64,000 nt of DNA from Rufibacter radiotolerans (GTDB lineage Bacteria > Bacteroidota > Bacteroidia > Cytophagales > Hymenobacteraceae), in the NCBI RefSeq assembly GCF_001078055.1, contig NZ_CP010777.1:186001-250000 (forward strand). The letters are read 5' to 3'. The notes below the pieces were generated by a model. It made no database searches, was not told the DNA's origin, and saw only the letters and a program-made list of their open reading frames with translations. Every line of letters begins with the position of its first letter. Within the stretch, counting starts at the first letter, position 1. Positions 1-64,000 of the stretch are shown piece by piece. The position numbers were made by a program, and so were the translations under genes.

Positions 1-3000
1 GAAGAAAGCTTTACTATTCAGCTTCGCTTTGATGCTTACGCTTCTCACCCAGGCGTGGGCTCAAAACCGGACTGTAACAGGACGAGTGACTGACACCGCA
101 ACAGGAGAGGGAATGCCTGGTGTGACAGTTCTACTCAAAGGTAGCAGTACAGCCGCTCCAACGGATGTAAACGGTGCCTATTCGATCAACGTCCCCAGCG
201 CGGGCGGAACTTTGGTGTTCTCCTTTATAGGCTACACCAATCAGGAAGTGGCTATTGGTAGCCAATCAACCGTGAATGTACGCATGGTCACAGATGCCCG
301 TCAGATCTCTGAGATTGTAGTGACTGGTTACGGTGTTCAGGAAAAGCGCGAGGTAACTGGTGCAATTGCACAGGTTAGCGGAGCTTCTATCCAAAATCAG
401 CCTATTCCTTCATTGGATAAAGCATTGCAAGGTAGAGCCGCAGGGGTTGTGGTTCAATCAAGTAATGGTATCCCTGGGGGAGCTATCAATGTGCAGATCC
501 GGGGTATAGGTTCAGTTAATGCTAACACTTCGCCTCTTTACATTGTGGATGGGGTTCAGATAAACACGGCTACTGCTCGGGTTGCTTATACCTCTTCTAA
601 CCCATTGTCTGCCATCAATACAAATGATATTGAGTCAATTGAAGTAATCAAAGATGCGGCAACTGCTGCAGTTTATGGTTCTCAGGCGGCAAACGGGGTA
701 GTGATTATCACTACAAAAAAAGGTAAGGCTGGAAGAACCAACTTTACAGCTAACTACTATACTGGCTTTGCTAAAGAATTAAGCAAGTTTGATGTGCTTA
801 ATACTCAGCAATATTTTGCGTTAAGAACCGAAGCCTATAGAAATGCAAATTCTCCTGCAGTGGCCAGAGCAAACGTGATCTCAGAGATGGGGCTTCCATC
901 TACTATCACTGACGCGCAAATTGCTGCTTTGCCTACTTATAACTGGCAAGATGAAGCGTTTAGAAGAGGCGTGGTGAATAATTATGAATTATCTGCCAGA
1001 GGAGGTAATGACAAAACTACCTTCTACCTTTCAGGAGCTTACCAAGAGCAAAGCGCTATCCTTACGTCTGCTGATTTCAAGAGAGCCAGCATGAGATTGA
1101 ACCTGAACCATGCAGCTTCAGACAAGCTTAGCTTTGAAACTACTATCAACTTAAGTAACGTTGACCAAGCAGCTCCTTTCTCAACTTCTGGTTCATCTTT
1201 AGGTAACCCAGCTTTCTCTGCGAGTTTGATTCTTCCTCAGAACAAGGTTAGAAACGAAAACGGAACTTATTTTGGCTTACCAGGCAGTGGCCAGGTATTT
1301 GGTGGTGTTCTAAACCAGAATATTGTAGCAGTTAATGAGTATTCAACTGGTAACCAGCAGACTAACTCTGTTATTGGTTCATTTGCAGCTACTTATAAAA
1401 TCTTGCCAGGTTTGTCTTTCAGATCTAGCTACAGCTTAGATTATAGCAACATCAACGCAGACTTTTACTATGACCCAAGAACCAATGATGGTTATGCCAA
1501 CAGCGGTAGCGGATTTAAGGCAAGTGACTGGAATACTAACATCCAGACTGTGCAGTTGTTAAACTTTGGTAGAACATTCGCTGATCTGCACAAAGTAGAG
1601 GCCCAGGTTGGATTTGAGTACAGAACAGATCAAAGAAGATCTTTCTCTGCTAACGCTCAAGGATTTGCAACTCCGGAATTCAGAACCTTGGGTACAGCAA
1701 GTACTCCAGTTTCTATTGGTGAAGGCTTTACAGGATATAAGAGAGCTGGTGGATTTGGATCCATTAACTACGTATTCAACGGAAAGTACACGTTGAGAGG
1801 TATATTATCTTATAACGGTTCTTCCCGCTTTGGTAAGTCTACGCAATATGGCTTCTTCCCTGGGGTTGCGGCTGCCTGGAATATCTCTGATGAGAATTTC
1901 CTGAAAGGAACTGATTGGTTAAATACCCTGAAGTTAAGAGCAAGCTGGGGACAAAATGGTCGTGATGGTATTGGTGACTTTACCTCTCGTTCACTTTATG
2001 CCGGAGCTGGCGTTTATACCGGTGCTCCTGCTATTGCTCCAGCTGGCTTAGCTAACACAGACTTGAAGTGGGAAGTGCGTACCATGCTTGATATGGGTAT
2101 TGACTTTGCCTTCTTCGGAAATAGAGTTTCAGGTACATTGGGAGGTTTCATTGAGAAAAACGATGACCTGCTATTCCAGCAACCACTTCAATCATCAACC
2201 GGCTTTAGCTCTGTTTGGAATAACGTAGGTGCATTGGAGCAAAAAGGTTTAGAAATTGAGTTAAACACTGTAAACCTTGATTTTGGTGGATTCCAGTGGA
2301 GAACTAACTTCAACTATACCTACATCCACAATGAAATTACCCGTCTGTATAATGACCTGAACCGTTTACCAGATAACTCACTTATTGTAGGGGAAGATAT
2401 TGGAGTAATTTGGTCATATGAGTATGCTGGTGTTAACCCTGCTACAGGAAGACCAATGTGGTATGATGGAAATGGAAACCCTACATATGTAGTTTCTGCT
2501 GCCAATGATGGTAGAATCATTGGGTCTACCCGTCCGAAGCATACAGGTGGTTTAGACAACGCCTTTACTTATAAAGGCTTTGATTTGAACTTCTTATTCC
2601 AGTATCAATATGGAAGAAGACAACTTGACTCACAGCATAACTTCCTGTTAGAAAATGGTAACCGTGCGTTGAATGGTTTGACAGAAGTATACAACGAAAG
2701 ATGGACTACTCCTGGTCAAATTACTTCTGTTCCAAGACCTTACCATGGCGGTGCTGAGTCTCAAGGTAACAACCACGTAATTGGGTCAACCCGCAATTAC
2801 CTTAAAACAGATTACATCAGATTGAAAACTGTTCAGGTAGGATACAACCTGTCAAATGCTCTTCTAACTAGAAGCCGGTTCCTTACCAGCGCCAGAGTTT
2901 ATGTTCAAGGTACTAACCTTTATACCTACTCAGATTTCCCAGGATATGATCCAGAGTTTTATGGAACTGCCCTTGGTATCATCCCGCAGTCTAAGAACGT

Positions 3001-3028
3001 TACATTTGGTGTTCAACTAGGATTTTAA
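1..3028 (+). CDS. SusC/RagA-family TonB-linked outer membrane receptor (5' end cut by window)
   Basis: The reading frame is open from base 2 and starts with KKALLFSF, so only the start codon (ATG ending at base 1) appears to be missing. A signal peptide ending in AWAQ is followed by a carboxypeptidase-D-like regulatory domain (roughly the first 100 residues, with VTGRVTD and GMPGVTV), the TonB plug with the SusC-type signature (LQGRAAGV, QIRGIGS, LYIVDG), and a long beta-barrel ending in an aromatic residue (VQLGF). Members of this family form the lidded outer membrane channel of SusCD complexes and import oligosaccharides or peptides using TonB energy. The next gene, 11 bases downstream, is its SusD partner. 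The substrate cannot be told from sequence; no glycoside hydrolase lies in the window, but a secreted S9 peptidase follows. Confidence 0.95.
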   Translation, partial: KKALLFSFALMLTLLTQAWAQNRTVTGRVTDTATGEGMPGVTVLLKGSSTAAPTDVNGAYSINVPSAGGTLVFSFIGYTNQEVAIGSQSTVNVRMVTDARQISEIVVTGYGVQEKREVTGAIAQVSGASIQNQPIPSLDKALQGRAAGVVVQSSNGIPGGAINVQIRGIGSVNANTSPLYIVDGVQINTATARVAYTSSNPLSAINTNDIESIEVIKDAATAAVYGSQAANGVVIITTKKGKAGRTNFTANYYTGFAKELSKFDVLNTQQYFALRTEAYRNANSPAVARANVISEMGLPSTITDAQIAALPTYNWQDEAFRRGVVNNYELSARGGNDKTTFYLSGAYQEQSAILTSADFKRASMRLNLNHAASDKLSFETTINLSNVDQAAPFSTSGSSLGNPAFSASLILPQNKVRNENGTYFGLPGSGQVFGGVLNQNIVAVNEYSTGNQQTNSVIGSFAATYKILPGLSFRSSYSLDYSNINADFYYDPRTNDGYANSGSGFKASDWNTNIQTVQLLNFGRTFADLHKVEAQVGFEYRTDQRRSFSANAQGFATPEFRTLGTASTPVSIGEGFTGYKRAGGFGSINYVFNGKYTLRGILSYNGSSRFGKSTQYGFFPGVAAAWNISDENFLKGTDWLNTLKLRASWGQNGRDGIGDFTSRSLYAGAGVYTGAPAIAPAGLANTDLKWEVRTMLDMGIDFAFFGNRVSGTLGGFIEKNDDLLFQQPLQSSTGFSSVWNNVGALEQKGLEIELNTVNLDFGGFQWRTNFNYTYIHNEITRLYNDLNRLPDNSLIVGEDIGVIWSYEYAGVNPATGRPMWYDGNGNPTYVVSAANDGRIIGSTRPKHTGGLDNAFTYKGFDLNFLFQYQYGRRQLDSQHNFLLENGNRALNGLTEVYNERWTTPGQITSVPRPYHGGAESQGNNHVIGSTRNYLKTDYIRLKTVQVGYNLSNALLTRSRFLTSARVYVQGTNLYTYSDFPGYDPEFYGTALGIIPQSKNVTFGVQLGF

Positions 3029-3039
3029 TCAACTTAAAA

Positions 3040-4539
3040 ATGAGAAATAGTTTTTTATATAGAATAAGTACAGTGGCATTAGCTGCTGGAATAACGTTCT
3101 CAACCTTTTCCTGCGATGATTTGCTGGAAATAGAGCCAGAGACGTCTATTGATGGCTCAACGGCCCTTACGTCAAAATCTGCTATTGATGCAGCCATTAC
3201 AGCCGCCTATACTCCTTTGAAATCTACTGCCTTGTATGGTAATAGATTGATAACATTGGCAGACGCACTTTCTGATAATGGACGGGCAACCAACAAGTCA
3301 GGCCGTTTAGTAAATGAGGCACAGAATACAAGAGGATCTCATTTTACCCATTGGGCAACCTCCTATAACGCTATCCAACGCATCAATTTAGTTTTAGAAG
3401 CGGTACCAGCCCTACAGGATGTAGCCGTTACCCAGGCCGCCAAAGATGCTTACGTTGGAGAACTTAAGTTCTTAAGAGCCCTTTACCACTTTGACCTGGT
3501 AAGATCATATGCTTATATACCTGGAGCAGTTGTTACTCAGAAAAATTTCGGGGGTGTTCCGGTTGTTTTGCAAACATTCAAATCTGGTCCTGAGGCAGTA
3601 GCATTTTTACCGACAAGAGCTAGTTTAGATGAAACGTATGCCGCTATCTACGCGGACTTAGATGAGGCTGTAGCTAAACTTGGCAACATTACAAATGTAG
3701 GCAGGGCGTCAAAATTGGCAGCTCAGGCTTTATACTCTAGAGTAGCTTTGTATAAAAAAGACTACCCTAAAGTAATTGAAATGTCTAATGCGGTAATTAC
3801 TGCCAGAGGCAATACGTTAACAACTTCTGCCAACTATCTAGCTGGTTGGACGGCTGCTACACACCCAGAAACTATTTTCCATGTTGCCTTTCAGACAACT
3901 GCTGAGAATATTGGTGTGAATGAATCTTTGCAGACGTCTTTCACCACATTGGTAACCAGAGGTAATACCGCGCAGACAGGTGGTTTTGGTGATTTAGTAC
4001 CAACCCCAACTTTGTTAACTGACTTAGGAGTTACAGTTACCGGAAACGGTACTGCCACTGCTGCCATCACGGCTCGTTCATCAGATGTGCGTAACCTTCT
4101 TTTTGAGGTGGGCACAACTGGTAGAGGTAACCCATGGGTGGAAACCACAAAGTTCATTGGCAAAAACGGAACCATCAACCTAGACAACGTTCCCGTACTT
4201 CGTATCTCTGAGATGTATTTGAATAGAGCTGAAGCTTATGCGAATACAACTGGGGGAGATGTTAACGCGCTAGCTGATGTGAACACAATCAGAACTAACA
4301 GAGGATTGGCAGCAAGCGTGGCAGTTGATCAGGCCCTGAAGAATGAGATTTTATTGCAACGCCGTTTAGAATTTGCATTTGAAGGCCACAGATTCTTTGA
4401 TCTGAAGCGCTTAGGATTAGATATAGCAAAACCAGCTTTAGGTACAACGGTTGCCTTTACTGAAGATGTTATTCTTCCTGCAATTCCGAATAGTGAAGTT
4501 TTGGGTAACCCAAATCTGAAACAAAACAGTGGCTATTAA
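3040..4539 (+). CDS. SusD/RagB-family nutrient-binding outer membrane lipoprotein
   Basis: The 499-residue protein starts with a lipoprotein signal (MRNSFLYRIS..TFSCDDLLEIEP), with the lipidated Cys near residue 25, and ends with the SusD C-terminal block (EILLQRRLEFAFEGHRFFDLKR). Alpha-helical TPR-like segments such as AYVGELKFLRALYHFDLV are typical of the family. SusD proteins sit on the cell surface as the lid of the SusC channel and capture the ligand. It lies 11 bases after the SusC gene and 12 bases before a third lipoprotein gene, so the three are very likely cotranscribed. Confidence 0.95.
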   Translation: MRNSFLYRISTVALAAGITFSTFSCDDLLEIEPETSIDGSTALTSKSAIDAAITAAYTPLKSTALYGNRLITLADALSDNGRATNKSGRLVNEAQNTRGSHFTHWATSYNAIQRINLVLEAVPALQDVAVTQAAKDAYVGELKFLRALYHFDLVRSYAYIPGAVVTQKNFGGVPVVLQTFKSGPEAVAFLPTRASLDETYAAIYADLDEAVAKLGNITNVGRASKLAAQALYSRVALYKKDYPKVIEMSNAVITARGNTLTTSANYLAGWTAATHPETIFHVAFQTTAENIGVNESLQTSFTTLVTRGNTAQTGGFGDLVPTPTLLTDLGVTVTGNGTATAAITARSSDVRNLLFEVGTTGRGNPWVETTKFIGKNGTINLDNVPVLRISEMYLNRAEAYANTTGGDVNALADVNTIRTNRGLAASVAVDQALKNEILLQRRLEFAFEGHRFFDLKRLGLDIAKPALGTTVAFTEDVILPAIPNSEVLGNPNLKQNSGY

Positions 4540-4551
4540 TTGATATTTAAG

Positions 4552-5112
4552 ATGAAGAAACTAATATATTTATTTGCTTTTGCAGTCATTTTCCTAAACT
4601 CTTGTATTGAGAATGATGATATTCTCTGGGAAAAGAGTATGGTTGAATTTGATGCTGCCACTTACAATGCTAACTCAACTGTAGCAGGCGTTACCAAAGA
4701 TTATCCCTTGTTATCGCGTAGACCACAGTACGGAAGAAGCGTTTTAACTTCTGCTACAACCAGCTTTGCTGCTGATACCGTGATCACCAGAACCTGGGGA
4801 GCTACTAATGGTGTTTTCAGACTGCGCGTGAATTTGGTAGGTGCCCATAGAAGTGAAGCACAAACTATTTCTTATGTAGTAGTTGCAGATGAAACAACTG
4901 CTATTGCTGGCACCCATTACGGAACCCTTTCAGGTAAAGTAACTATCCCTGCTTACTCTAGCTTTGGCTTAGTAGAGATTCCTATCCTGAACCCAGGTGC
5001 TCCAGCAGCAGGTGCTCCAACCTCTGTTCGCTTAGTACTTGAGTTAAGAGGGAACGAAGTCTTGACCCCAAGTCCAAAATATGACCGGATTGGAATCAAC
5101 ATAAACCAATAG
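4552..5112 (+). CDS. Surface lipoprotein of the SusCD operon, Calx-beta/DUF4843-like
   Basis: Start taken at ATG 4552 (MKKLIYLF), which gives a clean lipoprotein signal ending in LNSC; an upstream TTG at 4540 would only add four residues to the signal. The mature part of about 170 residues has a beta-sandwich look, with the block IAGTHYG..GKVTIPAYSS, which resembles Calx-beta-like modules of DUF4843 lipoproteins often encoded after SusCD pairs. It is probably an accessory surface protein that helps bind the same ligand. Family assignment is by motif recall, so moderate confidence. A strong terminator follows about 20 bases after the stop. Confidence 0.6.
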   Translation: MKKLIYLFAFAVIFLNSCIENDDILWEKSMVEFDAATYNANSTVAGVTKDYPLLSRRPQYGRSVLTSATTSFAADTVITRTWGATNGVFRLRVNLVGAHRSEAQTISYVVVADETTAIAGTHYGTLSGKVTIPAYSSFGLVEIPILNPGAPAAGAPTSVRLVLELRGNEVLTPSPKYDRIGININQ

Positions 5113-5130
5113 TAATTATTGACCAATTAA

Positions 5131-5161
5131 AAAAAGCCCCAGATGTATCTGGGGCTTTTTT
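5131..5161 (+). terminator. Rho-independent terminator after the SusCD operon
   Basis: A 13-bp perfect stem (arm AAAAAGCCCCAGA) with a 4-base loop TGTA ends in a run of T. It lies 18 bases after the last gene of the SusCD operon and separates it from the peptidase gene. Confidence 0.9.
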
Positions 5162-5311
5162 GTTTTTAAGCTATCAGTATAGAGACAAACGAGGATATAT
5201 GGACACGTAGCTTGGTTGCCCCAAAAAGAAATATAGGTTACCTTAGGTTTTAGTTTTGGTTTAATACCTGCCTTTTAGTTCTGTACACCCACTTCAAATT
5301 AACAACGAGTA

Positions 5312-7666
5312 ATGAGGTTAACCCCTTCTCTTATAGGCACACTAGTTGTCTTTGTAATTTCCCAGTTCAACGTATCGGCTCAGACCAAGCCCGAACTCAC
5401 GGTGGAGAAAATCATGCAGGATCCAGCTCAGTGGATAGGCACCTCCCCCAGCAATGTGTATTGGTCAGATGACAGCAAGCAGGTGTACTTTCAGTGGAAC
5501 CCTGAGAAAGCAAAACGTGATTCCCTATATACCGTGCAGGCCAATGGCACCAACATTAAGAAAGTAGGGGAGGCATACAGACGCAAGGGGCCAGCGCCTG
5601 GTGGAACCTATAATCTGCAACGCACAAAAAGAGTGTACGAGCGGGAGGGGGATATTTTCTTGCTGGATGGGAAAACCGGCCAGATATGGCAAATCACTAA
5701 AACGGTGGAGCGGGAGTCAGCACCGGCGTTTACCTCAAGTGGACGGGATATCACTTACCTGAAAGATAACAATCTCTATGCCTGGAACATTGACAACGGG
5801 CAGACCCGGCAGTTAACCGATTTCAGGAAAGGCCGCAAACCCACAGACCCAGACCAGGTGAAGGATAAACAGGAACGGTTCCTGCGCGACCAGCAACTAG
5901 AATTGCTGCAGATTATCCAGAAGCGCGAAGAGGACCGTAGGCAGCAGCGCCTGGCCCAAAAAGAATGGGCCAAGTCCAGGCCCAAAGAGATTTACATAGA
6001 AGACAAGTTTGTGGACAATATCGTCCTCAGCCCAGATGAGCGCTACATCACCTATAGACTGGTCACCAGGCCGGCAGCAAGTAAGATGGCGCAGGTCCCT
6101 AATTATGTGACCGCCTCTGGCTATACCGAAGAAATTCCCACCAGAACCAAAGTAGGAGCCACCCAGCCAACCTATGAAATGGGGGTGTATGATAGTAAAG
6201 CAGATACCACTTACCTTGTTTCCTTCAAGTCTTTGGGTGCAGGCAATAAAACAATTCCTGCCACGCAAGGTTCGGCCGCATTGGCCTCAGAGGCCAGGAA
6301 GGTAATGGCCTTTGGGCCGTACTTTTCCGCAGATGGCAAGAGAGCCGTGTTGGTGGCTAAATCACAAGACAACAAAGACCGCTGGATCATGAATTTTGAT
6401 CCGGCCAAAGGTAACGTGCGGGTTCTGGATCACCTGCATGATGAGGCGTGGGTCAATGGCTTCGGACCAGGGTTAATTGGCTGGATGCCAGATAACGAGA
6501 AGGTGTGGTTTGTGTCTGAGGAAAGCGGGTACGCCCAACTCTACACAGTAAGCGCTTCTACCGGGCAAAAGACGGCCTTGACCTCCGGCAAATTTGAAGT
6601 GCAGGGGGTGCAACTATCAAAGGACAAGAAAACCTGGTACCTCACTACCAACCAAATGCACCCCGGCGAGCAGCATTTTTACCGGATGCCGCTGGCAGGC
6701 GGAAAGATGGAGCAGATCACCAGAATGACCGGAGCCCATGAGGTAACCATGTCCCCGGATGAAAAGAAGCTGGCCATCAGGTACTCCTACTCCAACAAGC
6801 CCTGGGAACTGTACCTGATGGATAATAAGCCAGGCGCCAAGCCCGTGCAGGTGACGAAATCTACTACCGCAGAGTTTAACGCTTACCCGTGGCGCGAGCC
6901 GGAGGTAATTACTTACAAAGCCTCTGACGGTGCCGAGGTACATGCCCGCCTCTACAAACCGGCTACTGCCACCGCTTCTGGTCCGGCGGTCATCTTTGTA
7001 CATGGCGCCGGGTATCTACAGAACGCCCACAAGTGGTGGAGCACCTATTTCAGGGAGTACATGTTCCATAATCTTTTGGTAGACAAAGGGTACACGGTCC
7101 TGGATATTGACTACCGCGGCAGTGCGGGCTACGGGCGTGACTGGCGTACCGGCATTTACCGGCACATGGGCGGGAAAGATCTGAGTGACCACGTAGACGG
7201 TGCCAAAATGCTGGTAGAAAAGCACGGGGTAGATCCTAAACGCATTGGTATCTATGGCGGCTCTTACGGCGGGTTCATCACGCTCATGGCCATGTTTACC
7301 CAGCCAGACGTTTTCGCGGCCGGGGCTGCCTTGCGCTCTGTCACAGACTGGTCCCATTACAACCACGGTTACACCTCCAATATTCTCAATGAACCGCAGG
7401 CAGACAGCCTGGCCTATGCCCGTAGCTCTCCCATTTATTTTGCAGAGGGCCTGAAAGGCGCCTTGCTTATGTGCCACGGAATGGTAGATACCAACGTGCA
7501 TTTCCAGGACATTGTGCGCCTGTCACAGCGCCTGATTGAACTCAAGAAAGAAAATTGGGAATTGGCGGTGTATCCGGTAGAAGACCACGGCTTTATAGAG
7601 CCCACTAGCTGGACCGATGAGTACAAACGGATTCTCAAACTCTTTGAGACTAACCTGAAAAAGTAA
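5312..7666 (+). CDS. Secreted S9-family prolyl oligopeptidase / dipeptidyl peptidase
   Basis: The 784-residue protein begins with a signal peptide (MRLTPSLIGTLVVFVISQ..VSAQ). Residues about 40-550 have the repeated pattern of a DPP IV-type beta-propeller, and the C-terminal 220 residues form an alpha/beta hydrolase. The nucleophile motif GGSYGG places the catalytic Ser at 651; the likely acid is Asp726 (GMVDTN) and the base His759 (EDHGF). Such enzymes cleave dipeptides, often after proline, from peptides in the periplasm. It has its own transcription unit, flanked by the terminator at 5131-5161 upstream and by the long hairpin at 7784-7853 downstream. A role in feeding the neighbouring SusCD system is possible but not shown. 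Confidence 0.93.
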   Translation: MRLTPSLIGTLVVFVISQFNVSAQTKPELTVEKIMQDPAQWIGTSPSNVYWSDDSKQVYFQWNPEKAKRDSLYTVQANGTNIKKVGEAYRRKGPAPGGTYNLQRTKRVYEREGDIFLLDGKTGQIWQITKTVERESAPAFTSSGRDITYLKDNNLYAWNIDNGQTRQLTDFRKGRKPTDPDQVKDKQERFLRDQQLELLQIIQKREEDRRQQRLAQKEWAKSRPKEIYIEDKFVDNIVLSPDERYITYRLVTRPAASKMAQVPNYVTASGYTEEIPTRTKVGATQPTYEMGVYDSKADTTYLVSFKSLGAGNKTIPATQGSAALASEARKVMAFGPYFSADGKRAVLVAKSQDNKDRWIMNFDPAKGNVRVLDHLHDEAWVNGFGPGLIGWMPDNEKVWFVSEESGYAQLYTVSASTGQKTALTSGKFEVQGVQLSKDKKTWYLTTNQMHPGEQHFYRMPLAGGKMEQITRMTGAHEVTMSPDEKKLAIRYSYSNKPWELYLMDNKPGAKPVQVTKSTTAEFNAYPWREPEVITYKASDGAEVHARLYKPATATASGPAVIFVHGAGYLQNAHKWWSTYFREYMFHNLLVDKGYTVLDIDYRGSAGYGRDWRTGIYRHMGGKDLSDHVDGAKMLVEKHGVDPKRIGIYGGSYGGFITLMAMFTQPDVFAAGAALRSVTDWSHYNHGYTSNILNEPQADSLAYARSSPIYFAEGLKGALLMCHGMVDTNVHFQDIVRLSQRLIELKKENWELAVYPVEDHGFIEPTSWTDEYKRILKLFETNLKK

Positions 7667-7708
7667 TAGTAGCAGAACCCGCTTAAAGCCTAACCAGGCG
7701 CTGATCCT

Positions 7709-7746
7709 ATTTTAGGCACGTTTTCCGGAAAACAGGCCTAAAACAG
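7709..7746. repeat. Dispersed palindromic repeat, copy 1
   Basis: Imperfect palindrome of the window-wide family (TTTTAGGCAC GTTTTCCGGAAAAC AGGCCTAAAA) in the gap between two convergent genes. Confidence 0.85.
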
Positions 7747-7783
7747 GAAAGCAGATTCCAATAATTAACTGGCAAACGACTAT

Positions 7784-7853
7784 AAAGCCATAGCCCCAAA
7801 ACGCCTCCGCCGAATCAGAAGATTCGGCGGAGGCGTTTTGGGGCTATGGCTTT
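7784..7853. terminator. 33-bp perfect inverted repeat, bidirectional terminator
   Basis: Positions 7784-7816 and 7821-7853 are exact reverse complements around a 4-base loop (AGAA). The arm starts with AAAGCCATAGCCCC, so each strand ends in a T run only after the T-containing distal part. It lies between the convergent peptidase and PAP2 genes and can stop transcription from both sides. The middle of each arm (GCCCCAAAACGCC) matches the outer arm of the dispersed palindrome family. Confidence 0.85.
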
Positions 7854-7863
7854 AGAAAACAGG

Positions 7864-8694
7864 TCAAAACCGTCGGGTAAGCGCCACGCCTTGGGTAAAT
7901 TCTCCCGCCAGGGTTTCGGTTACCGGAACCAGGTTCCAGCCCAGTTGGTCTTTGCGCTTATGTAGTTCCGGGACTAAGATGCCAATGCCGGCTCCTATGG
8001 TAAACCCTAGTAGGTTATCACTCAAGAAATGCTTCCCTGCCTTCAGTCTTAAGTAGCCCACCGTGGCCGGTACCGCTGCCGCGGCTCCCCAGACCACTGG
8101 TTTCCAGGGAGAATCCGGGTGAAGGTCATGGAATACCTTCGCGGCGAAAAACGTGGCACTGGCAGTGGCTGAGGTATGGCCGGCATAAAAGGAATTAGTG
8201 GCGTACTTGTGCAGCCGTTCCTCCAGCGGGGCCTGCGTGGCATAGACATTGGGTCGCTTCCGGTTGGTGAGCCCGGCCGTAAGGGCATAAAGGCCACCCG
8301 CCAGAGACACCGTCTCGGCGTACAAAAAGTAAATATCACCCGCTTGTGGCAAGGCTTCTTTGTCGGCCAGCAAAAGCAGGGGCAAGGCAAACGAAGTGTA
8401 GAAGGGGATATCACTCAGTTCCTGGGCGCTTTTGCTATAATAGCCTGCTCCGAAACGGTCAAAGGCATTTACCTGGCTTTTATCCAGACCGCGCAAGTCA
8501 TTCTCCGTTAGCTTGGGCTTATCCAGGATCATCATGGACCCCGTTACGGCCATGGCTATTCCGCCCGCCGTGATGGCCCCATCTTTTATCACGTTGGTAT
8601 GATAGAGGCGGGAGCCACTCTGGCCAAGCCCCGTAGAAGGGTCTACCCAGCAGATAATAACCTGCAAAGAGAGAAGGACTTGAAGGAGACGCAC
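7864..8694 (-). CDS. PAP2-superfamily phosphatase-like protein, paralog A
   Basis: The 276-residue protein starts at a GTG (position 8694) and has an N-terminal signal (MRLLQVLLSLQVIICW). Three PAP2 blocks are visible in order: NRKRPN, then NSFYAGHTSA (the PSGH block), then LRLKAGKHFLSDN (the SRxxxxxHxxxD block). The first Ser-Gly-His position reads YAGH rather than PSGH, and the third block lacks the SR pair but keeps its His and Asp. It is 10 bases downstream of a close paralog, so a tandem duplication. Bacterial PAP2 proteins dephosphorylate lipid phosphates or undecaprenyl pyrophosphate; the substrate here is unknown. Confidence 0.8.
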   Translation of the reverse strand: MRLLQVLLSLQVIICWVDPSTGLGQSGSRLYHTNVIKDGAITAGGIAMAVTGSMMILDKPKLTENDLRGLDKSQVNAFDRFGAGYYSKSAQELSDIPFYTSFALPLLLLADKEALPQAGDIYFLYAETVSLAGGLYALTAGLTNRKRPNVYATQAPLEERLHKYATNSFYAGHTSATASATFFAAKVFHDLHPDSPWKPVVWGAAAAVPATVGYLRLKAGKHFLSDNLLGFTIGAGIGILVPELHKRKDQLGWNLVPVTETLAGEFTQGVALTRRF

Positions 8695-8704
8695 GGGTTA
8701 AGGC

Positions 8705-9526
8705 TTAAAATTTATACTGCAGGGTTACGCCATCCAGGTTTTCGCCAAGCACAGGAATCACGCTAGGGGAGACGGAAAGGCCACTGTTGTTGCCCTTCTT
8801 ATGCAATTGGGGCACCACAATTCCTACCACAGCCCCTACGCCATAGCCAATGAGGTTATCACTGAGAAAATGCTTTCCTGCTTCCAGGCGCAGATATCCT
8901 ACTGCCGCCGGTACCAGGGCCGCTCCAGCCCACACAAAGGGGCGAGCCGGAGAGTCCGGGTTGAAGTCATGGAAAATCTTGGCCGTGAAGAAAGTTATAG
9001 TAGACACTGCCGCAGTATGGCCGGCGTAAAAAGAGTTATGGGCGTTGGCCCGGGTTTTCTCGCTGGTAGGCACTGCTCCTGATTTATCATAGACCAGCGG
9101 CCGAACCCGTGGGTTGGCAGCAGACCCCATGGTAAAGAGCGTACCCGTAATGGCCATGGTCTCTACATACAACACCATCACCTGGCCGGTTTTAGCCTTT
9201 ATCTCTGGGTCAAAGAGCAGTAACGCGGGGGCGGCCAGTGAGCTGTACAGCATGACATCGCTTACTTTTTTGGCGCTTTCACTATGGTTGCCAGCGGCAA
9301 ATCGGTCAAAGGAATTGACATTGCTTTTCTGTACGGCCTCGGCCTGCTCAGGGGTAAAGGCAGATTTCTGCTGCATGAGGTACAAGCCTAATCCACTTAA
9401 TCCCATGCCGGCGGCCGTGATGGGCGCGTCTACTTTGAAAGAAGTCTTATAAGGGGAGGCTGACTGGCCAACCACCTGAGAAACAGTAAACAGGGAAATA
9501 ACTAAAGAATAGAAGAATTTCTTCAT
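8705..9526 (-). CDS. PAP2-superfamily phosphatase-like protein, paralog B
   Basis: The start is placed at ATG 9526 because this gives a good signal peptide (MKKFFYSLVISLFTVSQVVGQ); the longer frame running up to 9724 has no signal and reads through a dispersed repeat. The 273-residue protein carries the same three blocks as its neighbour: NPRVRPLVY, HNSFYAGHTAA, LRLEAGKHFLSDN. It precedes paralog A by 10 bases and is probably the first gene of a two-gene unit. Divergent metK begins 293 bases away. Confidence 0.8.
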   Translation of the reverse strand: MKKFFYSLVISLFTVSQVVGQSASPYKTSFKVDAPITAAGMGLSGLGLYLMQQKSAFTPEQAEAVQKSNVNSFDRFAAGNHSESAKKVSDVMLYSSLAAPALLLFDPEIKAKTGQVMVLYVETMAITGTLFTMGSAANPRVRPLVYDKSGAVPTSEKTRANAHNSFYAGHTAAVSTITFFTAKIFHDFNPDSPARPFVWAGAALVPAAVGYLRLEAGKHFLSDNLIGYGVGAVVGIVVPQLHKKGNNSGLSVSPSVIPVLGENLDGVTLQYKF

Positions 9527-9636
9527 AAATAAAGGTGAGATTCTAAATGGGTAGTAAAGTTTTTTGTGAAACGGGAGGAGGGGTAAAAAGTTTCTGCCCA
9601 AGCCAACCAGGCATTTTTTGTTATTATGTTCCGCTG

Positions 9637-9674
9637 GCGTTTTAAACCTGTTTTCCCGAAAACGTGCCCATAAC
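9637..9674. repeat. Dispersed palindromic repeat, copy 2
   Basis: Degenerate copy (CGTTTTAAACCT GTTTTCCCGAAAAC GTGCCCATAAC) in the divergent gap upstream of PAP2 paralog B and metK. Confidence 0.65.
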
Positions 9675-9742
9675 AGACTGCTGCTTCGCGTTTGCACGCA
9701 CCCATCTTCAGACCCGCCGCCCACCTGTTTTACAAGTAAACT

Positions 9743-9772
9743 TTTGCATCTCCATCAATTACGTTAATTTTG
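9743..9772 (+). promoter_or_regulatory. Predicted Bacteroidetes promoter for metK
   Basis: TTTG at 9743-9746 and TAATTTTG at 9765-9772 are 18 bases apart, a close match to the Bacteroidetes consensus TTTG-N19-TAnnTTTG. The predicted transcript would begin about 40 bases before the metK ATG. Confidence 0.65.
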
Positions 9773-9819
9773 TCTCTTGCGGCCGAGGCTGCCATTACAT
9801 TGTACCTAACTTTTAGATA

Positions 9820-11124
9820 ATGCCTTATCTTTTTACATCTGAGTCGGTATCCGAAGGGCACCCGGATAAAGTAGCCGACCAAATCTCTGATGCCCTGTTA
9901 GATGAGTTCCTTAAGCAGGACCCTCAATCTAAAGTGGCTTGTGAAACCTTGGTAACCACCGGTTTGGTGGTATTAAGCGGTGAAGTGAAAACGCAGGCTT
10001 ACGTAGACGTGCAGAAGGTTGCCCGTGAAGTAATTGCCCGTATTGGTTATACCAAATCTGAATATAAGTTTGATGCCGAGGCCTGCGGAATTATCTCTGC
10101 CATTCATGAGCAGTCAGATGATATTAACCAAGGAGTAGAGCGTGCCAAGCCAGAAGACCAGGGCGCAGGCGACCAGGGCATGATGTTTGGCTACGCCACC
10201 AATGAGACCGATAGCTACATGCCCCTGGCATTGGAGATCTCGCACCTTCTCTTGAAAGAATTGGCTGCTGTCCGGAAGGAAGGGAAAGAAATGACCTACC
10301 TGCGTCCAGACGCCAAATCTCAGGTAACCATCCGTTACTCAGATACCCACGTTCCGGAGAAGATTGACACCATTGTTATCTCTACCCAGCATGATGAGTT
10401 TGAAAGCTCAGATGCCAATGACAAGGCCGCCTCTAAGCAGGCCGAAGAGAAAATGGTGGCCAAGATCAAAGAAGATGTGTTGAACATTCTCCTGCCAAGG
10501 GTGAAAAGCAAGCTGCCACAGCGCACCGCTGATCTGTTCGCAGATGATATTACCTACCACATTAACCCTACCGGGAAATTCGTGATTGGCGGACCGCACG
10601 GGGACACCGGCTTGACCGGCCGTAAGATCATTGTAGATACCTACGGTGGCAAAGGCGCCCACGGCGGCGGGGCATTCTCCGGAAAAGACTCTTCTAAAGT
10701 AGACCGTTCTGCGGCCTATGCTGCGCGGCACATTGCCAAGAACCTGGTAGCTGCCGGCGTAGCCGACCAGGTACTGGTGCAGGTAGCCTATGCTATTGGC
10801 GTGGCAGAGCCGGTAGGCCTCTACGTTACCACCTACGGAACCACTAAGGTGACCGGAGCCAACGGGGAGACCATGACTGACGGTGAGATTGCCGATAAGG
10901 TGAACGAGCTGTTTGAGATGAGGCCTTATGATATTGTAAAGCGCTTTGGTCTCCAGAACCCTATCTTCTCTGAAACTGCCGCATACGGCCATATGGGCCG
11001 GGAGGCAGGCGTGAAAAAAGTGCAATACAAAGTAAACGGCCAGGTAGAGGAGCGCGAGTTTGAAACCTTTACCTGGGAGAAGTTAGATTACGTGGATAGA
11101 ATCAAAGCTTCCTTCAATCTGTAA
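9820..11124 (+). CDS. metK: S-adenosylmethionine synthetase
   Basis: This 434-residue cytoplasmic enzyme makes S-adenosylmethionine from methionine and ATP. The N-terminal block GHPDK (catalytic His14 and Lys17), the hallmark GAGDQG at 115-120, and the glycine-rich [15 protein letters not shown] near residue 285 are all present. Length is normal for Bacteroidetes MetK. It is a single-gene unit with its own promoter at 9743-9772 and ends at a perfect palindrome shared with the convergent hpf gene. ahcY, which recycles the product of SAM-dependent methylation, is also in the window at 57496. Confidence 0.99.
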
Positions 11125-11135
11125 TCTTACCAATT

Positions 11136-11183
11136 CCCAGTAAATAAAAAGAGCCTCCATGGAGGCTCTTTTTATTTACTGGG
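11136..11183. terminator. 48-bp perfect palindrome, bidirectional terminator
   Basis: The segment reads the same on both strands: 24 + 24 bases centred on CCATGG, with AAAAAGAGCCTCC arms giving T runs in both directions. It lies 11 bases after metK and 15 bases from the end of hpf, ending both transcripts. Confidence 0.92.
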
Positions 11184-11198
11184 ATCTTGAACTGGCCC

Positions 11199-11498
11199 TT
11201 AGTAAGTAGCCAGTTTGTCTTTATGTTTGATCAATTGCTTCTTCATGTCTTCTACCGCCTTGTCTGTGGCCGTCTCAAAAGAGTTGGCTTCTTCTTTACA
11301 GAACAGGGTGGCTCCAGGCACAAATAACTTAATCTCCACTAATTTATTGTCATGCGCTTCTGGTTTCTGCACACGCAGGATCACTTCGCCGCTTATAATC
11401 CGGTCAAAAAAGGTATCTAACTTGTCTAGTTTTCTTTGCAGGAAATCTAACAGGCTTTGGTCTGCGGTGAAATGTACAGATTGAATTTGCAGTTTCAT
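11199..11498 (-). CDS. hpf: Ribosome hibernation-promoting factor (short HPF/RaiA family)
   Basis: The 99-residue protein has the sigma-54 modulation/S30AE fold sequence: MKLQIQSVHFTADQSLLDFLQRKLDKLDTFFD at the start and the conserved ETATDKAVEDMKKQLIKHKDK near the end. It binds the ribosomal decoding region in stationary phase. Only the N-terminal domain is present, so it is a short form. It is the last gene of the rpsU-xerC-hpf group, an order common in Bacteroidetes, 26 bases after xerC. I do not give a longer motif here; length and order make the call firm. Confidence 0.93.
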   Translation of the reverse strand: MKLQIQSVHFTADQSLLDFLQRKLDKLDTFFDRIISGEVILRVQKPEAHDNKLVEIKLFVPGATLFCKEEANSFETATDKAVEDMKKQLIKHKDKLATY

Positions 11499-11524
11499 AG
11501 TTTACTTCTTTAGGGTGATACGAA

Positions 11525-12403
11525 TTAAGCTTTGGGATGAGCTTTCTCAAAGACGGCTTTGAGTTTCTCAATAGAATTATGAGTATAGACCTGGGTTGCC
11601 GCCAGACTGGCGTGCCCAAGCAAATCTTTAATGGCCCCCAAGTCTGCCCCACGGTTCAATAGATGCGTGGCAAAGGAATGGCGAAGCACGTGCGGGCTAT
11701 TCTTCTGGGCGGTAGACACGGTGCTCATATACTTCTTTACCACGCGGTATACGTACTTTGGGTAGAGGGGAGCCTCTTTATCCGTAACGAAGAGAAATGG
11801 AGAATTGTTATCTGGGAAGGTAGCTTGCCGCTCCTTTATATAGCCAGAAAGCGTGTTCACCAAAGAGGGGTTCAAGGGTAAAATGCGCTCCTTATTGCCT
11901 TTCCCTAAAACCTTTAAGGTGCTGGAGGAAAGGTTGATGTCTGTCAGTTTGAGGTTGGTGAGTTCGGCCAAACGCATGCCAGTGCCATACAAAAGCTCCA
12001 GGATCAACTTCTCACGGTGCCCTTTAAAATCTTCTGAAAAAGAACCTTGGTCCAGGACCTGCGTGAAGGCATCTTCAGGTATGAAGGAGGGAAGCTTTTT
12101 GGCAAGTTTGGGCGCTTTAATGCGTACGGTAGGATTAGATTCTACTTCGCCGCGGCGCATTAAAAACCGGAAATAGGAGCGGAGGGAGGCAATCTTGCGG
12201 TGAATGGTACGGCTATCCAGATCCTTTTGGACTAAGGCTACCACCCAGGAGCGGATAATGGCATGATCAGCCGCCTTGATATCTTCTACCTCATACACCT
12301 CCTGCAAATAGTCTTTAAACTGCTGCAGATCGGTCTGGTAAGAGATGATGGTATGCGGGCTGAACCGCTTTTCGTACTGAAGGTATTTAAAAAATAATTC
12401 CAT
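11525..12403 (-). CDS. xerC: Tyrosine recombinase XerC/XerD family
   Basis: The 292-residue protein has the N-terminal core-binding domain (residues 1-85) and a catalytic domain with the full active site: Arg144 (GTGMRLAEL), Lys168, His238 and Arg241 (HVLRHSFATHLL), His264 (LLGHAS) and Tyr273 (VYTH). Xer recombinases resolve chromosome dimers at dif. Whether this one is XerC or XerD cannot be settled from one sequence. It sits in the conserved rpsU-xerC-hpf cluster. The start codon lies inside a 15-bp inverted repeat (12395-12454), which is unusual. Confidence 0.93.
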   Translation of the reverse strand: MELFFKYLQYEKRFSPHTIISYQTDLQQFKDYLQEVYEVEDIKAADHAIIRSWVVALVQKDLDSRTIHRKIASLRSYFRFLMRRGEVESNPTVRIKAPKLAKKLPSFIPEDAFTQVLDQGSFSEDFKGHREKLILELLYGTGMRLAELTNLKLTDINLSSSTLKVLGKGNKERILPLNPSLVNTLSGYIKERQATFPDNNSPFLFVTDKEAPLYPKYVYRVVKKYMSTVSTAQKNSPHVLRHSFATHLLNRGADLGAIKDLLGHASLAATQVYTHNSIEKLKAVFEKAHPKA

Positions 12404-12454
12404 AAATTAAGGAAGCCGGCCTTTGTCAGACCTTTCCCCTAATTTATGGAATTA
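12395..12454. repeat. 15-bp inverted repeat across the xerC start codon
   Basis: TAATTCCATAAATTA at 12395-12409 is repeated in inverse at 12440-12454, with a 30-base spacer. The left arm contains the xerC ATG on the minus strand. In the mRNA a hairpin would pair the start region with the leader. Confidence 0.7.
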
Positions 12455-12478
12455 CCACGTAGGTTGTATCAGTAAAGC

Positions 12479-12673
12479 CTAGTAGTTATCAGTTGCGAAC
12501 AATTGTTGCTTGTAAACGGCTCTCTCCTTTTGCTTTCTCTTGGTAACAGAAGGCTTCTGGAAGAACGTTCTAGCGCGCAATTGCTTCAACACACCTGTTC
12601 TCTCAAATTTCTTTTTGAATCTCTTTAAGGCTTTGTCTACTGACTCGTTATCCTTTACGTTAATGATGATCAT
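12479..12673 (-). CDS. rpsU: 30S ribosomal protein bS21
   Basis: The 64-residue basic protein MIIINVKDNESVDKALKRFK.. is a clear bS21. The start is ATG 12673; an upstream TTG at 12697 would translate the leader element and is rejected. bS21 sits near the 3' end of 16S rRNA. In Bacteroidetes this protein contributes to sequestering the anti-Shine-Dalgarno sequence, and rpsU messages can carry unusual leaders, so the element just upstream (12682-12699) is of interest. Its promoter is predicted at 12714-12744. Confidence 0.97.
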   Translation of the reverse strand: MIIINVKDNESVDKALKRFKKKFERTGVLKQLRARTFFQKPSVTKRKQKERAVYKQQLFATDNY

Positions 12674-12681
12674 ATAATAGA

Positions 12682-12699
12682 TTGATTTTAAAGTCAATT
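12682..12699 (-). promoter_or_regulatory. 18-base leader element before rpsU, shared with the acyl-CoA dehydrogenase gene
   Basis: On the plus strand the sequence is TTGATTTTAAAGTCAATT. An identical 18-mer occurs at 13907-13924. In both places it ends 8 bases before the start codon. It is partly self-complementary (TTGA..TCAA). It contains no purine-rich Shine-Dalgarno match. Confidence 0.6.
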
Positions 12700-12713
12700 G
12701 TTTTTAAGGATTG

Positions 12714-12744
12714 CAAAGATATTCACAAATCCACTGACAGTCAA
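12714..12744 (-). promoter_or_regulatory. Predicted Bacteroidetes promoter for rpsU
   Basis: Read on the minus strand: TTG at 12744-12742, 20 bases, then TATCTTTG at 12721-12714. This fits the TTG-N19/20-TAnnTTTG consensus and lies in the short gap after the acyl-CoA dehydrogenase gene. Confidence 0.6.
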
Positions 12745-12758
12745 GCGCTGTTGCTCAA

Positions 12759-13898
12759 TTATTTTAATACTGCTCTTGAAATAACAAGTTTCTGAATTTC
12801 TGAAGTTCCTTCGCCTATGGTGCAAAGCTTGGAATCACGGTAATATTTCTCCGCCGGGTAGTCTTTGGTATAGCCATAACCGCCAAAAATCTGTACCCCT
12901 TCATTGGCCGCACGCACACATACTTCTGAGGCATACAGCTTCGCCATAGCAGATTCTTTGTTTACGTTCTCGCCCCGGTTCTTCATAGCGGCGGCTCGAT
13001 AGGTTAAGAGGGCTGCGGCCTCAATCTCCGTGGCCATATCTGCCAGTTTAAAAGCAATGCCTTGGAACTCAGAGATGGGCTTGTTGAATTGATGACGCTC
13101 TTTTGAATACGCCAACGCCGCTTCATAAGCGCCTTGCGCAATGCCCAGGCTAAGGGCTGCAATGGAGATACGGCCTCCGTCTAGCACCTTCATGGACTGG
13201 ATAAAGCCTTCGCCCACTTCCCCTAGAACGTTTGCGTGAGGTACTCTGCAGTCTTCAAAGATCAATTCAGTGGTTTCTGAGGCCCGCATGCCTAACTTGT
13301 CTTCTTTTCTGCCCGCTGAGAACCCGGCCGTTGGTTTTTCAATGACAAAAGCGGTCATGCCTCTTGAGTCTCCTACTTCACCCGTTCTGGCAATCACAAC
13401 CGCTATGTTGCTGGATTTACCGTGCGTGATGAAGTTCTTGGCTCCGTTCAGTACCCAGTCATCTCCGTCTCTTACGGCCACCGTGCGCATGTTACCCGCG
13501 TCCGATCCTGTGTTAGGCTCGGTCAGGCCCCAGGCACCAATCCATTCGGCCGTGGCAAGCTTAGGCAACCATTTCTTTTTCTGCTCCTCACTGCCAAACT
13601 GCAGAATGTGGCCGGTGCACAAGGAGTTATGGGCCGCCATAGATAATCCAATGGAGCCGTCAATTTTAGATAGTTCAGCAATGGCTGTCACATACTCCAG
13701 ATACCCGAAGCCTGAACCGCCATATTCTTGCGGAACCAATACCCCCATCAGACCCAGTTCTCCCAGTTGCTTGAAAACATGCACCGGGAATTCCTGGGAC
13801 TCATCCCATTTCATCATGTCTGGTTTGATGGACTTTGCGCCAAAGTCACGGATCATATCAGCAATCATCTGCTGGTTTTCATTGTAGCTAAGCTGCAT
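12759..13898 (-). CDS. Acyl-CoA dehydrogenase
   Basis: The start is ATG 13898 (MQLSYNENQQ), giving 379 residues, the usual length for short/medium-chain acyl-CoA dehydrogenases; the frame extended to the TTG at 13922 only adds the leader element. FAD-dependent alpha,beta-dehydrogenation of acyl-CoA is supported by WGLTEPNTGSDAG (FAD/substrate block), the C-terminal arginine/FAD block QIFGGYGYTKDYP, and the catalytic base Glu363 in IGEGTSEIQ. It acts in the cytoplasm in fatty acid or branched amino acid breakdown. It is divergent from the exopolysaccharide run. Confidence 0.95.
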   Translation of the reverse strand: MQLSYNENQQMIADMIRDFGAKSIKPDMMKWDESQEFPVHVFKQLGELGLMGVLVPQEYGGSGFGYLEYVTAIAELSKIDGSIGLSMAAHNSLCTGHILQFGSEEQKKKWLPKLATAEWIGAWGLTEPNTGSDAGNMRTVAVRDGDDWVLNGAKNFITHGKSSNIAVVIARTGEVGDSRGMTAFVIEKPTAGFSAGRKEDKLGMRASETTELIFEDCRVPHANVLGEVGEGFIQSMKVLDGGRISIAALSLGIAQGAYEAALAYSKERHQFNKPISEFQGIAFKLADMATEIEAAALLTYRAAAMKNRGENVNKESAMAKLYASEVCVRAANEGVQIFGGYGYTKDYPAEKYYRDSKLCTIGEGTSEIQKLVISRAVLK

Positions 13899-13906
13899 AG
13901 ACAAAG

Positions 13907-13924
13907 TTGATTTTAAAGTCAATT
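13907..13924 (-). promoter_or_regulatory. 18-base leader element before the acyl-CoA dehydrogenase gene
   Basis: Exact copy of the 18-mer at 12682-12699 (plus strand TTGATTTTAAAGTCAATT), again ending 8 bases before the start codon of a leftward gene. Confidence 0.6.
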
Positions 13925-13943
13925 AGGTCTTAAAATTAGATAA

Positions 13944-13987
13944 AATAACTTCACCAACCTAACGCATGTTAGGTTGGTGAAGTTATT
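13944..13987. repeat. 20-bp perfect hairpin between divergent genes
   Basis: AATAACTTCACCAACCTAAC at 13944-13963 pairs with its exact complement at 13968-13987 around the loop GCAT. Position is upstream of both the acyl-CoA dehydrogenase and the polysaccharide export gene, where an ordinary terminator is not expected. Confidence 0.85.
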
Positions 13988-14100
13988 AACTATTAGATTT
14001 AGAACTCTATATATAATTGAAAGGTTATACCAAACGCCTTGAAATAGCGTTGATAGAGGTTAACAGTCTTCGCTAATTTGGCGTACCCATTACTTTTAGT

Positions 14101-14108
14101 TTACTTTG
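14101..14108 (+). promoter_or_regulatory. Possible -7 element of the exopolysaccharide operon
   Basis: TTACTTTG is a 7/8 match to TAnnTTTG, 65 bases before the export gene start. No convincing -33 TTG is seen at the right distance, so this is tentative. Confidence 0.3.
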
Positions 14109-14173
14109 TGGTTGGCCCTAACTGTTTTGTGGTTAGCAAATACAACTGTATATCTGCAGATTATTAATCTACT

Positions 14174-15010
14174 ATGCCTCTATTTACCAGCATAAAGCTT
14201 TCACCAAAGTATTTTCTTTATGTTTTGCTGTTTTGGTTGAGCTCCTGTAATGTCTACAGGCAGAACATCATGTTCAGAACCGAAGGTGATGTAAATGCTG
14301 ATTTGTTACGTGGGTCCATAGCCGAAGCAGGAAGAAACTACAAGATTCAGCCAAATGACATTTTAAATATCCGGATCTATACGAATAAGGGGGAGATTTT
14401 GGTGGACCCTAATAACTTCCTTCTCATGGAACTCTCCCAAAGTAGAGGGGGCTCAAGAGGGGGAGTTGGACAACAACAAATAGGGCAACAGGAGGAGCCG
14501 CAACAGTACACCGTATTGCCTAATGGCGAGGTGAAAGTGCCGATGATAGGTTTCGTTAATGTACAGGGATATACTCTTGCTCAGGCAGATAGTGCATTCC
14601 AGAGTAGATTCGAAACTTATTATAAAGATACTTATGTTTACTCTCAGGTAATTAGCCGCAGAGTGGTAGTCTTAGGCGCTACAGGAGGACGAGTAGTCCC
14701 TTTATCGCATGAGAATATAAATGTAGTGGAGGTTCTGGCATTGGCAGGAGGTATGCCAGATAATGGTAAAGCCCAAAATATTAGGCTTATCAGAGATGTT
14801 GCCTCTGGTAAGCCTATCGTACATGTCATTGATTTATCTACAATTGCCGGTTTGCAAAAAGCTAGTCTTAAGGTGCAGCCTAATGATGTGATTTATGTGG
14901 AGCCGGTAAGAAGAGTGTTCAATGAGTCACTGCGTGATGTCTTAACAGTTTTGGGAGCCGTCTCTAATGTGCTTACCTCCTATATTGTTATCAAGAATAT
15001 AATTAATTAG
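14174..15010 (+). CDS. Wza-like polysaccharide export outer membrane lipoprotein
   Basis: The 278-residue protein has a lipoprotein signal with the lipidated Cys at residue 25 (FWLSSCNVYRQ), a polysaccharide export domain (KIQPNDILNIRIYT, YTVLPNGEVKVPMIGFVNVQG) and an SLBB-like domain (VVVLGATGG, VVEVLALAGGMP). A hydrophobic C-terminal stretch follows. It is shorter than E. coli Wza but typical of Bacteroidetes. With the tyrosine kinase 14 bases downstream it forms the trans-envelope exporter for capsule or exopolysaccharide. Confidence 0.93.
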   Translation: MPLFTSIKLSPKYFLYVLLFWLSSCNVYRQNIMFRTEGDVNADLLRGSIAEAGRNYKIQPNDILNIRIYTNKGEILVDPNNFLLMELSQSRGGSRGGVGQQQIGQQEEPQQYTVLPNGEVKVPMIGFVNVQGYTLAQADSAFQSRFETYYKDTYVYSQVISRRVVVLGATGGRVVPLSHENINVVEVLALAGGMPDNGKAQNIRLIRDVASGKPIVHVIDLSTIAGLQKASLKVQPNDVIYVEPVRRVFNESLRDVLTVLGAVSNVLTSYIVIKNIIN

Positions 15011-15024
15011 TTTAATAGAAGTTC

Positions 15025-17460
15025 ATGAGTGTAAAAACAGTCAATGATCTGGATGAACTGGATCATCGTATGGGTATTGGGGATGAGGATGAGGATGACG
15101 GCGGAGCAGGGATTGATTTTGTTACCTTATTACACGTTGTTCGGAGAAGTATTCCTTGGATAATACTTCTTGTTCTTCTTGGAACCTCTGGTTCTTACCT
15201 TTATTTAAGATATACCAAAAAAGTTTATGAGTCTTCTTCCACTATCAAATTAGATGAGCAGTCTGAGGCAGGTGTCCTTGGAATGGATAAAAGCGCTGGC
15301 TTAAAAGTAGAATCTGGAATTGGTAAGTTGCAGGGTGAGGTTGATCTTATCAAATCTAATATTGTATATGAACGCCTGAAGGAAAGAATGCCTTTGAAGG
15401 TAAGCTACTTTCTGAAGGCACGTGTTTTAGATGCTGAACTATACAAAGAGAGTCCATTTTCGGTTACTTTTGATACCACCAGCTTTGACCTGTTTGACCA
15501 AAAGATTTTTGTTGAATTTAAATCTCCCAGCCAATATAACATATATGTAGGGGAGGAAGGATCTCCTTCTTCCAATGCGGTCGGGAACCAGATAAGCCTT
15601 GCGGGAAGTAAGGTTACTGTTGAAGTTTCTTCAAACTTTTCTAATACTCATATAGGTGAGACCTACTATTTTATAATCCACAGCAATCAGCGGTTAAAGA
15701 ATTACATTGATGAAAATCTAACCACTGCCATTCTAAATCCAGAGTCAAAAACCATCCAAATCTCTTTTAAAGATTTTAACAGGTTCAAGGCGCGTGATAT
15801 TGTTGAGAATATTGATGCGGTCTATTTGCAGCAGAAACTGGAGCGAAGCAATCAAGCCAGTAGACAGACGCTCACTTTTTTAAACGATCAATTAAAGGAG
15901 ACGGAAGACAGCCTTAGAAAAGCTGAGAATGAAATTGAACGGTTTGTAAGGCAAAATAAGTCTTATGACATTAAAGGCAGTCTTCAGGAAGCCCTAACCC
16001 AGGTACAGGAGTTAGAGAAAGAAAAAATGGAACTGAGGTTCCAGGTTTCACTCCTGAACACCATACAATCAAAGGTTAAGAAGAATGAAGACCTTGGTTT
16101 AATTGTTTCAGGACTTCAAGGCCAGGAGAACCAAGACCCACAGTTAGCCGAACAGTTAACGGAACTTAGTGATCTGCAAGCCAGACAAAGGACTGCCAGA
16201 ATGACCAGCAGGGGGAATACCGTAGCTGATAACCTTCTAGAGGAGCAAATTAATTTTGCCCAGAATAAGCTGAATGCAGTTGTCAATGGGAGCAAAAACC
16301 TTGCGCAGGCAAAGCTTGATAATATCAACCGTAACCAATCTTTACTTACGGGTAAAATATTGCAGGCGCCTGGCCAAGAAACCGAACGAGCAAGGTTAGA
16401 GCGTATCTTTGGCCTTTACGAAGGCTTCTTTACCCAAATTTTAAACAAGAGAGTAGAGTATGGCATTGCTATGGCAGGTACTACTCCAGATTTCCAGGTG
16501 TTATCACCAGCTAGCTTGCCCAGTGAGTCTAGCCCTATTTCCCCTAACAGGCTTCTAGTATATGCTATTGGTATTGCTGGTGGATTATTTCTGGGTATTG
16601 GCTTAATTGCTACCCGGTATCTAATGCATGATACAGTGACTAACATTAGAGAGTTGGAACGGAATACTTCTGTGCCAGTTCTTGGGGTGGTACCTTCCTA
16701 TGACAAGCAGAAGATGCCTTTCTCCAAGTTGGTGGTCAATCAGAACCCTAAGTCGGCGCTGAGTGAATCAATCAGGTCAATCAGGACTAACCTGGAGTTC
16801 ATGAGTGCCTCCAAGAAAAAAAGAATCATCTCGGTTACATCTACCATAAGCGGGGAAGGAAAAACCTTTGTGGCTGTGAACTTAGGTGGTATCATCGCCA
16901 TGTCTGGTATGAAAGTGGTGATTCTGGACCTTGACATGCGGAAACCTAAGGTGCATATTGCCTTAGATGGGGACAATAGCAAAGGCATGAGCACCATCTT
17001 GATTGATAAGCATTCCATAGCCGAATGTGTGCAACCTACCGCTATAACAGATTTAGACTTTATCTCAGCGGGGCCTACTCCGCCTAACCCCTCTGAATTG
17101 ATCATGTCAGGTAGATTTGATGAAGTATTAAATGAGCTCCACCAGACTTATGATATGATTTTGGTGGATAGCCCGCCAGTTGGATTGGTAACGGATGGGG
17201 TGCTGATTATGCGGAAAGCAGATATTCCTCTCTATATAATCAGGGCTGGTTATTCCAAGAAAACCTTTTTGAAAGGCATTGACAAATTGGTAAGAACCAA
17301 TCATCTAAATAATACTGCCGCTATTTTAAATGATGCCAGCAGTATGAATGGCTATGGTTACGGCTATGGCTACGGGTATGGATATGGCTATGGGCAAGGC
17401 TATTATGATGAAGAGGTAAAGCCAACTTTTGGGTCAAAATTAAAATCGATCTTTAAATAA
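15025..17460 (+). CDS. Wzc-like polysaccharide co-polymerase with BY-type tyrosine kinase
   Basis: The 811-residue inner membrane protein joins a Wzz chain-length domain (membrane segments near residues 44-63 and 510-530, with coiled coil between about 280 and 460) to a cytoplasmic BY-kinase. Walker A is SGEGKT (Lys613), Walker A' is ILDLDMRK (633-640) and Walker B is LVDSPP (713-718). The C-terminus carries a tyrosine cluster, a GY repeat from residue 776 to about 797, which is the autophosphorylation tail. It controls polymer length and export together with the upstream Wza-like protein, and the phosphatase encoded 6 bases downstream is its likely opponent. Confidence 0.95.
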   Translation: MSVKTVNDLDELDHRMGIGDEDEDDGGAGIDFVTLLHVVRRSIPWIILLVLLGTSGSYLYLRYTKKVYESSSTIKLDEQSEAGVLGMDKSAGLKVESGIGKLQGEVDLIKSNIVYERLKERMPLKVSYFLKARVLDAELYKESPFSVTFDTTSFDLFDQKIFVEFKSPSQYNIYVGEEGSPSSNAVGNQISLAGSKVTVEVSSNFSNTHIGETYYFIIHSNQRLKNYIDENLTTAILNPESKTIQISFKDFNRFKARDIVENIDAVYLQQKLERSNQASRQTLTFLNDQLKETEDSLRKAENEIERFVRQNKSYDIKGSLQEALTQVQELEKEKMELRFQVSLLNTIQSKVKKNEDLGLIVSGLQGQENQDPQLAEQLTELSDLQARQRTARMTSRGNTVADNLLEEQINFAQNKLNAVVNGSKNLAQAKLDNINRNQSLLTGKILQAPGQETERARLERIFGLYEGFFTQILNKRVEYGIAMAGTTPDFQVLSPASLPSESSPISPNRLLVYAIGIAGGLFLGIGLIATRYLMHDTVTNIRELERNTSVPVLGVVPSYDKQKMPFSKLVVNQNPKSALSESIRSIRTNLEFMSASKKKRIISVTSTISGEGKTFVAVNLGGIIAMSGMKVVILDLDMRKPKVHIALDGDNSKGMSTILIDKHSIAECVQPTAITDLDFISAGPTPPNPSELIMSGRFDEVLNELHQTYDMILVDSPPVGLVTDGVLIMRKADIPLYIIRAGYSKKTFLKGIDKLVRTNHLNNTAAILNDASSMNGYGYGYGYGYGYGYGQGYYDEEVKPTFGSKLKSIFK

Positions 17461-17466
17461 AGCCTC

Positions 17467-18219
17467 ATGTGGAGTCGACTTAAGGGTCTGTGGAGCGATA
17501 AGAACAAGGCAACTCTTTCTTATCAGGACCTGGTGTCTGATATGCACTCTCATCTGCTTCCGGGTTTAGATGATGGGGCCACCACGCTGGAAGAATCTAT
17601 GCAACTTCTGGAAGCTTTGTATTCCCTGGGCTTCCGTAAACTTTGTATGACTCCCCACATCATGGGGGACTTTTACAAGAATACTCCTGTTGCCATAAAG
17701 GCTAAACTGAAAGAGCTTCAGGAGGTGGTGTCTGCCAGAGGAATAGAGATGGAGCTTTCCTGCGCCGCAGAATATTACCTGGATGAATGGTTCCTGGAGA
17801 AAATAGAACAGGGGGAAGAGTTGCTGTCTTTTGGCGGAGACCGGAAGTTTCTGTTGGTAGAGACCTCCTACATGAATGAGCCGGCACATCTGCGGCAGAT
17901 TATTTTTGCCATACAAACGGCGGGCTATACGCCGGTATTGGCCCACCCAGAGCGGTATACCTATTTTTACGGGAGGCTGGAGAGGCTTTTGGAACTCAGG
18001 GAGACCGGTATCCTTTTCCAGATTAATATCAATTCTATAGCGGGTTATTATTCTAAGCCTGCCAAAGAAATGGCCAGGCAGTTAATCGAAAGGAAAGCGG
18101 TTGAGTTTTTGGGCACCGACACACACGCCATGAAACATATTCAGGTGCTTCAGCGAGCGGTGACAGAGCCATTGTTTCAGGAGGCCTTAAGACTACCACT
18201 TCTAAACGCTACCCTCTAA
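17467..18219 (+). CDS. CpsB/YwqE-type tyrosine-protein phosphatase (PHP family)
   Basis: The 250-residue protein has PHP metal-binding motifs: DMHSHLLPGLDDGA (His27, His29), MTPHIM, ETSYM, LAHPERY and the terminal GTDTHAMKH. In Gram-positive and Bacteroidetes polysaccharide operons this metal-dependent phosphatase removes phosphate from the tyrosine tail of the BY-kinase. The 6-base spacing after the kinase gene supports that pairing here. No membrane segment or signal is seen, so it is cytoplasmic. Confidence 0.92.
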   Translation: MWSRLKGLWSDKNKATLSYQDLVSDMHSHLLPGLDDGATTLEESMQLLEALYSLGFRKLCMTPHIMGDFYKNTPVAIKAKLKELQEVVSARGIEMELSCAAEYYLDEWFLEKIEQGEELLSFGGDRKFLLVETSYMNEPAHLRQIIFAIQTAGYTPVLAHPERYTYFYGRLERLLELRETGILFQININSIAGYYSKPAKEMARQLIERKAVEFLGTDTHAMKHIQVLQRAVTEPLFQEALRLPLLNATL

Positions 18220-18229
18220 ATCATATCTA

Positions 18230-19204
18230 TTGAAAAAGGTATTAGTGACCGGTGGGAGTGGGCTTCTGGGCCATTTTCTGGTGCAGCGTCTGTTAGTGGA
18301 TGGCTTAGAGGTGGTCGCTTTGCGGAGGCAGACGTCCTCCAACTTAGATCACCCCAACCTCACTTGGGTTGAAGGCGATATTTTAGACCCGTCGTTGCTG
18401 CAAACTCTTGTCCAACATGTGGAGGAAGTATACCATTGCGCCGGTTTTGTATCCTATGCCCCCCAGGATGAAAACCTGCTGCAGCAAATAAATGTGGAGG
18501 GAACCGCCAACATTGTGAATGCCTGTCTGCAGAACGGTCAGGTGCGTTTATGCCATGTGAGCTCTATTGCGGCCATCAACAGAAAAGCCAGTGATAAAGT
18601 AATCCATGAAGACGTACAGTGGGACCCCATGGCAGAAAGGTCAGCGTATGCGTTTTCTAAGTTTTATGCTGAGATGGAAGTATGGAGAGGCATATCAGAA
18701 GGCCTGCAGGCGGTCATCGTGAACCCCTCGGTTATTCTGGGCCCCGGAGATCTGGACAGGAGCAGCACACAGTTGTATAAATATGTTCTGGACCAGCGAC
18801 CCTTTTACACCGCAGGTTATGTTAACTTTGTTGATGTACGCGATGTGGTGGAAGCCATGGTGAGACTCATGCAGGGAAACCAATGGGGCCAGCGCTTTAT
18901 TGTAAATGGCCACCAAACCTCCTATCAATCCTTTTTTGAAGCGGTAGCAAGGTTAATGGGGAAAACCCCTCCCAAATTTAAGGTCCCAGGCTGGGTAGCT
19001 GAAATTGTTTGGCGGGCTGAAGCGGTAAGAGGAAGGTTAACCGGTATCAAGCCCTTAATTACCAAAGAAACAGCCCGTATCGCAAAGGAAGCTCACTTTT
19101 TTGCGAATGATAAAGTGAAAGCAGCAACAGGCATGACGTTTCGTCCTTTGGAGGAAACCCTGCGTTGGAGTTGCGGGCAGCTTTTGCGGAGTGAATCTTT
19201 GTAA
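18230..19204 (+). CDS. NAD-dependent epimerase/dehydratase (extended SDR)
   Basis: The protein starts at a TTG (18230), because the Rossmann strand follows at once (MKKVLVTGGSGLLG, glycine motif 8-14); no ATG is available. The active site is Ser111/112 with Tyr140 and Lys144 (SAYAFSK). It is 324 residues long. Such enzymes modify nucleotide sugars or related hydroxy-carbonyl compounds; the exact substrate is unknown. It follows the phosphatase by 10 bases and may supply a sugar to the polysaccharide, or belong to lipid or terpenoid metabolism. Confidence 0.88.
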   Translation: MKKVLVTGGSGLLGHFLVQRLLVDGLEVVALRRQTSSNLDHPNLTWVEGDILDPSLLQTLVQHVEEVYHCAGFVSYAPQDENLLQQINVEGTANIVNACLQNGQVRLCHVSSIAAINRKASDKVIHEDVQWDPMAERSAYAFSKFYAEMEVWRGISEGLQAVIVNPSVILGPGDLDRSSTQLYKYVLDQRPFYTAGYVNFVDVRDVVEAMVRLMQGNQWGQRFIVNGHQTSYQSFFEAVARLMGKTPPKFKVPGWVAEIVWRAEAVRGRLTGIKPLITKETARIAKEAHFFANDKVKAATGMTFRPLEETLRWSCGQLLRSESL

Positions 19205-19264
19205 GATTCTTTTGTTGGTTTAGTGTGAAGGGTACTTTTTACCCATGTTGAGATTTACTAGTAG

Positions 19265-20665
19265 ATGGACGATAATTTTGAAGAGTTTTCCAGTGAGGAT
19301 TTAGACCTGGTACACAGGTTTGAGACCATGCAGGAAACGAATAATACACAGTTCTTTGACCTCTCAGACTATGAGAGCATTATAGACTATTACGCCAATA
19401 GTTTTAATTACAGCCAGGCTTTGAAGGCCTGTGATGCCGGTATTGCCCAATACCCTTTCTCCACTGAACTCCTGATAGACAAAGCCCAGGTGCTGGCCAT
19501 GCTGGGTGCCTTTGATGAGGCCTTGGTCTTGGTGGAAGAAGTAGCCCAGATAGATCCTGCCAATGAGGACATCCCGGTTACCAAAGGCATTATCTTCAAC
19601 CAGAAGGGAGACTTTGCCCAAGCCATTGATTTCTTTAAGCAGGCGGCAGAGCAATCTGAGGTGAAGGATGATATTTACTTCAACATCGGGCTTTCTTACC
19701 AGAGCTGGGGCAAGTTCAAGGCGGCCATGAAGTACTACAAGCGTAGTCTGCGGTTGAACATAGAAAATGAGCTGGCCTTGCAGGAATTACTGTATTGTCT
19801 GGAAGTGACCGGTGAAGGAGAGGGCGTGATCGCCTTTTTCCAGGAATTTGTAGATGAGGATCCTTATTCGGCCATGGCCTGGTTTAACTTAGGGTTAGCG
19901 CAAAGTAGGCTGGGGAACTATGAGAAAGCCGTAGCTTCCTATGAGTATGCCACTTTGATCCAGCCTGACCTGGCTCCGGCTTTCGTGAACCTGGCCAATA
20001 ACTATGTTTATCTGGGAGAGTTCACCAAAGCCATCGAGGCTTTTCAGGGAGCATTGGAGCACACAGAGCCCAATGCAGATATTCTTTGCAACATTGGCGA
20101 GTGCTATGAAAAGCTTTCGCAGTGGGATTTGGCTCATAAGTATTACGTAAAGGCCATTGACCTTTCTCCTGAGATGGACGAGGCCTGGTTTGGTATTGGC
20201 GTGATCCTTGACCTGCAAGGTAAATGGCTGGAAGCAGTCCATTATTATCGGAAGGCTATTTCCTTTTACGCCGACAATGTAGACTATTGGTTGGCCCTGG
20301 CGGCGGCGGAGTATCAGTTGGGCAATGTCATCTCTAGCGTGGAAGCCTATGAGCAGGCCAGCAACCTGTCCCCTGAAAACAAAGATATCTGGCTGAACTG
20401 GTCCATTATCCTGTATGAGCAAGGCAATTTTGAGGGCGCTATTGACCTTCTAATAAATGCCTTAGAGCTTCAGCCAGACGAAGCCGAACTGCAGTACAGG
20501 CTCTGTGCCTACAGTTTAGCCGCAGGAAAGTATAAGCAGGCATACAATTATCTGGAAAATGCTTTAATTTTGGACTTCGATAAGCATAGACTTCTCTTTG
20601 AGTTCTTTCCAGAGCTGGAATCGCAGCGGGCCCTGGCCCGTCTCATTGACCAGTATCGCAAATAA
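19265..20665 (+). CDS. Tetratricopeptide repeat protein
   Basis: The 466-residue protein begins with an acidic segment (MDDNFEEFSSEDLDL) and continues as about ten TPR units, for example AWFNLGLAQSRLGNYEKAVASYEYA and AFVNLANNYVYLGEFTKAIEAF. There is no signal peptide or membrane segment, so it is a cytoplasmic scaffold. Its partner is not evident. It lies 60 bases after the epimerase and 10 bases before the ComA-like gene, probably in the same transcription unit. Confidence 0.9.
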   Translation: MDDNFEEFSSEDLDLVHRFETMQETNNTQFFDLSDYESIIDYYANSFNYSQALKACDAGIAQYPFSTELLIDKAQVLAMLGAFDEALVLVEEVAQIDPANEDIPVTKGIIFNQKGDFAQAIDFFKQAAEQSEVKDDIYFNIGLSYQSWGKFKAAMKYYKRSLRLNIENELALQELLYCLEVTGEGEGVIAFFQEFVDEDPYSAMAWFNLGLAQSRLGNYEKAVASYEYATLIQPDLAPAFVNLANNYVYLGEFTKAIEAFQGALEHTEPNADILCNIGECYEKLSQWDLAHKYYVKAIDLSPEMDEAWFGIGVILDLQGKWLEAVHYYRKAISFYADNVDYWLALAAAEYQLGNVISSVEAYEQASNLSPENKDIWLNWSIILYEQGNFEGAIDLLINALELQPDEAELQYRLCAYSLAAGKYKQAYNYLENALILDFDKHRLLFEFFPELESQRALARLIDQYRK

Positions 20666-20675
20666 ACCCCTAAAC

Positions 20676-21458
20676 ATGAATTACGAACTTTCCCACCTTC
20701 CAGAACGCACCTCTAAACCCAGAGAGAGCGGATTTACCATGGCCATGGACAAAGGCCTGAGTTTACGAGAAGCCGAAAACTTTGCCGAGGTTGCCGGAGA
20801 GTATGTAGATATTGTGAAGCTGGGCTGGGCTACGTCATTCGTGACGCCTAATTTGGATAAGAAACTGGCCATTTTCAGAGAAGCCGGTCTGCCTTTCTAT
20901 TTTGGGGGTACCTTGTTTGAAGCCTTTATCATTAGAGGCCAGTTTGATGACTACCGCCGTCTGCTGGATAAATATAAGCTAGAGTTTGCCGAAGTGTCTG
21001 ATGGCTCCCTTGAAATGGACCATGACCTCAAGTGCCAATACATCCGGACTTTGTCTGAGCAGGTAACGGTCCTGTCTGAGGTAGGCTCCAAAGACGCGGA
21101 GAAGATTATCCCTCCCTATAAATGGATTAGCCTGATGCAGGCCGAATTGGATGCTGGCGCCTGGAAGGTGATCGGGGAGTCCAGAGAGGCCGGTAACGTG
21201 GGCCTGTTCCGTTCCACCGGTGAGGTGAGAAGCGGTCTGGTGGAGGAGATCCTCACTAAGATCCCGTTTGAGAAAATTATCTGGGAGGCCCCACAGAAAG
21301 CGCAGCAGGTCTTCTTTATCAAATTACTGGGGGCCAACGTGAACTTGGGTAATATCTCGCCTAATGAAATTATCCCGCTGGAAACTATCCGTTTGGGCCT
21401 GAGAGGCGATACGTTCACCCACTTCCTGGCCAAGGAAATGTTAGATAAACTGGTTTAA
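20676..21458 (+). CDS. comA: Phosphosulfolactate synthase family (ComA)
   Basis: The start is ATG 20676 (MNYELSHLPE), 10 bases after the TPR gene. The 260-residue protein matches the ComA TIM barrel: VDIVKLGWATS (Lys48), FYFGGTLFEAF, AEVSDGSLEM, IWEAPQKAQQ and GANVNLGNI. In methanogens ComA adds sulfite to phosphoenolpyruvate to give phosphosulfolactate for coenzyme M. Bacteria of this group make no coenzyme M, so the product probably feeds another sulfonate, such as a sulfonolipid or sulfolactate. No comB or comC homologue is in the window. Confidence 0.88.
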   Translation: MNYELSHLPERTSKPRESGFTMAMDKGLSLREAENFAEVAGEYVDIVKLGWATSFVTPNLDKKLAIFREAGLPFYFGGTLFEAFIIRGQFDDYRRLLDKYKLEFAEVSDGSLEMDHDLKCQYIRTLSEQVTVLSEVGSKDAEKIIPPYKWISLMQAELDAGAWKVIGESREAGNVGLFRSTGEVRSGLVEEILTKIPFEKIIWEAPQKAQQVFFIKLLGANVNLGNISPNEIIPLETIRLGLRGDTFTHFLAKEMLDKLV

Positions 21459-21476
21459 CCCAATAGCTTTTTCATA

Positions 21477-22121
21477 ATGGAGTTACTCCGGCAGTTCATT
21501 GATTTGTTTTTACACCTGGACCAGCACCTCAGTCAGATTATCTCTGATTATGGCACCTGGACCTACGTGATCCTTTTCCTGATCATCTTTGTGGAAACCG
21601 GGGTGGTGGTCATGCCTTTTCTGCCAGGAGACTCGCTTCTCTTTGCCGCCGGGGCCTTTGCCGCGACCGGGGTGCTGAACGTGTGGTGGCTGGTGCTGCT
21701 GCTGTTCATTGCGGCTTTTCTGGGCGATACGCTTAACTATTTGATAGGCGATTATTTTGGGCCCAAGGTGTTCAAACGAGATTACCGCTTCCTGAAGCGG
21801 GAGTACCTGTACAAGACCCAGGCCTTCTATGAGAAGCACGGGGGCAAAACCATCATCTTCGCCCGGTTTATCCCTATCATCCGTACGTTCGCGCCGTTTG
21901 TGGCTGGGGTAGGGACCATGAAATACAGTAAATTCCTGTCTTACAACGTAATTGGTGGCTTTTTGTGGGTGGCTGGTTTCGTGCTGGCCGGCTTTGTCTT
22001 CGGGAACATTCCGGCAGTAAAAAAGAATTTTACGCTGGTGATCTTCGGGATCATCCTTATCTCCATCATCCCGCCGGTGATTGAGTTAGTAAAACATAAA
22101 TTTAGCCCCAAACAGCAATAG
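21477..22121 (+). CDS. DedA-family inner membrane protein
   Basis: The 214-residue protein has the DedA/VTT core: [39 protein letters not shown], and the charged motif [17 protein letters not shown], with about five membrane segments. DedA proteins are needed for membrane homeostasis and several act as undecaprenyl phosphate or lipid transporters. It lies 18 bases after the ComA-like gene and 26 before aroE. Confidence 0.92.
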
Positions 22122-22147
22122 GGTCGTTCGCACCCTTCTCTCCAGAT

Positions 22148-22885
22148 ATGCATAATGACTACGGGCTAATAGGCTATAAGCTTACCCACTCTTTCTCTCA
22201 GAAATATTTCACTGATAAATTCATCTCTGAGGGGATCAAGGACAGCCAGTACCATTTGTTTGAGCTGGATTGTATTGCCGAACTACCGGCGCTCCTGAAA
22301 CGGTACCCCAACCTGAAGGGGTTAAACGTGACTATTCCTTACAAGGAAGCCATTATCCCCTATCTGGATGAGCTGGAGCCTACCGCAGCCAAGATAGGCG
22401 CCATCAACGTGGTGAAGTTTGAGAACGGCAAACTCATTGGCCACAACTCAGACTACCAGGGGTTTATGCAGTCCCTCCAAAATTTCTACCATTGTTACTC
22501 CCAGTCGCAGGCCCTGGTGCTGGGCACGGGCGGTGCAGCCAAGGCTGTCATGGCCGCTTTGGAGTACATGAACATCGCCTACAAGGTGGTGTCCAGGGAG
22601 AAAAGGCCCGGCATGCTGACCTACCAGGAGCTTTCTCCCAGCGTGATGTCGGCTGTATCACTGATCATCAATGCCTCGCCGGTGGGTACCTATCCCAAGG
22701 TAGACGAGGCCCCGGCCATTCCGTATGAGCTGCTGTCTGGCCACCACTATCTGTATGACCTGGTCTACAACCCTTCTCAAACCCTTTTCCTGCAGCGCGG
22801 CCAGCAGATGGGCGCCAAAACCATAAACGGCTACGAGATGCTTTGCCTTCAGGCCGAGGTGGCTTGGCAAATCTGGCACAGCTAG
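22148..22885 (+). CDS. aroE: Shikimate dehydrogenase
   Basis: The 245-residue enzyme reduces dehydroshikimate with NADPH in aromatic amino acid synthesis. Substrate-binding motifs are YGLIGYKLTHSFSQ at the start and NVTIPYK with the catalytic Lys66; Asp102 in HNSDYQG completes the pair. The NADP motif is VLGTGGAAKAV. The protein is a little shorter than E. coli AroE, as is usual in this phylum. It is the last gene of the rightward run. Confidence 0.95.
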   Translation: MHNDYGLIGYKLTHSFSQKYFTDKFISEGIKDSQYHLFELDCIAELPALLKRYPNLKGLNVTIPYKEAIIPYLDELEPTAAKIGAINVVKFENGKLIGHNSDYQGFMQSLQNFYHCYSQSQALVLGTGGAAKAVMAALEYMNIAYKVVSREKRPGMLTYQELSPSVMSAVSLIINASPVGTYPKVDEAPAIPYELLSGHHYLYDLVYNPSQTLFLQRGQQMGAKTINGYEMLCLQAEVAWQIWHS

Positions 22886-22887
22886 GC

Positions 22888-22925
22888 TGTTTATAGCCCG
22901 TTTTTAGCAAAAGAAGCCTAAACCA
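22888..22925. repeat. Dispersed palindromic repeat, copy 3 (degenerate)
   Basis: GTTTATAGCCC GTTTTTAGCAAAAG AAGCCTAAAC, directly after aroE. Several mismatches from the family core. Confidence 0.45.
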
Positions 22926-23071
22926 GCTTCGTCCTTCCTACTTATATCTGAGTAAAATTCATCTAGTGCCCTGAAAAAACCGGGAAAATATTCTTTTCCC
23001 TGATTTGCCGTGCAACCTTTGGCGCTCTGCCGGGCTCTTACCAGTGGAAGCTACCTTTACCAGAACCTCCG

Positions 23072-23647
23072 TTGAAGATTTTCAAATCCAGAGATTCCTC
23101 CGAGGCTGACCTCATCAAAGAGGCCGTGGCCGGCAAGCGGAACGCCCAGCAACTGCTGTACCAACGGTACGCGGGCAAGATGCTGGCGGTAAGCAAGAGG
23201 TATGCCCGCACGGATTTTGAGGCCGAAGATATACTGCAGGATGCTTTTGTGAAGGTGTTTCTGTACCTGAAGACCTTTAAAGGCGAATGCCCCCTGGAGT
23301 TCTGGATCAAGCGGATTGTCATCAACACGGCCATCAAACACCAGCACAGCAACCGGCACCTCATGGTCACCGACCAGGAAGAAGAGTGGGATGTAGCCTC
23401 TGAGCATGATTCTCTGGATGGCCAGTTCGCTTATGAGGAGCTGTTACAATTGGTGCGGGACCTTCCGCCGCGGTACCAGGCGGTGTTTAACCTATATGCT
23501 ATTGAGGGTTTCTCCCACAAGGAAATAGGGGAGATGCTGGACATCACTGAAAGTACTTCTAAGTCACAATATTCCCGGGCCCGGGCCAGTCTAAGACAGG
23601 CCTTGCTACGGTTAAAAGAGCAGTACCATGAAAAAATCACCGGCTGA
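23072..23647 (+). CDS. ECF-family RNA polymerase sigma factor
   Basis: The 191-residue protein starts at a TTG (23072; MKIFKSRDSSEADLIKEA), as no ATG precedes region 2. Region 2 is QQLLYQRYAGKMLAVSKRYA..EAEDILQDAFVKVF, and region 4 is LPPRYQAVFNLYAIEGFSHKEIGEMLDITESTSKSQYSRA. It directs polymerase to a small regulon. Its last 20 bases overlap the next gene, whose product is probably its membrane-bound regulator. A CCTTTG motif at 23016-23021 may be part of its promoter. Confidence 0.93.
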   Translation: MKIFKSRDSSEADLIKEAVAGKRNAQQLLYQRYAGKMLAVSKRYARTDFEAEDILQDAFVKVFLYLKTFKGECPLEFWIKRIVINTAIKHQHSNRHLMVTDQEEEWDVASEHDSLDGQFAYEELLQLVRDLPPRYQAVFNLYAIEGFSHKEIGEMLDITESTSKSQYSRARASLRQALLRLKEQYHEKITG

Positions 23648-25187
23648 GCAGAAGCAAGGTCAGTCTGTGGAGGAGGTGTTCCGAAACGGATTGGCAGACG
23701 CGGAGTCTACCCCGCCTCCGCGCATCTGGGAGAACCTGGATACTATATTGGAGAACCAGGAACTGCACCATTACCGGAAGCAGGCAAAATGGTACCGTTC
23801 CATTGCCGCCGCCGCCTTGCTGCTGTTGATCTCCTTTTCTATTTTCCTCTGGAAGAATGGCGCCACCCCAGCCACGCAGCCGCAGGAATCGCTGGCTTCT
23901 ACCGCTATCACCAATAACGCTCCCGCTCAACCAGAAAGCAACCAGCCAGCTCCAACCGCAAAGAAACCGGTAGAAAAGCTCGCGGCTGTTTCAGGCACGT
24001 TTTCCGGAAAACAGGGCCAAAACAGAAATTTGAATAGCAAGCCTTTGGGCGCTGGCCGAATCTATGAGAGAAAGCCAGGGACTGAAACAACAAACGCCAT
24101 CGCTCACTCAGGTTCCAACCAAGCCAGAATTAGCCAGAAGCTACAGGAAGCACCTAACAACTTTGTAACCCCAACCGCTGCTGGTACATTAGCTTCCGCA
24201 GAGGCTAAGGGTTCTGTAGAAGAACTTTCCGCTTTAGCGGGGCGGGTTGGTGAAATAAACGCCTTGGCAGTAACCGCAGATTCTGTTCAGCCTGCCCGGG
24301 CCAAGACCATCTTGCTGCAGAAGCAGGCAGAGACATCTGCGGTAGCCGTGGTGACTCCTGCGGAGAAAGAGGAAAAGAACCCCACTGGTACCGTGCAGCG
24401 CTGGAGCCTGGCCGTGGCGTATAGTCCGCAGTATGCGTACGCCCCCGTAAAGCTGGGGCAGGCCAGCAATGCGCCTATGGCCTCCTTCTCGCAACCCGAG
24501 ATGGCCAATGAGTACCAGGAGGCAGTAAACGAATACAATAACAGCTACAGCCCTACCTATTCTTACAGCACCATGGTAGGGGCCAGCTATCAGATCAATG
24601 AAAAGTGGCAGCTAGAGAGCGGGTTCCTGTATACCCAGAACGAAGCCAAGACCAGCTCCTCTTTTTTGGTATCTGGCGGCGCAGGGAGCAGGAACCAGTC
24701 ATTTGACGGTCTAGCGCTAGCTACCAGCGCCAAGAATGTGCCGCTGGTAGCCAATGCTCTCCATTCAGACGCTTCTCCCACTTCTATGTCTGTGAGCCGC
24801 ACCACGCAGTACAATACCCGGTACAAGTACCAGCAGTTGGGGCTGCCGCTGCGGGTGGCTTACCGGCATAACTTAAAAAAGTTTTTTGGCTATCTGGCTG
24901 GAGGCGTGCACGTAAACCTATTATTGCAGAACAGCATTACGCCAGAGACAATGCAGGTAGAAGCGTTGCGTTTTAGTTTCAAGGATAAAGATTCGCCGTA
25001 TAAAGCCTGGCAGTTTGCCACGTCTACCTCCCTGGGGTTGGGGTATGAGGTGTCAAAAAACATGAGCCTAATAGTGGCGCCAGAACTTAATTATTCCCTT
25101 ACGCCTTTGCTACGGGAAGAACAGCAGCAGACAGACGCATACCAGCTAGGCGTGAGCATTGGCGGAAGATGGCGTCTGGGTAAATAA
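23628..25187 (+). CDS. Membrane-anchored anti-sigma-like protein with C-terminal outer-membrane beta-barrel-like domain
   Basis: The 519-residue protein has a 55-residue cytoplasmic-type N-terminus (PPPRIWENLDTILEN), one membrane segment (SIAAAALLLLISFSIFLW, about 62-79), a long Ala/Pro/Gln-rich linker (80-250), and a C-terminal region of amphipathic beta strands (WSLAVAYSPQYAYAP .. YQLGVSIGGRWRLGK) resembling outer membrane beta-barrel proteins. The overlap with the sigma gene suggests it restrains that sigma factor. A copy of the dispersed palindrome lies inside the linker (around residues 121-132), coding VSGTFSGKQGQN. How one protein could span with both an inner membrane segment and a barrel is unclear. 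Confidence 0.75.
   Translation: MKKSPAEQKQGQSVEEVFRNGLADAESTPPPRIWENLDTILENQELHHYRKQAKWYRSIAAAALLLLISFSIFLWKNGATPATQPQESLASTAITNNAPAQPESNQPAPTAKKPVEKLAAVSGTFSGKQGQNRNLNSKPLGAGRIYERKPGTETTNAIAHSGSNQARISQKLQEAPNNFVTPTAAGTLASAEAKGSVEELSALAGRVGEINALAVTADSVQPARAKTILLQKQAETSAVAVVTPAEKEEKNPTGTVQRWSLAVAYSPQYAYAPVKLGQASNAPMASFSQPEMANEYQEAVNEYNNSYSPTYSYSTMVGASYQINEKWQLESGFLYTQNEAKTSSSFLVSGGAGSRNQSFDGLALATSAKNVPLVANALHSDASPTSMSVSRTTQYNTRYKYQQLGLPLRVAYRHNLKKFFGYLAGGVHVNLLLQNSITPETMQVEALRFSFKDKDSPYKAWQFATSTSLGLGYEVSKNMSLIVAPELNYSLTPLLREEQQQTDAYQLGVSIGGRWRLGK
23987..24024. repeat. Dispersed palindromic repeat, copy 4, inside a coding sequence
   Basis: CTGTTTCAGGCAC GTTTTCCGGAAAAC AGGGCCAAAAC. It is in frame and translated in the linker of the sigma-associated membrane protein. 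This is the only coding copy seen. Confidence 0.85.
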
Positions 25188-25280
25188 GTAGGAAGTAACT
25201 TTTTGCCTGCAATAGGGGTCTAAGGAATATTAATGGTCTCCTTTATTCTGCAGGAGTTTATTATTTTAGTGATTACCAGT

Positions 25281-25496
25281 ATGAATACCACTTACTCATT
25301 CCATAAAGTAGCCAGAACGTGGGCTATGATCTTTTCGGTGCCCCTGTACATTGGCGGTACTTCCCTTTGGCTTAAAGAAGAAATCAAAGACGTGGTAAAT
25401 GAGAAAGAGGCGCAAATGCTTTCCTCTATTAAAGAGGAAATGAAAAAGTCGCTGGCCCACAAAAAACAAAAGCAACAAACCTTTCTGCTCCCGTAA
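25281..25496 (+). CDS. Small hypothetical protein with one hydrophobic segment
   Basis: The 71-residue frame starts at ATG 25281 (MNTTYSFHKV). It has a possible membrane segment (WAMIFSVPLYIGGTSLW) followed by a charged helix rich in Lys and Glu (KEEIKDVVNEKEAQML). I do not recognise a family. The coding look, with an amphipathic C-terminus, supports a real gene, but only moderately. Confidence 0.4.
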   Translation: MNTTYSFHKVARTWAMIFSVPLYIGGTSLWLKEEIKDVVNEKEAQMLSSIKEEMKKSLAHKKQKQQTFLLP

Positions 25497-25540
25497 GCAA
25501 ACCCTACTCGGGTACACCCAGAAAAACTGAGATATCCCTT

Positions 25541-25898
25541 ATGCAACATTGGAAAGCGGCTCTCCTGCTGAGCGCGGGGCTGGCCTCTTTAGTCTCCTGC
25601 AAGCCTGAGGAAGTGCTCAGTGAATGTTTTCCGGCGGTAGTTTTGGACCAGGGCTGCGGCACCGTCCTGGCTATTCTAGACCCCAGAGCCGCCCAGGTAG
25701 TAGACACCCAACCCAGCCATGATACCGTCTACGTCAATACCTTTGACCTGCACCCCATTTATCAGGTAGCCGGAAAAAAAACTGTACATCACCATCGAAG
25801 CCGCCAACGCCAATGAAGTACCGGAGTGCCCCGGCTTCACTCCTAAGATCTACCCGCATATCAAGATATCCAGTGTGCAGGAAACCGCCTGTCAATGA
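25541..25898 (+). pseudogene. Small lipoprotein gene with a frameshift at an A8 tract
   Basis: From ATG 25541 the frame codes a lipoprotein signal (LLSAGLASLVSCKPEE) and then FPAVVLDQGCGTVLAIL. At the run of eight A (25774-25781) the frame breaks; the zero frame continues into KKTVHHHRSRQRQ and stops at 25816. Removing one A gives GKKLYITIEAANANEVPECPG and a stop at 25898, a 118-residue protein with cysteines in both halves. The gene is therefore either a recent pseudogene, a sequencing error, or one that relies on slippage at the A tract. The family is unknown. Confidence 0.65.
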
Positions 25899-25956
25899 GG
25901 CAGTGCCCTTGGGTAGCGATAAAAAATAACCTGATTTCCTTATTCTAGGAGTAAAG

Positions 25957-25996
25957 GCGTTTTAGGCCCATTTTCCTGAAAACAGGCGTAAAACGC
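25957..25996. repeat. Dispersed palindromic repeat, copy 5
   Basis: GCGTTTTAGGCCC ATTTTCCTGAAAAC AGGCGTAAAACGC: a near-perfect palindrome between the lipoprotein gene and uvrB. Confidence 0.88.
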
Positions 25997-26051
25997 TACC
26001 TAATTTAGCGCAATGCTAAACTCTATTGCTTTTACTGGTGTTATAATACGT

Positions 26052-26059
26052 TATCTTTG
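26052..26059 (+). promoter_or_regulatory. Predicted -7 element of the uvrB promoter
   Basis: TATCTTTG matches the Bacteroidetes -7 consensus exactly and lies 17 bases before the uvrB ATG. A TTG at 26026-26028 is 23 bases upstream, slightly long. The mRNA leader would be very short. Confidence 0.55.
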
Positions 26060-26076
26060 ATTGTATTTCGCACCAC

Positions 26077-28110
26077 ATGAAATTTCAACTCACCTCAGAA
26101 TTCCAACCCACCGGAGATCAGCCCCGGGCCATAAAACAACTCACCCAGGGAGTACGCAGCGGCGAGCACGCGCAGGTATTGCTAGGCGCCACCGGTACCG
26201 GTAAAACGTTTACCGTGGCCAACCTCATCCAGGAAGTCCAGAAACCCACGCTGGTGCTGTGCCATAACAAAACCCTGGCCGCTCAGCTCTACGGCGAGTT
26301 CAAGCAATTCTTCCCTAACAACGCGGTAGAATACTTCATCTCCTACTATGACTACTATCAGCCCGAGGCCTACATCGCCTCCTCTGATGTGTTCATTGAG
26401 AAGGACCTGGCCATTAACGAAGAGATTGAAAAGCTTCGGCTCCATGCCACTTCGGCGCTGCTTTCTGGCAGAAGAGATGTGATCGTGGTGGCTTCCGTGT
26501 CCTGTATCTACGGTATCGGTAACCCCGAAGAATTCGGGAAGAACGTGATTCCGCTGGCGCTGGGCATGAAAGTAAGCCGCAACAACCTCCTGTACCAATT
26601 CGTGTCCATTCTCTACAGCCGCACCGAGGTAGAGTTCACACGTGGAACGTTCCGGGTGAAAGGCGATACCGTGGACATTTATCCGGCGTACGCCGATTTC
26701 GCCTACCGCATCTATTTCTGGGGCGATGAGATTGAGTCCATCCAGCGCATAGACCCGGAGAGTGGCCGCAAGCTGGCCGATGAGGAAAGCATCTCCCTGT
26801 TCCCGGCCAACCTGTTCGTGACTGGCAAAGACACGCTGCACCAGGCCATTAATGAGATTCAGTTTGACATGGTGGCCCAGCACGAGTACTTCCTCAAGGA
26901 GGGCCGTGACAACGAGGCCAAACGCATTAAGGAGCGTACCGAGTTTGACCTGGAGATGATCCGGGAGCTGGGCTACTGCTCGGGTATTGAGAACTACTCC
27001 CGCTACTTTGACCGCCGGGAACCCGGGGCGCGTCCCTTCTGCCTGCTTGACTATTTTCCAGATGATTTCCTGATGGTGATTGACGAGAGCCACGCAACCC
27101 TGCCACAAGTTCGCGCCATGTGGGGCGGTGACCGCTCACGCAAGACCGCGCTGGTAGAATACGGTTTCCGGCTGCCGGCCGCCATGGACAACCGCCCGCT
27201 CACGTTCAATGAGTTTGAGAGCGTCATGCACCAGGTCATCTTCGTGAGCGCCACGCCCGGCGACTACGAGATCCAGAAATCGGAAGGCGTGGTAGTGGAG
27301 CAGATCATCCGCCCGACGGGCTTATTGGACCCCGAGATTGAGGTGCGGCCCAGCCAGAACCAGATTGATGACCTGCTGGACGAAGTGGACAACCGCATTA
27401 AGAGAGGTGACCGCATTCTAGTGACTACCCTTACCAAACGCATGGCCGAGGAACTCACCAAGTACATGGAGCGCCTCAACATCAAGGTAAAATACATTCA
27501 CTCAGAGGTGAAGACCCTGGACCGCGTGGAGATTCTGCGGGAGCTGCGCCTGGGCGTCATTGACGTGCTCATTGGCGTAAACCTGCTTCGCGAAGGTCTG
27601 GATTTACCCGAGGTAAGTCTGGTTGCTATTCTGGATGCTGACAAAGAAGGCTTCCTGCGTGACCAGCGTTCCTTGATTCAGACCATTGGTCGGGCCGCGC
27701 GGAACGAGAACGGCAAGGTGATCATGTACGCCGACCGGATGACCGGGTCCATGCAGCGCTCCATTGACGAGACCAACCGCCGCCGCGCCGTTCAAATGGA
27801 GTATAACACGGAGCACGGTATCACGCCCAAGACCATCTACAAATCCAAGGAAGCCATTATGGACCAGACCTCCGTGGCCGACTCCAACAAGCGCGAGCCC
27901 AAAGCCTACGCCGGTCCGGATGAAAGCCTCATGTCCATTGCCGCAGACCCAGTAGTACAGTACATGAAGCGCGATGAGCTGGAGAAGGTGATCAAGAAAA
28001 CCGAGAAGCAGATGGAGGCCGCTGCCAAGGAACTGGACTTCCTGCAGGCCGCCAAATACCGTGATGAACTGGCAGAGCTCCGCAAGCTGCTCAAAGCCAA
28101 ACGGGACTAA
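26077..28110 (+). CDS. uvrB: UvrABC excinuclease subunit B
   Basis: The 677-residue damage-verification helicase of nucleotide excision repair. Walker A is GATGTGKT (37-44), the beta-hairpin motif [11 protein letters not shown] spans 90-100, the helicase box DESH is present ([11 protein letters not shown]), and motif VI reads QTIGRAARN. The C-terminal UVR domain ([23 protein letters not shown]) that binds UvrC is complete. It is a single-gene unit. No LexA-type operator was recognised near the start. Confidence 0.99.
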
Positions 28111-28133
28111 TACTTCCTGATTTGTGGTAAATC

Positions 28134-28172
28134 CCTATTTTACGCCTGTTTCAAGAAAACCAGGCGTAAAAG
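28134..28172. repeat. Dispersed palindromic repeat, copy 6
   Basis: TTTTTACGCCTG TTTCAAGAAAA CCAGGCGTAAAA after uvrB. The centre differs from the GTTTTCCGGAAAAC core. Confidence 0.75.
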
Positions 28173-28232
28173 GGAAATAGCAGCTCCTACGAGTGTCTCT
28201 GCCAACAGCTATTAGTAACCTTAAAATACCCC

Positions 28233-28284
28233 TTAAACATGAAAGCCGTTCTGCATTTGGTTGCAGAGCGGCTTTTATGTTTTA
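28233..28284. terminator. Bidirectional terminator between uvrB and the oxidase operon
   Basis: TTAAACATGAAAGCCG..CTGCA pairs with TGCAG..CGGCTTTTATGTTTTAA across a short loop (TTTGGT), with a few unpaired bases. It lies between the convergent uvrB and molybdenum oxidase genes. Confidence 0.8.
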
Positions 28285-28295
28285 ATTAAACCAGG

Positions 28296-30542
28296 TTAAA
28301 TCAATTTATCCGGTGTGATAGGCAGTTCCCTGATCCGTTTGCCGCTGGCGTTGAAGATGGCGTTGGCAATGGCTGGGGCTACCCCGATGGTGGCAATCTC
28401 GCCGATGCCTTTGGTGCCGTTGGGGTTGTTGATCATATCAGGCTTGTTTACGAAGAGCGCTTCAATGTTTGGCGCATCAGCGTGCACGGGCAAATGGTAA
28501 TCGGCGAAGTCCTTGGTCACGTAGCGCCCGAAGCGGTGGTCCATGACGGCGCCTTCGGTGAGGGCCATGCCTATGCCGCCTACGGCGCCGCCAATCATCT
28601 GGTTGCCGGCGGTTTTGGGGTTGATGACGGTGCCGGCATCGGCGCAGGAAACCAGTTTGGTCACGCGAATCTGCCCGGTCATGGGGTGTACCTGCACCTC
28701 GGCAAAGTGCACCGAGAATGAGTACATGGAATACCGGGTTCGGGCATCGTCGGGCTTAGATTCCTCGGTTACCTCAATTTCCGGCAGGTTCTGTTGCTTT
28801 AGAATATCTGCGTAACTCAGGCGGGAAGAAGGGGCGCTTTTCAGGGAGACATAGCCGTCTTTGAACATCAGGGTCTCCAGCGTGGCGCCTTTGAAGGCAG
28901 TGTCTTTGTTGCCGGCCGCCATGCCCATGAGTTTCTGCTTGAGGGCCATACAGGCGGCGTGTACCGCCGAACCCACGCTGGCCACCGTAGCCGATCCGCC
29001 CTGGCTGGGCGAAGGCGGGTACAAAGAACTACCCAGTTCAAACACAATCTTCTCGGGGGCAATCCCCAGGTTCTGGGCCGCAATCTGTACCATGGCCGTG
29101 CCGGTTCCTGGGCCAATATCGGTGGTAGCGCTTTGCAGGACCAGCGTACCGTTATTATACAGCACGGCCTTTACCTTGGCCCGGCCGCGGTTCGCCCCGA
29201 AGGTGCCCACGCCCATGCCGTAGCCCACCAGCCACTCGCCGTTTTTCAGGGAGCCCGGTTTCAGTTGCCGTTTGCTCCAACCAATGCGCTCTGCGCCCAT
29301 CTGCATGGCCTCCGTGAGGTACTTGGTAGACCAGGGCAGGTTTTTCTCTGGGTCTTTGTCGGTGTGGTTTTTCAGGCGGAACTCCAGCGGGTCCATGCCA
29401 ATCACGTGGGCCATCTCGTCCATGGCAGATTCCAGCGCAAACGCCCCGGTTGCTTCGCCGGGACCGCGCATCCAGATGGGCGTGCTGATGTCCAGGGGCA
29501 GGATGCGGTAGCGGGTGGTCACGTTGGGGCTGGTGTACATCATGCGCGTCTGCTGCAGGGTACTCTCGGTGAACTCCTCATAAGAAGACGTCTGCCCAAT
29601 GGCCTCATGCGTGATGGCGGTGATTTTGCCGTCTTTGGTGGCGCTCATGCCCACTTTCTGCCAGGCGTGCGGCCGATACCCCACCATGGTGAACATCTGC
29701 TCGCGGGTGAGCATGAGTTTCACGGGGCGGTTTACTTTCTTGGCGGCCATAATGGCGGCCGTCTCGTGGGGCCAGGTGTGCAACCCGTTCCCGAAGGCGC
29801 CGCCCACAAACGTGGCAATCACCTTCACGTTCTCCACGGGTATGCCCCAGTCTTTAGCAAAGGCATTCTGAGTGCCAATGACCGCCTGCGTCTTGTCATA
29901 GACAGTAAGCTTGTTGTCGGCTTCCCAATGCGCAATGATGGCCTGCAGTTCCATGGGGTGGTGCACCTCCGTGGGAATCACGTACTCGCCCTCGACTTTG
30001 AGCGCCTCGGTTTTGTAGGCGTCTTCCTTGCCCCGGGTGTAATCTCCCAGCGGGTGCTTGGGGTTGCGCTGGGCGGCCGTGGGCAGAAAAGCCTTGGAGG
30101 TGTTTTTATTGAAATCGGTGGCGTGCTTCTCTTCAGTGTACTGTGCTTTTACCAGTTTGGCCGCGTACATGGCGCGCTCCAGGGTGTCTGCTATCACCAC
30201 GGCAATAGGCTGGTCGTTGAAATCTACCTCGTCATTGAAGAACACGCGGTGCGGCTGGCCCACGGGTTTGGGCTCAGAGGGATGCGCGGCCTGCACGTAG
30301 CCGGGTACTTTGGGCGCATTCTGGAAATGCAAAACGGCCAGTACGCCGGGGGAATTCTCGGCGCGTTTGGTGTCAATACTTTTAATGCGGCCTTTGGCAA
30401 TAGTGCTGCCCACCAGGACGGCGTGCGCCATGTTGGGCAACGCATATTCCGCGGAGTATTTGGCGGCGCCGGTAACTTTGAAGCGGCCATCTACCCGGTC
30501 CATGGGCTTGCCCACGTTATCTTGGAAGAAATAATCTTTCAT
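28296..30542 (-). CDS. Molybdopterin-binding subunit of a periplasmic aldehyde/xanthine-type oxidase
   Basis: The 748-residue large subunit carries the molybdenum cofactor in oxidases of the xanthine dehydrogenase family. Visible features are the substrate/cofactor block VGGAFGNGLHTWPHE (about 245-260), RGPGEATGAFALES, GPGTGTAMVQIAAQ, and the catalytic Glu in the C-terminal motif GTKGIGEIATIG. It lacks its own signal peptide; as in E. coli PaoC it would be carried out by the Tat signal of the small subunit. It is the third gene of a unit in the order 2Fe-2S, FAD, Mo. A large open frame on the opposite strand (28959-30563) is only its shadow. Confidence 0.95.
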   Translation of the reverse strand: MKDYFFQDNVGKPMDRVDGRFKVTGAAKYSAEYALPNMAHAVLVGSTIAKGRIKSIDTKRAENSPGVLAVLHFQNAPKVPGYVQAAHPSEPKPVGQPHRVFFNDEVDFNDQPIAVVIADTLERAMYAAKLVKAQYTEEKHATDFNKNTSKAFLPTAAQRNPKHPLGDYTRGKEDAYKTEALKVEGEYVIPTEVHHPMELQAIIAHWEADNKLTVYDKTQAVIGTQNAFAKDWGIPVENVKVIATFVGGAFGNGLHTWPHETAAIMAAKKVNRPVKLMLTREQMFTMVGYRPHAWQKVGMSATKDGKITAITHEAIGQTSSYEEFTESTLQQTRMMYTSPNVTTRYRILPLDISTPIWMRGPGEATGAFALESAMDEMAHVIGMDPLEFRLKNHTDKDPEKNLPWSTKYLTEAMQMGAERIGWSKRQLKPGSLKNGEWLVGYGMGVGTFGANRGRAKVKAVLYNNGTLVLQSATTDIGPGTGTAMVQIAAQNLGIAPEKIVFELGSSLYPPSPSQGGSATVASVGSAVHAACMALKQKLMGMAAGNKDTAFKGATLETLMFKDGYVSLKSAPSSRLSYADILKQQNLPEIEVTEESKPDDARTRYSMYSFSVHFAEVQVHPMTGQIRVTKLVSCADAGTVINPKTAGNQMIGGAVGGIGMALTEGAVMDHRFGRYVTKDFADYHLPVHADAPNIEALFVNKPDMINNPNGTKGIGEIATIGVAPAIANAIFNASGKRIRELPITPDKLI

Positions 30543-30559
30543 ATAGGAGAGGAGTGGGG

Positions 30560-31543
30560 TTAAACGGCGCCTGCCGCGTTTTTCAGGGCCTGCACCAGAA
30601 CGTTAGGGCCTAGTTTCAGTTTGAATTGGTTGTGCTCAAAGGCCTTCGCTCCGCGCATGGCTATCTCAGCGGCTTGCCGGAAAGAAGCTTCCGTGGCCGG
30701 TTTGCCAGCCAGGAACTGCTCGGCCTCCGTTAGGCGCCAGGGCTTGTGGGCCACCCCGCCCATGGCTAGTCTAGCAGATTTAATGGTGCCTCCGGCCAGG
30801 TCCAGGGCCGCAGCCACGGAGACCAAAGCAAACGCATAGGAATTGCGGTCCCGCACTTTCAGGTAATGCACGTATTTTTGGTACGGGTTCTCCGAGATAT
30901 CTACGGCCGTGATCAACTCGCCTTTCTGCAGGTTGGTGTCAATGTGCGGGGTATCGCCGGGCAGCCTGTGGAACTCCGCAAAGGGGATTTTTCTATCGCC
31001 TTTTGGCCCAGAGACCAGCACGGTAGCATCCAGTGCCACCAAGGCAATGTTCATGTCACTGGGGTTCACGGCAATACATTTATCACTGTGCCCGAAGATG
31101 GCGTGCATGCGGTTGTAGCCTTGCAGGGCGCTGCAGCCAGAGCCGGGTTCACGTTTGTTGCAGGGTGTGGCCAGGTCATAAAAGTAAGAACAGCGCACCC
31201 GTTGCATGATATTTCCACCTACAGTGGCCATGTTCCTAAGCTGCGCCGAGGCCCCTGCGTTGAGGGCCTGCGCCAGCAGCGGGTGTTTCTCCAGTATCAG
31301 TTTATCCTCGGCCACGGCGCTGTTCAGGGCAAGTGCCCCAATGCGAGTGTTGCCGTTTTCTTTCTCAATTTTGCGAAGTGGAAGCTTGTTGATGTCTACC
31401 AGTTTCTCAGGGTTCATGACCCCGCGTTTCATGAGGTCCAACAGGTTGGTGCCTCCGGCGATGAACATAGCGGTCTGGTCTTTGGCAACCGTATCAATGG
31501 CGGCCTGCGGCTTGCCGGGCTTTACGTATTGGAACGGGATCAT
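30560..31543 (-). CDS. FAD-binding subunit of the oxidase, with an inserted Cys cluster
   Basis: The 327-residue subunit transfers electrons between the iron-sulfur and molybdenum subunits. The FAD motifs are AGGTNLLDLMKRG and ATVGGNIMQ. Between the two lies an insert with four or more cysteines (RCSYFYDLATPCNKR, GSGCSAL, DKCIA), which matches the 4Fe-4S insert of E. coli PaoB rather than a simple CoxM subunit. Start ATGA overlaps the stop of the small subunit gene by four bases, and 17 bases separate it from the large subunit. Confidence 0.93.
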   Translation of the reverse strand: MIPFQYVKPGKPQAAIDTVAKDQTAMFIAGGTNLLDLMKRGVMNPEKLVDINKLPLRKIEKENGNTRIGALALNSAVAEDKLILEKHPLLAQALNAGASAQLRNMATVGGNIMQRVRCSYFYDLATPCNKREPGSGCSALQGYNRMHAIFGHSDKCIAVNPSDMNIALVALDATVLVSGPKGDRKIPFAEFHRLPGDTPHIDTNLQKGELITAVDISENPYQKYVHYLKVRDRNSYAFALVSVAAALDLAGGTIKSARLAMGGVAHKPWRLTEAEQFLAGKPATEASFRQAAEIAMRGAKAFEHNQFKLKLGPNVLVQALKNAAGAV

Positions 31544-32193
31544 ACTTTCTGCCCTCCGTTTTTAACTTCCTTGATGGCGTTGACAATGTTGGGGTAAGCC
31601 CCGCACCGACAGATATTTCCGCTCATGTACTCGCGAATCTCGTCGTCTGAACCGGCATGGCCTTCCTTGATACAGGCCACTGCGCTCATGATCTGCCCTG
31701 GGGTGCAATACCCGCACTGAAAGCCGTCATGCTTGATGAACGCCTCCTGCATGGGGTGTAATTTTTCGCCGTTGGCGAGGCCCTCAATGGTGGTGATTTT
31801 CTTGCCGTCCTGCATCACGGCCAGGGTCAGGCAGGAGTTCACCCGCTGCCCGTCTACGTGCACGGTGCAGGCGCCGCACTGACCGTAGTCGCAGCCTTTT
31901 TTGGTGCCGGTGAGGTGCAGTTGTTCGCGCAGCAAATCCAGTAGGGTGGTACGAGGTTCCACGGAAAGCTTTTGTTTTTTGCCGTTGATGTCCAGGGTTA
32001 CGTTCACCTTCTCAAAGGCATCGGCTATTTTTTCCTCCAGCTTCAGGTCGGCGGCTTTCACGGCAATGCCCGGGGTCAAGGCAAAGGCGGTGAGTACCGA
32101 GGACTGCTTGAGAAAGGACCGCCGGGCCTCAGAAATGCGCTGCCCGCCCGCGGCCGACGGCTGGTGTTGGTCAAGGTCTTTGTCTTGGGGCAT
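31540..32193 (-). CDS. 2Fe-2S subunit of the oxidase with Tat signal
   Basis: The 217-residue subunit carries a twin-arginine signal (EARRSFLKQSSVLTAFAL) that would take the folded heterotrimer to the periplasm. The first 2Fe-2S cluster is bound by GCDYGQCGACTVHVDG and a later Cys in VNSCL; the second by CGYCTPGQ and ICRCGAY. It is the first gene of the operon. The order and features match PaoABC of E. coli, an aldehyde detoxifying oxidase. The maturation chaperone (PaoD/XdhC type) is not in the window. Confidence 0.95.
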   Translation of the reverse strand: MPQDKDLDQHQPSAAGGQRISEARRSFLKQSSVLTAFALTPGIAVKAADLKLEEKIADAFEKVNVTLDINGKKQKLSVEPRTTLLDLLREQLHLTGTKKGCDYGQCGACTVHVDGQRVNSCLTLAVMQDGKKITTIEGLANGEKLHPMQEAFIKHDGFQCGYCTPGQIMSAVACIKEGHAGSDDEIREYMSGNICRCGAYPNIVNAIKEVKNGGQKV

Positions 32194-32297
32194 ATAGTAA
32201 GTAATTATGGGCTGATTGAAGATGTAGTATACGTAGGTACATGCTTAGAAACCATCTAAATTAGGAAGTGTTTGGCAACTAAGGTTCTAAGTCTTTT

Positions 32298-32335
32298 ATT
32301 TTTGGCCTGTTTTGGCCAAAACAGCCTCAAAACAG
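32298..32335. repeat. Dispersed palindromic repeat, copy 7
   Basis: ATTTTTGGCCT GTTTTGGCCAAAAC AGCCTCAAAACAG. The core reads GTTTTGGCCAAAAC instead of GTTTTCCGGAAAAC, keeping the palindrome. Confidence 0.8.
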
Positions 32336-32377
32336 AAAATGCTTGGGTAAGTATCTGTTTCCAAGATGCCCGCGCCG

Positions 32378-32385
32378 TATCTTTG
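32378..32385 (+). promoter_or_regulatory. Predicted -7 element for the GNAT gene
   Basis: TATCTTTG, exact match to the -7 consensus, 24 bases before the chosen ATG at 32410. It supports that start over the upstream ones in the same frame. Confidence 0.5.
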
Positions 32386-32409
32386 CCCCTTATCCGTAGC
32401 GTACTTTCC

Positions 32410-32946
32410 ATGGCCTTTTCTTCTACAGATTCCGTTTTTACCTTTCGCCCCGGCACCGTGGCTGATGCCCCTTTGCTCGCTGATCTGGGCTGGCGCACCT
32501 TTGACGAAACCTTTGCCACCTACAACAAACCTGAGGACATGGAAGCCTTTCACCCCACCATGTACGCCCCCGAGCTTCAGGCCGCCGAGCTGGCCGAGGC
32601 TGAGACGGAGTTTCTGATAGTGGAGGTAAATGGCGAGGCCGTGGCCTATGTGAAATGGAACACCGCCCCGGCTCCCGCCGAGATTCCTGGGCAAAAGCCC
32701 TTCCAGATTAGCCGCCTGTATTTACTGCAAGCCTGGACCGGCCGCGGATTGGGGGATAAACTGATGCAACTGAGTTTAGAAAAGGCCAAAGAGAACGGGC
32801 ACGACGTGGTATGGCTCACGGTGTGGGAAAGCAACGAGCGGGCCATCCGGTTCTACCAGAAATACGGGTTCAAGGAAGCCGGGGAACTGACCTTCGTGCT
32901 GGGCCAGGATGTGCAGCGGGATTTGTATATGATGCGGGAGGTGTAA
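32410..32946 (+). CDS. GNAT-family N-acetyltransferase
   Basis: The start is placed at ATG 32410 (MAFSSTDSVFTFRPG), because the region upstream in frame contains a dispersed repeat and the promoter. The 178-residue protein has the GNAT fold: acetyl-CoA-binding segment YLLQAWTGRGLGDKLM (motif A, with R-G-x-G) and motif B WESNERAIRFYQKYGFKEAGE. The substrate is unknown; small GNATs of this type often modify polyamines or amino acids. It is a cytoplasmic protein in a single-gene unit. Confidence 0.9.
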   Translation: MAFSSTDSVFTFRPGTVADAPLLADLGWRTFDETFATYNKPEDMEAFHPTMYAPELQAAELAEAETEFLIVEVNGEAVAYVKWNTAPAPAEIPGQKPFQISRLYLLQAWTGRGLGDKLMQLSLEKAKENGHDVVWLTVWESNERAIRFYQKYGFKEAGELTFVLGQDVQRDLYMMREV

Positions 32947-32957
32947 ACCAATCTTCC

Positions 32958-35174
32958 TTACACCACCAATAACCCCCGTTCCCGCAACTCCAGCCACGTA
33001 TCGGTAATCAGGAACTCCTGGAAGGTGAACATTTGCCCAGCTGGGTAATCCTCAGCCATGTCTTTCAACAAGTACTTAGTGCCGTAGTCTTCAGACAAGC
33101 GGGTGAGCCAGGTAAAGAGCCATTGTCCTACCTCCGGCGAGGTTTTGATTTCGTACTCCTCCGTTTTCTCGGTGAAAACGAGCACGGCATTCTGGAAGGT
33201 GCGGCCTTTCTTGGTTTTGGTCTGGATATCCAGTTCCGGGGCATGGCCCAACCAGAAAACGCGTAGGTTTTGCTTTTCCGCATCAGGTTTGCCTAAAGTT
33301 TCCACGGCCTGGGCAATCAAAGTACGGGGCAACGAGACACGGGGAACCTTGAAGTCAAACCAGAAGGAAAGCGGCTCCTCCAGCCCAATACCGTGCATAA
33401 AATTATAGAGCGCCTTCGCCAGGCCGGGGCCGTACAGTTCATGGTCGGCACCTTGCGGGTCATCGTGCCAAAGGTCATTATCGGCGAACAGGCCGGGTTC
33501 CGGGCCTACTTTCACCACGCCGTATTTCTCAGGGTTTTTGCCTACGGGGCTGTGCGCCGTCATGGAGAACCGGTGCCAGTAGCCAGACTGGATCACGTTC
33601 TGCTCAAACAGCTGCCGCACAATCTCCAGGGAGTCAATGGTTTCCTGCGCGGTCTGCGTAGGGAAGCCGTACATCAAATAGGCGTGCACCATAATGCCGG
33701 CGGCGGTAAAGTCGCGGGTCACGCGGGCTACCTGAGCAATGCTCACGCCTTTCTCCATCTTCGCCAGCAAGCGGTCTGAGGCCACTTCCAAACCTCCCGA
33801 CACGGCAATACAGCCACTGGCTGCCAGCAGACGGCACAAGTCTGCGCTAAAGGTTTTCTCAAACCGGATGTTTCCCCACCAGGTAATCTTTACTCCCCGG
33901 CGCAATAGTTCAATGGCCAAATCACGCAGGGCCAGGGGCGGGGCGGCCTCATCCACGAAGTGGAAACCGGTTTGCCCCGTCTGCGCAATTATCTGCTCAA
34001 TGCGGTCTACCAGCAGGGTAGAAGGCGCCGTCTCGTAGCGCGAAATATAATCCAGGGTGATGTCACAGAAAGAGCAGCGCTTCCAGTAGCAGCCGTGGGC
34101 AATGGTAAGTTTGTTCCAGCGGCCATCTGACCAGAGGCGGTGCATGGGGTTGAGCACCTCTACCACGCTCAGGTAGTCGTGCAGCCGTAAATCGCTGTAA
34201 TCGGGCGTTCCTACCTCGGTATGCGGGATATCGGCGTCCTGGGCACCGTTGAGGAATCGCACCTGACCGTCCTGCAACAGGAACGTGCGTTGCAGTTGCT
34301 CCTGGTCCCGCTGCCCCTGGAAATGTTCCAGCAGTTTGAGCCACGGGCCTTCGCCATCATCCAGGGTGATATAATCTATATACTTGAAAACCCGCGGCTC
34401 GCGCAAGGTCCTGAGTTCAGTGTTGGGGTAACCGCCGCCCATCAGGGTTTTGATGTTCGGGTACTTCTGCTTGATAAGCTGGGCCAGACGCAGCGCCCCG
34501 TACAAGTTGCCGGGGAACGGCACCGAGAAACCTACCACCTCGGGCTGAACTTCCTGCAGGCGCTCGTCCAGAAGATCCAGCAGCATTTGGTCTACCAGGT
34601 TGGGTGTGGTCTGCAGCTCGTTTTCCAGCGGGTCAAAAGACGTGGCGCTCATGGCCAGTTTATCGGCGTAGCGGCTAAAGCCGAAGTGGGGGCAAACAGT
34701 TTCCTTGATTAAGTCCGCGAGGTCCTCCAGGTAAAGGGTGGCCAGGTACTGGGCGCGGTCTGTGATGCCCATGGTCCCGAAGGCTTCTTCCAGGTCAGCG
34801 AGCTGCAGAAACCGGCTGGCCTCCGGCAGAAAGGAACCCATGGCAATAGGGTGGGCCAGGGTACTGTCGCGACCCTGCAGGAATTTGATGACCGGCTCAA
34901 TGGTGTCCAGATACGACCTCCGCAGCCGCAGCATGCGCTGGCTGTTATCGGAAAGTTCATAGCTACCGTCCAGAATGGTTTGGAATACCTGGGTCAGGCC
35001 GTTGCGGGAGAACAGCCGCAGCACCAGCTCCAGACCAAAATCTGCCTGCGTCACGTCAAACCCGCGGCCTGTTAAAAAGCCTTTGATATAGGCAGTGGCG
35101 GGGTAAGGCGTATTGAGCTGCGTGAGCGGCGGGGTAATGAGCAGGATTTTAGGAGCGGCAGTCAAAGGAATCAA
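32958..35174 (-). CDS. B12-binding-like radical SAM protein
   Basis: The 738-residue protein has an N-terminal nucleotide/B12-binding-like domain (residues about 10-260: ILLITPPLTQ, VVGFSVPFPGNLYGALRLAQL, TLMGGGYPNTE) without the DxHxxG cobalt-ligating motif, followed by the radical SAM domain. The iron-sulfur cysteines are 362, 367 and 370 (HGCYWKRCSFCDI), a CX4CX2C spacing in place of the usual CX3CX2C. The start is a TTG (35174; MIPLTAAPK) since no ATG is near, and the -7 element at 35182-35189 leaves almost no leader. Function is unknown; relatives include methyltransferases and cyclisation enzymes. Confidence 0.8.
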   Translation of the reverse strand: MIPLTAAPKILLITPPLTQLNTPYPATAYIKGFLTGRGFDVTQADFGLELVLRLFSRNGLTQVFQTILDGSYELSDNSQRMLRLRRSYLDTIEPVIKFLQGRDSTLAHPIAMGSFLPEASRFLQLADLEEAFGTMGITDRAQYLATLYLEDLADLIKETVCPHFGFSRYADKLAMSATSFDPLENELQTTPNLVDQMLLDLLDERLQEVQPEVVGFSVPFPGNLYGALRLAQLIKQKYPNIKTLMGGGYPNTELRTLREPRVFKYIDYITLDDGEGPWLKLLEHFQGQRDQEQLQRTFLLQDGQVRFLNGAQDADIPHTEVGTPDYSDLRLHDYLSVVEVLNPMHRLWSDGRWNKLTIAHGCYWKRCSFCDITLDYISRYETAPSTLLVDRIEQIIAQTGQTGFHFVDEAAPPLALRDLAIELLRRGVKITWWGNIRFEKTFSADLCRLLAASGCIAVSGGLEVASDRLLAKMEKGVSIAQVARVTRDFTAAGIMVHAYLMYGFPTQTAQETIDSLEIVRQLFEQNVIQSGYWHRFSMTAHSPVGKNPEKYGVVKVGPEPGLFADNDLWHDDPQGADHELYGPGLAKALYNFMHGIGLEEPLSFWFDFKVPRVSLPRTLIAQAVETLGKPDAEKQNLRVFWLGHAPELDIQTKTKKGRTFQNAVLVFTEKTEEYEIKTSPEVGQWLFTWLTRLSEDYGTKYLLKDMAEDYPAGQMFTFQEFLITDTWLELRERGLLVV

Positions 35175-35181
35175 TTTTGGG

Positions 35182-35189
35182 CAAAGATA
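35182..35189 (-). promoter_or_regulatory. Predicted -7 element of the radical SAM gene
   Basis: TATCTTTG on the minus strand, exact consensus, ending only 7 bases before the TTG start codon. This predicts a leaderless or nearly leaderless mRNA, or a start codon slightly inside. Confidence 0.5.
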
Positions 35190-35238
35190 CTACAAAGCGG
35201 GCTGAGTCTGGAGTTCTGAGGTATGCCTTTCAAAAAGC

Positions 35239-35277
35239 CGTTTTAGGGCCATTTTCCGGAAAACAGGTCCAAAACGC
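35239..35277. repeat. Dispersed palindromic repeat, copy 8
   Basis: CGTTTTAGGGCC ATTTTCCGGAAAAC AGGTCCAAAACG upstream of the radical SAM gene. Confidence 0.88.
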
Positions 35278-35369
35278 AACGCAGGATAAGTGAGGAAGAA
35301 ACAGCATTAGCAGGGTTTAGGTTCGATGCGGGAAAGTGGGTAGGAAATCTACTGGCTCAACTTCTTCCA

Positions 35370-35600
35370 TGGCGCGAGCGTCCGCTGAGGTCCGCTTGCC
35401 TTTTGAATATGCTACTCTCTCTGTCCTTTAAAAGCTCTTTTCTCTCTTTGTCCTCCTGGAAGGATCTTGGTAGCGAACGGTAATGACATGGATGGCTCGC
35501 TACTGTCGTTCGCCCGCAAGGTCCTTTCAGGAGGACAAAAAATAATAAGGGTATGTAAGGTAATTAGTAGCTATGCGTGCGGACTCCAGCGGACGCTTTC
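35370..35600. mobile_element. Nested inverted-repeat element, MITE-like, in a 615-base gap
   Basis: The outer inverted repeat is 18 bp with two mismatches (35378-35395 and 35579-35596, GCGTCCGCTG..TCCGC). Inside it is a second inverted repeat of 23 bp with two mismatches (35447-35469 and 35517-35539, starting TTTGTCCTCCTG). No open frame is present. The inner unit resembles the elements at 58955 and 63350, and the outer left edge (TGGCGCGAG) resembles that at 55002. The rest of the gap 35175-35795 holds two dispersed palindromes and the promoter of the YciI gene. Confidence 0.6.
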
Positions 35601-35716
35601 TTCATTTGAGTTGGTAATGCTTTAGACAGGGGAAACTGGTCCGTTAAAACGCAGCGCATCCCTTGGGGTTATAACCTCTTGCGGCAAGAAGGGTTTAAGT
35701 GCCAAGCGGGAAAGTC

Positions 35717-35756
35717 CGTTTTAGGATAGTTTTCCAGAAAACAGGCCTGAAACGGA
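35717..35756. repeat. Dispersed palindromic repeat, copy 9
   Basis: CCGTTTTAGGAT AGTTTTCCAGAAAAC AGGCCTGAAACGG before the YciI gene. Confidence 0.8.
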
Positions 35757-35765
35757 AGAAGCGGT

Positions 35766-35773
35766 TAGCTTTG
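35766..35773 (+). promoter_or_regulatory. Predicted -7 element for the YciI gene
   Basis: TAGCTTTG matches the -7 consensus and lies 22 bases before the ATG at 35796. Confidence 0.45.
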
Positions 35774-35795
35774 CATTCTCACCAACTACTTGCCT

Positions 35796-36086
35796 ATGTT
35801 TCTGATAGAACTAACCTACAAAGGACCCTTTGAAGAAGTAGCCCCGTTTCTGGCCGAGCACCTGGCCTTTGTGGAGAAAGGCTACGCCAGCGGTCATTTT
35901 CTGGCGTCCGGAAGAAAAGAGCCGCGCACCGGCGGCCTCATCTTCTGCCAGGCAGCCAGCAAAGCCGAGGTGGAAGAACTCATGCAGGAAGACCCCTTCG
36001 TGTACCAGGATCTCGCCGACCTCAGGATAATAGAGTTTGTCGCGTCACGCGCGGAAGCAGGGTTGGAGGCGTTCTTAGAAACGTAA
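35796..36086 (+). CDS. YciI-family protein
   Basis: The start is ATG 35796 (MFLIELTY); a TTG two codons earlier is possible but not needed. The 96-residue protein fits the dimeric alpha-beta barrel YciI family: FLAEHLAFVEKGYASGHFLASGRKEPRTGG, with conserved His and Asp (EDPFVYQDLADLRIIEF). The function of most members is unknown. Cytoplasmic, in its own transcription unit between two dispersed palindromes. Confidence 0.85.
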   Translation: MFLIELTYKGPFEEVAPFLAEHLAFVEKGYASGHFLASGRKEPRTGGLIFCQAASKAEVEELMQEDPFVYQDLADLRIIEFVASRAEAGLEAFLET

Positions 36087-36089
36087 GGT

Positions 36090-36129
36090 CCGTTTTAGGC
36101 CTGTTTTCCTGAAAACGGCCCCAGAATGG
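36090..36129. repeat. Dispersed palindromic repeat, copy 10
   Basis: CCGTTTTAGGCCT GTTTTCCTGAAAAC GGCCCCAGAATGG, just after the YciI stop. Confidence 0.8.
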
Positions 36130-36189
36130 AAACCTGGTTTCTTTTAAAGTCACGGCCGGCCTTAACCTGCTGGTTTTAAACAAGTAAAA

Positions 36190-36207
36190 GGTAAAACCGG
36201 TTTTACC
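36190..36207. promoter_or_regulatory. 18-bp perfect palindrome upstream of the P-type ATPase
   Basis: GGTAAAACCGGTTTTACC, 91 bases before the ATPase ATG, followed by a looser GGGTAAAG copy. It could be an operator or a small terminator; there is no T run next to it. Confidence 0.4.
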
Positions 36208-36297
36208 CCAAAAAGGGTAAAGAGAAAAGAATTGCCCAGGCAAATACAGCACAGGCAATTGGAGAACGTTATCCAGAAGTAAACCTTAGCAAACCTC

Positions 36298-38940
36298 ATG
36301 GAATCTTACCAGCAGCCCGTTCAAGATGTCTTACAGGACCTAACCACTTCGGCCCAGGGGCTCACTTCTGCAGAGGCGCAGCAACGGCTACAGACCCATG
36401 GGTACAATGAACTCAAAGAAGCCGACCGGGACCCCGTCTGGAAACTGATTCTGGAGACCTTCAAAGACCCCATGGTGATTGTGCTCCTCCTGGCGGCTGT
36501 GGTGCAGTTGGCGCTGGGCGAAGTCATAGAAGCGGTCATCATCTTCGCGGTGCTGGTGCTGAACGCCGTGGTGGGCGTGGTGCAGACCAAAAAAGCCGAA
36601 GGCGCTCTGGACGCGCTCCGGCAGATGTCGGCGCCTTCTGCCAAGGTATTGCGCGATGGAGTGAAGCAGACCCTGGCGGCCCGCGAGCTGGTACCCGGCG
36701 ACGTGGTGGCCCTGGAGGCCGGCGATTTTGTGGCCGCCGACGGACGGATTTTGGAAAGTAGTTCCCTGCGTGTGAATGAAGGCATGCTCACCGGTGAGTC
36801 TGAACCGGTAGAAAAACACACAGAACCCATCCCCGGGGAATCCGCCCTGGGCGACCGCAAGAACATGGTCTACAGCGGGGCGCTGGTGGTGTATGGCCGG
36901 GGCAATTTTGTGGTGACGGCTACCGCCGAAAAAACCGAGATAGGCAAAATAGCTGGTTTACTGGCTTCAGCGGAAGCCAAACAAACCCCGCTTCAGCGTA
37001 AGCTGGCCGCGTTCAGCAAGAAGCTGGGCTGGGTCATTCTGGCGCTCTGTATCCTTATCTTCGGGGTAGAGGCCTTCAGGGTCTGGACCGGCGTAGAAAC
37101 CGAAGACATGACCGGGGCGCTGCTCAAGGCCTTTATGTTTGCAGTGGCCGTGGCGGTGGCGGCCATTCCAGAGGCGCTTTCTTCTATTGTGACCATTGTG
37201 CTGGCCGTAGGTACCCACAAGATGGCCCGCCGCCACGCCATCATCCGGAAACTGCCCGCCGTGGAGACCCTGGGTTCTACCAGCGTTATCTGCACAGACA
37301 AAACCGGCACGCTCACCCAGAACAAGATGACCGTGGTAGATTCCTATGTGCCCGGCCGCTCAGAGGAACAGTATACCGAAGACCCGGAGCAATGGTCGGT
37401 GTCTGAGCGGTGGCTCATGCAGGTGGCCGTGCTCTGCAATGACGCCCACATCAACCAGGACGGCGCCGAACTGGGTGACCCCACTGAGGTGGCCCTCATT
37501 GCCTACAGTAACTCAAAAAAACAGCCCTACGCCAAACTGAGAAGAGAATTTCCCCGGCAGGCCGAGCTCCCTTTTGACTCAGACCGCAAGCTCATGTCTA
37601 CGGTGCATACCATTGACGAGCAGCGCATGCTTTTGACCAAAGGCGGACCGGATGTGGTGCTGGCCAGGTGCAGCCATGTACTGGTAGACGGCGAGGAAAA
37701 ACCCGTTACGCCTGAGTTACTGGAGGGAATACGCCAGCAGATTGAGGAATTCTCTGACCGGGCGCTGCGCGTGCTGGCCTTCGGGTATAAGCCACTGTTT
37801 ACCTCTGGCACCATTACCTTTGAAGACGAGAAAGATCTGGTGCTGGTAGGGCTCAAAGCCATGATAGACCCGCCCCGCGAAGAAGTCTTTGACTCTATTG
37901 AGGAAGCCCGAAAAGCAGGAATCAAGTCAGTCATGATTACGGGTGACCACAAAACCACCGCCCAGGCCATTGCTCGCCAGATTGGCCTCATGGAGGAGCA
38001 GGACATTGCCCTCACCGGCCAGGAACTGGATGATCTCTCTGAAGAAGAACTGGACCAGAAGCTGGAAAGGATCTCGGTATACGCCCGGGTATCGCCGGAA
38101 AATAAAATACGCATTGTACGCGCCTGGCAACGAAAAGGCAAGGTGACGGCCATGACCGGCGACGGGGTGAACGATGCCCCCGCCCTTAAACAGGCCGACA
38201 TTGGCGTGGCCATGGGCAGCGGCACCGACGTGGCCAAGGACGCCTCGGCTATGATTCTCACGGATGATAATTTCGTGTCTATTGTGAGCGCCGTGGCCGT
38301 GGGCCGAACCGTGTTTGACAACATCAAGAAAGCCATCGCCTACCTGTTTGCCGGGAACCTGGGCGCCATCATTGCCATTCTGTTCGCGCTGGCCCTGGAC
38401 TGGGTCAACCCGTTCAACCCCATTCAGTTGCTGTTTATCAACCTTTTGAATGACTCCTTGCCGGCTATTGCGCTGGGCATGGAGAAAGCCGAACCCAACG
38501 TGATGCGCCGTAAACCGCGTGATATCAATGAGGGTATTTTTGCCGGCGGCATGATGAAATCTGTAATTGCGCGGGGCGTCTTGATTGGTGCCGCGGTGAT
38601 TGTCTCGCAGTGGCTGGGCTTACAGCAGTCCCCGGAGATGAGCATTGCCATGGCCTTTACCACCTTGATTCTGGCCCGAACGCTACAGACCTTTGCCGCC
38701 CGTTCTAATACACAAACCGCAATAGGTGCGGGTTTCTTTGAGAACAAATATGTGTTGGGGGCGGTGTTGCTGTGCTTCGGGTTGTATGGCCTCACGGTGC
38801 TGCCGGGCGTGCGCGAAATCTTCTCTATTCCGGCTGACTTTGGTTGGGACGAATGGAAGGTAGCTGCCGGGTTAGCCGCCGCCGCCGTTACCCTGATGGA
38901 AGTCTGGAAACTTACCCCCTGGGCCTCTGATAAAAAGTAG
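36298..38940 (+). CDS. P2-type Ca2+-translocating ATPase
   Basis: The 880-residue inner membrane pump has the full P-type layout: N-terminal cation ATPase domain (residues 1-60), actuator motif GMLTGESEPVEK, membrane helix with AIPEALSS, phosphorylation site DKTGTLT with Asp334, nucleotide-binding KGGPD, hinge TGDGVNDAPALKQADIG, and a long C-terminal membrane region with NLLNDSLPA. The PEAL and N..ND sequences point to the SERCA/PMR-type calcium group rather than heavy metals. It exports Ca2+ or Mn2+ using ATP. Single-gene unit. Confidence 0.93.
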   Translation: MESYQQPVQDVLQDLTTSAQGLTSAEAQQRLQTHGYNELKEADRDPVWKLILETFKDPMVIVLLLAAVVQLALGEVIEAVIIFAVLVLNAVVGVVQTKKAEGALDALRQMSAPSAKVLRDGVKQTLAARELVPGDVVALEAGDFVAADGRILESSSLRVNEGMLTGESEPVEKHTEPIPGESALGDRKNMVYSGALVVYGRGNFVVTATAEKTEIGKIAGLLASAEAKQTPLQRKLAAFSKKLGWVILALCILIFGVEAFRVWTGVETEDMTGALLKAFMFAVAVAVAAIPEALSSIVTIVLAVGTHKMARRHAIIRKLPAVETLGSTSVICTDKTGTLTQNKMTVVDSYVPGRSEEQYTEDPEQWSVSERWLMQVAVLCNDAHINQDGAELGDPTEVALIAYSNSKKQPYAKLRREFPRQAELPFDSDRKLMSTVHTIDEQRMLLTKGGPDVVLARCSHVLVDGEEKPVTPELLEGIRQQIEEFSDRALRVLAFGYKPLFTSGTITFEDEKDLVLVGLKAMIDPPREEVFDSIEEARKAGIKSVMITGDHKTTAQAIARQIGLMEEQDIALTGQELDDLSEEELDQKLERISVYARVSPENKIRIVRAWQRKGKVTAMTGDGVNDAPALKQADIGVAMGSGTDVAKDASAMILTDDNFVSIVSAVAVGRTVFDNIKKAIAYLFAGNLGAIIAILFALALDWVNPFNPIQLLFINLLNDSLPAIALGMEKAEPNVMRRKPRDINEGIFAGGMMKSVIARGVLIGAAVIVSQWLGLQQSPEMSIAMAFTTLILARTLQTFAARSNTQTAIGAGFFENKYVLGAVLLCFGLYGLTVLPGVREIFSIPADFGWDEWKVAAGLAAAAVTLMEVWKLTPWASDKK

Positions 38941-38986
38941 CGGGTGGGGTAAGGGCCTTCACCCTTAAAAGTCAGAGACGCTGGTG

Positions 38987-39526
38987 CTAATACATCTCCA
39001 TGATCTTGAGTTGCCACTTACTGTTGAGGGTGTAGGTGCCTTTTCTAAGCGCGTGCAAACCAATGCCGGCGCCATATAAGGTGATGGCCGCGCCCATGGT
39101 CTGCAGGCCGTCTTTGCGGTCATCAGCATTGGCAAAGAAATTAATGGCGCCCACCAGGGTGAAGACGGCGCCTGCAGTTTTGAGAAAACTGCCCCCAAAG
39201 TTGGCCACCTTACGCCCGCCGGTGTGGTTTCTGAGCCTGACCTTTTCCACCGTTTTCAAAGGAACTTCCATACCCTGCACATAAAAAGAGTTCCCCCGGA
39301 AGCCTTGCACCGCGCCTGATCGCATCTGTTTTTCGCCTACCAACTGAAAGGTAATGTTCTCGCCTGTATAGATTCTGTACCGGACCGCCGTCCCAACTTT
39401 GGTAAGCAGAAGGTAGCGGTGACTGGGTTCCTGGGTAGAGGCAGCTACCGTATCTGTGGTCTGGGCCGGGCAGGTGCCGATGACCCCAAGAAATAAGAAG
39501 AGAAGAATCAGAAAATAACGGGTCAT
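38987..39526 (-). CDS. Secreted hypothetical protein
   Basis: The 179-residue protein has a signal peptide (MTRYFLILLFLFLGVIGTCPAQ), a beta-rich central part (VRYRIYTGENITFQLVGEKQ), and two hydrophobic segments near the end (TAGAVFTLVGAINFFA, GAAITLYGAGIGLHAL). No family recognised. It ends 46 bases from the convergent ATPase gene and is the last in the leftward series, after the terminator at 39612-39653. Confidence 0.7.
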   Translation of the reverse strand: MTRYFLILLFLFLGVIGTCPAQTTDTVAASTQEPSHRYLLLTKVGTAVRYRIYTGENITFQLVGEKQMRSGAVQGFRGNSFYVQGMEVPLKTVEKVRLRNHTGGRKVANFGGSFLKTAGAVFTLVGAINFFANADDRKDGLQTMGAAITLYGAGIGLHALRKGTYTLNSKWQLKIMEMY

Positions 39527-39611
39527 GCCAGGGCCTAAGGTTTGCCAACAAGTGCTGGGCCCGTAAACTTATGGATAAAATTGAAAGCATGCAGAATGCT
39601 GAGGAACTGGG

Positions 39612-39653
39612 AAAACAAAAGGCCACCTTTATCGCAGGTGGCCTTTTTGTTTT
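39612..39653 (-). terminator. Terminator at the end of the copper operon
   Basis: AAAACAAAAGGCCACCT pairs with AGGTGGCCTTTTTGTTTT around a short loop. It lies 18 bases beyond the stop of the small HMA protein gene on the minus strand; the strand read gives a T-rich tail. Confidence 0.85.
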
Positions 39654-39670
39654 CTGATAGGAGAATGGAG

Positions 39671-39883
39671 TTAGTCCTTTAGCTCGGTAGCGGTAAAGCC
39701 GGCACCCTGCACCGCTTTGATCACGGCTTCAGAGGTGGCATCTCCTTCAATGGTCAGGATTTTGTCTGGGTTGTTGGTGTCTACCTCCCATTTATAGATA
39801 CCCGGCGTTTTGTCCAGCACAGGGGTAACGGTACTGATACAGCCACCGCACTTAATATTGGTTTTGAATTTCTGAGTACTCAT
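39671..39883 (-). CDS. Small heavy-metal-associated (HMA) domain protein
   Basis: The 70-residue protein is one ferredoxin-like HMA domain (KFKTNIKCGGCISTVTPVLDK..AVIKAVQGAGFTATEL). The metal motif is KCGGC rather than the usual MxCxxC, keeping the two Cys. It probably ferries Cu(I) to the CopA pump encoded 68 bases upstream. It has a terminator after it and is the last gene of the copA unit. Confidence 0.9.
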   Translation of the reverse strand: MSTQKFKTNIKCGGCISTVTPVLDKTPGIYKWEVDTNNPDKILTIEGDATSEAVIKAVQGAGFTATELKD

Positions 39884-39951
39884 ATCAATTAAGATTTAGG
39901 TTTTAAAATTAAGAAGGACTGCTCAAAAGCAATCAGCAATTGAACAATCAA

Positions 39952-42189
39952 TTAAAGCTTCAACGTGCGCAGGCGCAAACTGTTGGTGACCACAGACACA
40001 GAGCTAAGGGCCATGGCCGCGCCGGCAATCATGGGGTCCAGCAGGAAGCCCCAGATAGGGTAGAGCAAGCCCGCCGCCACGGGTATACCTATCACGTTAT
40101 AGATAAACGCCCAGAACAGGTTCTGGTGGATAGTGCGTACAGTGGCCTTGCTCAGTTTTATGGCCTTGGGAATGGCCCGCAGGTCTGAGTGCATAAGCGT
40201 GATTTTGGCTACGTCCATGGCAATGTCGGTGCCGCGGCCCATGGCAATGCCCACGTCTGCCAGGGCCAGCGCCTGCGAGTCATTGATACCGTCGCCTACC
40301 ATGCCCACCACGTGGCCCTGTCGCTGGAGCTCCTGCACAAAGTCGCCTTTGTCCTGGGGCATCACCTCGGCTTTGTAGTGTTGTAGCCCCACCTGTTTGG
40401 CCACGGCCGCGGCGGTCTGGGCATTGTCGCCGGTGAGCATGTAGACTTGTAGCCCCAGGTCCTGCAGGTCTTTCACGGCTTGCGCCGAGGTGTCTTTAAT
40501 GGCATCGGCAATGGCAATGAGCGCCACCACCTGGCCCTGAGTTCCGGCAAAAACCACGGTCTTGGCCTCGGTTTTGAGTTTCTGAGCCGTTTTTTCCAAA
40601 TCTGCCCTAAACTGGAGGTTGTTCTCCTGCATGAGTTTCTCGTTGCCCAGCCAGAAGGTGTGGCCCTGGTACTCCGCCTGCACGCCCCGGCCGGTAATGC
40701 TTTCAAAATGCTCCAGCGCCGCCGGTTGCACGCCTTGCTCTAAAAGGTACTTAGACACAGCCTCGGCCAGCGGGTGCTCACTTTGGTTTTCAATGGCGAG
40801 TAACACGCCGGCCAACTCCGCCTGGGCCGCTGCAGGGACCGTCCATTGCAGCTCGGTGACTTCGGGTTTGCCCTTGGTGATGGTGCCGGTTTTGTCCAGC
40901 ACGATGGCCGTGAGTTTGTGCGCCAGTTCCAAGCTCTCGGCGTCTTTGATCAGAATCCCCTGTTCAGCCCCGCGGCCTACGCCCACCATAATAGCTGTGG
41001 GCGTGGCTAGCCCCAGGGCGCAGGGGCAGGCGATAATGAGCACCGTAATGAGGGCCAGCAAGCCGTGGGTCATGTTGTTGTCGCCGCCCAGGAAGTACCA
41101 ACCCGCAAAACTCAGCAAGGCAATGACAATGACCACGGGCACGAAGATGCCGGCGATTTTATCCGTGAGTTTCTGCACGGGGGCTTTGGAGCCCTGCGCT
41201 TCCTGCACCAGTTTAATGATCTGGGCCAGAAGCGTCTGGGCGCCCACTTTCTCCGCGGAGATCTGCAGGCTGCCTTTCTGGTTGATGGTGCCTGTGAAGA
41301 CCTGGTCGTCTTTGGTTTTCTGCACCGGAATCGGCTCGCCGCTAATCATGCTCTCGTCCAGATAAGAAGAACCGCTGATCACGCGGCCATCTACCGGGAT
41401 CTTTTCGCCAGGGCGGATAATCAGAACATCACCCACCAGCACCTGTTCAATAGGCAGTTCTATTTCCTGCCCGTTGCGCAGCGCTTTTACTGACTTTGGT
41501 TGCAGTCCCATCAGTTTCTTAATGGCTCCCGAGGTTCTGGACTTGGCTCTTTCCTCCAGCAGTTTACCCAGCAAGATAAAGGCAATAATCACCGTGGCGG
41601 CCTCAAAATACACGTGCGGCTCCAGGCCTCTGGATAGGAAAAATTGGGGGTAAACGGTGTTGAAGACACTGAACAGAAACGCAATGCCGGTGCTCAGGGC
41701 CACCAGGGTGTCCATGTTGGCTTTGCCGTGACGGGCCTGCTTTACGGCGTTCACAAAGAAGCTGCGGCCAAACCAGAACACCACCGGAATGGTAAGCGCC
41801 AGCATAATCCAATTGCCGTAGGGCAGGTGATGAAAGAACATGCCAATGACGACCACCGGAATGGATAGGGCCACCGCCCAGATGGTTTTATGCTTGATGG
41901 CCGCATAGGCTTCCTGCTCGCGGGCCTCTTTGGCCTCGGGGGTGGCTTCCTCTTTCTGAATGAGCATGTCATAGCCCACGCTCTGTAGGGCTTGCTGCAG
42001 CTTGGCCAGGTCGGTGCCCGGGGCATACTCCACCAGCACCGTTTTGCCGGCGAAGTTCACGGCCGCGCTCTGCACGCCTGGCTGGGCCTGGAGCATAGAC
42101 TCCACGCTTCCAGCGCAGGCCGCGCAGGTCATGCCCTCTACCGGGAAGGTGTCTTTGATGGCCTTTTTAGTTTTCTGTATCGTTTCCAT
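39952..42189 (-). CDS. copA: Copper-exporting P1B-type ATPase
   Basis: The 745-residue pump has one N-terminal HMA domain ([10 protein letters not shown], Cys22 and Cys25), eight membrane segments, the metal-binding CPC motif ([12 protein letters not shown]), the phosphorylation site DKTGTIT, the HP motif SEHPLAEAV, and the hinge [16 protein letters not shown]. It moves Cu(I) out of the cytoplasm. It heads a short unit with the small HMA protein. A -7 element is at 42224-42231. Many shadow frames run on the opposite strand. Confidence 0.97.
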
Positions 42190-42223
42190 TTTCAGGAGGA
42201 TGTATCGGTTTCAGGGTACAATA

Positions 42224-42231
42224 CAAAGATA
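42224..42231 (-). promoter_or_regulatory. Predicted -7 element of copA
   Basis: TATCTTTG on the minus strand, 34 bases before the copA ATG. A mirror plus-strand TATCTTTG lies 33 bases away at 42264-42271, which is a possible antisense start. Confidence 0.5.
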
Positions 42232-42283
42232 CGGCCCACAAGGGCGGCGGCGTTACAGCTTTGTATCTTTGTTTTACAAAATT

Positions 42284-43354
42284 CTATGCCAACCGCTGCG
42301 CGAGGAAGTGCGCGTCCCGACCGGCGCCCAACAGTAACGCGGAGCTTCGGCTGCGCTGCCACTGTAACCCCAGGTAAAACAACCCAGCCACCGGACTGAT
42401 GCCCTCCTGGTGCAAGGGTTGGCCACCTGGGTCCAATGCGTTCTTGACCTGCAACCAGCTATAATCAGATTGGAAACCCGTGCACCAAACTATGCTGGAA
42501 AAGGCGGTATTGCTCCCATCCTGAAACAGCGCCTCTGGTACGTTAAACCTGGAAAGCTCTGGCCGCAGCGTTATGGATTTTTTCTGAAGGGCCTGCTCCA
42601 GTTCCCGCCCGTAGATCACATCCGTCTGCCGGAGCATCTTCTTGCCCAGAAAAGAATGGGGCGGTGCGAAGATGGCCCCGGTTTTAGTAGCCCACCAAAA
42701 CACGCTTTTACCCAACTTCCGGAGCGAGGAGAACCTTGGGGGTTTCCTGACGGATAGATTTACCTCATGTGTTTGGCTGAGTTCCACGGTAATCTGCGCC
42801 CCCGAGTTTCCCGCGCCCACCACCAGCACCTTCCCGGGGGGCAGTTGCCCCGGTTCCTGGTAAGCGGAGGAATGCAGCTGCAGAATTCCGGAGGCTGGGG
42901 CCGGGGAGAAGGTTGGCACGAAAGGCGTCTGGAAAGGTCCGGTGGCAATAATCACCTGCCTGGCCTGGAAAACCTGCTGCTGCGTCTGCACCTGAAAAAT
43001 GCCTCCGTTTTTGGTAAGGGCGCTAACCGTTTGGTTTAATAGCACGGGTAACTGAAAGTGCCGGGCGTATTCTTGCAGGTAGGTGGCAATCTGGTCTTTG
43101 GTGGGGTAAGTGCCGTTGGGCGAGGAAAGCGGCCAGCCCGGCAAATGGCAGTACGCCGCCGGTGTGAACAGCCTCAATGACCTGTACCGCTCTGCCCAGG
43201 ACTGGCCCACGGCTTTATTCTTGTCCAAGAGCAGGAACCGTTTGTCTTGCTGCTGGAGATAATATCCCATGGCCAAACCGGCCTGACCGGCACCAATGAC
43301 CAGGGCATCATAGACAGGGCTTTCAGTAGAAGAAAGGTGGGTGGGTTGCATCAC
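42284..43354 (-). CDS. Flavin-containing monooxygenase-like oxidoreductase
   Basis: The 356-residue protein has two dinucleotide-binding motifs: VIGAGQAGLAMGYYL (FAD, about residues 20-34) and VVGAGNSGAQIT (NADPH, near 175-186), and ATG-type GPFQTPFVP between. This matches the flavin monooxygenase group with pyridine-dependent oxidation. It lies between the copper ATPase and copper-binding genes, so it may act in metal or thiol stress, but this is inference. A -7-like TACTTTTG is at 43374-43381. Confidence 0.88.
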   Translation of the reverse strand: MMQPTHLSSTESPVYDALVIGAGQAGLAMGYYLQQQDKRFLLLDKNKAVGQSWAERYRSLRLFTPAAYCHLPGWPLSSPNGTYPTKDQIATYLQEYARHFQLPVLLNQTVSALTKNGGIFQVQTQQQVFQARQVIIATGPFQTPFVPTFSPAPASGILQLHSSAYQEPGQLPPGKVLVVGAGNSGAQITVELSQTHEVNLSVRKPPRFSSLRKLGKSVFWWATKTGAIFAPPHSFLGKKMLRQTDVIYGRELEQALQKKSITLRPELSRFNVPEALFQDGSNTAFSSIVWCTGFQSDYSWLQVKNALDPGGQPLHQEGISPVAGLFYLGLQWQRSRSSALLLGAGRDAHFLAQRLA

Positions 43355-43373
43355 ACTTTAGGATTAGTACCTG

Positions 43374-43381
43374 CAAAAGTA
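43374..43381 (-). promoter_or_regulatory. Predicted -7 element of the monooxygenase-like gene
   Basis: TACTTTTG on the minus strand, matching TAnnTTTG exactly, 19 bases before the ATG at 43354. Confidence 0.45.
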
Positions 43382-43468
43382 GAAGGCCCCATTGCGCTGG
43401 TATTCATAGAATTTTAGGGAAGGTGTGTAAGATTTTGGCCACGCTTTCAGGTTCCCGGGTGAAAAGTA

Positions 43469-43505
43469 AAAGCCTCCTTTTCTGCGGGACAGAAAAGGAG
43501 GCTTT
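43469..43505 (-). terminator. Terminator after the four-helix copper protein gene
   Basis: AAAGCCTCCTTTTCTG pairs exactly with CAGAAAAGGAGGCTTT around a short loop. It lies after the stop of the Cys-rich protein gene (43550) on the minus strand. Confidence 0.85.
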
Positions 43506-43513
43506 GGTATGGT

Positions 43514-43551
43514 TTGGGGCTGTCTTGGAAAAAAACAGGCTTAAAACGCTT
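43514..43551. repeat. Dispersed palindromic repeat, copy 11
   Basis: TTTGGGGCT GTCTTGGAAAAAAAC AGGCTTAAAACGC, sitting beside the terminator and touching the last codons of the four-helix protein gene. Confidence 0.65.
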
Positions 43552-43924
43552 ATTCAGATTCTGAGGCGGCGGCCAGAATGGCGCTGAGGCTATCAGTTTT
43601 AGGAATGAGGTCCTTACACACTTCTACGCAATGGCGGCAGGTTTCGGCGCAGGCCTGGCAATGGTCATGGGCGTGGCGTTCACACTCTACGGCGCAGGCC
43701 TCGCAGATCTCAACGCATTGGCGCACCACTAGACGGGCATGCTCTGAGCCTTTAGACAAAAACGAGGCGGTGAGGCTGCAGTAATCGGCGCAGTCCAGGC
43801 TCAGGTGAATGCAGCGGGCCATCTTTTTGACATCGTCTTCCTGCAGGCAGGCGGTGGCACAGTGGTCGCAGGCGGCAATACAGGCCAGCAACGCATCAAT
43901 CGCGGGTTTATACTCAGTACGCAT
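43550..43924 (-). CDS. Cys-rich four-helix bundle copper-binding protein, paralog 1
   Basis: The start is ATG 43924 (MRTEYKPAIDALLACIAAC); the longer frame upstream is low-complexity shadow. The 124-residue protein has a regular Cys pattern on helices: ACIAACDHCATACLQ, RCIHLSLDCADYC, QCVEICEACAVECERHAHDHCQACAETC. This is the DUF326 family, the four-helix copper storage proteins related to Csp, which bind many Cu(I) ions. No signal peptide, so it is cytoplasmic. A second copy is at 45169. Confidence 0.92.
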   Translation of the reverse strand: MRTEYKPAIDALLACIAACDHCATACLQEDDVKKMARCIHLSLDCADYCSLTASFLSKGSEHARLVVRQCVEICEACAVECERHAHDHCQACAETCRHCVEVCKDLIPKTDSLSAILAAASESE

Positions 43925-43980
43925 AAGGCATGAAGGTTTGGTCCGTACTTCTATACGCGCGTTTGTAAAAAGGAGGTTAG

Positions 43981-44020
43981 CCGTTTTGGGGGTGTTTTCC
44001 GGAAAACGGGCGTAAAACGG
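43981..44020. repeat. Dispersed palindromic repeat, copy 12
   Basis: CCGTTTTGGGG GTGTTTTCCGGAAAAC GGGCGTAAAACGG, between the four-helix protein gene and the CDF gene. Confidence 0.88.
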
Positions 44021-44022
44021 AA

Positions 44023-44961
44023 TCAATGGTAGGCCCCGGCATCGGCGCAGGCGTGGCCGTCGGGACCGCGTTCCACCTGCAGGGTCACGTGGTTCAGGTG
44101 GAACTCCTCGTGGAGGTGCGTTCGGATCTGGGCCAGTTGGTCTTCCTTGTACTGCTCGTCTACCACTAGGTGGGCGGTAAGGGCGTTCTCGGTGCTGCTC
44201 ATGGCCCACACGTGCAGATCATGGATTTCGGCCACGCCGGAGATGCTTTTCAGGTAGTTTCTGATAGCCTCCAGATCAACGCCCTGGGGTACGGCATCCA
44301 GGGTAAGGTGCAAAGACTCCATTAAGAGGCTCCAGGTACTCCAGACAATAATAGCCATAATAACCAGACTGATGACGGCATCTATCCAGAACCAATTGGT
44401 GTAGAAAATAACTATCCCGGCCGCCACTACGCCCAGGCTCACTAGCGCATCGGCGGCCATGTGCAGGTAGGCGCCTTTCACGTTAATGTCATGTTCTTTG
44501 TCCCGGAAGAAAAGCAGAGCGGTGCCGGCGTTGATAAAAATGCCAATGCCGGAGACAATGGAGATGGCGGTCCCGTTCAGGGCCGGGGGTGCGCCCAGAC
44601 GCTCTATGGCCTCCCAGCCAATGGCGCCCACGGCCAGCAGCAACAGCACCGCGTTCAGCAAAGAGACCAATGTGGTACTTTTCCCGAAGCCGTAGGTAAA
44701 GCGGCCGGTGGGTTTGCGCTTAGAGATCTTGAGCGCGAAAAAAGCGAGCAACAGACTGATGACGTCTGTGAAATTATGCCCCGCGTCTGTGAGCAGCGCC
44801 AGCGAATTGTACCACCAACCGGCCCCGGCCTCTAGCACCACAAACAGCACGTTCAGCCCAATGCCCACCAAGAAGGCGGTGTTCAACCTACCCGAGGCGG
44901 GCAAGCCGTGGCTGTGCCCATGGGAACCGTGCGCGTGGGAATGTGAATGGGTTTCTGCCAT
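44023..44961 (-). CDS. Cation diffusion facilitator (CzcD/ZitB-like)
   Basis: The start is ATG 44961 (MAETHSHSHAHGS), after which a His-rich tract follows (HSHSHAHGSHGHSHG). The 312-residue protein has six membrane segments with the zinc-site motifs SLALLTDAGHNFTD (TM2) and HMAADALVS (TM5), and a C-terminal cytoplasmic domain (SSTENALTAHLVVD). CDF proteins export Zn2+, Co2+ or Cd2+ by proton antiport. It sits in the leftward metal island, 60 bases from a dispersed palindrome. Confidence 0.93.
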   Translation of the reverse strand: MAETHSHSHAHGSHGHSHGLPASGRLNTAFLVGIGLNVLFVVLEAGAGWWYNSLALLTDAGHNFTDVISLLLAFFALKISKRKPTGRFTYGFGKSTTLVSLLNAVLLLLAVGAIGWEAIERLGAPPALNGTAISIVSGIGIFINAGTALLFFRDKEHDINVKGAYLHMAADALVSLGVVAAGIVIFYTNWFWIDAVISLVIMAIIVWSTWSLLMESLHLTLDAVPQGVDLEAIRNYLKSISGVAEIHDLHVWAMSSTENALTAHLVVDEQYKEDQLAQIRTHLHEEFHLNHVTLQVERGPDGHACADAGAYH

Positions 44962-45123
44962 GGCCAACTAAAAGAGATGTGGGTTGTACGCTAGAATTAG
45001 TTTCTGGGGCAAAGAAAACGGTCCCTGTCTGCAACGGCGTTATATGATTCTGTTGCCGGTTAACAAGATTAGATGCGCGGGAAAAAGACCATTTCTAAAA
45101 ATCAGGACCGGCCCTAAAAAGAA

Positions 45124-45144
45124 ACAGCCGGAATTTCCGGCTGT
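45124..45144 (-). terminator. Short terminator after copper protein paralog 2
   Basis: ACAGCCGG AATT CCGGCTGT hairpin lies 25 bases beyond the stop at 45169. Read on the minus strand it is followed by TTTCTTTTT. Confidence 0.75.
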
Positions 45145-45168
45145 CCTGTTCTCTGTACGGGGGTACCC

Positions 45169-45498
45169 TTACGCAGCCAATGACCGGCAGGCCTCTGCGC
45201 ATCTGCGGCAGGCTTCGGCGCAGCGTTGGCAGTGCTCATGGTGGTGCTTACCGCATTCAGCGGCGCAGGCCTCACAAACTTCCATACATTCACGTAATAG
45301 ATGTTTGCCGTGCTCAGAACCGCGGGCCAGCAGCGTCATGGTCAGTTTGCAGATATCGGCGCAGTCACGGTCCAGCTGAATACAGCGGACCATCATCTTC
45401 ACGTCTTCTTCCTGCAGACAGGCGGTGGCGCAGTGCTCACATTCTAAGATACACGCCATGAGCGCGTCAATGGCTGGTTGGTTTTGTGAATTGTGCAT
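45169..45498 (-). CDS. Cys-rich four-helix bundle copper-binding protein, paralog 2
   Basis: The 109-residue protein starts with MHNSQNQPAIDALMAC and repeats the pattern of its paralog at 43550: ACILECEHCATACLQ, RCIQLDRDCADIC, ECMEVCEACAAECGKHHHEHCQRCAEAC. The Cys spacing is nearly the same and the two share most core positions. It probably stores Cu(I). The presence of two divergent copies in one island hints at different loading or expression. Its terminator is at 45124-45144. Confidence 0.9.
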   Translation of the reverse strand: MHNSQNQPAIDALMACILECEHCATACLQEEDVKMMVRCIQLDRDCADICKLTMTLLARGSEHGKHLLRECMEVCEACAAECGKHHHEHCQRCAEACRRCAEACRSLAA

Positions 45499-45659
45499 AG
45501 TTCAGAGTTTTATAGGTGAAACTTGATAAGCACACTCACGCTCTATTTAATACCTGTGGCCGCCTCAGAAAGAAACAAAGCCAAAAGGTAATAGGGGTTT
45601 ACGCCCAAAAGCAGGCAGCCGTTTTATAAAATTAAAAGCAAGGTGTACAGAATTCCTTT

Positions 45660-46229
45660 CTAGGCCAGGCTGTCCAGGGGAAGGCGGTCTACCGAAGGGG
45701 CTTTCTTGTAGTCTGTCACCGAGACGCCGGTGACTTTCTTGAACTGGTTGGAAAGGTGTTGCACGCTGCTGTACTGCAGGCGGTGGGCAATCTCACTAAG
45801 GGTAAGCTGGCCGTAAGAAATGAGTTCTTTCACGCGCTCAATCTTTAACCGGATCAGGTATTTCTCCAGGGTAGTGCCGGTGTGCTGCGAGAACACCTTG
45901 CTCAGGTGCTGGTAAGACATGCCCAGTTTCTCAGACAGGTACACAGACGTGGTCATGGGCTGGTACTCCTCCTCCAGCTGGCGCTGGTACTCCAGCAAGG
46001 TGGTTTTGATAAGATCGGTGAGTTGTTCGTCTTTTTCCTGGAGCAGTTCAAAGCCGTGGGCCTGCAGCGCCTCAGAAAGCGCCGGTACATTCACTTTCTT
46101 CTCAGTGGTCACGGTGGCTTCGCCGAGTTTCACGTCCTGTACGGTAAGGCCCTGGCCCGTCAATACCTCGGTCACGGTAGCAATGCAGCGCGGGCAAACC
46201 ATGTTTTTGATATGAAGGTGCTGTTCCAT
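45660..46229 (-). CDS. HMA-like metal domain fused to an AraC-type DNA-binding domain
   Basis: Residues 1-70 look like a ferredoxin-like HMA domain (LHIKNMVCPRCIATVTEVL, Cys12 and Cys15, and ALQAHGFELL). Residues about 97-180 are a complete AraC C-terminal domain with two helix-turn-helix units (LSEKLGMSYQHLSKVFSQHTG, LSEIAHRLQYSSVQHLSNQF). It is 189 residues long. A sensible reading is a one-component regulator that senses copper by its own HMA domain and controls the nearby metal genes. This is inference from domain order and context. A promoter-like TTTG-N17-TACCTTTT lies at 46242-46270. Confidence 0.8.
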   Translation of the reverse strand: MEQHLHIKNMVCPRCIATVTEVLTGQGLTVQDVKLGEATVTTEKKVNVPALSEALQAHGFELLQEKDEQLTDLIKTTLLEYQRQLEEEYQPMTTSVYLSEKLGMSYQHLSKVFSQHTGTTLEKYLIRLKIERVKELISYGQLTLSEIAHRLQYSSVQHLSNQFKKVTGVSVTDYKKAPSVDRLPLDSLA

Positions 46230-46241
46230 GGGGTTAACGTC

Positions 46242-46270
46242 AAAAGGTACTCAGGTGCTAAAATAACAAA
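46242..46270 (-). promoter_or_regulatory. Possible promoter of the HMA-AraC regulator
   Basis: On the minus strand TTTG at 46270-46267 and TACCTTTT at 46249-46242 are 17 bases apart, a fair match to the Bacteroidetes consensus, 12 bases before the ATG. Confidence 0.4.
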
Positions 46271-46311
46271 GAAAACCCCAAAGAAGTGCACTCGCCTTTT
46301 TCCCGGGTCTG

Positions 46312-46614
46312 CTAAGACTCCCGGGTGCGTACCCGGGGAACGTTCCTTTTAGGGGCTGACGAGACCACTTTAGGCTTCTTGCCCGAAAACCGCATAAACG
46401 CCCAGTTCACCGTGGGCACAATCACAAACGCAGTACCGGCCATCAGGATGAAAATGCCCAGAAACGTGTTGAACAGCCTGAAAATGAAATCATCGGGGAA
46501 CCCGAAGGTGTACAGGATCAAGGCCATGGACAGCAGCATACTGATGAGGGCGGCAATGAGCAGGTCCCGGCGCCAGTACCGCTGGAAGGGGTGTCTCTTA
46601 ACAGTCTTCGCCAT
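46312..46614 (-). CDS. DUF2798-like small membrane protein
   Basis: The 100-residue protein has two membrane segments (DLLIAALISMLLSMALILYTF and LFNTFLGIFILMAGTAFVIVP) and a basic C-terminal tail (KKPKVVSSAPKRNVPRVR). The layout fits DUF2798, but the call is tentative. It is 2 bases after the thioredoxin-like gene, so the two are translated together. Confidence 0.55.
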   Translation of the reverse strand: MAKTVKRHPFQRYWRRDLLIAALISMLLSMALILYTFGFPDDFIFRLFNTFLGIFILMAGTAFVIVPTVNWAFMRFSGKKPKVVSSAPKRNVPRVRTRES

Positions 46615-46616
46615 GC

Positions 46617-47243
46617 CTATGCCAGTGAGGTGCGTATCCAGTGGGGCAGTACGTGTAGCAACTCCGCCTGCAGGGCGAAGCCGTTGTCATCTTCAGAGCG
46701 TTGCAGGGCCTGCGTGATAAAGTCAGTGATGGGCAGATTCTGTTGTTTCAGTTCCAGCACGTAGTCCTGCAGTTCCTTTGGCCGCGGTCCCCAGCTTCCC
46801 AGAGGCTGCAGCGTATCGGCGTGCAGGGCAATGAGCTTGGGAATGCTTTTCCCGCCGTTGGTCAGGTAAGCGTCCATGACCTGGGGCTGCTCTGTGCGCA
46901 GAATGGTCCTGAGGGTAATGTGCGTTGATTGCTCCGCGATGGCGGCCAGCACCGGCACATGGATGGCGGCATCCCCGCACCAGGCCTCTGTGAGCACCAG
47001 CCACAGCTGCGGCTGCGGCAGGCTTTGCACCTGCTCTACCAGGTCCTGGTTCAGGGGCGACTGGTAGGTGCGCTCCATAATGGCCAGGTTGTCTTTGGTG
47101 AGTTGGGCCAGAAAGGCAGATTGCTCCAGCCCGGTGGTTTTCTCCTGGGCCACGGCCTCCTGTACCAGTTGCAAATATTCTGAGTAGGAGAGGCTCTGGG
47201 CCACTACCTCTGGGGTAATCACATTGAATTGCGCTTCCTGCAT
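46617..47243 (-). CDS. Thioredoxin-fold protein with a CGD active site
   Basis: The 208-residue protein has the thioredoxin-like centre WLVLTEAWCGDAAIHVPVL, with Cys89 and Asp91; the second Cys of a CxxC is absent. This places it with a family of thioredoxin-like proteins common in Bacteroidetes that bind or transfer a thiol without disulfide exchange. No signal peptide, so cytoplasmic. It lies next to the metal genes and 2 bases before the DUF2798-like gene. Confidence 0.82.
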   Translation of the reverse strand: MQEAQFNVITPEVVAQSLSYSEYLQLVQEAVAQEKTTGLEQSAFLAQLTKDNLAIMERTYQSPLNQDLVEQVQSLPQPQLWLVLTEAWCGDAAIHVPVLAAIAEQSTHITLRTILRTEQPQVMDAYLTNGGKSIPKLIALHADTLQPLGSWGPRPKELQDYVLELKQQNLPITDFITQALQRSEDDNGFALQAELLHVLPHWIRTSLA

Positions 47244-47341
47244 ACGTCCTTGTCTTTCCGTCTGTAAAGCAGACCTGGCCGCGAAGATACGGCAAAGCCT
47301 GCTTCTTGCCTAAACCCATGGTCTGGCTATTGTACAAAAAC

Positions 47342-47371
47342 AAAAGACCCGGGCGTTTCCCGGGTCTTTTG
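47342..47371 (-). terminator. Terminator hairpin with adjoining half repeat
   Basis: AAAAGACCCGGG and CCCGGGTCTTTT form a 12-bp stem. It lies between the thioredoxin-like gene and the disordered protein gene; a half dispersed palindrome starts right after it. Confidence 0.7.
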
Positions 47372-47393
47372 CTGAAAACAGGCCTAAAACGGC
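47372..47393. repeat. Dispersed palindromic repeat, half copy 13
   Basis: TGAAAACAGGCCTAAAACGG, the right half of the family core, joined directly to a terminator arm. Confidence 0.6.
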
Positions 47394-47421
47394 TGGTTTC
47401 CTTTTGTAAACGCAAAAAAAA

Positions 47422-47985
47422 TTACTCGCCTTTCTTGGCGTCTTTCACGTCATCTGCCAGGCTGGCGTCTCCTCGGTAGCCTTCCAGCGTGCTGGCGTTG
47501 GGCTGGTTGTTCCTGAACTCCTTATCAGAGCTGTCGGCGCCGCGGGTGTCTGAGCTATTGGCGTTAGAGCCCTGCGGGCTATTGGCCTCTGGATGGAACT
47601 TGGCTTTTTTGGCGCCGCCGCCGTGGCCTTCACTTGACGGAACGTTCTCGCCGCGGGTGTTATCGGCGCCGCCCGGTACCGGACCATCCTGAAAATGTGG
47701 TTTGTTAGTGCTTTCCTCGGTGCCTTGGTTACGCATGCTGTTGGGCCGTCCGCTTACGCCCGGGCCTGTGCTGCTGTTGGGGTTTTGAGGATGCTGGTGG
47801 TCCATGTGCTCCTGATCCTTGCGGGCGTGGGGGTGCGACTGCGTTTCAGGGGAACCTTCAAACGGAGGGTTATTATTATGGCGGTTGCTGTTGTTGAGGT
47901 TGTCATCCTGGCTTTGGATGTCCTGCCAGCTATTGTCCTGGTTGGGTCTGTTTTGTTTCGGGCTGTTATCGCTTCCTTTGGTCAT
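47422..47985 (-). CDS. Low-complexity hydrophilic protein, probably disordered
   Basis: The 187-residue protein is rich in Asn, Gln, Ser, Gly, Asp and Pro with no hydrophobic core (MTKGSDNSPKQNRPNQDNSW .. GHGGGAKKAKFHPE). No signal peptide or membrane segment. The composition resembles hydrophilins or stress-induced disordered proteins, but no family is recognised. Upstream (47986-48239) no other gene is seen. It may be a stress or desiccation protein; that is only a guess. Confidence 0.7.
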   Translation of the reverse strand: MTKGSDNSPKQNRPNQDNSWQDIQSQDDNLNNSNRHNNNPPFEGSPETQSHPHARKDQEHMDHQHPQNPNSSTGPGVSGRPNSMRNQGTEESTNKPHFQDGPVPGGADNTRGENVPSSEGHGGGAKKAKFHPEANSPQGSNANSSDTRGADSSDKEFRNNQPNASTLEGYRGDASLADDVKDAKKGE

Positions 47986-48239
47986 GGCTCTTTCTCCTTA
48001 TGGTTAAATAGTTTGAGATATTGCTTCTGCTCTGGCTATAGGCGCAGAGTACACTCTTGTACGGTGGTGGTAAAACTTTGGGTTAGGAGGAGTCTCAATT
48101 CTGCACCCAGTGCAGCTGGTTTATTAGAATAGGAACAACAGCCAGGGGTGGTTAACTCAAAACCAGAGAAGCGCGTACTACCTGCTACAAGGCAACTACC
48201 GCATACTTGCCGCAGACTGTTTAAACAGAACTTACTACC

Positions 48240-48563
48240 ATGAAAAAGCAAATAAAGACCTGTAAACGCCTTGCCTATACATTACTTGTAGGAGGCGCCC
48301 TGCTAACCGGTACCGCCGCCTGCAGCACCGGCACAGATAAAGGGGAAGTGAACGTAGAGGAAAGCGACTTTAAAGACAAAAGCCCCACTGAGCATAACGC
48401 TGAAGGCACCTCAGACAATACCGAGGACGTGAAAGACGAGCGCAACCCTGCCAACCAGAAGATCTATGATGAACAGCAGGAGAAAATGAGGAACCGCAAT
48501 GACAGTACCCAGGAGCAAGGGTTTGGCGCTGCGGCTAAGACCCAGAATAAAAAAGACCAATAG
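48240..48563 (+). CDS. Small acidic lipoprotein
   Basis: The 107-residue protein has a lipoprotein signal (YTLLVGGALLTGTAACSTGTD) followed by a hydrophilic acidic chain with no fold (EESDFKDKSPTEHNAEG..DNTEDVKDERNP). It may be a loosely folded envelope protein. Its composition is close to that of the divergent disordered protein gene at 47422, 254 bases away. Family unknown. Confidence 0.75.
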   Translation: MKKQIKTCKRLAYTLLVGGALLTGTAACSTGTDKGEVNVEESDFKDKSPTEHNAEGTSDNTEDVKDERNPANQKIYDEQQEKMRNRNDSTQEQGFGAAAKTQNKKDQ

Positions 48564-48578
48564 TCTCTTGATTGCATT

Positions 48579-48620
48579 AAACAGAAAAGCCTGCCTCTTA
48601 AGGGGCAGGCTTTTCTGTTT
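48579..48620. terminator. Bidirectional terminator after the small lipoprotein gene
   Basis: AAACAGAAAAGCCTGCC (48579-48595) pairs with GGCAGGCTTTTCTGTTT (48604-48620). It lies between convergent genes and merges into a dispersed palindrome. Confidence 0.88.
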
Positions 48621-48655
48621 TGGGGCTATTTTTCGAAAAACGGGCCTAAAACAGC
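48616..48655. repeat. Dispersed palindromic repeat, copy 14
   Basis: GTTTTGGGGCTAT TTTTCGAAAAA CGGGCCTAAAACAGC, starting within the terminator tail and ending 1 base before the next gene's stop codon. Confidence 0.75.
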
Positions 48656-49711
48656 TTATCTGAAATAAAAGCCGTTGGGCAAGATACGTACCTGGAACGA
48701 GTCAATAGCGGCTCCGCCGGTAGGCTGATAACGCACGGCCCAGCCATTGGAAGAATAACCGCCCACCCCTAGGTAGAGCGTTCCGGTTTCGGGGTCAATG
48801 CCCAGGCCGTAAGGGTCGCGGTGCAGAAGGGGGGTAGTGGAGGCCGCGGTGGCGCTGGTAGACATGGCATATAGCTTGCCGTTGTAAGAATAAAATAAAG
48901 TGTTTTTAGCGCCATTAATCACCAATTGCCCGGCGCTGCTGGTTCCTGCCGGGAAGTTGAAAGTGGTAAGGGCATTATTATTGGCTGGGTCGATTTTAAC
49001 CAAAGCCCCGGGACCGGAATAACCGCCTCTTAAAACCCAGATTTTATTGTTGCCATCCAGCACCAGGTGTTTGGGGGCTTGTCCTACGGTAAGGGTGGTT
49101 TCCACTTCATCAGAGGTGGTATTGATGACCGAAACCGTGTTGCCATCACTGTTGGCCACGTATAGTTTTCCGTTGTAAAGCAACAGTCCTTCCGGCAACA
49201 GACCTACGTTAATGGTTTTGGTAACGGTGTTGGTAGCCAGGTTCAGGACAGATACCCGGCCCGTGCCGGTATATCCCTGAAAGCCATACCCCACATATTC
49301 GGTCACGTAGGCTTTGGTGGCATTAAGGGCCGCCATGTACCGGGGAATTTTCAAGCCATTGATTACGCCAACAGAGGCAAAGGTGTTGGCATTGACTACC
49401 TCAATTTTCTCACTGTTGTTCACCGCTATATAGGCCTTGTCTCCTACAAACATTATGGACTGGCCGGCATCGCCCAGAGGACGGCCGTTTACTTGTTTGA
49501 ACACTTCTGGCGAAAAGGTCTTAGCATCGCGGGAGAGGTAGCTCACCTCAGAGGTAGGGGTGCCAAAGCCGCCTTCGTTCAGGATAAAGACCCCTTTTTC
49601 ATAGGCGCCCTTTGGGGCTTCATTGGGCTCGTCCTCCTTGTCGCAAGAAGTCAGGAAAAGGCCTCCCAGCAAAAGGAAGGGAAGATACTTTTTAAGCATG
49701 GGTACTTTCAT
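48656..49711 (-). CDS. Beta-propeller surface lipoprotein, BtuG-like
   Basis: The start is ATG 49711 (MKVPMLKKYL) or ATG 49699; both give the lipoprotein signal MLKKYLPFLLLGGLFLTSC. The mature 330 residues are a YncE-type beta-propeller (for example SEKIEVVNANTF, KLYVANSDGNTVSVINTTSDEVET, WVLRGGYSGPGAL). It lies 35 bases after the BtuB-like receptor gene, which is under a cobalamin riboswitch. In Bacteroides thetaiotaomicron the propeller lipoprotein BtuG binds B12 very tightly and hands it to BtuB. By context and fold this is the same role; the residues that bind B12 cannot be checked here. Confidence 0.8.
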   Translation of the reverse strand: MKVPMLKKYLPFLLLGGLFLTSCDKEDEPNEAPKGAYEKGVFILNEGGFGTPTSEVSYLSRDAKTFSPEVFKQVNGRPLGDAGQSIMFVGDKAYIAVNNSEKIEVVNANTFASVGVINGLKIPRYMAALNATKAYVTEYVGYGFQGYTGTGRVSVLNLATNTVTKTINVGLLPEGLLLYNGKLYVANSDGNTVSVINTTSDEVETTLTVGQAPKHLVLDGNNKIWVLRGGYSGPGALVKIDPANNNALTTFNFPAGTSSAGQLVINGAKNTLFYSYNGKLYAMSTSATAASTTPLLHRDPYGLGIDPETGTLYLGVGGYSSNGWAVRYQPTGGAAIDSFQVRILPNGFYFR

Positions 49712-49746
49712 AGTTGATGGTGGATAGAAGAAGAAAACATATTGAA

Positions 49747-51678
49747 TTAAGGGTGTGTGGCCCATTTAAGGGAGAGTGATAGCCTGAATGAACGGGACGG
49801 CATAGCCCGGAACGCCATGGTCTGGTAGGTGGTATTGGTAAGGTTCTGCACATGGGCCATGAGTTGCGCCTCCATAGTGCGCCAGGTAAAGGCCTTTCCC
49901 AGACTGGCATTGGCCAGGGCATAGGCAGCAAGCCAGTTGTTGTTGTCATTATCTGAGAAGCGCCTATCAGTAAAGGCGGCATCCATAGACAGCCACCACG
50001 TCTGGAACCGAGCTTCGGCCCAGCCGGCTACCTTGTGTTTGGGCACATAGAAAAGTTGGCGGTTGATGAAGTGCGCCCGCGCGTCTGGCAGTTTCTGCTG
50101 CGAGATGGTGTAGGCATAGGCGGCCCCGGCAGACAAGGCTGTTTTCTCTGATGCCTGGTAATGCCAGCGCGAATCCAGTTCGGCGCCATGCCCCAGCACC
50201 TGACTCAGGTTGACCGGCTCTGAATAGCCGGCCGTGGCGGGTTGCCATTGAATCCAGTCCTGCACCCGCAGGCGGTAAACGGTGGCCTCTGTTTTTCCAG
50301 TGACGGCTTTTCGCTCGTACTGGTGCGCCAGCCCGGCTTCATATCCCCAGCCGTTTTCGGGCTGTAAGTTAGGGTTGCCGCCGGGGCGCCAGAAACGGTC
50401 ATTGAGGGTAGGCACCCGGTAGCTGCGCGACACGTTGGCTTTGGCGGTGAGGGTGTGCTGCGGCGTTTGCCAGATATGGTAGTTGGCGCCCAGCGTGGGG
50501 GTGAGGGGAGGGTTAAAGCCTTTCACCCAGGCCTGCCGCAAATTCAGGCTCAGTTGCAGTTGGGGCAGCGGGTCATACCTTAGCCAGCTGTAGACTGAAA
50601 AGCGCTGCTCCTGAATGGCGCCGCCGTACTCCTTCATATTGGCCTGGAACAACTGCCCTTCCGCGCCCACCTGTAACAGCAGGTTTGGCCGCAGTGCCCG
50701 TTCATGCTCCAGCTGGCTTTGGTAGGTATGTACCTTGGAGAGGGAAAGAACCCCATCGTCCTGGAAATCCAGGCGGTCCTGGAAGTAGGCGACCCGGGCG
50801 GTGGTGGTGCCTCTGGCCACCTGTCCCTGCCATTCGCCCATCAGGCGCAGGTTCTCATCATGCTGCCGGGCGTGGGTATTGGCGCTGCCCATGGAAGGCT
50901 GTATTTGCCGGTCGGTCTTCACGTACCATCCCCTCACAGAAACCCGGTGGTCTTGATTGATTTTATAATGCAGGTCCTGGGCCAGGCTGGTTTGCGAGAA
51001 GGCGGCGTTCTGCTGGGTTTCATAGGGCTGACCGAAGACGGCAGTATTCCGGAATCTAAAATCATTATCTGCCGCAGTGCGCGTAAACGAGGAGGAGAGC
51101 GCCAGGCGGCCATTGGAAAAAGCGCCCTGGGCGGCGGTGCGGCGGTGCCCGAAACTGCCCGCTTCCTGCTGTACCTGCACCTGCCGGAGCGGTCGGAAAG
51201 ACGCCGGGTTTTCCAGCACCACGGCCCCGCCCAGAGAGCCGCTCCCGTGCAGGGCGCCGCTGGGCCCGTGCTGCAGGTGCACCGTGGCGTTGGCCGACGG
51301 CGGCAATAGCGCGAAATCTGAGAGACCCAACGTAGGCAGCGCAATGTTGAACCCGTTCCAAAGCACGGCGGTGTGGCTGGCGGTGGTCCCCCTGAACGCA
51401 ACGGTAGCGGTCATGCCGTTGCCATAGCTCTTGAGGTACAGGGGGCTGCGCTGCTGGAGCACCTCGGCCAGGGTAATGCCCGGCTGGCGCTGCAGCAAAA
51501 GGGAGTCAAGCGTCTGGGTGCGGGAACCGGCGGCATATTTTGAATACCGGTTGCCCGAAATGGTTATTGTCTGTAGTTGCACCGTGTCTGGCGACACCGC
51601 CTGGGCCATAGCCGACGGCAGAGACAGAGCCTGGGCAGCCATACTCACCAACGCGCATAAAACAAGACAACGTACCAT
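49747..51678 (-). CDS. btuB: BtuB-like TonB-dependent cobalamin receptor
   Basis: The start is ATG 51678 (MVRCLVLCALVSMAAQAL), which gives a signal peptide ending in SAMA or AQA; a GTG at 51738 would be within the predicted leader. The 643-residue protein has a TonB plug (ITLAEVLQQRSPLYLKSYG, TAVLWNGFNIALPT, GALHGSGSLGGAVVL) and an antiparallel barrel ending in SFRLSLSLKW. The cobalamin riboswitch upstream assigns the substrate. A surface lipoprotein partner follows in the same unit. The size is similar to E. coli BtuB (614 residues). Confidence 0.92.
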   Translation of the reverse strand: MVRCLVLCALVSMAAQALSLPSAMAQAVSPDTVQLQTITISGNRYSKYAAGSRTQTLDSLLLQRQPGITLAEVLQQRSPLYLKSYGNGMTATVAFRGTTASHTAVLWNGFNIALPTLGLSDFALLPPSANATVHLQHGPSGALHGSGSLGGAVVLENPASFRPLRQVQVQQEAGSFGHRRTAAQGAFSNGRLALSSSFTRTAADNDFRFRNTAVFGQPYETQQNAAFSQTSLAQDLHYKINQDHRVSVRGWYVKTDRQIQPSMGSANTHARQHDENLRLMGEWQGQVARGTTTARVAYFQDRLDFQDDGVLSLSKVHTYQSQLEHERALRPNLLLQVGAEGQLFQANMKEYGGAIQEQRFSVYSWLRYDPLPQLQLSLNLRQAWVKGFNPPLTPTLGANYHIWQTPQHTLTAKANVSRSYRVPTLNDRFWRPGGNPNLQPENGWGYEAGLAHQYERKAVTGKTEATVYRLRVQDWIQWQPATAGYSEPVNLSQVLGHGAELDSRWHYQASEKTALSAGAAYAYTISQQKLPDARAHFINRQLFYVPKHKVAGWAEARFQTWWLSMDAAFTDRRFSDNDNNNWLAAYALANASLGKAFTWRTMEAQLMAHVQNLTNTTYQTMAFRAMPSRSFRLSLSLKWATHP

Positions 51679-51799
51679 ATCCTCGGCCAATAGCAGAGGA
51701 GACCAGAACGAGAGAAATAAACGAAAACGCCAGCCCACTTGAAGGGGCCACCATCCTTGCTGCTTTTTTTCCCGAAAGCCTCCAAGTGTGTATGTAAGA

Positions 51800-51975
51800 C
51801 GTTGGCAGGTCTCCTGGCTCTCTTCTCCGGCCCGGCCTTCCCATCTGGCAAAGCAGACAGTGGCGTATGGTGGGCAGAATGGGTTTGAAGATAACAGTTG
51901 CGGGTACAGCTCAGGTATTACACCTGATTCCCTTTTAAGACCGCACGGCAGAAAGCCAGGGCGGTCACCAATATC
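51800..51975 (-). promoter_or_regulatory. Cobalamin riboswitch
   Basis: Read on the minus strand: the core carries GGGAAT near 51935-51928, GCTGTACCCGCAACTGT ending near 51895, a GCCACTGT hairpin and GGGAAGGC (about 51844-51835), and ends with the B12 box GCCAGGAGACCTGCC (51818-51804). These match the conserved B12 element. It lies 122 bases before the btuB ATG, and the space between has no clear terminator, so it may act on translation. Confidence 0.93.
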
Positions 51976-51980
51976 AGGGG

Positions 51981-51988
51981 CAAAGGTA
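51981..51988 (-). promoter_or_regulatory. Predicted -7 element of the btuB operon
   Basis: TACCTTTG on the minus strand, exact consensus, a few bases before the first stem of the riboswitch. The -33 TTG is not evident. Confidence 0.55.
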
Positions 51989-52038
51989 CGGTAAGTTTGG
52001 AAAGTGCGCTATAGCGGACCCAGGAAATTTAAGAAGAG

Positions 52039-52076
52039 GCGTTTTGGGGCTGTTTTGGCAAAAACAGGCCAGAATT
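52039..52076. repeat. Dispersed palindromic repeat, copy 15
   Basis: GCGTTTTGGGGCT GTTTTGGCAAAAAC AGGCCAGAATT. It lies upstream of the riboswitch promoter and just beyond the stop of the next leftward gene. Confidence 0.75.
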
Positions 52077-52080
52077 AAGT

Positions 52081-52401
52081 TTATCGGAAAAAGAAAAAGG
52101 TTGTTCCTAACAGAGCATTGGCTATAAATATTAGGAGCGCTTTAGAGGATATTTCAAGCGCATAGATTTTATTGATTCCTAATAAACCTGTGATTAAGGA
52201 ATTAAGGATAATGATCAACGCTGTCCAAAGAAGCGATAAGTAGATCATAGCTAGAAACCTTGAAAAAAAGGCTTCAGGTAGACTATTCAGCTGTTCTTGG
52301 AATTGCTCATAACTTCCAAGGGAAAATACTGAGGACAGAAACAGAATAGAAATGCTACCTGCTGTTATTAGAAGGATGTTGAAAAAATGTAGACCCTTCA
52401 C
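52081..52401 (-). CDS. Small hypothetical membrane protein, AT-rich
   Basis: The 106-residue frame starts at a GTG (52401), five bases after the end of the upstream gene. It has three hydrophobic segments (FFNILLITAGSISILFLSSVF, FLAMIYLSLLWTALIIILNSLI, ALLIFIANALLGTTFFF). The base composition is clearly more AT-rich than in neighbouring genes, which suggests separate origin or a fast-evolving gene. No family recognised. Confidence 0.5.
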   Translation of the reverse strand: MKGLHFFNILLITAGSISILFLSSVFSLGSYEQFQEQLNSLPEAFFSRFLAMIYLSLLWTALIIILNSLITGLLGINKIYALEISSKALLIFIANALLGTTFFFFR

Positions 52402-52406
52402 TTACG

Positions 52407-52877
52407 CTAATCTTTGTACACCACGGGGCTGCATTGGCTGAATGGGACCGGCGCCTCCATCGCCAATCGGTGGGTTTTGATGAATTCGGCCATGAGCCGC
52501 TGAAACTCGGCTTGCTTCTGGGCGTCTGCCTCTTGGGGGTTAAAGTTGAACAGGTAATAGTCAATAGTGCCGTCTGCGTTAAAGTAGAAGCGGTTGAAGG
52601 CGCGGGTAGGTTTGCCCCAGGTAAAGCCGTTTTGCCTGAGGTGCCGGCCCAGTTCCTGCAACAGCTGCTGGTAGGCCGCCACCAGCTTCTGCTGGTCTGG
52701 TCCGGTGAACACCGCCAGGGTAGAATCTTCATGCACCGCGCTTTTGTATTGGGCATCCAGTAGCTGCATGGAATAAGCAGTACCTTCGGCCTGCCGGAAA
52801 GAGGACACCACTTTCTGGGCCTGGGTCACGGAAAACGCCCCTACGGAGAGCAGGAGTAAGAGGATAGTTTTTCTCAT
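52407..52877 (-). CDS. Secreted hypothetical protein
   Basis: The 156-residue protein has a signal peptide (MRKTILLLLLSVGAFSVTQAQ). The mature part is small and beta-rich with FNRFYFNADGTIDYYLFNF and a C-terminal Cys (FSQCSPVVYKD). No family recognised. The gene precedes the AT-rich membrane protein gene by five bases. Confidence 0.75.
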   Translation of the reverse strand: MRKTILLLLLSVGAFSVTQAQKVVSSFRQAEGTAYSMQLLDAQYKSAVHEDSTLAVFTGPDQQKLVAAYQQLLQELGRHLRQNGFTWGKPTRAFNRFYFNADGTIDYYLFNFNPQEADAQKQAEFQRLMAEFIKTHRLAMEAPVPFSQCSPVVYKD

Positions 52878-52960
52878 AGCGCAGCTTGTTTTACCGGAAG
52901 ATAGGGTTTTTACCCTTGCTGCGGTAAGACTAGGGCTGAACTTCCGGAAAGAAATTACTT

Positions 52961-53002
52961 CCGTTTTAGGCCTGTTTTAGCCAAAACAACCCCAAAACAG
53001 CG
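52961..53002. repeat. Dispersed palindromic repeat, copy 16
   Basis: CCGTTTTAGGCCT GTTTTAGCCAAAAC AACCCCAAAACAG, upstream of the secreted protein gene at 52407 and the DUF4919 gene. Confidence 0.8.
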
Positions 53003-53088
53003 TTAGTATAGGCAAGGCTTTTCAAAGGCTTGCAACTTTTTACAACGGGCGCTAGTTTTTAGCACTGTATTTGCGCTTACCGCCACAT

Positions 53089-53096
53089 TACCTTTG
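53089..53096 (+). promoter_or_regulatory. Predicted -7 element for the DUF4919 gene
   Basis: TACCTTTG, exact match, 11 bases before the ATG at 53108. A TTTG at 53070-53073 is only 15 bases upstream, so the -33 part is not firm. The leader would be very short. Confidence 0.45.
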
Positions 53097-53107
53097 TACG
53101 TTCCTCC

Positions 53108-53767
53108 ATGAAACAATTTTTGCTTACCGGCCTCCTTTGCCTGGCGTTACTGGCCTCTTCTGGGGCCCAGACCATTTCCAAGGTAAACTTTGACGCCATC
53201 AAAAAGGCTATTGCCTCGCCTAAGTCAAAACTCTACTACCCCACGCTGCTCAAGCGGTATCACGCCAATGATACCCGCCTCACCCTGGATGAATACAAGC
53301 ACCTGTATTATGGCTGGACGTTCCAGACCGGCTACAACCCGTACCGGCCCAATGACAAGTCTGATGACCTGAACGAGATGCTGCTCTATGAGCGGTTCAT
53401 GGATATTGTAACCACCGGCAATAAGATTCTGGCCGTTGACCCCTTCAACCTGGACGTGCTCTACCTCATGCACATGGCCTACGGCGAGATGAACAAGAAA
53501 GTGGAAAGCCAGAAATACCTCACCAAGTTTGAGGGGCTGATGGCGGCCATCAAGGCCAGCGGCAACGGGCGCTCCCCGCAGACCGCGGTGGTGATCAACG
53601 CGCCCCGCGATGAGTATATGTTCCTGACCGTGGTGAACCTTCGGCAGAAGGGAAGGGCTGTGTTGCTGGAAAACAAATACGAACAGGTGAACCTGCAGAC
53701 GCCCAATAAGCTCAACCTCACCGAGGTCTATTTCAACATTGAGAAAGCGATTGCCAAGAAAAGATAA
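53108..53767 (+). CDS. DUF4919 secreted protein
   Basis: The 219-residue protein has a signal peptide (MKQFLLTGLLCLALLASSGAQ) and a helical domain with YYPTLLKRYHANDTRLTLDEYKHLYYGWTFQTGYNPY, the core of DUF4919. The function of this family is unknown; it is common in Bacteroidetes. It lies 11 bases after a -7 element and ends at a hairpin (53791-53831). Confidence 0.85.
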   Translation: MKQFLLTGLLCLALLASSGAQTISKVNFDAIKKAIASPKSKLYYPTLLKRYHANDTRLTLDEYKHLYYGWTFQTGYNPYRPNDKSDDLNEMLLYERFMDIVTTGNKILAVDPFNLDVLYLMHMAYGEMNKKVESQKYLTKFEGLMAAIKASGNGRSPQTAVVINAPRDEYMFLTVVNLRQKGRAVLLENKYEQVNLQTPNKLNLTEVYFNIEKAIAKKR

Positions 53768-53790
53768 GCTCACTTTTTAGCGGCGGAATT

Positions 53791-53831
53791 TTGCCGGGAT
53801 ACTTGTTCTATTGTACAGGTCATCCCGGCAA
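53791..53831 (+). terminator. Hairpin between the DUF4919 and lipocalin-like genes
   Basis: TTGCCGGGAT (53791-53800) pairs with ATCCCGGCAA (53822-53831) around a 21-base loop, followed by TTTTAG. A weak terminator or leader hairpin. Confidence 0.5.
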
Positions 53832-53874
53832 TTTTAGCTTTCTTGCCACCCAGTCCACTGTTTTTGCCCTGTCT

Positions 53875-54324
53875 ATGAAAAAACTTCTGCTTTCTATGTT
53901 GGTGCTTGCGGCGTTAGGGACGGCCTGCCAATCCGGCAAGGATAATAAAAAGGAAGGCGCTGCGGCTGATGAAAAGGCAGAAGTAGCGCTTTGCGAGTTC
54001 ACTTCCACAGACTCGGCCACGGCCGTCAGCCGGTTAACCGGTAAATGGGAGTTGAAGGGCGTGCAGACCAACTACATGGGCGCCCGGGAGGACGAGTTCT
54101 TGACCGGTGCGCAAATCACCGAGGCCTCTACCATCATTTTCTTTGAGAACGGCGAGTTTGAGCAGTATGTCAACGGGAAACTTCAGGGCGAACGGCAACC
54201 CTACAAGATTGTAGGCCAGAGCCTCACGCCCGTGGGCTACCAGTTCTGGTTCTGTGATGAGAAAACGCTGGTGCTCAACAACGTGGTAGCAGACGGCGCC
54301 ACCGATGTCTACGTGAAACAATAA
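53875..54324 (+). CDS. Small lipoprotein, lipocalin-like
   Basis: The start is ATG 53875 (MKKLLLSMLVLAALGTACQSG), which gives a lipoprotein signal; the upstream frame to 53791 reads through the hairpin. The mature 130 residues contain LTGKWELKGVQ followed by beta strands (STIIFFENGEFEQYVNG), the pattern of lipocalin-like lipoproteins in Bacteroidetes. It ends 12 bases before the DNA glycosylase gene. Confidence 0.7.
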   Translation: MKKLLLSMLVLAALGTACQSGKDNKKEGAAADEKAEVALCEFTSTDSATAVSRLTGKWELKGVQTNYMGAREDEFLTGAQITEASTIIFFENGEFEQYVNGKLQGERQPYKIVGQSLTPVGYQFWFCDEKTLVLNNVVADGATDVYVKQ

Positions 54325-54336
54325 CGTCCCTCTGCT

Positions 54337-54957
54337 ATGCCAGCGCCCCGCAAACTCCCAGATGCTTTCTTCGCCCGCCCAGACGTGGTCACTATTGCGC
54401 AGGAACTCATTGGCAAGTACTTCTTCACCAGCTTTGACGGCATCTTGACCGGCGGTATGGTGGTGGAGACCGAGGCCTACTCCGGAGACAATGACGCGGC
54501 CTGCCACGCGCACCTGGGCCGGCGCACCAAACGTACCCAGATCATGTACGAGCACGGCGGGGTGGCTTACGTGTACCTCATTTATGGCATTTATTCCCTC
54601 TTCAATATTGTCACCAATACCGAAGGCACCGCCGATGCCGTGCTCATCAGGGCCATTGAACCCACCGAAGGCCTGGAAGAAATGAAGCTCCGCCGCGGCC
54701 TTGACAAAATAGAAACCCGCCTTACCGCCGGCCCCGGCCTGGTCACCCAAGCCCTGGGCATCTCCACGCACCACAACGGTACCCACCTGCAAGGCAGCGA
54801 GATCTGGTTTGAAGACCACGGAAAAGTGATTCCGGAGGAAGAAATAGTGGCCGGGCCCCGGGTTGGCGTGGCCTACGCCGGTGCAGATGCCCTGCTTCCC
54901 TGGCGCTTCAGCCTCAAAGGCAGCAAATGGGTGAGCAAAGCAAAGCCGAAGTATTGA
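54337..54957 (+). CDS. DNA-3-methyladenine glycosylase (MPG/AAG family)
   Basis: The 206-residue enzyme removes alkylated purines in base excision repair. The Mpg core is visible: ELIGKYF, GGMVVETEAYSGDNDAACHA (catalytic Glu in VETEAY), GVAYVYLIYGIYSLFNIVT, and AGPGLVTQALGI. The size is normal. The start is ATG 54337, 12 bases after the lipocalin-like gene. Confidence 0.95.
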   Translation: MPAPRKLPDAFFARPDVVTIAQELIGKYFFTSFDGILTGGMVVETEAYSGDNDAACHAHLGRRTKRTQIMYEHGGVAYVYLIYGIYSLFNIVTNTEGTADAVLIRAIEPTEGLEEMKLRRGLDKIETRLTAGPGLVTQALGISTHHNGTHLQGSEIWFEDHGKVIPEEEIVAGPRVGVAYAGADALLPWRFSLKGSKWVSKAKPKY

Positions 54958-55003
54958 TGTATTGCTGATTGTTAATTGCTGGTTGTTTTGAGGTTATTCC
55001 CCT

Positions 55004-55182
55004 GGCGCGAGTCTCCAGACTTGTGACTATGGATGCTGGTAGTCTCCAGACTACCTCACTGCACAGCAGCGAAACCAGTACATTAGCCTTTCTTTTCAAA
55101 AGGTTATAAGTCACGGAAGTAAATCTAGGGCTGTAGGATTGAAAGTTAACCGTGGCTCCAGGCGAGTCTGGAGACGCGCGCC
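55004..55182. mobile_element. Inverted-repeat element, MITE-like
   Basis: GGCGCGAGTCTCCAGACT (55004-55021) and its complement (55165-55182) match with one mismatch, enclosing about 140 bases without an open frame. An internal palindrome GTAGTCTCCAGACTAC lies near 55040. AT-rich near-inverted repeats (ATTGCT..ATTGTT motif) flank the element at about 54963-54985 and 55235-55258. The left edge GGCGCGAG matches that at 35371. Confidence 0.6.
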
Positions 55183-55258
55183 AAGAAAGGTCTAGCGAAA
55201 AAACCTCAGCCTATAATCTGCGAGTATTATTAACAATCAACAATTAGCAATAAAACAA

Positions 55259-56446
55259 TCAATTCACTTTCCTGCCCAATATCAGAATAGGCTTATTGTG
55301 CATGTCCGTAGTGGCAAACAGATAATCATTCCCGCCTTCCTTCAGTTTTAGCTTATCTCTTAGCTGGGCCACTGTTAAGGGGTAATTGCGTACCGTGATG
55401 TTCGCTTTTTTATTGGGTAGTAGCTGGTGCAGTTCCTTAGCATTGGCTTTTGGTTTGGCCGTGATTTCAAAAATACGGCCCGGAAACGCTGCCTGCAGTT
55501 CTGTGGAGGTATAGAGGTGGCTGTTTCGGTGTAGCTTCTGCACTTGGTACTCTTGTGACAACCATTTAAAGGCGCCCGCTTTCAGAAGGGCCGTGTTGGG
55601 TTCATACAGATAGGTGAGCGGCTCAGGGGCGTACACGGCAGTGGCCTGTTCTTCCTGCAATTTGGTAAAACTGACTTCCAGCGGCTCCTGGCCCGGCCGA
55701 AGGTTCACGGCGGTAATGACCGGTTCCTGGGTTGTATCTGACGTGATGAGGTACAGCACTTCCTTCACCTCGTTCTGCACGGCCACTACCCAAATGTGTT
55801 GCACGCCGGTCAGGTCTTGTAGCGCCAGGTCAATGTCTAGCATGGGCGCCGTTTTGAGCAGCACCGCTTTGGCCTTCTGTAACAGCGCAGGGAGCAGGCC
55901 CAGCACGTCTGGCTCACAGTCCTGGAGCAGATGCACCCGTTCCTGGCTCTCGCCCCGGCGGGCGGGGTCCAGGTAAATCACGTCCAGTTGAGCAGGCAAG
56001 GTTTCTAGGAAATCCTCGGCCTCGCCGGAAACCACCTGTATGTTTTCTATCCCCAGTTGCTGGTAATTATTGGCCACCACCTCGGCTAATTCTGGCTGCC
56101 GCTCCACGTAGGTCACCTGCCTGAAACGTTGGGCAAAGGAATAGGCATCTACCCCAAACCCACCGGTCAGATCAGCTAAGGTTTCCCCAGAAATAAGATT
56201 GGCTTTGTAGGCCGCCGTCAGTTCAGAGGAACTCTGCTCTACAGACAGGTTCGCCGGGAATACCAGGCTCAGATTCGCCGCCCAGGCAGGAATCTTGGTT
56301 TTCGCTTTCTGCCGGGCCTTTATCTGCTGCGCTAGTTTGGGCACGTCTATCCCCGGCCATTTCTTGGCCTGCAGCATCAGCTTGGCTGGATCTTGCTGGA
56401 GGTTTTTTTGAAGGAATTCTTGCTCCTCCGGAGAAAAAACGTGCAT
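55259..56446 (-). CDS. Class I SAM-dependent methyltransferase with THUMP-like C-terminus
   Basis: The 395-residue protein has a SAM-binding motif (LADLTGGFGVDAYSFAQ, residues near 90-105), the acidic post-I strand (VTYVERQPEL) and DVIYLDPARRGE (motif IV with DPAR, typical of RNA or DNA methyltransferases). The C-terminal part (residues about 300-395) resembles the THUMP-like domain found in this family. Substrate unknown; rRNA or tRNA is likely. Own unit with a -7 element at 56473-56480. Confidence 0.88.
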   Translation of the reverse strand: MHVFSPEEQEFLQKNLQQDPAKLMLQAKKWPGIDVPKLAQQIKARQKAKTKIPAWAANLSLVFPANLSVEQSSSELTAAYKANLISGETLADLTGGFGVDAYSFAQRFRQVTYVERQPELAEVVANNYQQLGIENIQVVSGEAEDFLETLPAQLDVIYLDPARRGESQERVHLLQDCEPDVLGLLPALLQKAKAVLLKTAPMLDIDLALQDLTGVQHIWVVAVQNEVKEVLYLITSDTTQEPVITAVNLRPGQEPLEVSFTKLQEEQATAVYAPEPLTYLYEPNTALLKAGAFKWLSQEYQVQKLHRNSHLYTSTELQAAFPGRIFEITAKPKANAKELHQLLPNKKANITVRNYPLTVAQLRDKLKLKEGGNDYLFATTDMHNKPILILGRKVN

Positions 56447-56472
56447 AGTAGGGTCTGGTGAGAGGAAGGAGG

Positions 56473-56480
56473 CAAAGATA
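56473..56480 (-). promoter_or_regulatory. Predicted -7 element of the methyltransferase gene
   Basis: TATCTTTG on the minus strand, exact match, 26 bases before the ATG at 56446. Confidence 0.5.
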
Positions 56481-56606
56481 CAGAATTGAGCAAGCCGCTA
56501 CCGAATAAGTATTGTTTAAGGTTTTGATATAAATCGTTAAACAAACTAGTGGTGAGGTAGTTATCTAAGGGTGAGTCCTTATTTTTTAACTTAATGTAGT
56601 AGCCGT

Positions 56607-57308
56607 ATGAAAACGTGGATGAAGTTTTGCCTGATGGCAGTTGCTCTGCCTACCCTGCTCCTGACCAGCGCCTGCGAAGATGATGATGACGATGTGATGA
56701 CCATGGACCAGAAAGCCAATGTCATGGTGGTGCACGCGTCGCCCAACGCCCCTTCGGTTGATTTATATGTAGACGGAACCAAAGCCAACACCGCCGCGCT
56801 GGCCTACCCAAGAAATACGGGGTATCTGCAGGTGCAGGCCGGAACCAGAAACGTGAAAGTAACCCCTGCCGGTGCCAGCGCCACCAATGCGGTCATAGAT
56901 GCTAACCTGACCCTAGCCGCCAACATGAATTACTCTGTGTTTGCTGCCGGTCCGGTTACTGGTATTTCTGCCCTGGTGGTGGAGGATAACCTGGCTGCGC
57001 CTGCCGCCGGAAAAGCCCATGTGCGGTTTTTCCATTTGTCGCCAGACGCCCCAAGGGTAGATGTGGTGGTGCAAGGAGGAGGTGACCTGTTCTCAGACAT
57101 AGAGTTCAAGGAAGCCACCGCATTTACCCCGGTCAATGCAGGATCCTATACGCTGCTGGTGCAGCCGGTGAATACCAACACTAATGCGGTTACCGCCACC
57201 GTGAACCTGGAGGCGGGCAAGATCTACACCATTTTCGCCAAAGGATTCCTGAATCCGCCGTCAGGCAATACAAATACCCTGGGGGCCGAAGTGATTGTGA
57301 ACAAGTAA
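56607..57308 (+). CDS. DUF4397 domain lipoprotein
   Basis: The 233-residue protein has a lipoprotein signal (MKTWMKFCLMAVALPTLLLTSACEDDDDD) followed by two DUF4397 repeats: VMVVHASPNAPSVDLYVDG and VRFFHLSPDAPRVDVVVQG. The repeat HxSPxAPxVDV is the family mark. The acidic stretch after the lipid Cys is typical of surface-exposed lipoproteins in this phylum. Function unknown. Confidence 0.92.
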   Translation: MKTWMKFCLMAVALPTLLLTSACEDDDDDVMTMDQKANVMVVHASPNAPSVDLYVDGTKANTAALAYPRNTGYLQVQAGTRNVKVTPAGASATNAVIDANLTLAANMNYSVFAAGPVTGISALVVEDNLAAPAAGKAHVRFFHLSPDAPRVDVVVQGGGDLFSDIEFKEATAFTPVNAGSYTLLVQPVNTNTNAVTATVNLEAGKIYTIFAKGFLNPPSGNTNTLGAEVIVNK

Positions 57309-57333
57309 AGACTTTCCTGATTTGAGTTACCCT

Positions 57334-57357
57334 GGGCCCGCTAGTGTAAGCGGGCCC
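57334..57357 (+). terminator. Probable terminator after the DUF4397 gene
   Basis: GGGCCCGCT pairs with AGCGGGCCC around a 6-base loop; the T run after it is broken (TTCTATTTCGTTTT). Confidence 0.6.
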
Positions 57358-57365
57358 TTCTATTT

Positions 57366-57403
57366 CGTTTTAGGGCCGTTTTCTCTAAAACAGCTCTAAA
57401 ACG
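57366..57403. repeat. Dispersed palindromic repeat, copy 17
   Basis: CGTTTTAGGGCC GTTTTCTCTAAAAC AGCTCTAAAACG, next to the terminator of the DUF4397 gene. Confidence 0.8.
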
Positions 57404-57436
57404 TGCAGGGGCGCGCCGTGTAAACCGGGGTTTCCG

Positions 57437-57467
57437 TTGAGGATGATAAACTTATTGCGTACCTTTG
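57437..57467 (+). promoter_or_regulatory. Predicted Bacteroidetes promoter for ahcY
   Basis: TTG at 57437-57439, 20 bases, TACCTTTG at 57460-57467: a very good match to the consensus. The predicted leader is about 22-25 bases. Confidence 0.65.
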
Positions 57468-57495
57468 CGGTTCTTCTGTAAAAACCTGAACTACA

Positions 57496-58803
57496 ATGGT
57501 AGAAACGTATTTGAAGTACAAAGTAAAAGATATTTCCCTGGCTGAGTGGGGAAGAAAAGAGATTAGATTAGCTGAATCTGAGATGCCAGGTTTGATGGCC
57601 ATCCGTGAGGAGTTCGGTCCCAGCAAACCATTGGCAGGCGCGCGTATTGCCGGCTGTCTGCACATGACTATCCAGACTGCGGTTCTCATTGAGACCCTGG
57701 TGGAGTTAGGTGCTGAGGTTACCTGGTCTAGCTGCAACATTTTCTCTACCCAAGACCACGCTGCTGCTGCCATTGCCGCCGCTGGCATCTCTGTTTACGC
57801 CTGGAAAGGTATGAACGCAGAAGAATTTGACTGGTGCATTGAGCAGACCCTTTTCTTCGGGGAAGACCGTCAGCCCCTGAACATGATCCTGGACGATGGT
57901 GGTGACCTGACCAACATGGTGTTTGACAACTACCCAGAGCTGGCTGCCGGTATCAAAGGTTTGTCTGAAGAGACTACCACCGGGGTGCACCGTCTGTACG
58001 AGCGTATGAAAAACGGCACTTTGGTGATGCCCGCTATCAACGTGAACGACTCCGTGACCAAGTCTAAGTTTGACAACAAATACGGCTGTAAAGAATCTTT
58101 GGTAGACTCTATCAGAAGAGCTACGGATGTAATGATGGCTGGTAAAGTAGCCGTTGTGGCTGGGTACGGTGACGTAGGAAAAGGTTCTGCCGCTTCGTTG
58201 CGTGGCGCCGGTGCCCGCGTGATTGTAACCGAGATTGACCCTATCTGCGCCCTGCAAGCCGCCATGGATGGTTTTGCCGTGAAGAAAATGGAGAATGCCA
58301 TTCCGGAGGCTGACATAGTGGTCACCGCTACTGGTAACTTCAACATCATTAGAAGCGAGCACTTCCTGGCCCTAAAAGACAAAGCCATTGTCTGCAACAT
58401 AGGTCACTTTGACAATGAGATTGACATGGCCTGGTTGAACGAAAACTACGGCCATACCAAAGATACCGTGAAACCACAGGTAGATCTGTACACCCTGGAA
58501 GGCAAAGACATTATCATCCTGGCGGAAGGCCGTTTGGTGAACCTTGGTTGCGCCACTGGTCACCCGTCTTTTGTGATGTCTAACTCTTTCTCTAACCAAA
58601 CTCTGGCCCAGCTGGAGCTTTGGACCAATTCTGAGGCCTACGAGAACAAGGTGTATACCCTGCCTAAGCACTTAGATGAGAAAGTAGCCCGTCTGCACTT
58701 AGCTAAAATTGGCGTAGAGCTGGAAGAACTGTCTTCTGAGCAAGCTGCCTACATTGGTGTAGAGGTGCAAGGACCATTCAAGCCAGAGTACTACCGTTAC
58801 TAA
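57496..58803 (+). CDS. ahcY: S-adenosylhomocysteine hydrolase
   Basis: The 435-residue enzyme splits S-adenosylhomocysteine into adenosine and homocysteine, recycling the product of methylation. Visible motifs are the substrate block [20 protein letters not shown], the NAD-binding site [18 protein letters not shown] (near residue 222), and the C-terminal KPEYYRY. The size is normal for bacteria of this group. Its own promoter at 57437 and a terminator at 58841 define a single-gene unit. Confidence 0.99.
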
Positions 58804-58809
58804 TCATAC

Positions 58810-58849
58810 CGTTTCCGGGCCGTTTTCCGGAAAACAAGGCAAAAACGCC
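58810..58849. repeat. Dispersed palindromic repeat, copy 18
   Basis: CGTTTCCGGGCC GTTTTCCGGAAAAC AAGGCAAAAACGCC after ahcY; its right end doubles as the left arm of the terminator. Confidence 0.8.
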
Positions 58850-58878
58850 CGACTTCTACCAAGAAGCCGGGCGTTTTT
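58841..58878 (+). terminator. Terminator of ahcY
   Basis: AAAAACGCCCG and CGGGCGTTTTT form the stem, with CTTCT/AGAAG extending it; a T-rich tail follows. Confidence 0.8.
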
Positions 58879-58954
58879 ATTTGGAGTCATGTTGTACAAC
58901 CTCTGTTTTGACAGCCCAATCTTATCCTTTGGTAACCCAATCTACTTTCTATCT

Positions 58955-59154
58955 TTTGTCATCCTGAAAGGACCTTGTGGGCGAACTAGAAAGGCTTTGA
59001 CTAAAAGCTCTACCATAGTTAACAGGTTTTCCATTGCCCTCTTCTTCATCCCCATTGAAGAGGGTAGGGGGATGGTTACTCGTGCAGATGATTCTCGGCA
59101 ACGCCGGGGATTGCAAATCCCCTTTTCCAAACTTCCGGATTACAAATTCGGAAG
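58955..59154. repeat. Intergenic repeat-rich stretch without a gene
   Basis: The 515-base gap 58804-59318 holds the terminator of ahcY, a fragment related to the 63350 element (TTTGTCATCCTGAAAGGACC at 58955, then GTGGGCGAACTAGAAAGGC), and two small hairpins: GGGGATTGCAAATCCCC (59106-59122) and CTTCCGGATT..AATTCGGAAG (59132-59154). No plausible coding frame; the 112-residue frame at 58889 reads through these repeats. Confidence 0.6.
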
Positions 59155-59318
59155 AGCGTGCTATGGTACTTTCAACCTGCAAAATTATACCTCCCGCCGT
59201 TGTTGGTGTTCTCATAGACACCTTTAATAGCTGCTCTTCCTGCAAACCATAAAGAAAGCTGGTTACAAACTTAAACTACAGCGGAGAGCTTCTCGACCTG
59301 TTCCTACGGCAAAATGCT

Positions 59319-60851
59319 TTATCCCAAATATTGATTAATACCCTTCTCGCACCAAGTGGCTTTTTGGGCGATGGCATCTGCCAGGATCTTGTCGTTCTCC
59401 GCTAGAGAAGTACGAGCATTCTCTGGGTGATAGAGGTGGTAGCCCACGCCGCCGAAGGGTAGGTTCCTGCGTTCTACGCCGGCATTCAGCAACCTGATGG
59501 CAAATTCGCTGTCTTCGCGGCCCCAGCCGGTAATAGCTTCATTAAACCCGTTTACTTTCAAAACATCATTTCGCCAGAAAGCCATATTGCAGCCGCGTAT
59601 GGCCTTGATATCAGAACGCTTTTTAGAGGCAAGTTTGGCAAGCACCCCAGAGGAGACGGCGTTAAAACGGTTAATGATTCCTTTGGAGAAGGGCGTGAGG
59701 TGCCATTCCTTGGTCTGCAGAATCTGTTGGGTAAGGTCTTTTGGTAGCAGGACCCGCTTGCCCTGAATGAAGGTGTTGAAGCCGGCCATACGCTTGTGGC
59801 TTTTCACAAAGTCTGGGTGCAGCACCATGTCGCCGTCAATGGAGAGGATGTATTCACCGGTGGCAAGGGCCATGGCTTTGTTCCGGATAGCGGCCAGCCT
59901 AAAGCCCGTGTCTTCGTGCCAGCAATGGCGTAGTGGCACAGGGAAATCCTGCTGGTAACGTTCTATCAGGGCCCGGGTCTCCCCGCGGGAACCGTCATCG
60001 GCTATGATTACCTCGGTGGGCAGTTCATGCTGCCGGGCCACGCTTTTCAAAACCACTTCCAGAGCCTGGGGCCAGTTGTAGGTAGAAATAATGAGGCTGG
60101 TGGTCATGCTTCGGTTGGCTTCGTGCAGTTTCAGGTATTTGTAAAAGGCCCCGTTAGCGTTAGAAGCCGAGATTAAAAAGCCTTCAAACCCGTATAGAAA
60201 CCCGCGCTTGAGAAAATAATTCCGGAAAAAGGTCCAGGCGCCTTTGTAGGTGGCGGTGAACGCCGAGGACTGCTTTTTGAACCGGTTCTCATGCGCAAAC
60301 AGGGTGGTGTATTGGTTGAGTTTCTGCAGCAACTCGTCAGCGTTCTTAAAAGAATAGTGCTTTAATATGCCTGGCAGGGTTTCTATCGTTATAGAAGTAG
60401 TGATAATGCCTTCGTGGACCTCGCGGTTGGTAAAGCCTGTGGTTTTGCGGTTGAACAGCCGTAGCACGTAGTCGTTTTCCCAGCCGCAGGCGTTAATGAG
60501 CTTCTGCCCATAATAGTTGTGGCGCAGGAACCGGTAGGCCTTGTTCTCTTGTAGCGGGTGGTGTAATATGCTCTGCACCAACTCAGGAGATAGTACCTCG
60601 TCACTGTCTACAGACAAAATCCAGTCATGGGTGGCGTAAGAGGCGGCCAGGTTCTTAAGTGGCCCAAAGCCAATGAACGGCGAATGGAAGACTTTCACGT
60701 TGGCAAACTGCCGGGCCACGGCCACGGTATCATCCGTAGAGCCGTTGTCCAGTAAGATGACCTCCGGGAAAGCGGTGAGGGCCGCCAGGCAACGCGGGAG
60801 CAGGTCTTGGCTGTTTTTGGCAAGAATAGTGAGGGAGATGGGCTGAGACAT
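59319..60851 (-). CDS. Fused double GT2-type glycosyltransferase
   Basis: The 510-residue protein consists of two glycosyltransferase family 2 domains. Domain 1 (1-245) is WaaE-like, with LDNGSTDDT and the DxD-type VDSDE (82-86). Domain 2 (249-510) starts at an internal Met (RSMTTSLIISTYNW), with IADDGSRGETRALI and IDGDM (338-342), and a galactosyltransferase-like end (RGCNMAFWRND, GWGREDSEFA). Most relatives are separate proteins, and Met249 at the joint suggests a gene fusion. It probably adds two sugars in succession to lipopolysaccharide core or a surface polymer. No signal peptide. Confidence 0.9.
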   Translation of the reverse strand: MSQPISLTILAKNSQDLLPRCLAALTAFPEVILLDNGSTDDTVAVARQFANVKVFHSPFIGFGPLKNLAASYATHDWILSVDSDEVLSPELVQSILHHPLQENKAYRFLRHNYYGQKLINACGWENDYVLRLFNRKTTGFTNREVHEGIITTSITIETLPGILKHYSFKNADELLQKLNQYTTLFAHENRFKKQSSAFTATYKGAWTFFRNYFLKRGFLYGFEGFLISASNANGAFYKYLKLHEANRSMTTSLIISTYNWPQALEVVLKSVARQHELPTEVIIADDGSRGETRALIERYQQDFPVPLRHCWHEDTGFRLAAIRNKAMALATGEYILSIDGDMVLHPDFVKSHKRMAGFNTFIQGKRVLLPKDLTQQILQTKEWHLTPFSKGIINRFNAVSSGVLAKLASKKRSDIKAIRGCNMAFWRNDVLKVNGFNEAITGWGREDSEFAIRLLNAGVERRNLPFGGVGYHLYHPENARTSLAENDKILADAIAQKATWCEKGINQYLG

Positions 60852-60939
60852 GCGGCGCAGAAGGTGAAATAAAGCGGAAGGCGCTCAAAAAAGTAGCCTT
60901 TCTGGGGGCAAGTGTAAACATCTGCCCAAATATTCGTAC

Positions 60940-60980
60940 GTACCTATGTATATTTAATTTCTATATTTGCGTATAGGTAC
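60940..60980. promoter_or_regulatory. Inverted repeat around the -7 element of the sigma gene
   Basis: GTACCTAT (60940-60947) and ATAGGTAC (60973-60980) are exact complements on either side of TATATTTG (60962-60969), an exact -7 consensus for the rightward sigma gene. This layout suits an operator bound by a dimer at the promoter. Confidence 0.5.
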
Positions 60981-61016
60981 CTTTATCATAAGTGTAAAAG
61001 TACAAATTTAAGAGCA

Positions 61017-61613
61017 ATGAGCGAACAGAGAGGGAATACAATGAGCAAAGAGGAAAAGGACGCCCGCTTTGAGGCGGAACTGATGCCAGTCATTTCCCCG
61101 CTCTACAACTTCGCCTTTCGTCTAACCCTGGACGAAGATGATGCTAATGACCTGGTACAGGAGACCTATCTAAAGGCCTATCGTTTCTTTGATTATTTTG
61201 AACCCGGAACTAATGCCAAAGCCTGGCTGTTCCGCATCCTAAAGAACTCGTTTATAAACGACTTCCGGAAAAAGAGCAAACAACCCGCCAAAGTAGACTA
61301 CTCTGAGGTGGAAGGTTACTACAATTCTGAAGACGTTGATGCCGAGGGAGATAGCTCTGGAGGTACCACAGATTTGCGCATGGAAAGTGTGCAGGACCTG
61401 ATTGGCGATGAGGTGGCGGGAGCCTTGAACTCATTACCGGTAGACTTCAGAACGGTAATCATCCTCTGCGATCTGGAAGGGTTTACCTATGAGGAAATGG
61501 CCAAGATTCTGGACATTCCTATTGGTACTGTGCGGAGCCGCTTACACCGGGCCCGCCACTTCCTAAAGGAGAAGCTGGAGAAATACGCTAAGACGATGGG
61601 TTATAATAGCTAA
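61017..61613 (+). CDS. ECF-family RNA polymerase sigma factor
   Basis: The 198-residue protein starts at ATG 61017 (a second ATG lies 8 codons on). Region 2 is LYNFAFRLTLDEDDANDLVQETYLKAY and region 4 is LPVDFRTVIILCDLEGFTYEEMAKILDIPIGTVRSRLHRARHFL. An acidic insert of about 25 residues (VEGYYNSEDVDAEGDSSGG) links them. It is followed after 12 bases by an anti-sigma-like gene, the usual arrangement for an ECF sigma and its inhibitor. It runs on into gmk and nadD. Confidence 0.95.
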   Translation: MSEQRGNTMSKEEKDARFEAELMPVISPLYNFAFRLTLDEDDANDLVQETYLKAYRFFDYFEPGTNAKAWLFRILKNSFINDFRKKSKQPAKVDYSEVEGYYNSEDVDAEGDSSGGTTDLRMESVQDLIGDEVAGALNSLPVDFRTVIILCDLEGFTYEEMAKILDIPIGTVRSRLHRARHFLKEKLEKYAKTMGYNS

Positions 61614-61625
61614 CAGGAATTAAAT

Positions 61626-61919
61626 ATGAGGGGAACTACTACAATGACAGAGGAATTGATGGGCGATAACGCCAAAGGGGAGAGCCATGATCCGGATTGT
61701 GAGAAGGTGAAAGGCGTATTTGAAAAGTGGCTGGAAGGCGCAGCCACCAAAGAGGATGAGGATTTTCTGGCCGAGCAGTCAGACGAATGCTCTCCGTGCT
61801 TTGAAAGTGTAGACAAACAACGCGTGTTTGTCCAGTTCCTACAGGCATCGTTACGTCAGCCAGGTACTCCTGCCTCCCTCGCTGACACCATTAAATCAAA
61901 GATCCACCAAACAGCTTAG
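61626..61919 (+). CDS. Small Cys-containing anti-sigma-like protein
   Basis: The 97-residue protein has PDCEKVKGVFEKWLEGAATKED near the start and ECSPCFESVDKQRVF further on. This is the layout of small zinc-binding anti-sigma factors (Cys25, Cys55, Cys58). In the classic HxxxCxxC motif the His is four before the first Cys; here that place is Gln51, so the zinc site is altered or uses another ligand. It probably inhibits the sigma factor encoded 12 bases upstream. Confidence 0.8.
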   Translation: MRGTTTMTEELMGDNAKGESHDPDCEKVKGVFEKWLEGAATKEDEDFLAEQSDECSPCFESVDKQRVFVQFLQASLRQPGTPASLADTIKSKIHQTA

Positions 61920-61940
61920 TCATAAGCTTCCATACCTAGG

Positions 61941-62525
61941 ATGCAAGGTAAAATCATTATATTCTCGGCTCCTTCCGGGGCCGGCAAAACAACAATTGTC
62001 CGTCATTTAGTAAACGTTCTCCCAGAGCTAAGTTTTTCTATCTCCGCCTGCACCCGCGACCGCCGCGGCCGTTCAGAAGTAAACGGCAAAGACTATTATT
62101 TCATTACCCCAGACGAGTTTCGTGAGAAGATTGTGCACGAGGAATTTGTGGAATGGGAAGAAGTCTATGAGGGCGCCTTCTACGGCACCCTTAAGTCTGA
62201 GATAGAGCGCATTTGGTCAGAAGGCAAGCACGCCATTCTGGATGTAGATGTAAAAGGTGGCTTAAGCGTGAAGCATTTTTACGGAGACCGCGCCCTTGCG
62301 GTATTTGTAAAGCCGCCTTCCATTGAAGAACTTTCCAAGCGCCTGGTGGCCCGTAACACAGATTCTGCCTCCAGCATCTCCAGCCGTATTTTCAAGGCCA
62401 AGTTTGAACTGAGTTTTGAAGACCAGTTTGATGAAGTGATTGTAAATGAGAACCTGGAAGAAGCCTTTGTGAAAGCCGAAAAACTGGTGCGGGACTTTAT
62501 CCGTCCAGACGAACCTATAGTATAG
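61941..62525 (+). CDS. gmk: Guanylate kinase
   Basis: The 194-residue enzyme phosphorylates GMP and dGMP with ATP. The P-loop is [11 protein letters not shown] near residues 8-18; the GMP-binding core is [38 protein letters not shown] follows. It is the third gene of the sigma / anti-sigma / gmk / nadD run. Confidence 0.98.
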
Positions 62526-62527
62526 CC

Positions 62528-63106
62528 ATGCGGGTAGGGCTGCTCTTCGGTTCTTTTAATCCTATCCATGTAGGTCACCTTATTCTGGCTAACTACATGG
62601 CTACCAACACCACCTTAGACACGGTCTGGTTGGTGGTAAGCCCGCAGAACCCGTTCAAGCCCAGCAACAGCCTCTTACATGAATTTGACCGCCTGCACAT
62701 GGTGCGGCTGGCCATAGCCGATAACGCAGACTTGGGCGTCACGGACATTGAGTTCCGGATGCCCAAGCCTAGTTATACCATAGACACTCTCACGTACCTG
62801 AAGGAAAAATACCCCACCTACCAGTTTGTACTCATTATGGGCGAAGACAACCTCGCCACTTTCCATAAATGGAAAAATTATGAGCAGATTCTGGAGGAGT
62901 ACGAAATACTGGTATACCCCAGGCCCGGTAGTGCGGCTATCCCTTTGGCCTTAAAGGACCATCCTAAAATTACGCTGGTACCGGCGCCCCTGCTGGACAT
63001 CTCGGCCACCTTCATCCGGAAATGCCTCAAAGAAGGCAAGTCCACCCGCTATCTGCTGCCAGAAGCGGTGCAAGACTACATCCAGGCCAAAAAGCTATAC
63101 CTCTAA
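62528..63106 (+). CDS. nadD: Nicotinate-nucleotide adenylyltransferase
   Basis: The 192-residue enzyme makes deamido-NAD from nicotinate mononucleotide and ATP. The nucleotidyl-transferase motif GSFNPIHVGH (8-17, with His14 and His17) and the C-terminal ISATFIRKCL are present. The gene starts 2 bases after gmk, so the two are translationally coupled. Confidence 0.97.
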   Translation: MRVGLLFGSFNPIHVGHLILANYMATNTTLDTVWLVVSPQNPFKPSNSLLHEFDRLHMVRLAIADNADLGVTDIEFRMPKPSYTIDTLTYLKEKYPTYQFVLIMGEDNLATFHKWKNYEQILEEYEILVYPRPGSAAIPLALKDHPKITLVPAPLLDISATFIRKCLKEGKSTRYLLPEAVQDYIQAKKLYL

Positions 63107-63349
63107 AGGGTGATTACCCGAAAACTGTTTTTTTAGCAGATAGTTGGTTTGACTTCCATCTCCCGCAGTCTATCTGCATTTAACTTCCTTTAGCCGTGAC
63201 TTCCGGTGGCAAAGTACTTGCTGACCTTTCTGATCTGTAGTTCTGCTGCTTCATTCTATATATGAAATGGCAGGATAATTAGTATGCCTTTTCTCCTCTG
63301 TCAGCTTGAAAAGTAAAGTTTAGGCCTGCAATAGGCTTACCTACTCTCC

Positions 63350-63442
63350 TTTGTCATCCTGAAAGGATCTCGGTTGTGAACGGTAATGACGCCAGAGTAA
63401 AGGCTTCTCTAGTTTGCCCACAAATCTTTACAGAATGACAAG
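63350..63442. mobile_element. Short inverted-repeat element, MITE-like
   Basis: TTTGTCATCCTGAAAGGATC (63350-63369) is an imperfect inverse of the end (AGATTCTGTAATGACAAG-like, 63421-63442). The inner sequence GTGAACGGTAATGAC matches that in the element at 35447. The rest of the 635-base gap 63107-63741 has no coding frame that I trust. Confidence 0.5.
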
Positions 63443-63741
63443 ATGTGTGGGTTTCTTGGTCTAACTTCTTAAAGGATATTCCCAGGAAATGGGAGAGTCA
63501 CGGTAGAACCCTTCTCAGAATTCCTTCAACAATAGATCATCTTAATCATCTCAATTTATCCGGATCTCAGGCTGTGGGAAATTTCTTAAAACCTAAGTGT
63601 GCAGCTTTCCGTAAATACGAAGTTGTTCTTTTTGTTCTATAAGAAAAGTGCAAATTTAAAAGGGGTAAATACTTGAGATACTCGAATAAGTACTGTAATT
63701 TGCTCAACCTATCAGATTAATCGTCTGTTTTAATCTTTCTA

Positions 63742-64000
63742 ATGAGCGTCCTTATTTTTCAAGATACCTACCTTTCTCTTTACCATGATGACGCACTGTC
63801 CTGCATTTATGCCGACTGGATTGGGTTCCAGACGCTGGCTACTGTGCAAGAGGGCTGTGAGCGGTTACTAGAAGAGATGGTGCAGCACAATTGCTTTAAG
63901 ATACTGAATGACAATACCCACGTAGAGGGAATCTGGTCCAGCGCCGCCGAATGGGTAGGAACCGACTGGTTTCCCCGGATGCGGCAGGCCGGCATGAGCT
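63742..64000 (+). CDS. Hypothetical protein, 3' end beyond window
   Basis: The frame opens at ATG 63742 and runs to the window edge (86 codons). It reads MSVLIFQDTYLSLYHDDALSC and contains IYADWIGFQTLATVQEGCERLLEEMV and EWVGTDWFPRMRQAGMS. The Trp- and Asp-rich pattern resembles small hypothetical proteins common in Hymenobacteraceae; no function is known. Confidence 0.7.
   Translation, partial: MSVLIFQDTYLSLYHDDALSCIYADWIGFQTLATVQEGCERLLEEMVQHNCFKILNDNTHVEGIWSSAAEWVGTDWFPRMRQAGMS

Follow-up and report, generated by a model that had tools for sequence, protein, structure and literature searches.

A widespread AraC-family protein with an HMA-like domain is a candidate copper sensor of Bacteroidota

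In a stretch of 64,000 nucleotides of the Rufibacter radiotolerans chromosome (hereafter the window) we found a gene (45660-46229, reverse strand) encoding a 189-aa protein that looks like a widespread, so far uncharacterised copper sensor switching on export genes in Bacteroidota. Judged by its sequence and predicted fold, the protein is a member of the AraC family whose sensor domain is of a new kind; if the function holds, it would represent a new family of copper sensors. We consider it probable that this regulator acts as a one-component, Cu(I)-responsive activator of copper export genes.

The gene was delimited as an open reading frame and assigned by Pfam, by a profile of its family and by its predicted fold. 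Its AraC part (about residues 93-177; 45699-45953, reverse strand) scored well over the Pfam cut-offs (PF12833 69.8 bits, cut-off 33.6; PF00165 49.5 bits, cut-off 26.6), and a PF12833-type domain was present at E<=0.01 in 41/41 relatives. The N-terminal domain (residues 1-63; 46041-46229, reverse strand) reached 15.7 bits against the HMA family PF00403 when the whole protein was searched and 18.6 bits when this piece was searched alone, both under the cut-off of 24.8. A PF00403 match at E<=0.01 was found in just 2/41 relatives, and 9 of 15 N-terminal pieces searched alone reached E<=0.1. Since the single-sequence score lies under the cut-off we term the domain HMA-like, and for the same reason the protein is annotated in sequence records merely as an AraC family or helix-turn-helix protein. 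A profile built from the 41 relatives matched solved HMA domains (7xuk, several repeats of ATP7B, 1.9e-12; 1p6t, 2.6e-6; CopZ 1k0v, 2.2e-5; 2qif, 2.3e-5) as well as the AraC domain structure 6swi (4.9e-11).

The AlphaFold2 model was confident over the full length (pLDDT 94.7, pTM 0.86). Its N-terminal elements (strand 2-8, helix 13-25, strands 29-34 and 37-41, helix 48-56, strand 61-63) gave the beta-alpha-beta-beta-alpha-beta fold of HMA domains, and residues 1-63 superposed on CopZ 6ff2 with Z 9.1 and rmsd 2.0 over 63 aligned residues. A predicted linker helix (residues 66-87; 45969-46034, reverse strand) is followed by the AraC helices, with residues 67-186 showing the seven-helix fold with two HTH units (MarA 1bl0: Z 14.0, rmsd 2.3, 113 aligned). 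Foldseek was concordant with the assignment to a CopZ-like and a MarA-like fold. The earlier note had described the HMA-like domain as directly joined to the AraC units; profile and model bear out the fusion, but not the direct junction, as the helix of 22 residues lies in between.

Regulator matches were found in 199 of 200 genomes drawn from the family of the window (E<=1e-15) and in 57 of 118 genomes drawn from the phylum, covering 40/67 genera (E<=1e-30). The architecture is therefore common in Bacteroidota and not unusual for this gene, as had been supposed. The best 80 relatives on genome contigs came from organisms named Bacteroidota, Balneolaceae or of Ignavibacteria type. Among 72,556 plasmid records, 30 matched at E<=1e-20, and these carried ten genus names which we take to be all Bacteroidota.

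The putative Cu(I) site is the motif MVCPRC (residues 10-15; 46185-46202, reverse strand) with Cys12 and Cys15. The 140 best-matching loci encode 131 distinct proteins, all of which contain MVCxRC, and M10, V11, C12, R14 and C15 were invariant in alignment A1. In view of this conservation and of the spread across family and phylum, we rejected both a one-off fusion and a frame artefact. In a wider set the motif was found in 121/135 proteins; the Cys pair was absent in 13, and one relative (L163) reads NMACNCC at the metal site.

Within the window the regulator gene lies in a copper island on the reverse strand. Domain searches matched all the members claimed earlier, namely the P1B Cu-ATPase gene copA (39952-42189; TIGR01511 618.7 bits, cut-off 397), a CopZ-like HMA chaperone (39671-39883; PF00403 43 bits, cut-off 24.8) and two DUF326 copper-storage-like proteins, csp1 (45169-45498) and csp2 (43550-43924). 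The island further encodes a CDF cation efflux transporter (44023-44961; PF01545 136.4 bits) and, between csp2 and copA, an FAD-dependent oxidoreductase (42284-43354; PF13738 130.1 bits). Directly upstream of the regulator lies a gene for a 100-aa membrane protein (46312-46614) with a weak DUF2798 match below the cut-off, and a similar gene was seen in 19/80 loci. A beta-propeller-like gene and a TonB receptor gene (48656-51738, identity judged by eye) are also situated near the regulator and recur in many Hymenobacteraceae loci.

The link to copA, which the earlier note had proposed to look for in other genomes along with the architecture, was found in a large part of the phylum. With Cu-ATPases defined by TIGR01511 at E<=1e-120, 42 of the 57 phylum genomes with the regulator encoded one within 10 kb of it, where uniform placement would give 0.9, and 34/57 within 3 kb (0.3 expected); 14/18 families took part in this linkage. 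Of 100 regulator matches in these 57 genomes, 45 were linked, with the Cu-ATPase gene downstream on the same strand in 41/45, and 55 had no Cu-ATPase match within 10 kb. Clusters of neighbouring genes comprised multicopper oxidases, CusB with a heavy-metal-binding domain, DUF3347, CopZ and DUF326 proteins. On annotated plasmids the regulator was found beside RND efflux, SCO, cupredoxin, bilirubin oxidase, four-helix bundle copper protein, multicopper oxidase and P-type ATPase genes. Chromosomal loci of Hymenobacter were conserved and mostly had no copper linkage. Family profile, predicted fold and a linkage to copper export that reaches far beyond the window thus support the proposal that the regulator is self-contained and senses through its HMA-like domain.

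ArsR-like and MerTP-like genes adjoin the regulator at L112, which carries two regulator copies, and at L116, and these loci might be mixed-metal islands. Such neighbours at two loci would suit a sensor of the same kind whose signal is a different soft or borderline metal (Ag, Zn, Cd or Hg) or more than one metal. CxxC-bearing HMA domains are known from proteins for Zn, Cd and Hg, and the structure and profile matches of the HMA-like domain include ZntA 1mwy and MerP 1osd. A CDF gene that bears a candidate operator (see below) points the same way; CDF transporters often export Zn or Co, not Cu. We nevertheless regard another metal as unlikely, as the genes around the regulator mainly encode multicopper oxidases, copper-binding proteins and P1B Cu-ATPases that pass the TIGR01511 cut-off, and the MVC motif is without the Asp of the Zn-type GMDC.

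Control by CueR or CsoR would be the default explanation for a copA gene, and it was rejected for R. radiotolerans, whose genome showed neither a CsoR-family match nor a CueR match (CueR searched at E<=1e-10). Across the 57 phylum genomes bearing the regulator, five had CsoR-family proteins and none a CueR that passed its cut-off (147.4 bits); 8/57 had a CueR-like MerR protein that scored below this cut-off at more than 100 bits. The regulator has 36 NCBIfam matches, and CueR (TIGR02044) is missing from the best 25 of them. In a survey of marine bacteria, which included few genomes from this phylum, the copper regulators reported for Bacteroidota were exclusively of the two-component and ECF types, with no homologue of CueR, CsoR or CopY (PMC10141476). 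The occurrence of the regulator in 57/118 phylum genomes fits this gap.

A comparison of promoters yielded a candidate operator in which the direct repeat AATnnTRTAAC occurs twice at a spacing of 21 bp. In the window and in 15 genus mates, the copA promoters have in common both repeats and, at a near-fixed distance, an element resembling TAnnTTTG, the consensus of the -7 promoter element, while the spacers vary; in the row for L170 the -7 distance was lost to a second TGTAACG further down. In the window the candidate copA operator (42252-42283, reverse strand; box 1 42273-42283, box 2 42252-42262, 21 bp apart) is followed after 20 bp by the promoter-like -7 element TATCTTTG (42224-42231, reverse strand). 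We searched 60 whole genomes of the family with a pattern made of the downstream repeat and the TAnnTTTG-like element and obtained 32 sites in 24/60 genomes, against one site for the reversed pattern. Exactly one site was present in 12/14 genomes of the genus, and in R. radiotolerans the sole match was the copA promoter. Thirty of the 32 sites were fetched, and 24 of these, in other genera too, lay directly before a Cu-ATPase or copZ-like gene, judged by eye from the N-terminal sequence; the remaining six preceded other, unclear or non-copper genes. The upstream repeat, which was outside the search pattern, stood in 24 training sites at a period of 21 in 20 cases, 22 in three and 20 in one.

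An operator matrix trained on Hymenobacteraceae only was then applied to upstream regions of the genus at a score threshold of 8. Sites preceded copA in 16/16 loci (12 of 16 in the training set), the CDF gene in 14/15 and the FAD oxidoreductase gene in 10/14. Only 4/16 loci exceeded the threshold before csp1 and 1/14 before copZ, and none did before csp2, the regulator or the upstream membrane gene (0/16 each). Because the genus copA sites overlap the training set, independent testing relies on the CDF and FAD genes and on the other families. The best site of the window was the copA operator, itself a training site (score 31.3). The second-best in the 64 kb was that of the CDF gene (45039-45070, reverse strand; score 16.3), and a weak candidate before csp1 (45623-45654, reverse strand; score 6.8) ranked third among the 21-bp-spaced sites. 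Three gaps had been proposed earlier as binding regions: 42190-42283 does contain the strong candidate operator, 39884-39951 and 46230-46311 contain no site, and the CDF-gene site lies outside all three. We rejected the latter two gaps as target sites, given that 1/14 copZ and 0/16 regulator upstream regions exceeded 8. Upstream regions of csp1 (45499-45659 in the window, and relatives) share other conserved words, GGCGTA and AGAGTGTG; CACTCTTT, a pattern that differs from the operator, recurs upstream of the regulator.

Outside Hymenobacteraceae we scanned the 250 bp after the regulator in 55 dereplicated loci (of 79), counting the Cytophagales MAGs L087 and L098, which carry no family name, as outside. 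A site with 21-bp spacing was found in 21/55 loci, and each of the alternative spacings between 14 and 32 yielded 1 to 5; with a threshold of 12 the numbers were 17/55 and 0 to 2. Controls on the same loci gave 2/55 upstream, 3 on the reverse strand and a mean of 0.56 in shuffled sequences (maximum 2 in 50). With the family-trained matrix at the threshold used, 34/55 of these loci had no site, and none was seen downstream of the regulator in 28 Hymenobacter and Adhaeribacter loci. An iterated matrix, whose set partly recruits itself, reached 32/55 loci, with 1 to 10 at other spacings; strict TAnnTTTG stood at the expected distance in just 7/32 of these sites (control 0.3%). The control windows for the iterated-set and paralogue scans were mostly coding and less A+T-rich than the tested intergenic stretches, so the spacing series and the shuffles are the fairer controls.

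Eight relatives were wholly without CxxC (L148-L155; e.g. L150:4060-4623) and had an N-terminal domain of HMA length, and three others had MVS in place of MVC (L162, L164 and L227). These 11 formed one group in the tree, with support of 82/92, which is not strong, and in 78% of bootstrap trees; judged by sequence, the MVS variants are possible intermediates of metal-site loss. The Cys-less paralogues are like the regulator in their equal length, AraC domain and N-terminal domain, which aligns with the HMA-like domain (hhalign probability 97.7). They differ in the lost CxxC and in their partners, as the two fully tested loci adjoin a response regulator and/or a histidine kinase. By Pfam, the paralogue gene is followed by a receiver domain in L150 and, with a weak match, in L153; in L149 and L150 it adjoins a CHASE3-PAS histidine kinase. 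At other Cys-less loci neighbours were judged by gene size alone, and a kinase-sized pattern was not found at L151 and L153-L154. A CusB-like gene lies close to the paralogue in L155. No Cu-ATPase match was located within 20 kb of the 11 Cys-less and MVS relatives, some of whose contigs carry no such match at all. The branch fits a sensor domain that may have lost its metal site and swapped partners while the DNA side was retained.

We infer that Cu(I) is the signal and that the regulator binds the candidate repeat. The repeat might instead be bound by another regulator that follows copper genes, with the HMA-AraC protein acting elsewhere. Such a binder would account for the absence of the repeat from the regulator's own promoter in 16/16 genus loci and for Hymenobacter, which retains the regulator without the repeat. 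Against it, the repeat co-occurs with the regulator: a search of the 118 phylum genomes with a strict two-box pattern returned 20 sites spread over 18 genomes (6 for the control, 4 of them in one genome), namely 17/57 genomes with the regulator versus 1/61 without (Fisher p 1.3e-5, relatedness ignored), and 13/20 had a regulator or Cu-ATPase match no more than 2 kb away. In the iterated set the repeat sits a median of 10.5 bp after the regulator stop codon, and 4/11 Cys-less or MVS paralogues (L153, L154, L148 and L227) have it upstream of their own gene. These observations make another binder quite unlikely.

Under the preferred reading of a Cu(I)-responsive activator, the N-terminal HMA-like domain would bind Cu(I) via Cys12 and Cys15 of MVCPRC, and this binding would alter how the pair of AraC domains is seated on the two 11-bp direct repeats. 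The domains would lie on one face of the DNA, as the repeats are two helical turns (21 bp) apart, and the downstream repeat would take the expected place of the -33 promoter element, as in class II activation. The regulator would target copA and the CDF gene, and in relatives also copZ and further export genes, presumably by activation rather than repression. Either an HMA dimer bridged by Cu or a turn of the linker helix might pass the signal on, and the chaperone might deliver the copper, perhaps by CopA-type docking as proposed in the earlier note; both steps are speculative. A repressor released by copper would be compatible with a downstream repeat that overlaps the expected contact region of RNA polymerase, but 21-bp repeats touching the expected -33 region resemble a class II activator layout such as AraC I1-I2, and repression is in our view distinctly improbable. 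That the CxxC pair, which can form a disulfide, is a thiol redox switch on which copper acts through oxidative stress alone is highly improbable despite the presence in the island of an FAD oxidoreductase, whose gene has a candidate operator in 10/14 genus loci, as the domain has a CopZ-like fold and the linkage is to copper export and not to peroxide or thiol genes.

More broadly, we lean towards the view that the regulator represents the missing cytosolic copper sensor of Bacteroidota. It would be a separate metalloregulator family that arose when an AraC activator, equipped with a 21-bp direct-repeat operator of its own, took on a copper-chaperone fold as its sensor; a Cys-less branch of this family would later have switched to two-component signalling and kept the same operator class. 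Among the papers from non-subscription journals listed by a literature search, none was recognised, from its title or the opening of its abstract, as describing an HMA-AraC regulator. The candidate operator makes copper sensing in Bacteroidota open to a direct bench test, and the HMA-AraC domain pair might serve as a modular copper reporter.

The regulator shares its proposed role in copA and copZ control with the repressors CsoR and CopY, whose folds are unrelated and of which the CsoR family occurs in 5/57 regulator genomes. With CueR of the MerR family it shares the proposed role of a one-component cytosolic Cu(I) sensor activating copA, although fold and operator are unrelated and CueR is absent over cut-off from 57/57 regulator genomes. 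It resembles AraC/XylS regulators (MarA, AraC, YesN-type) in the DNA-binding domain with two HTH units and in a candidate operator of direct repeats two turns apart, but has neither cupin arm nor receiver domain; its sensor is a metal-chaperone fold of 63 residues. CopZ/Atx1 and the HMA domains of CopA/ATP7B have the fold of regulator residues 1-63 with CxxC at the start of helix 1, whereas the domain described here has MVCxRC and not GMTCxxC, scores under the Pfam HMA cut-off and is fused to a DNA-binding domain.
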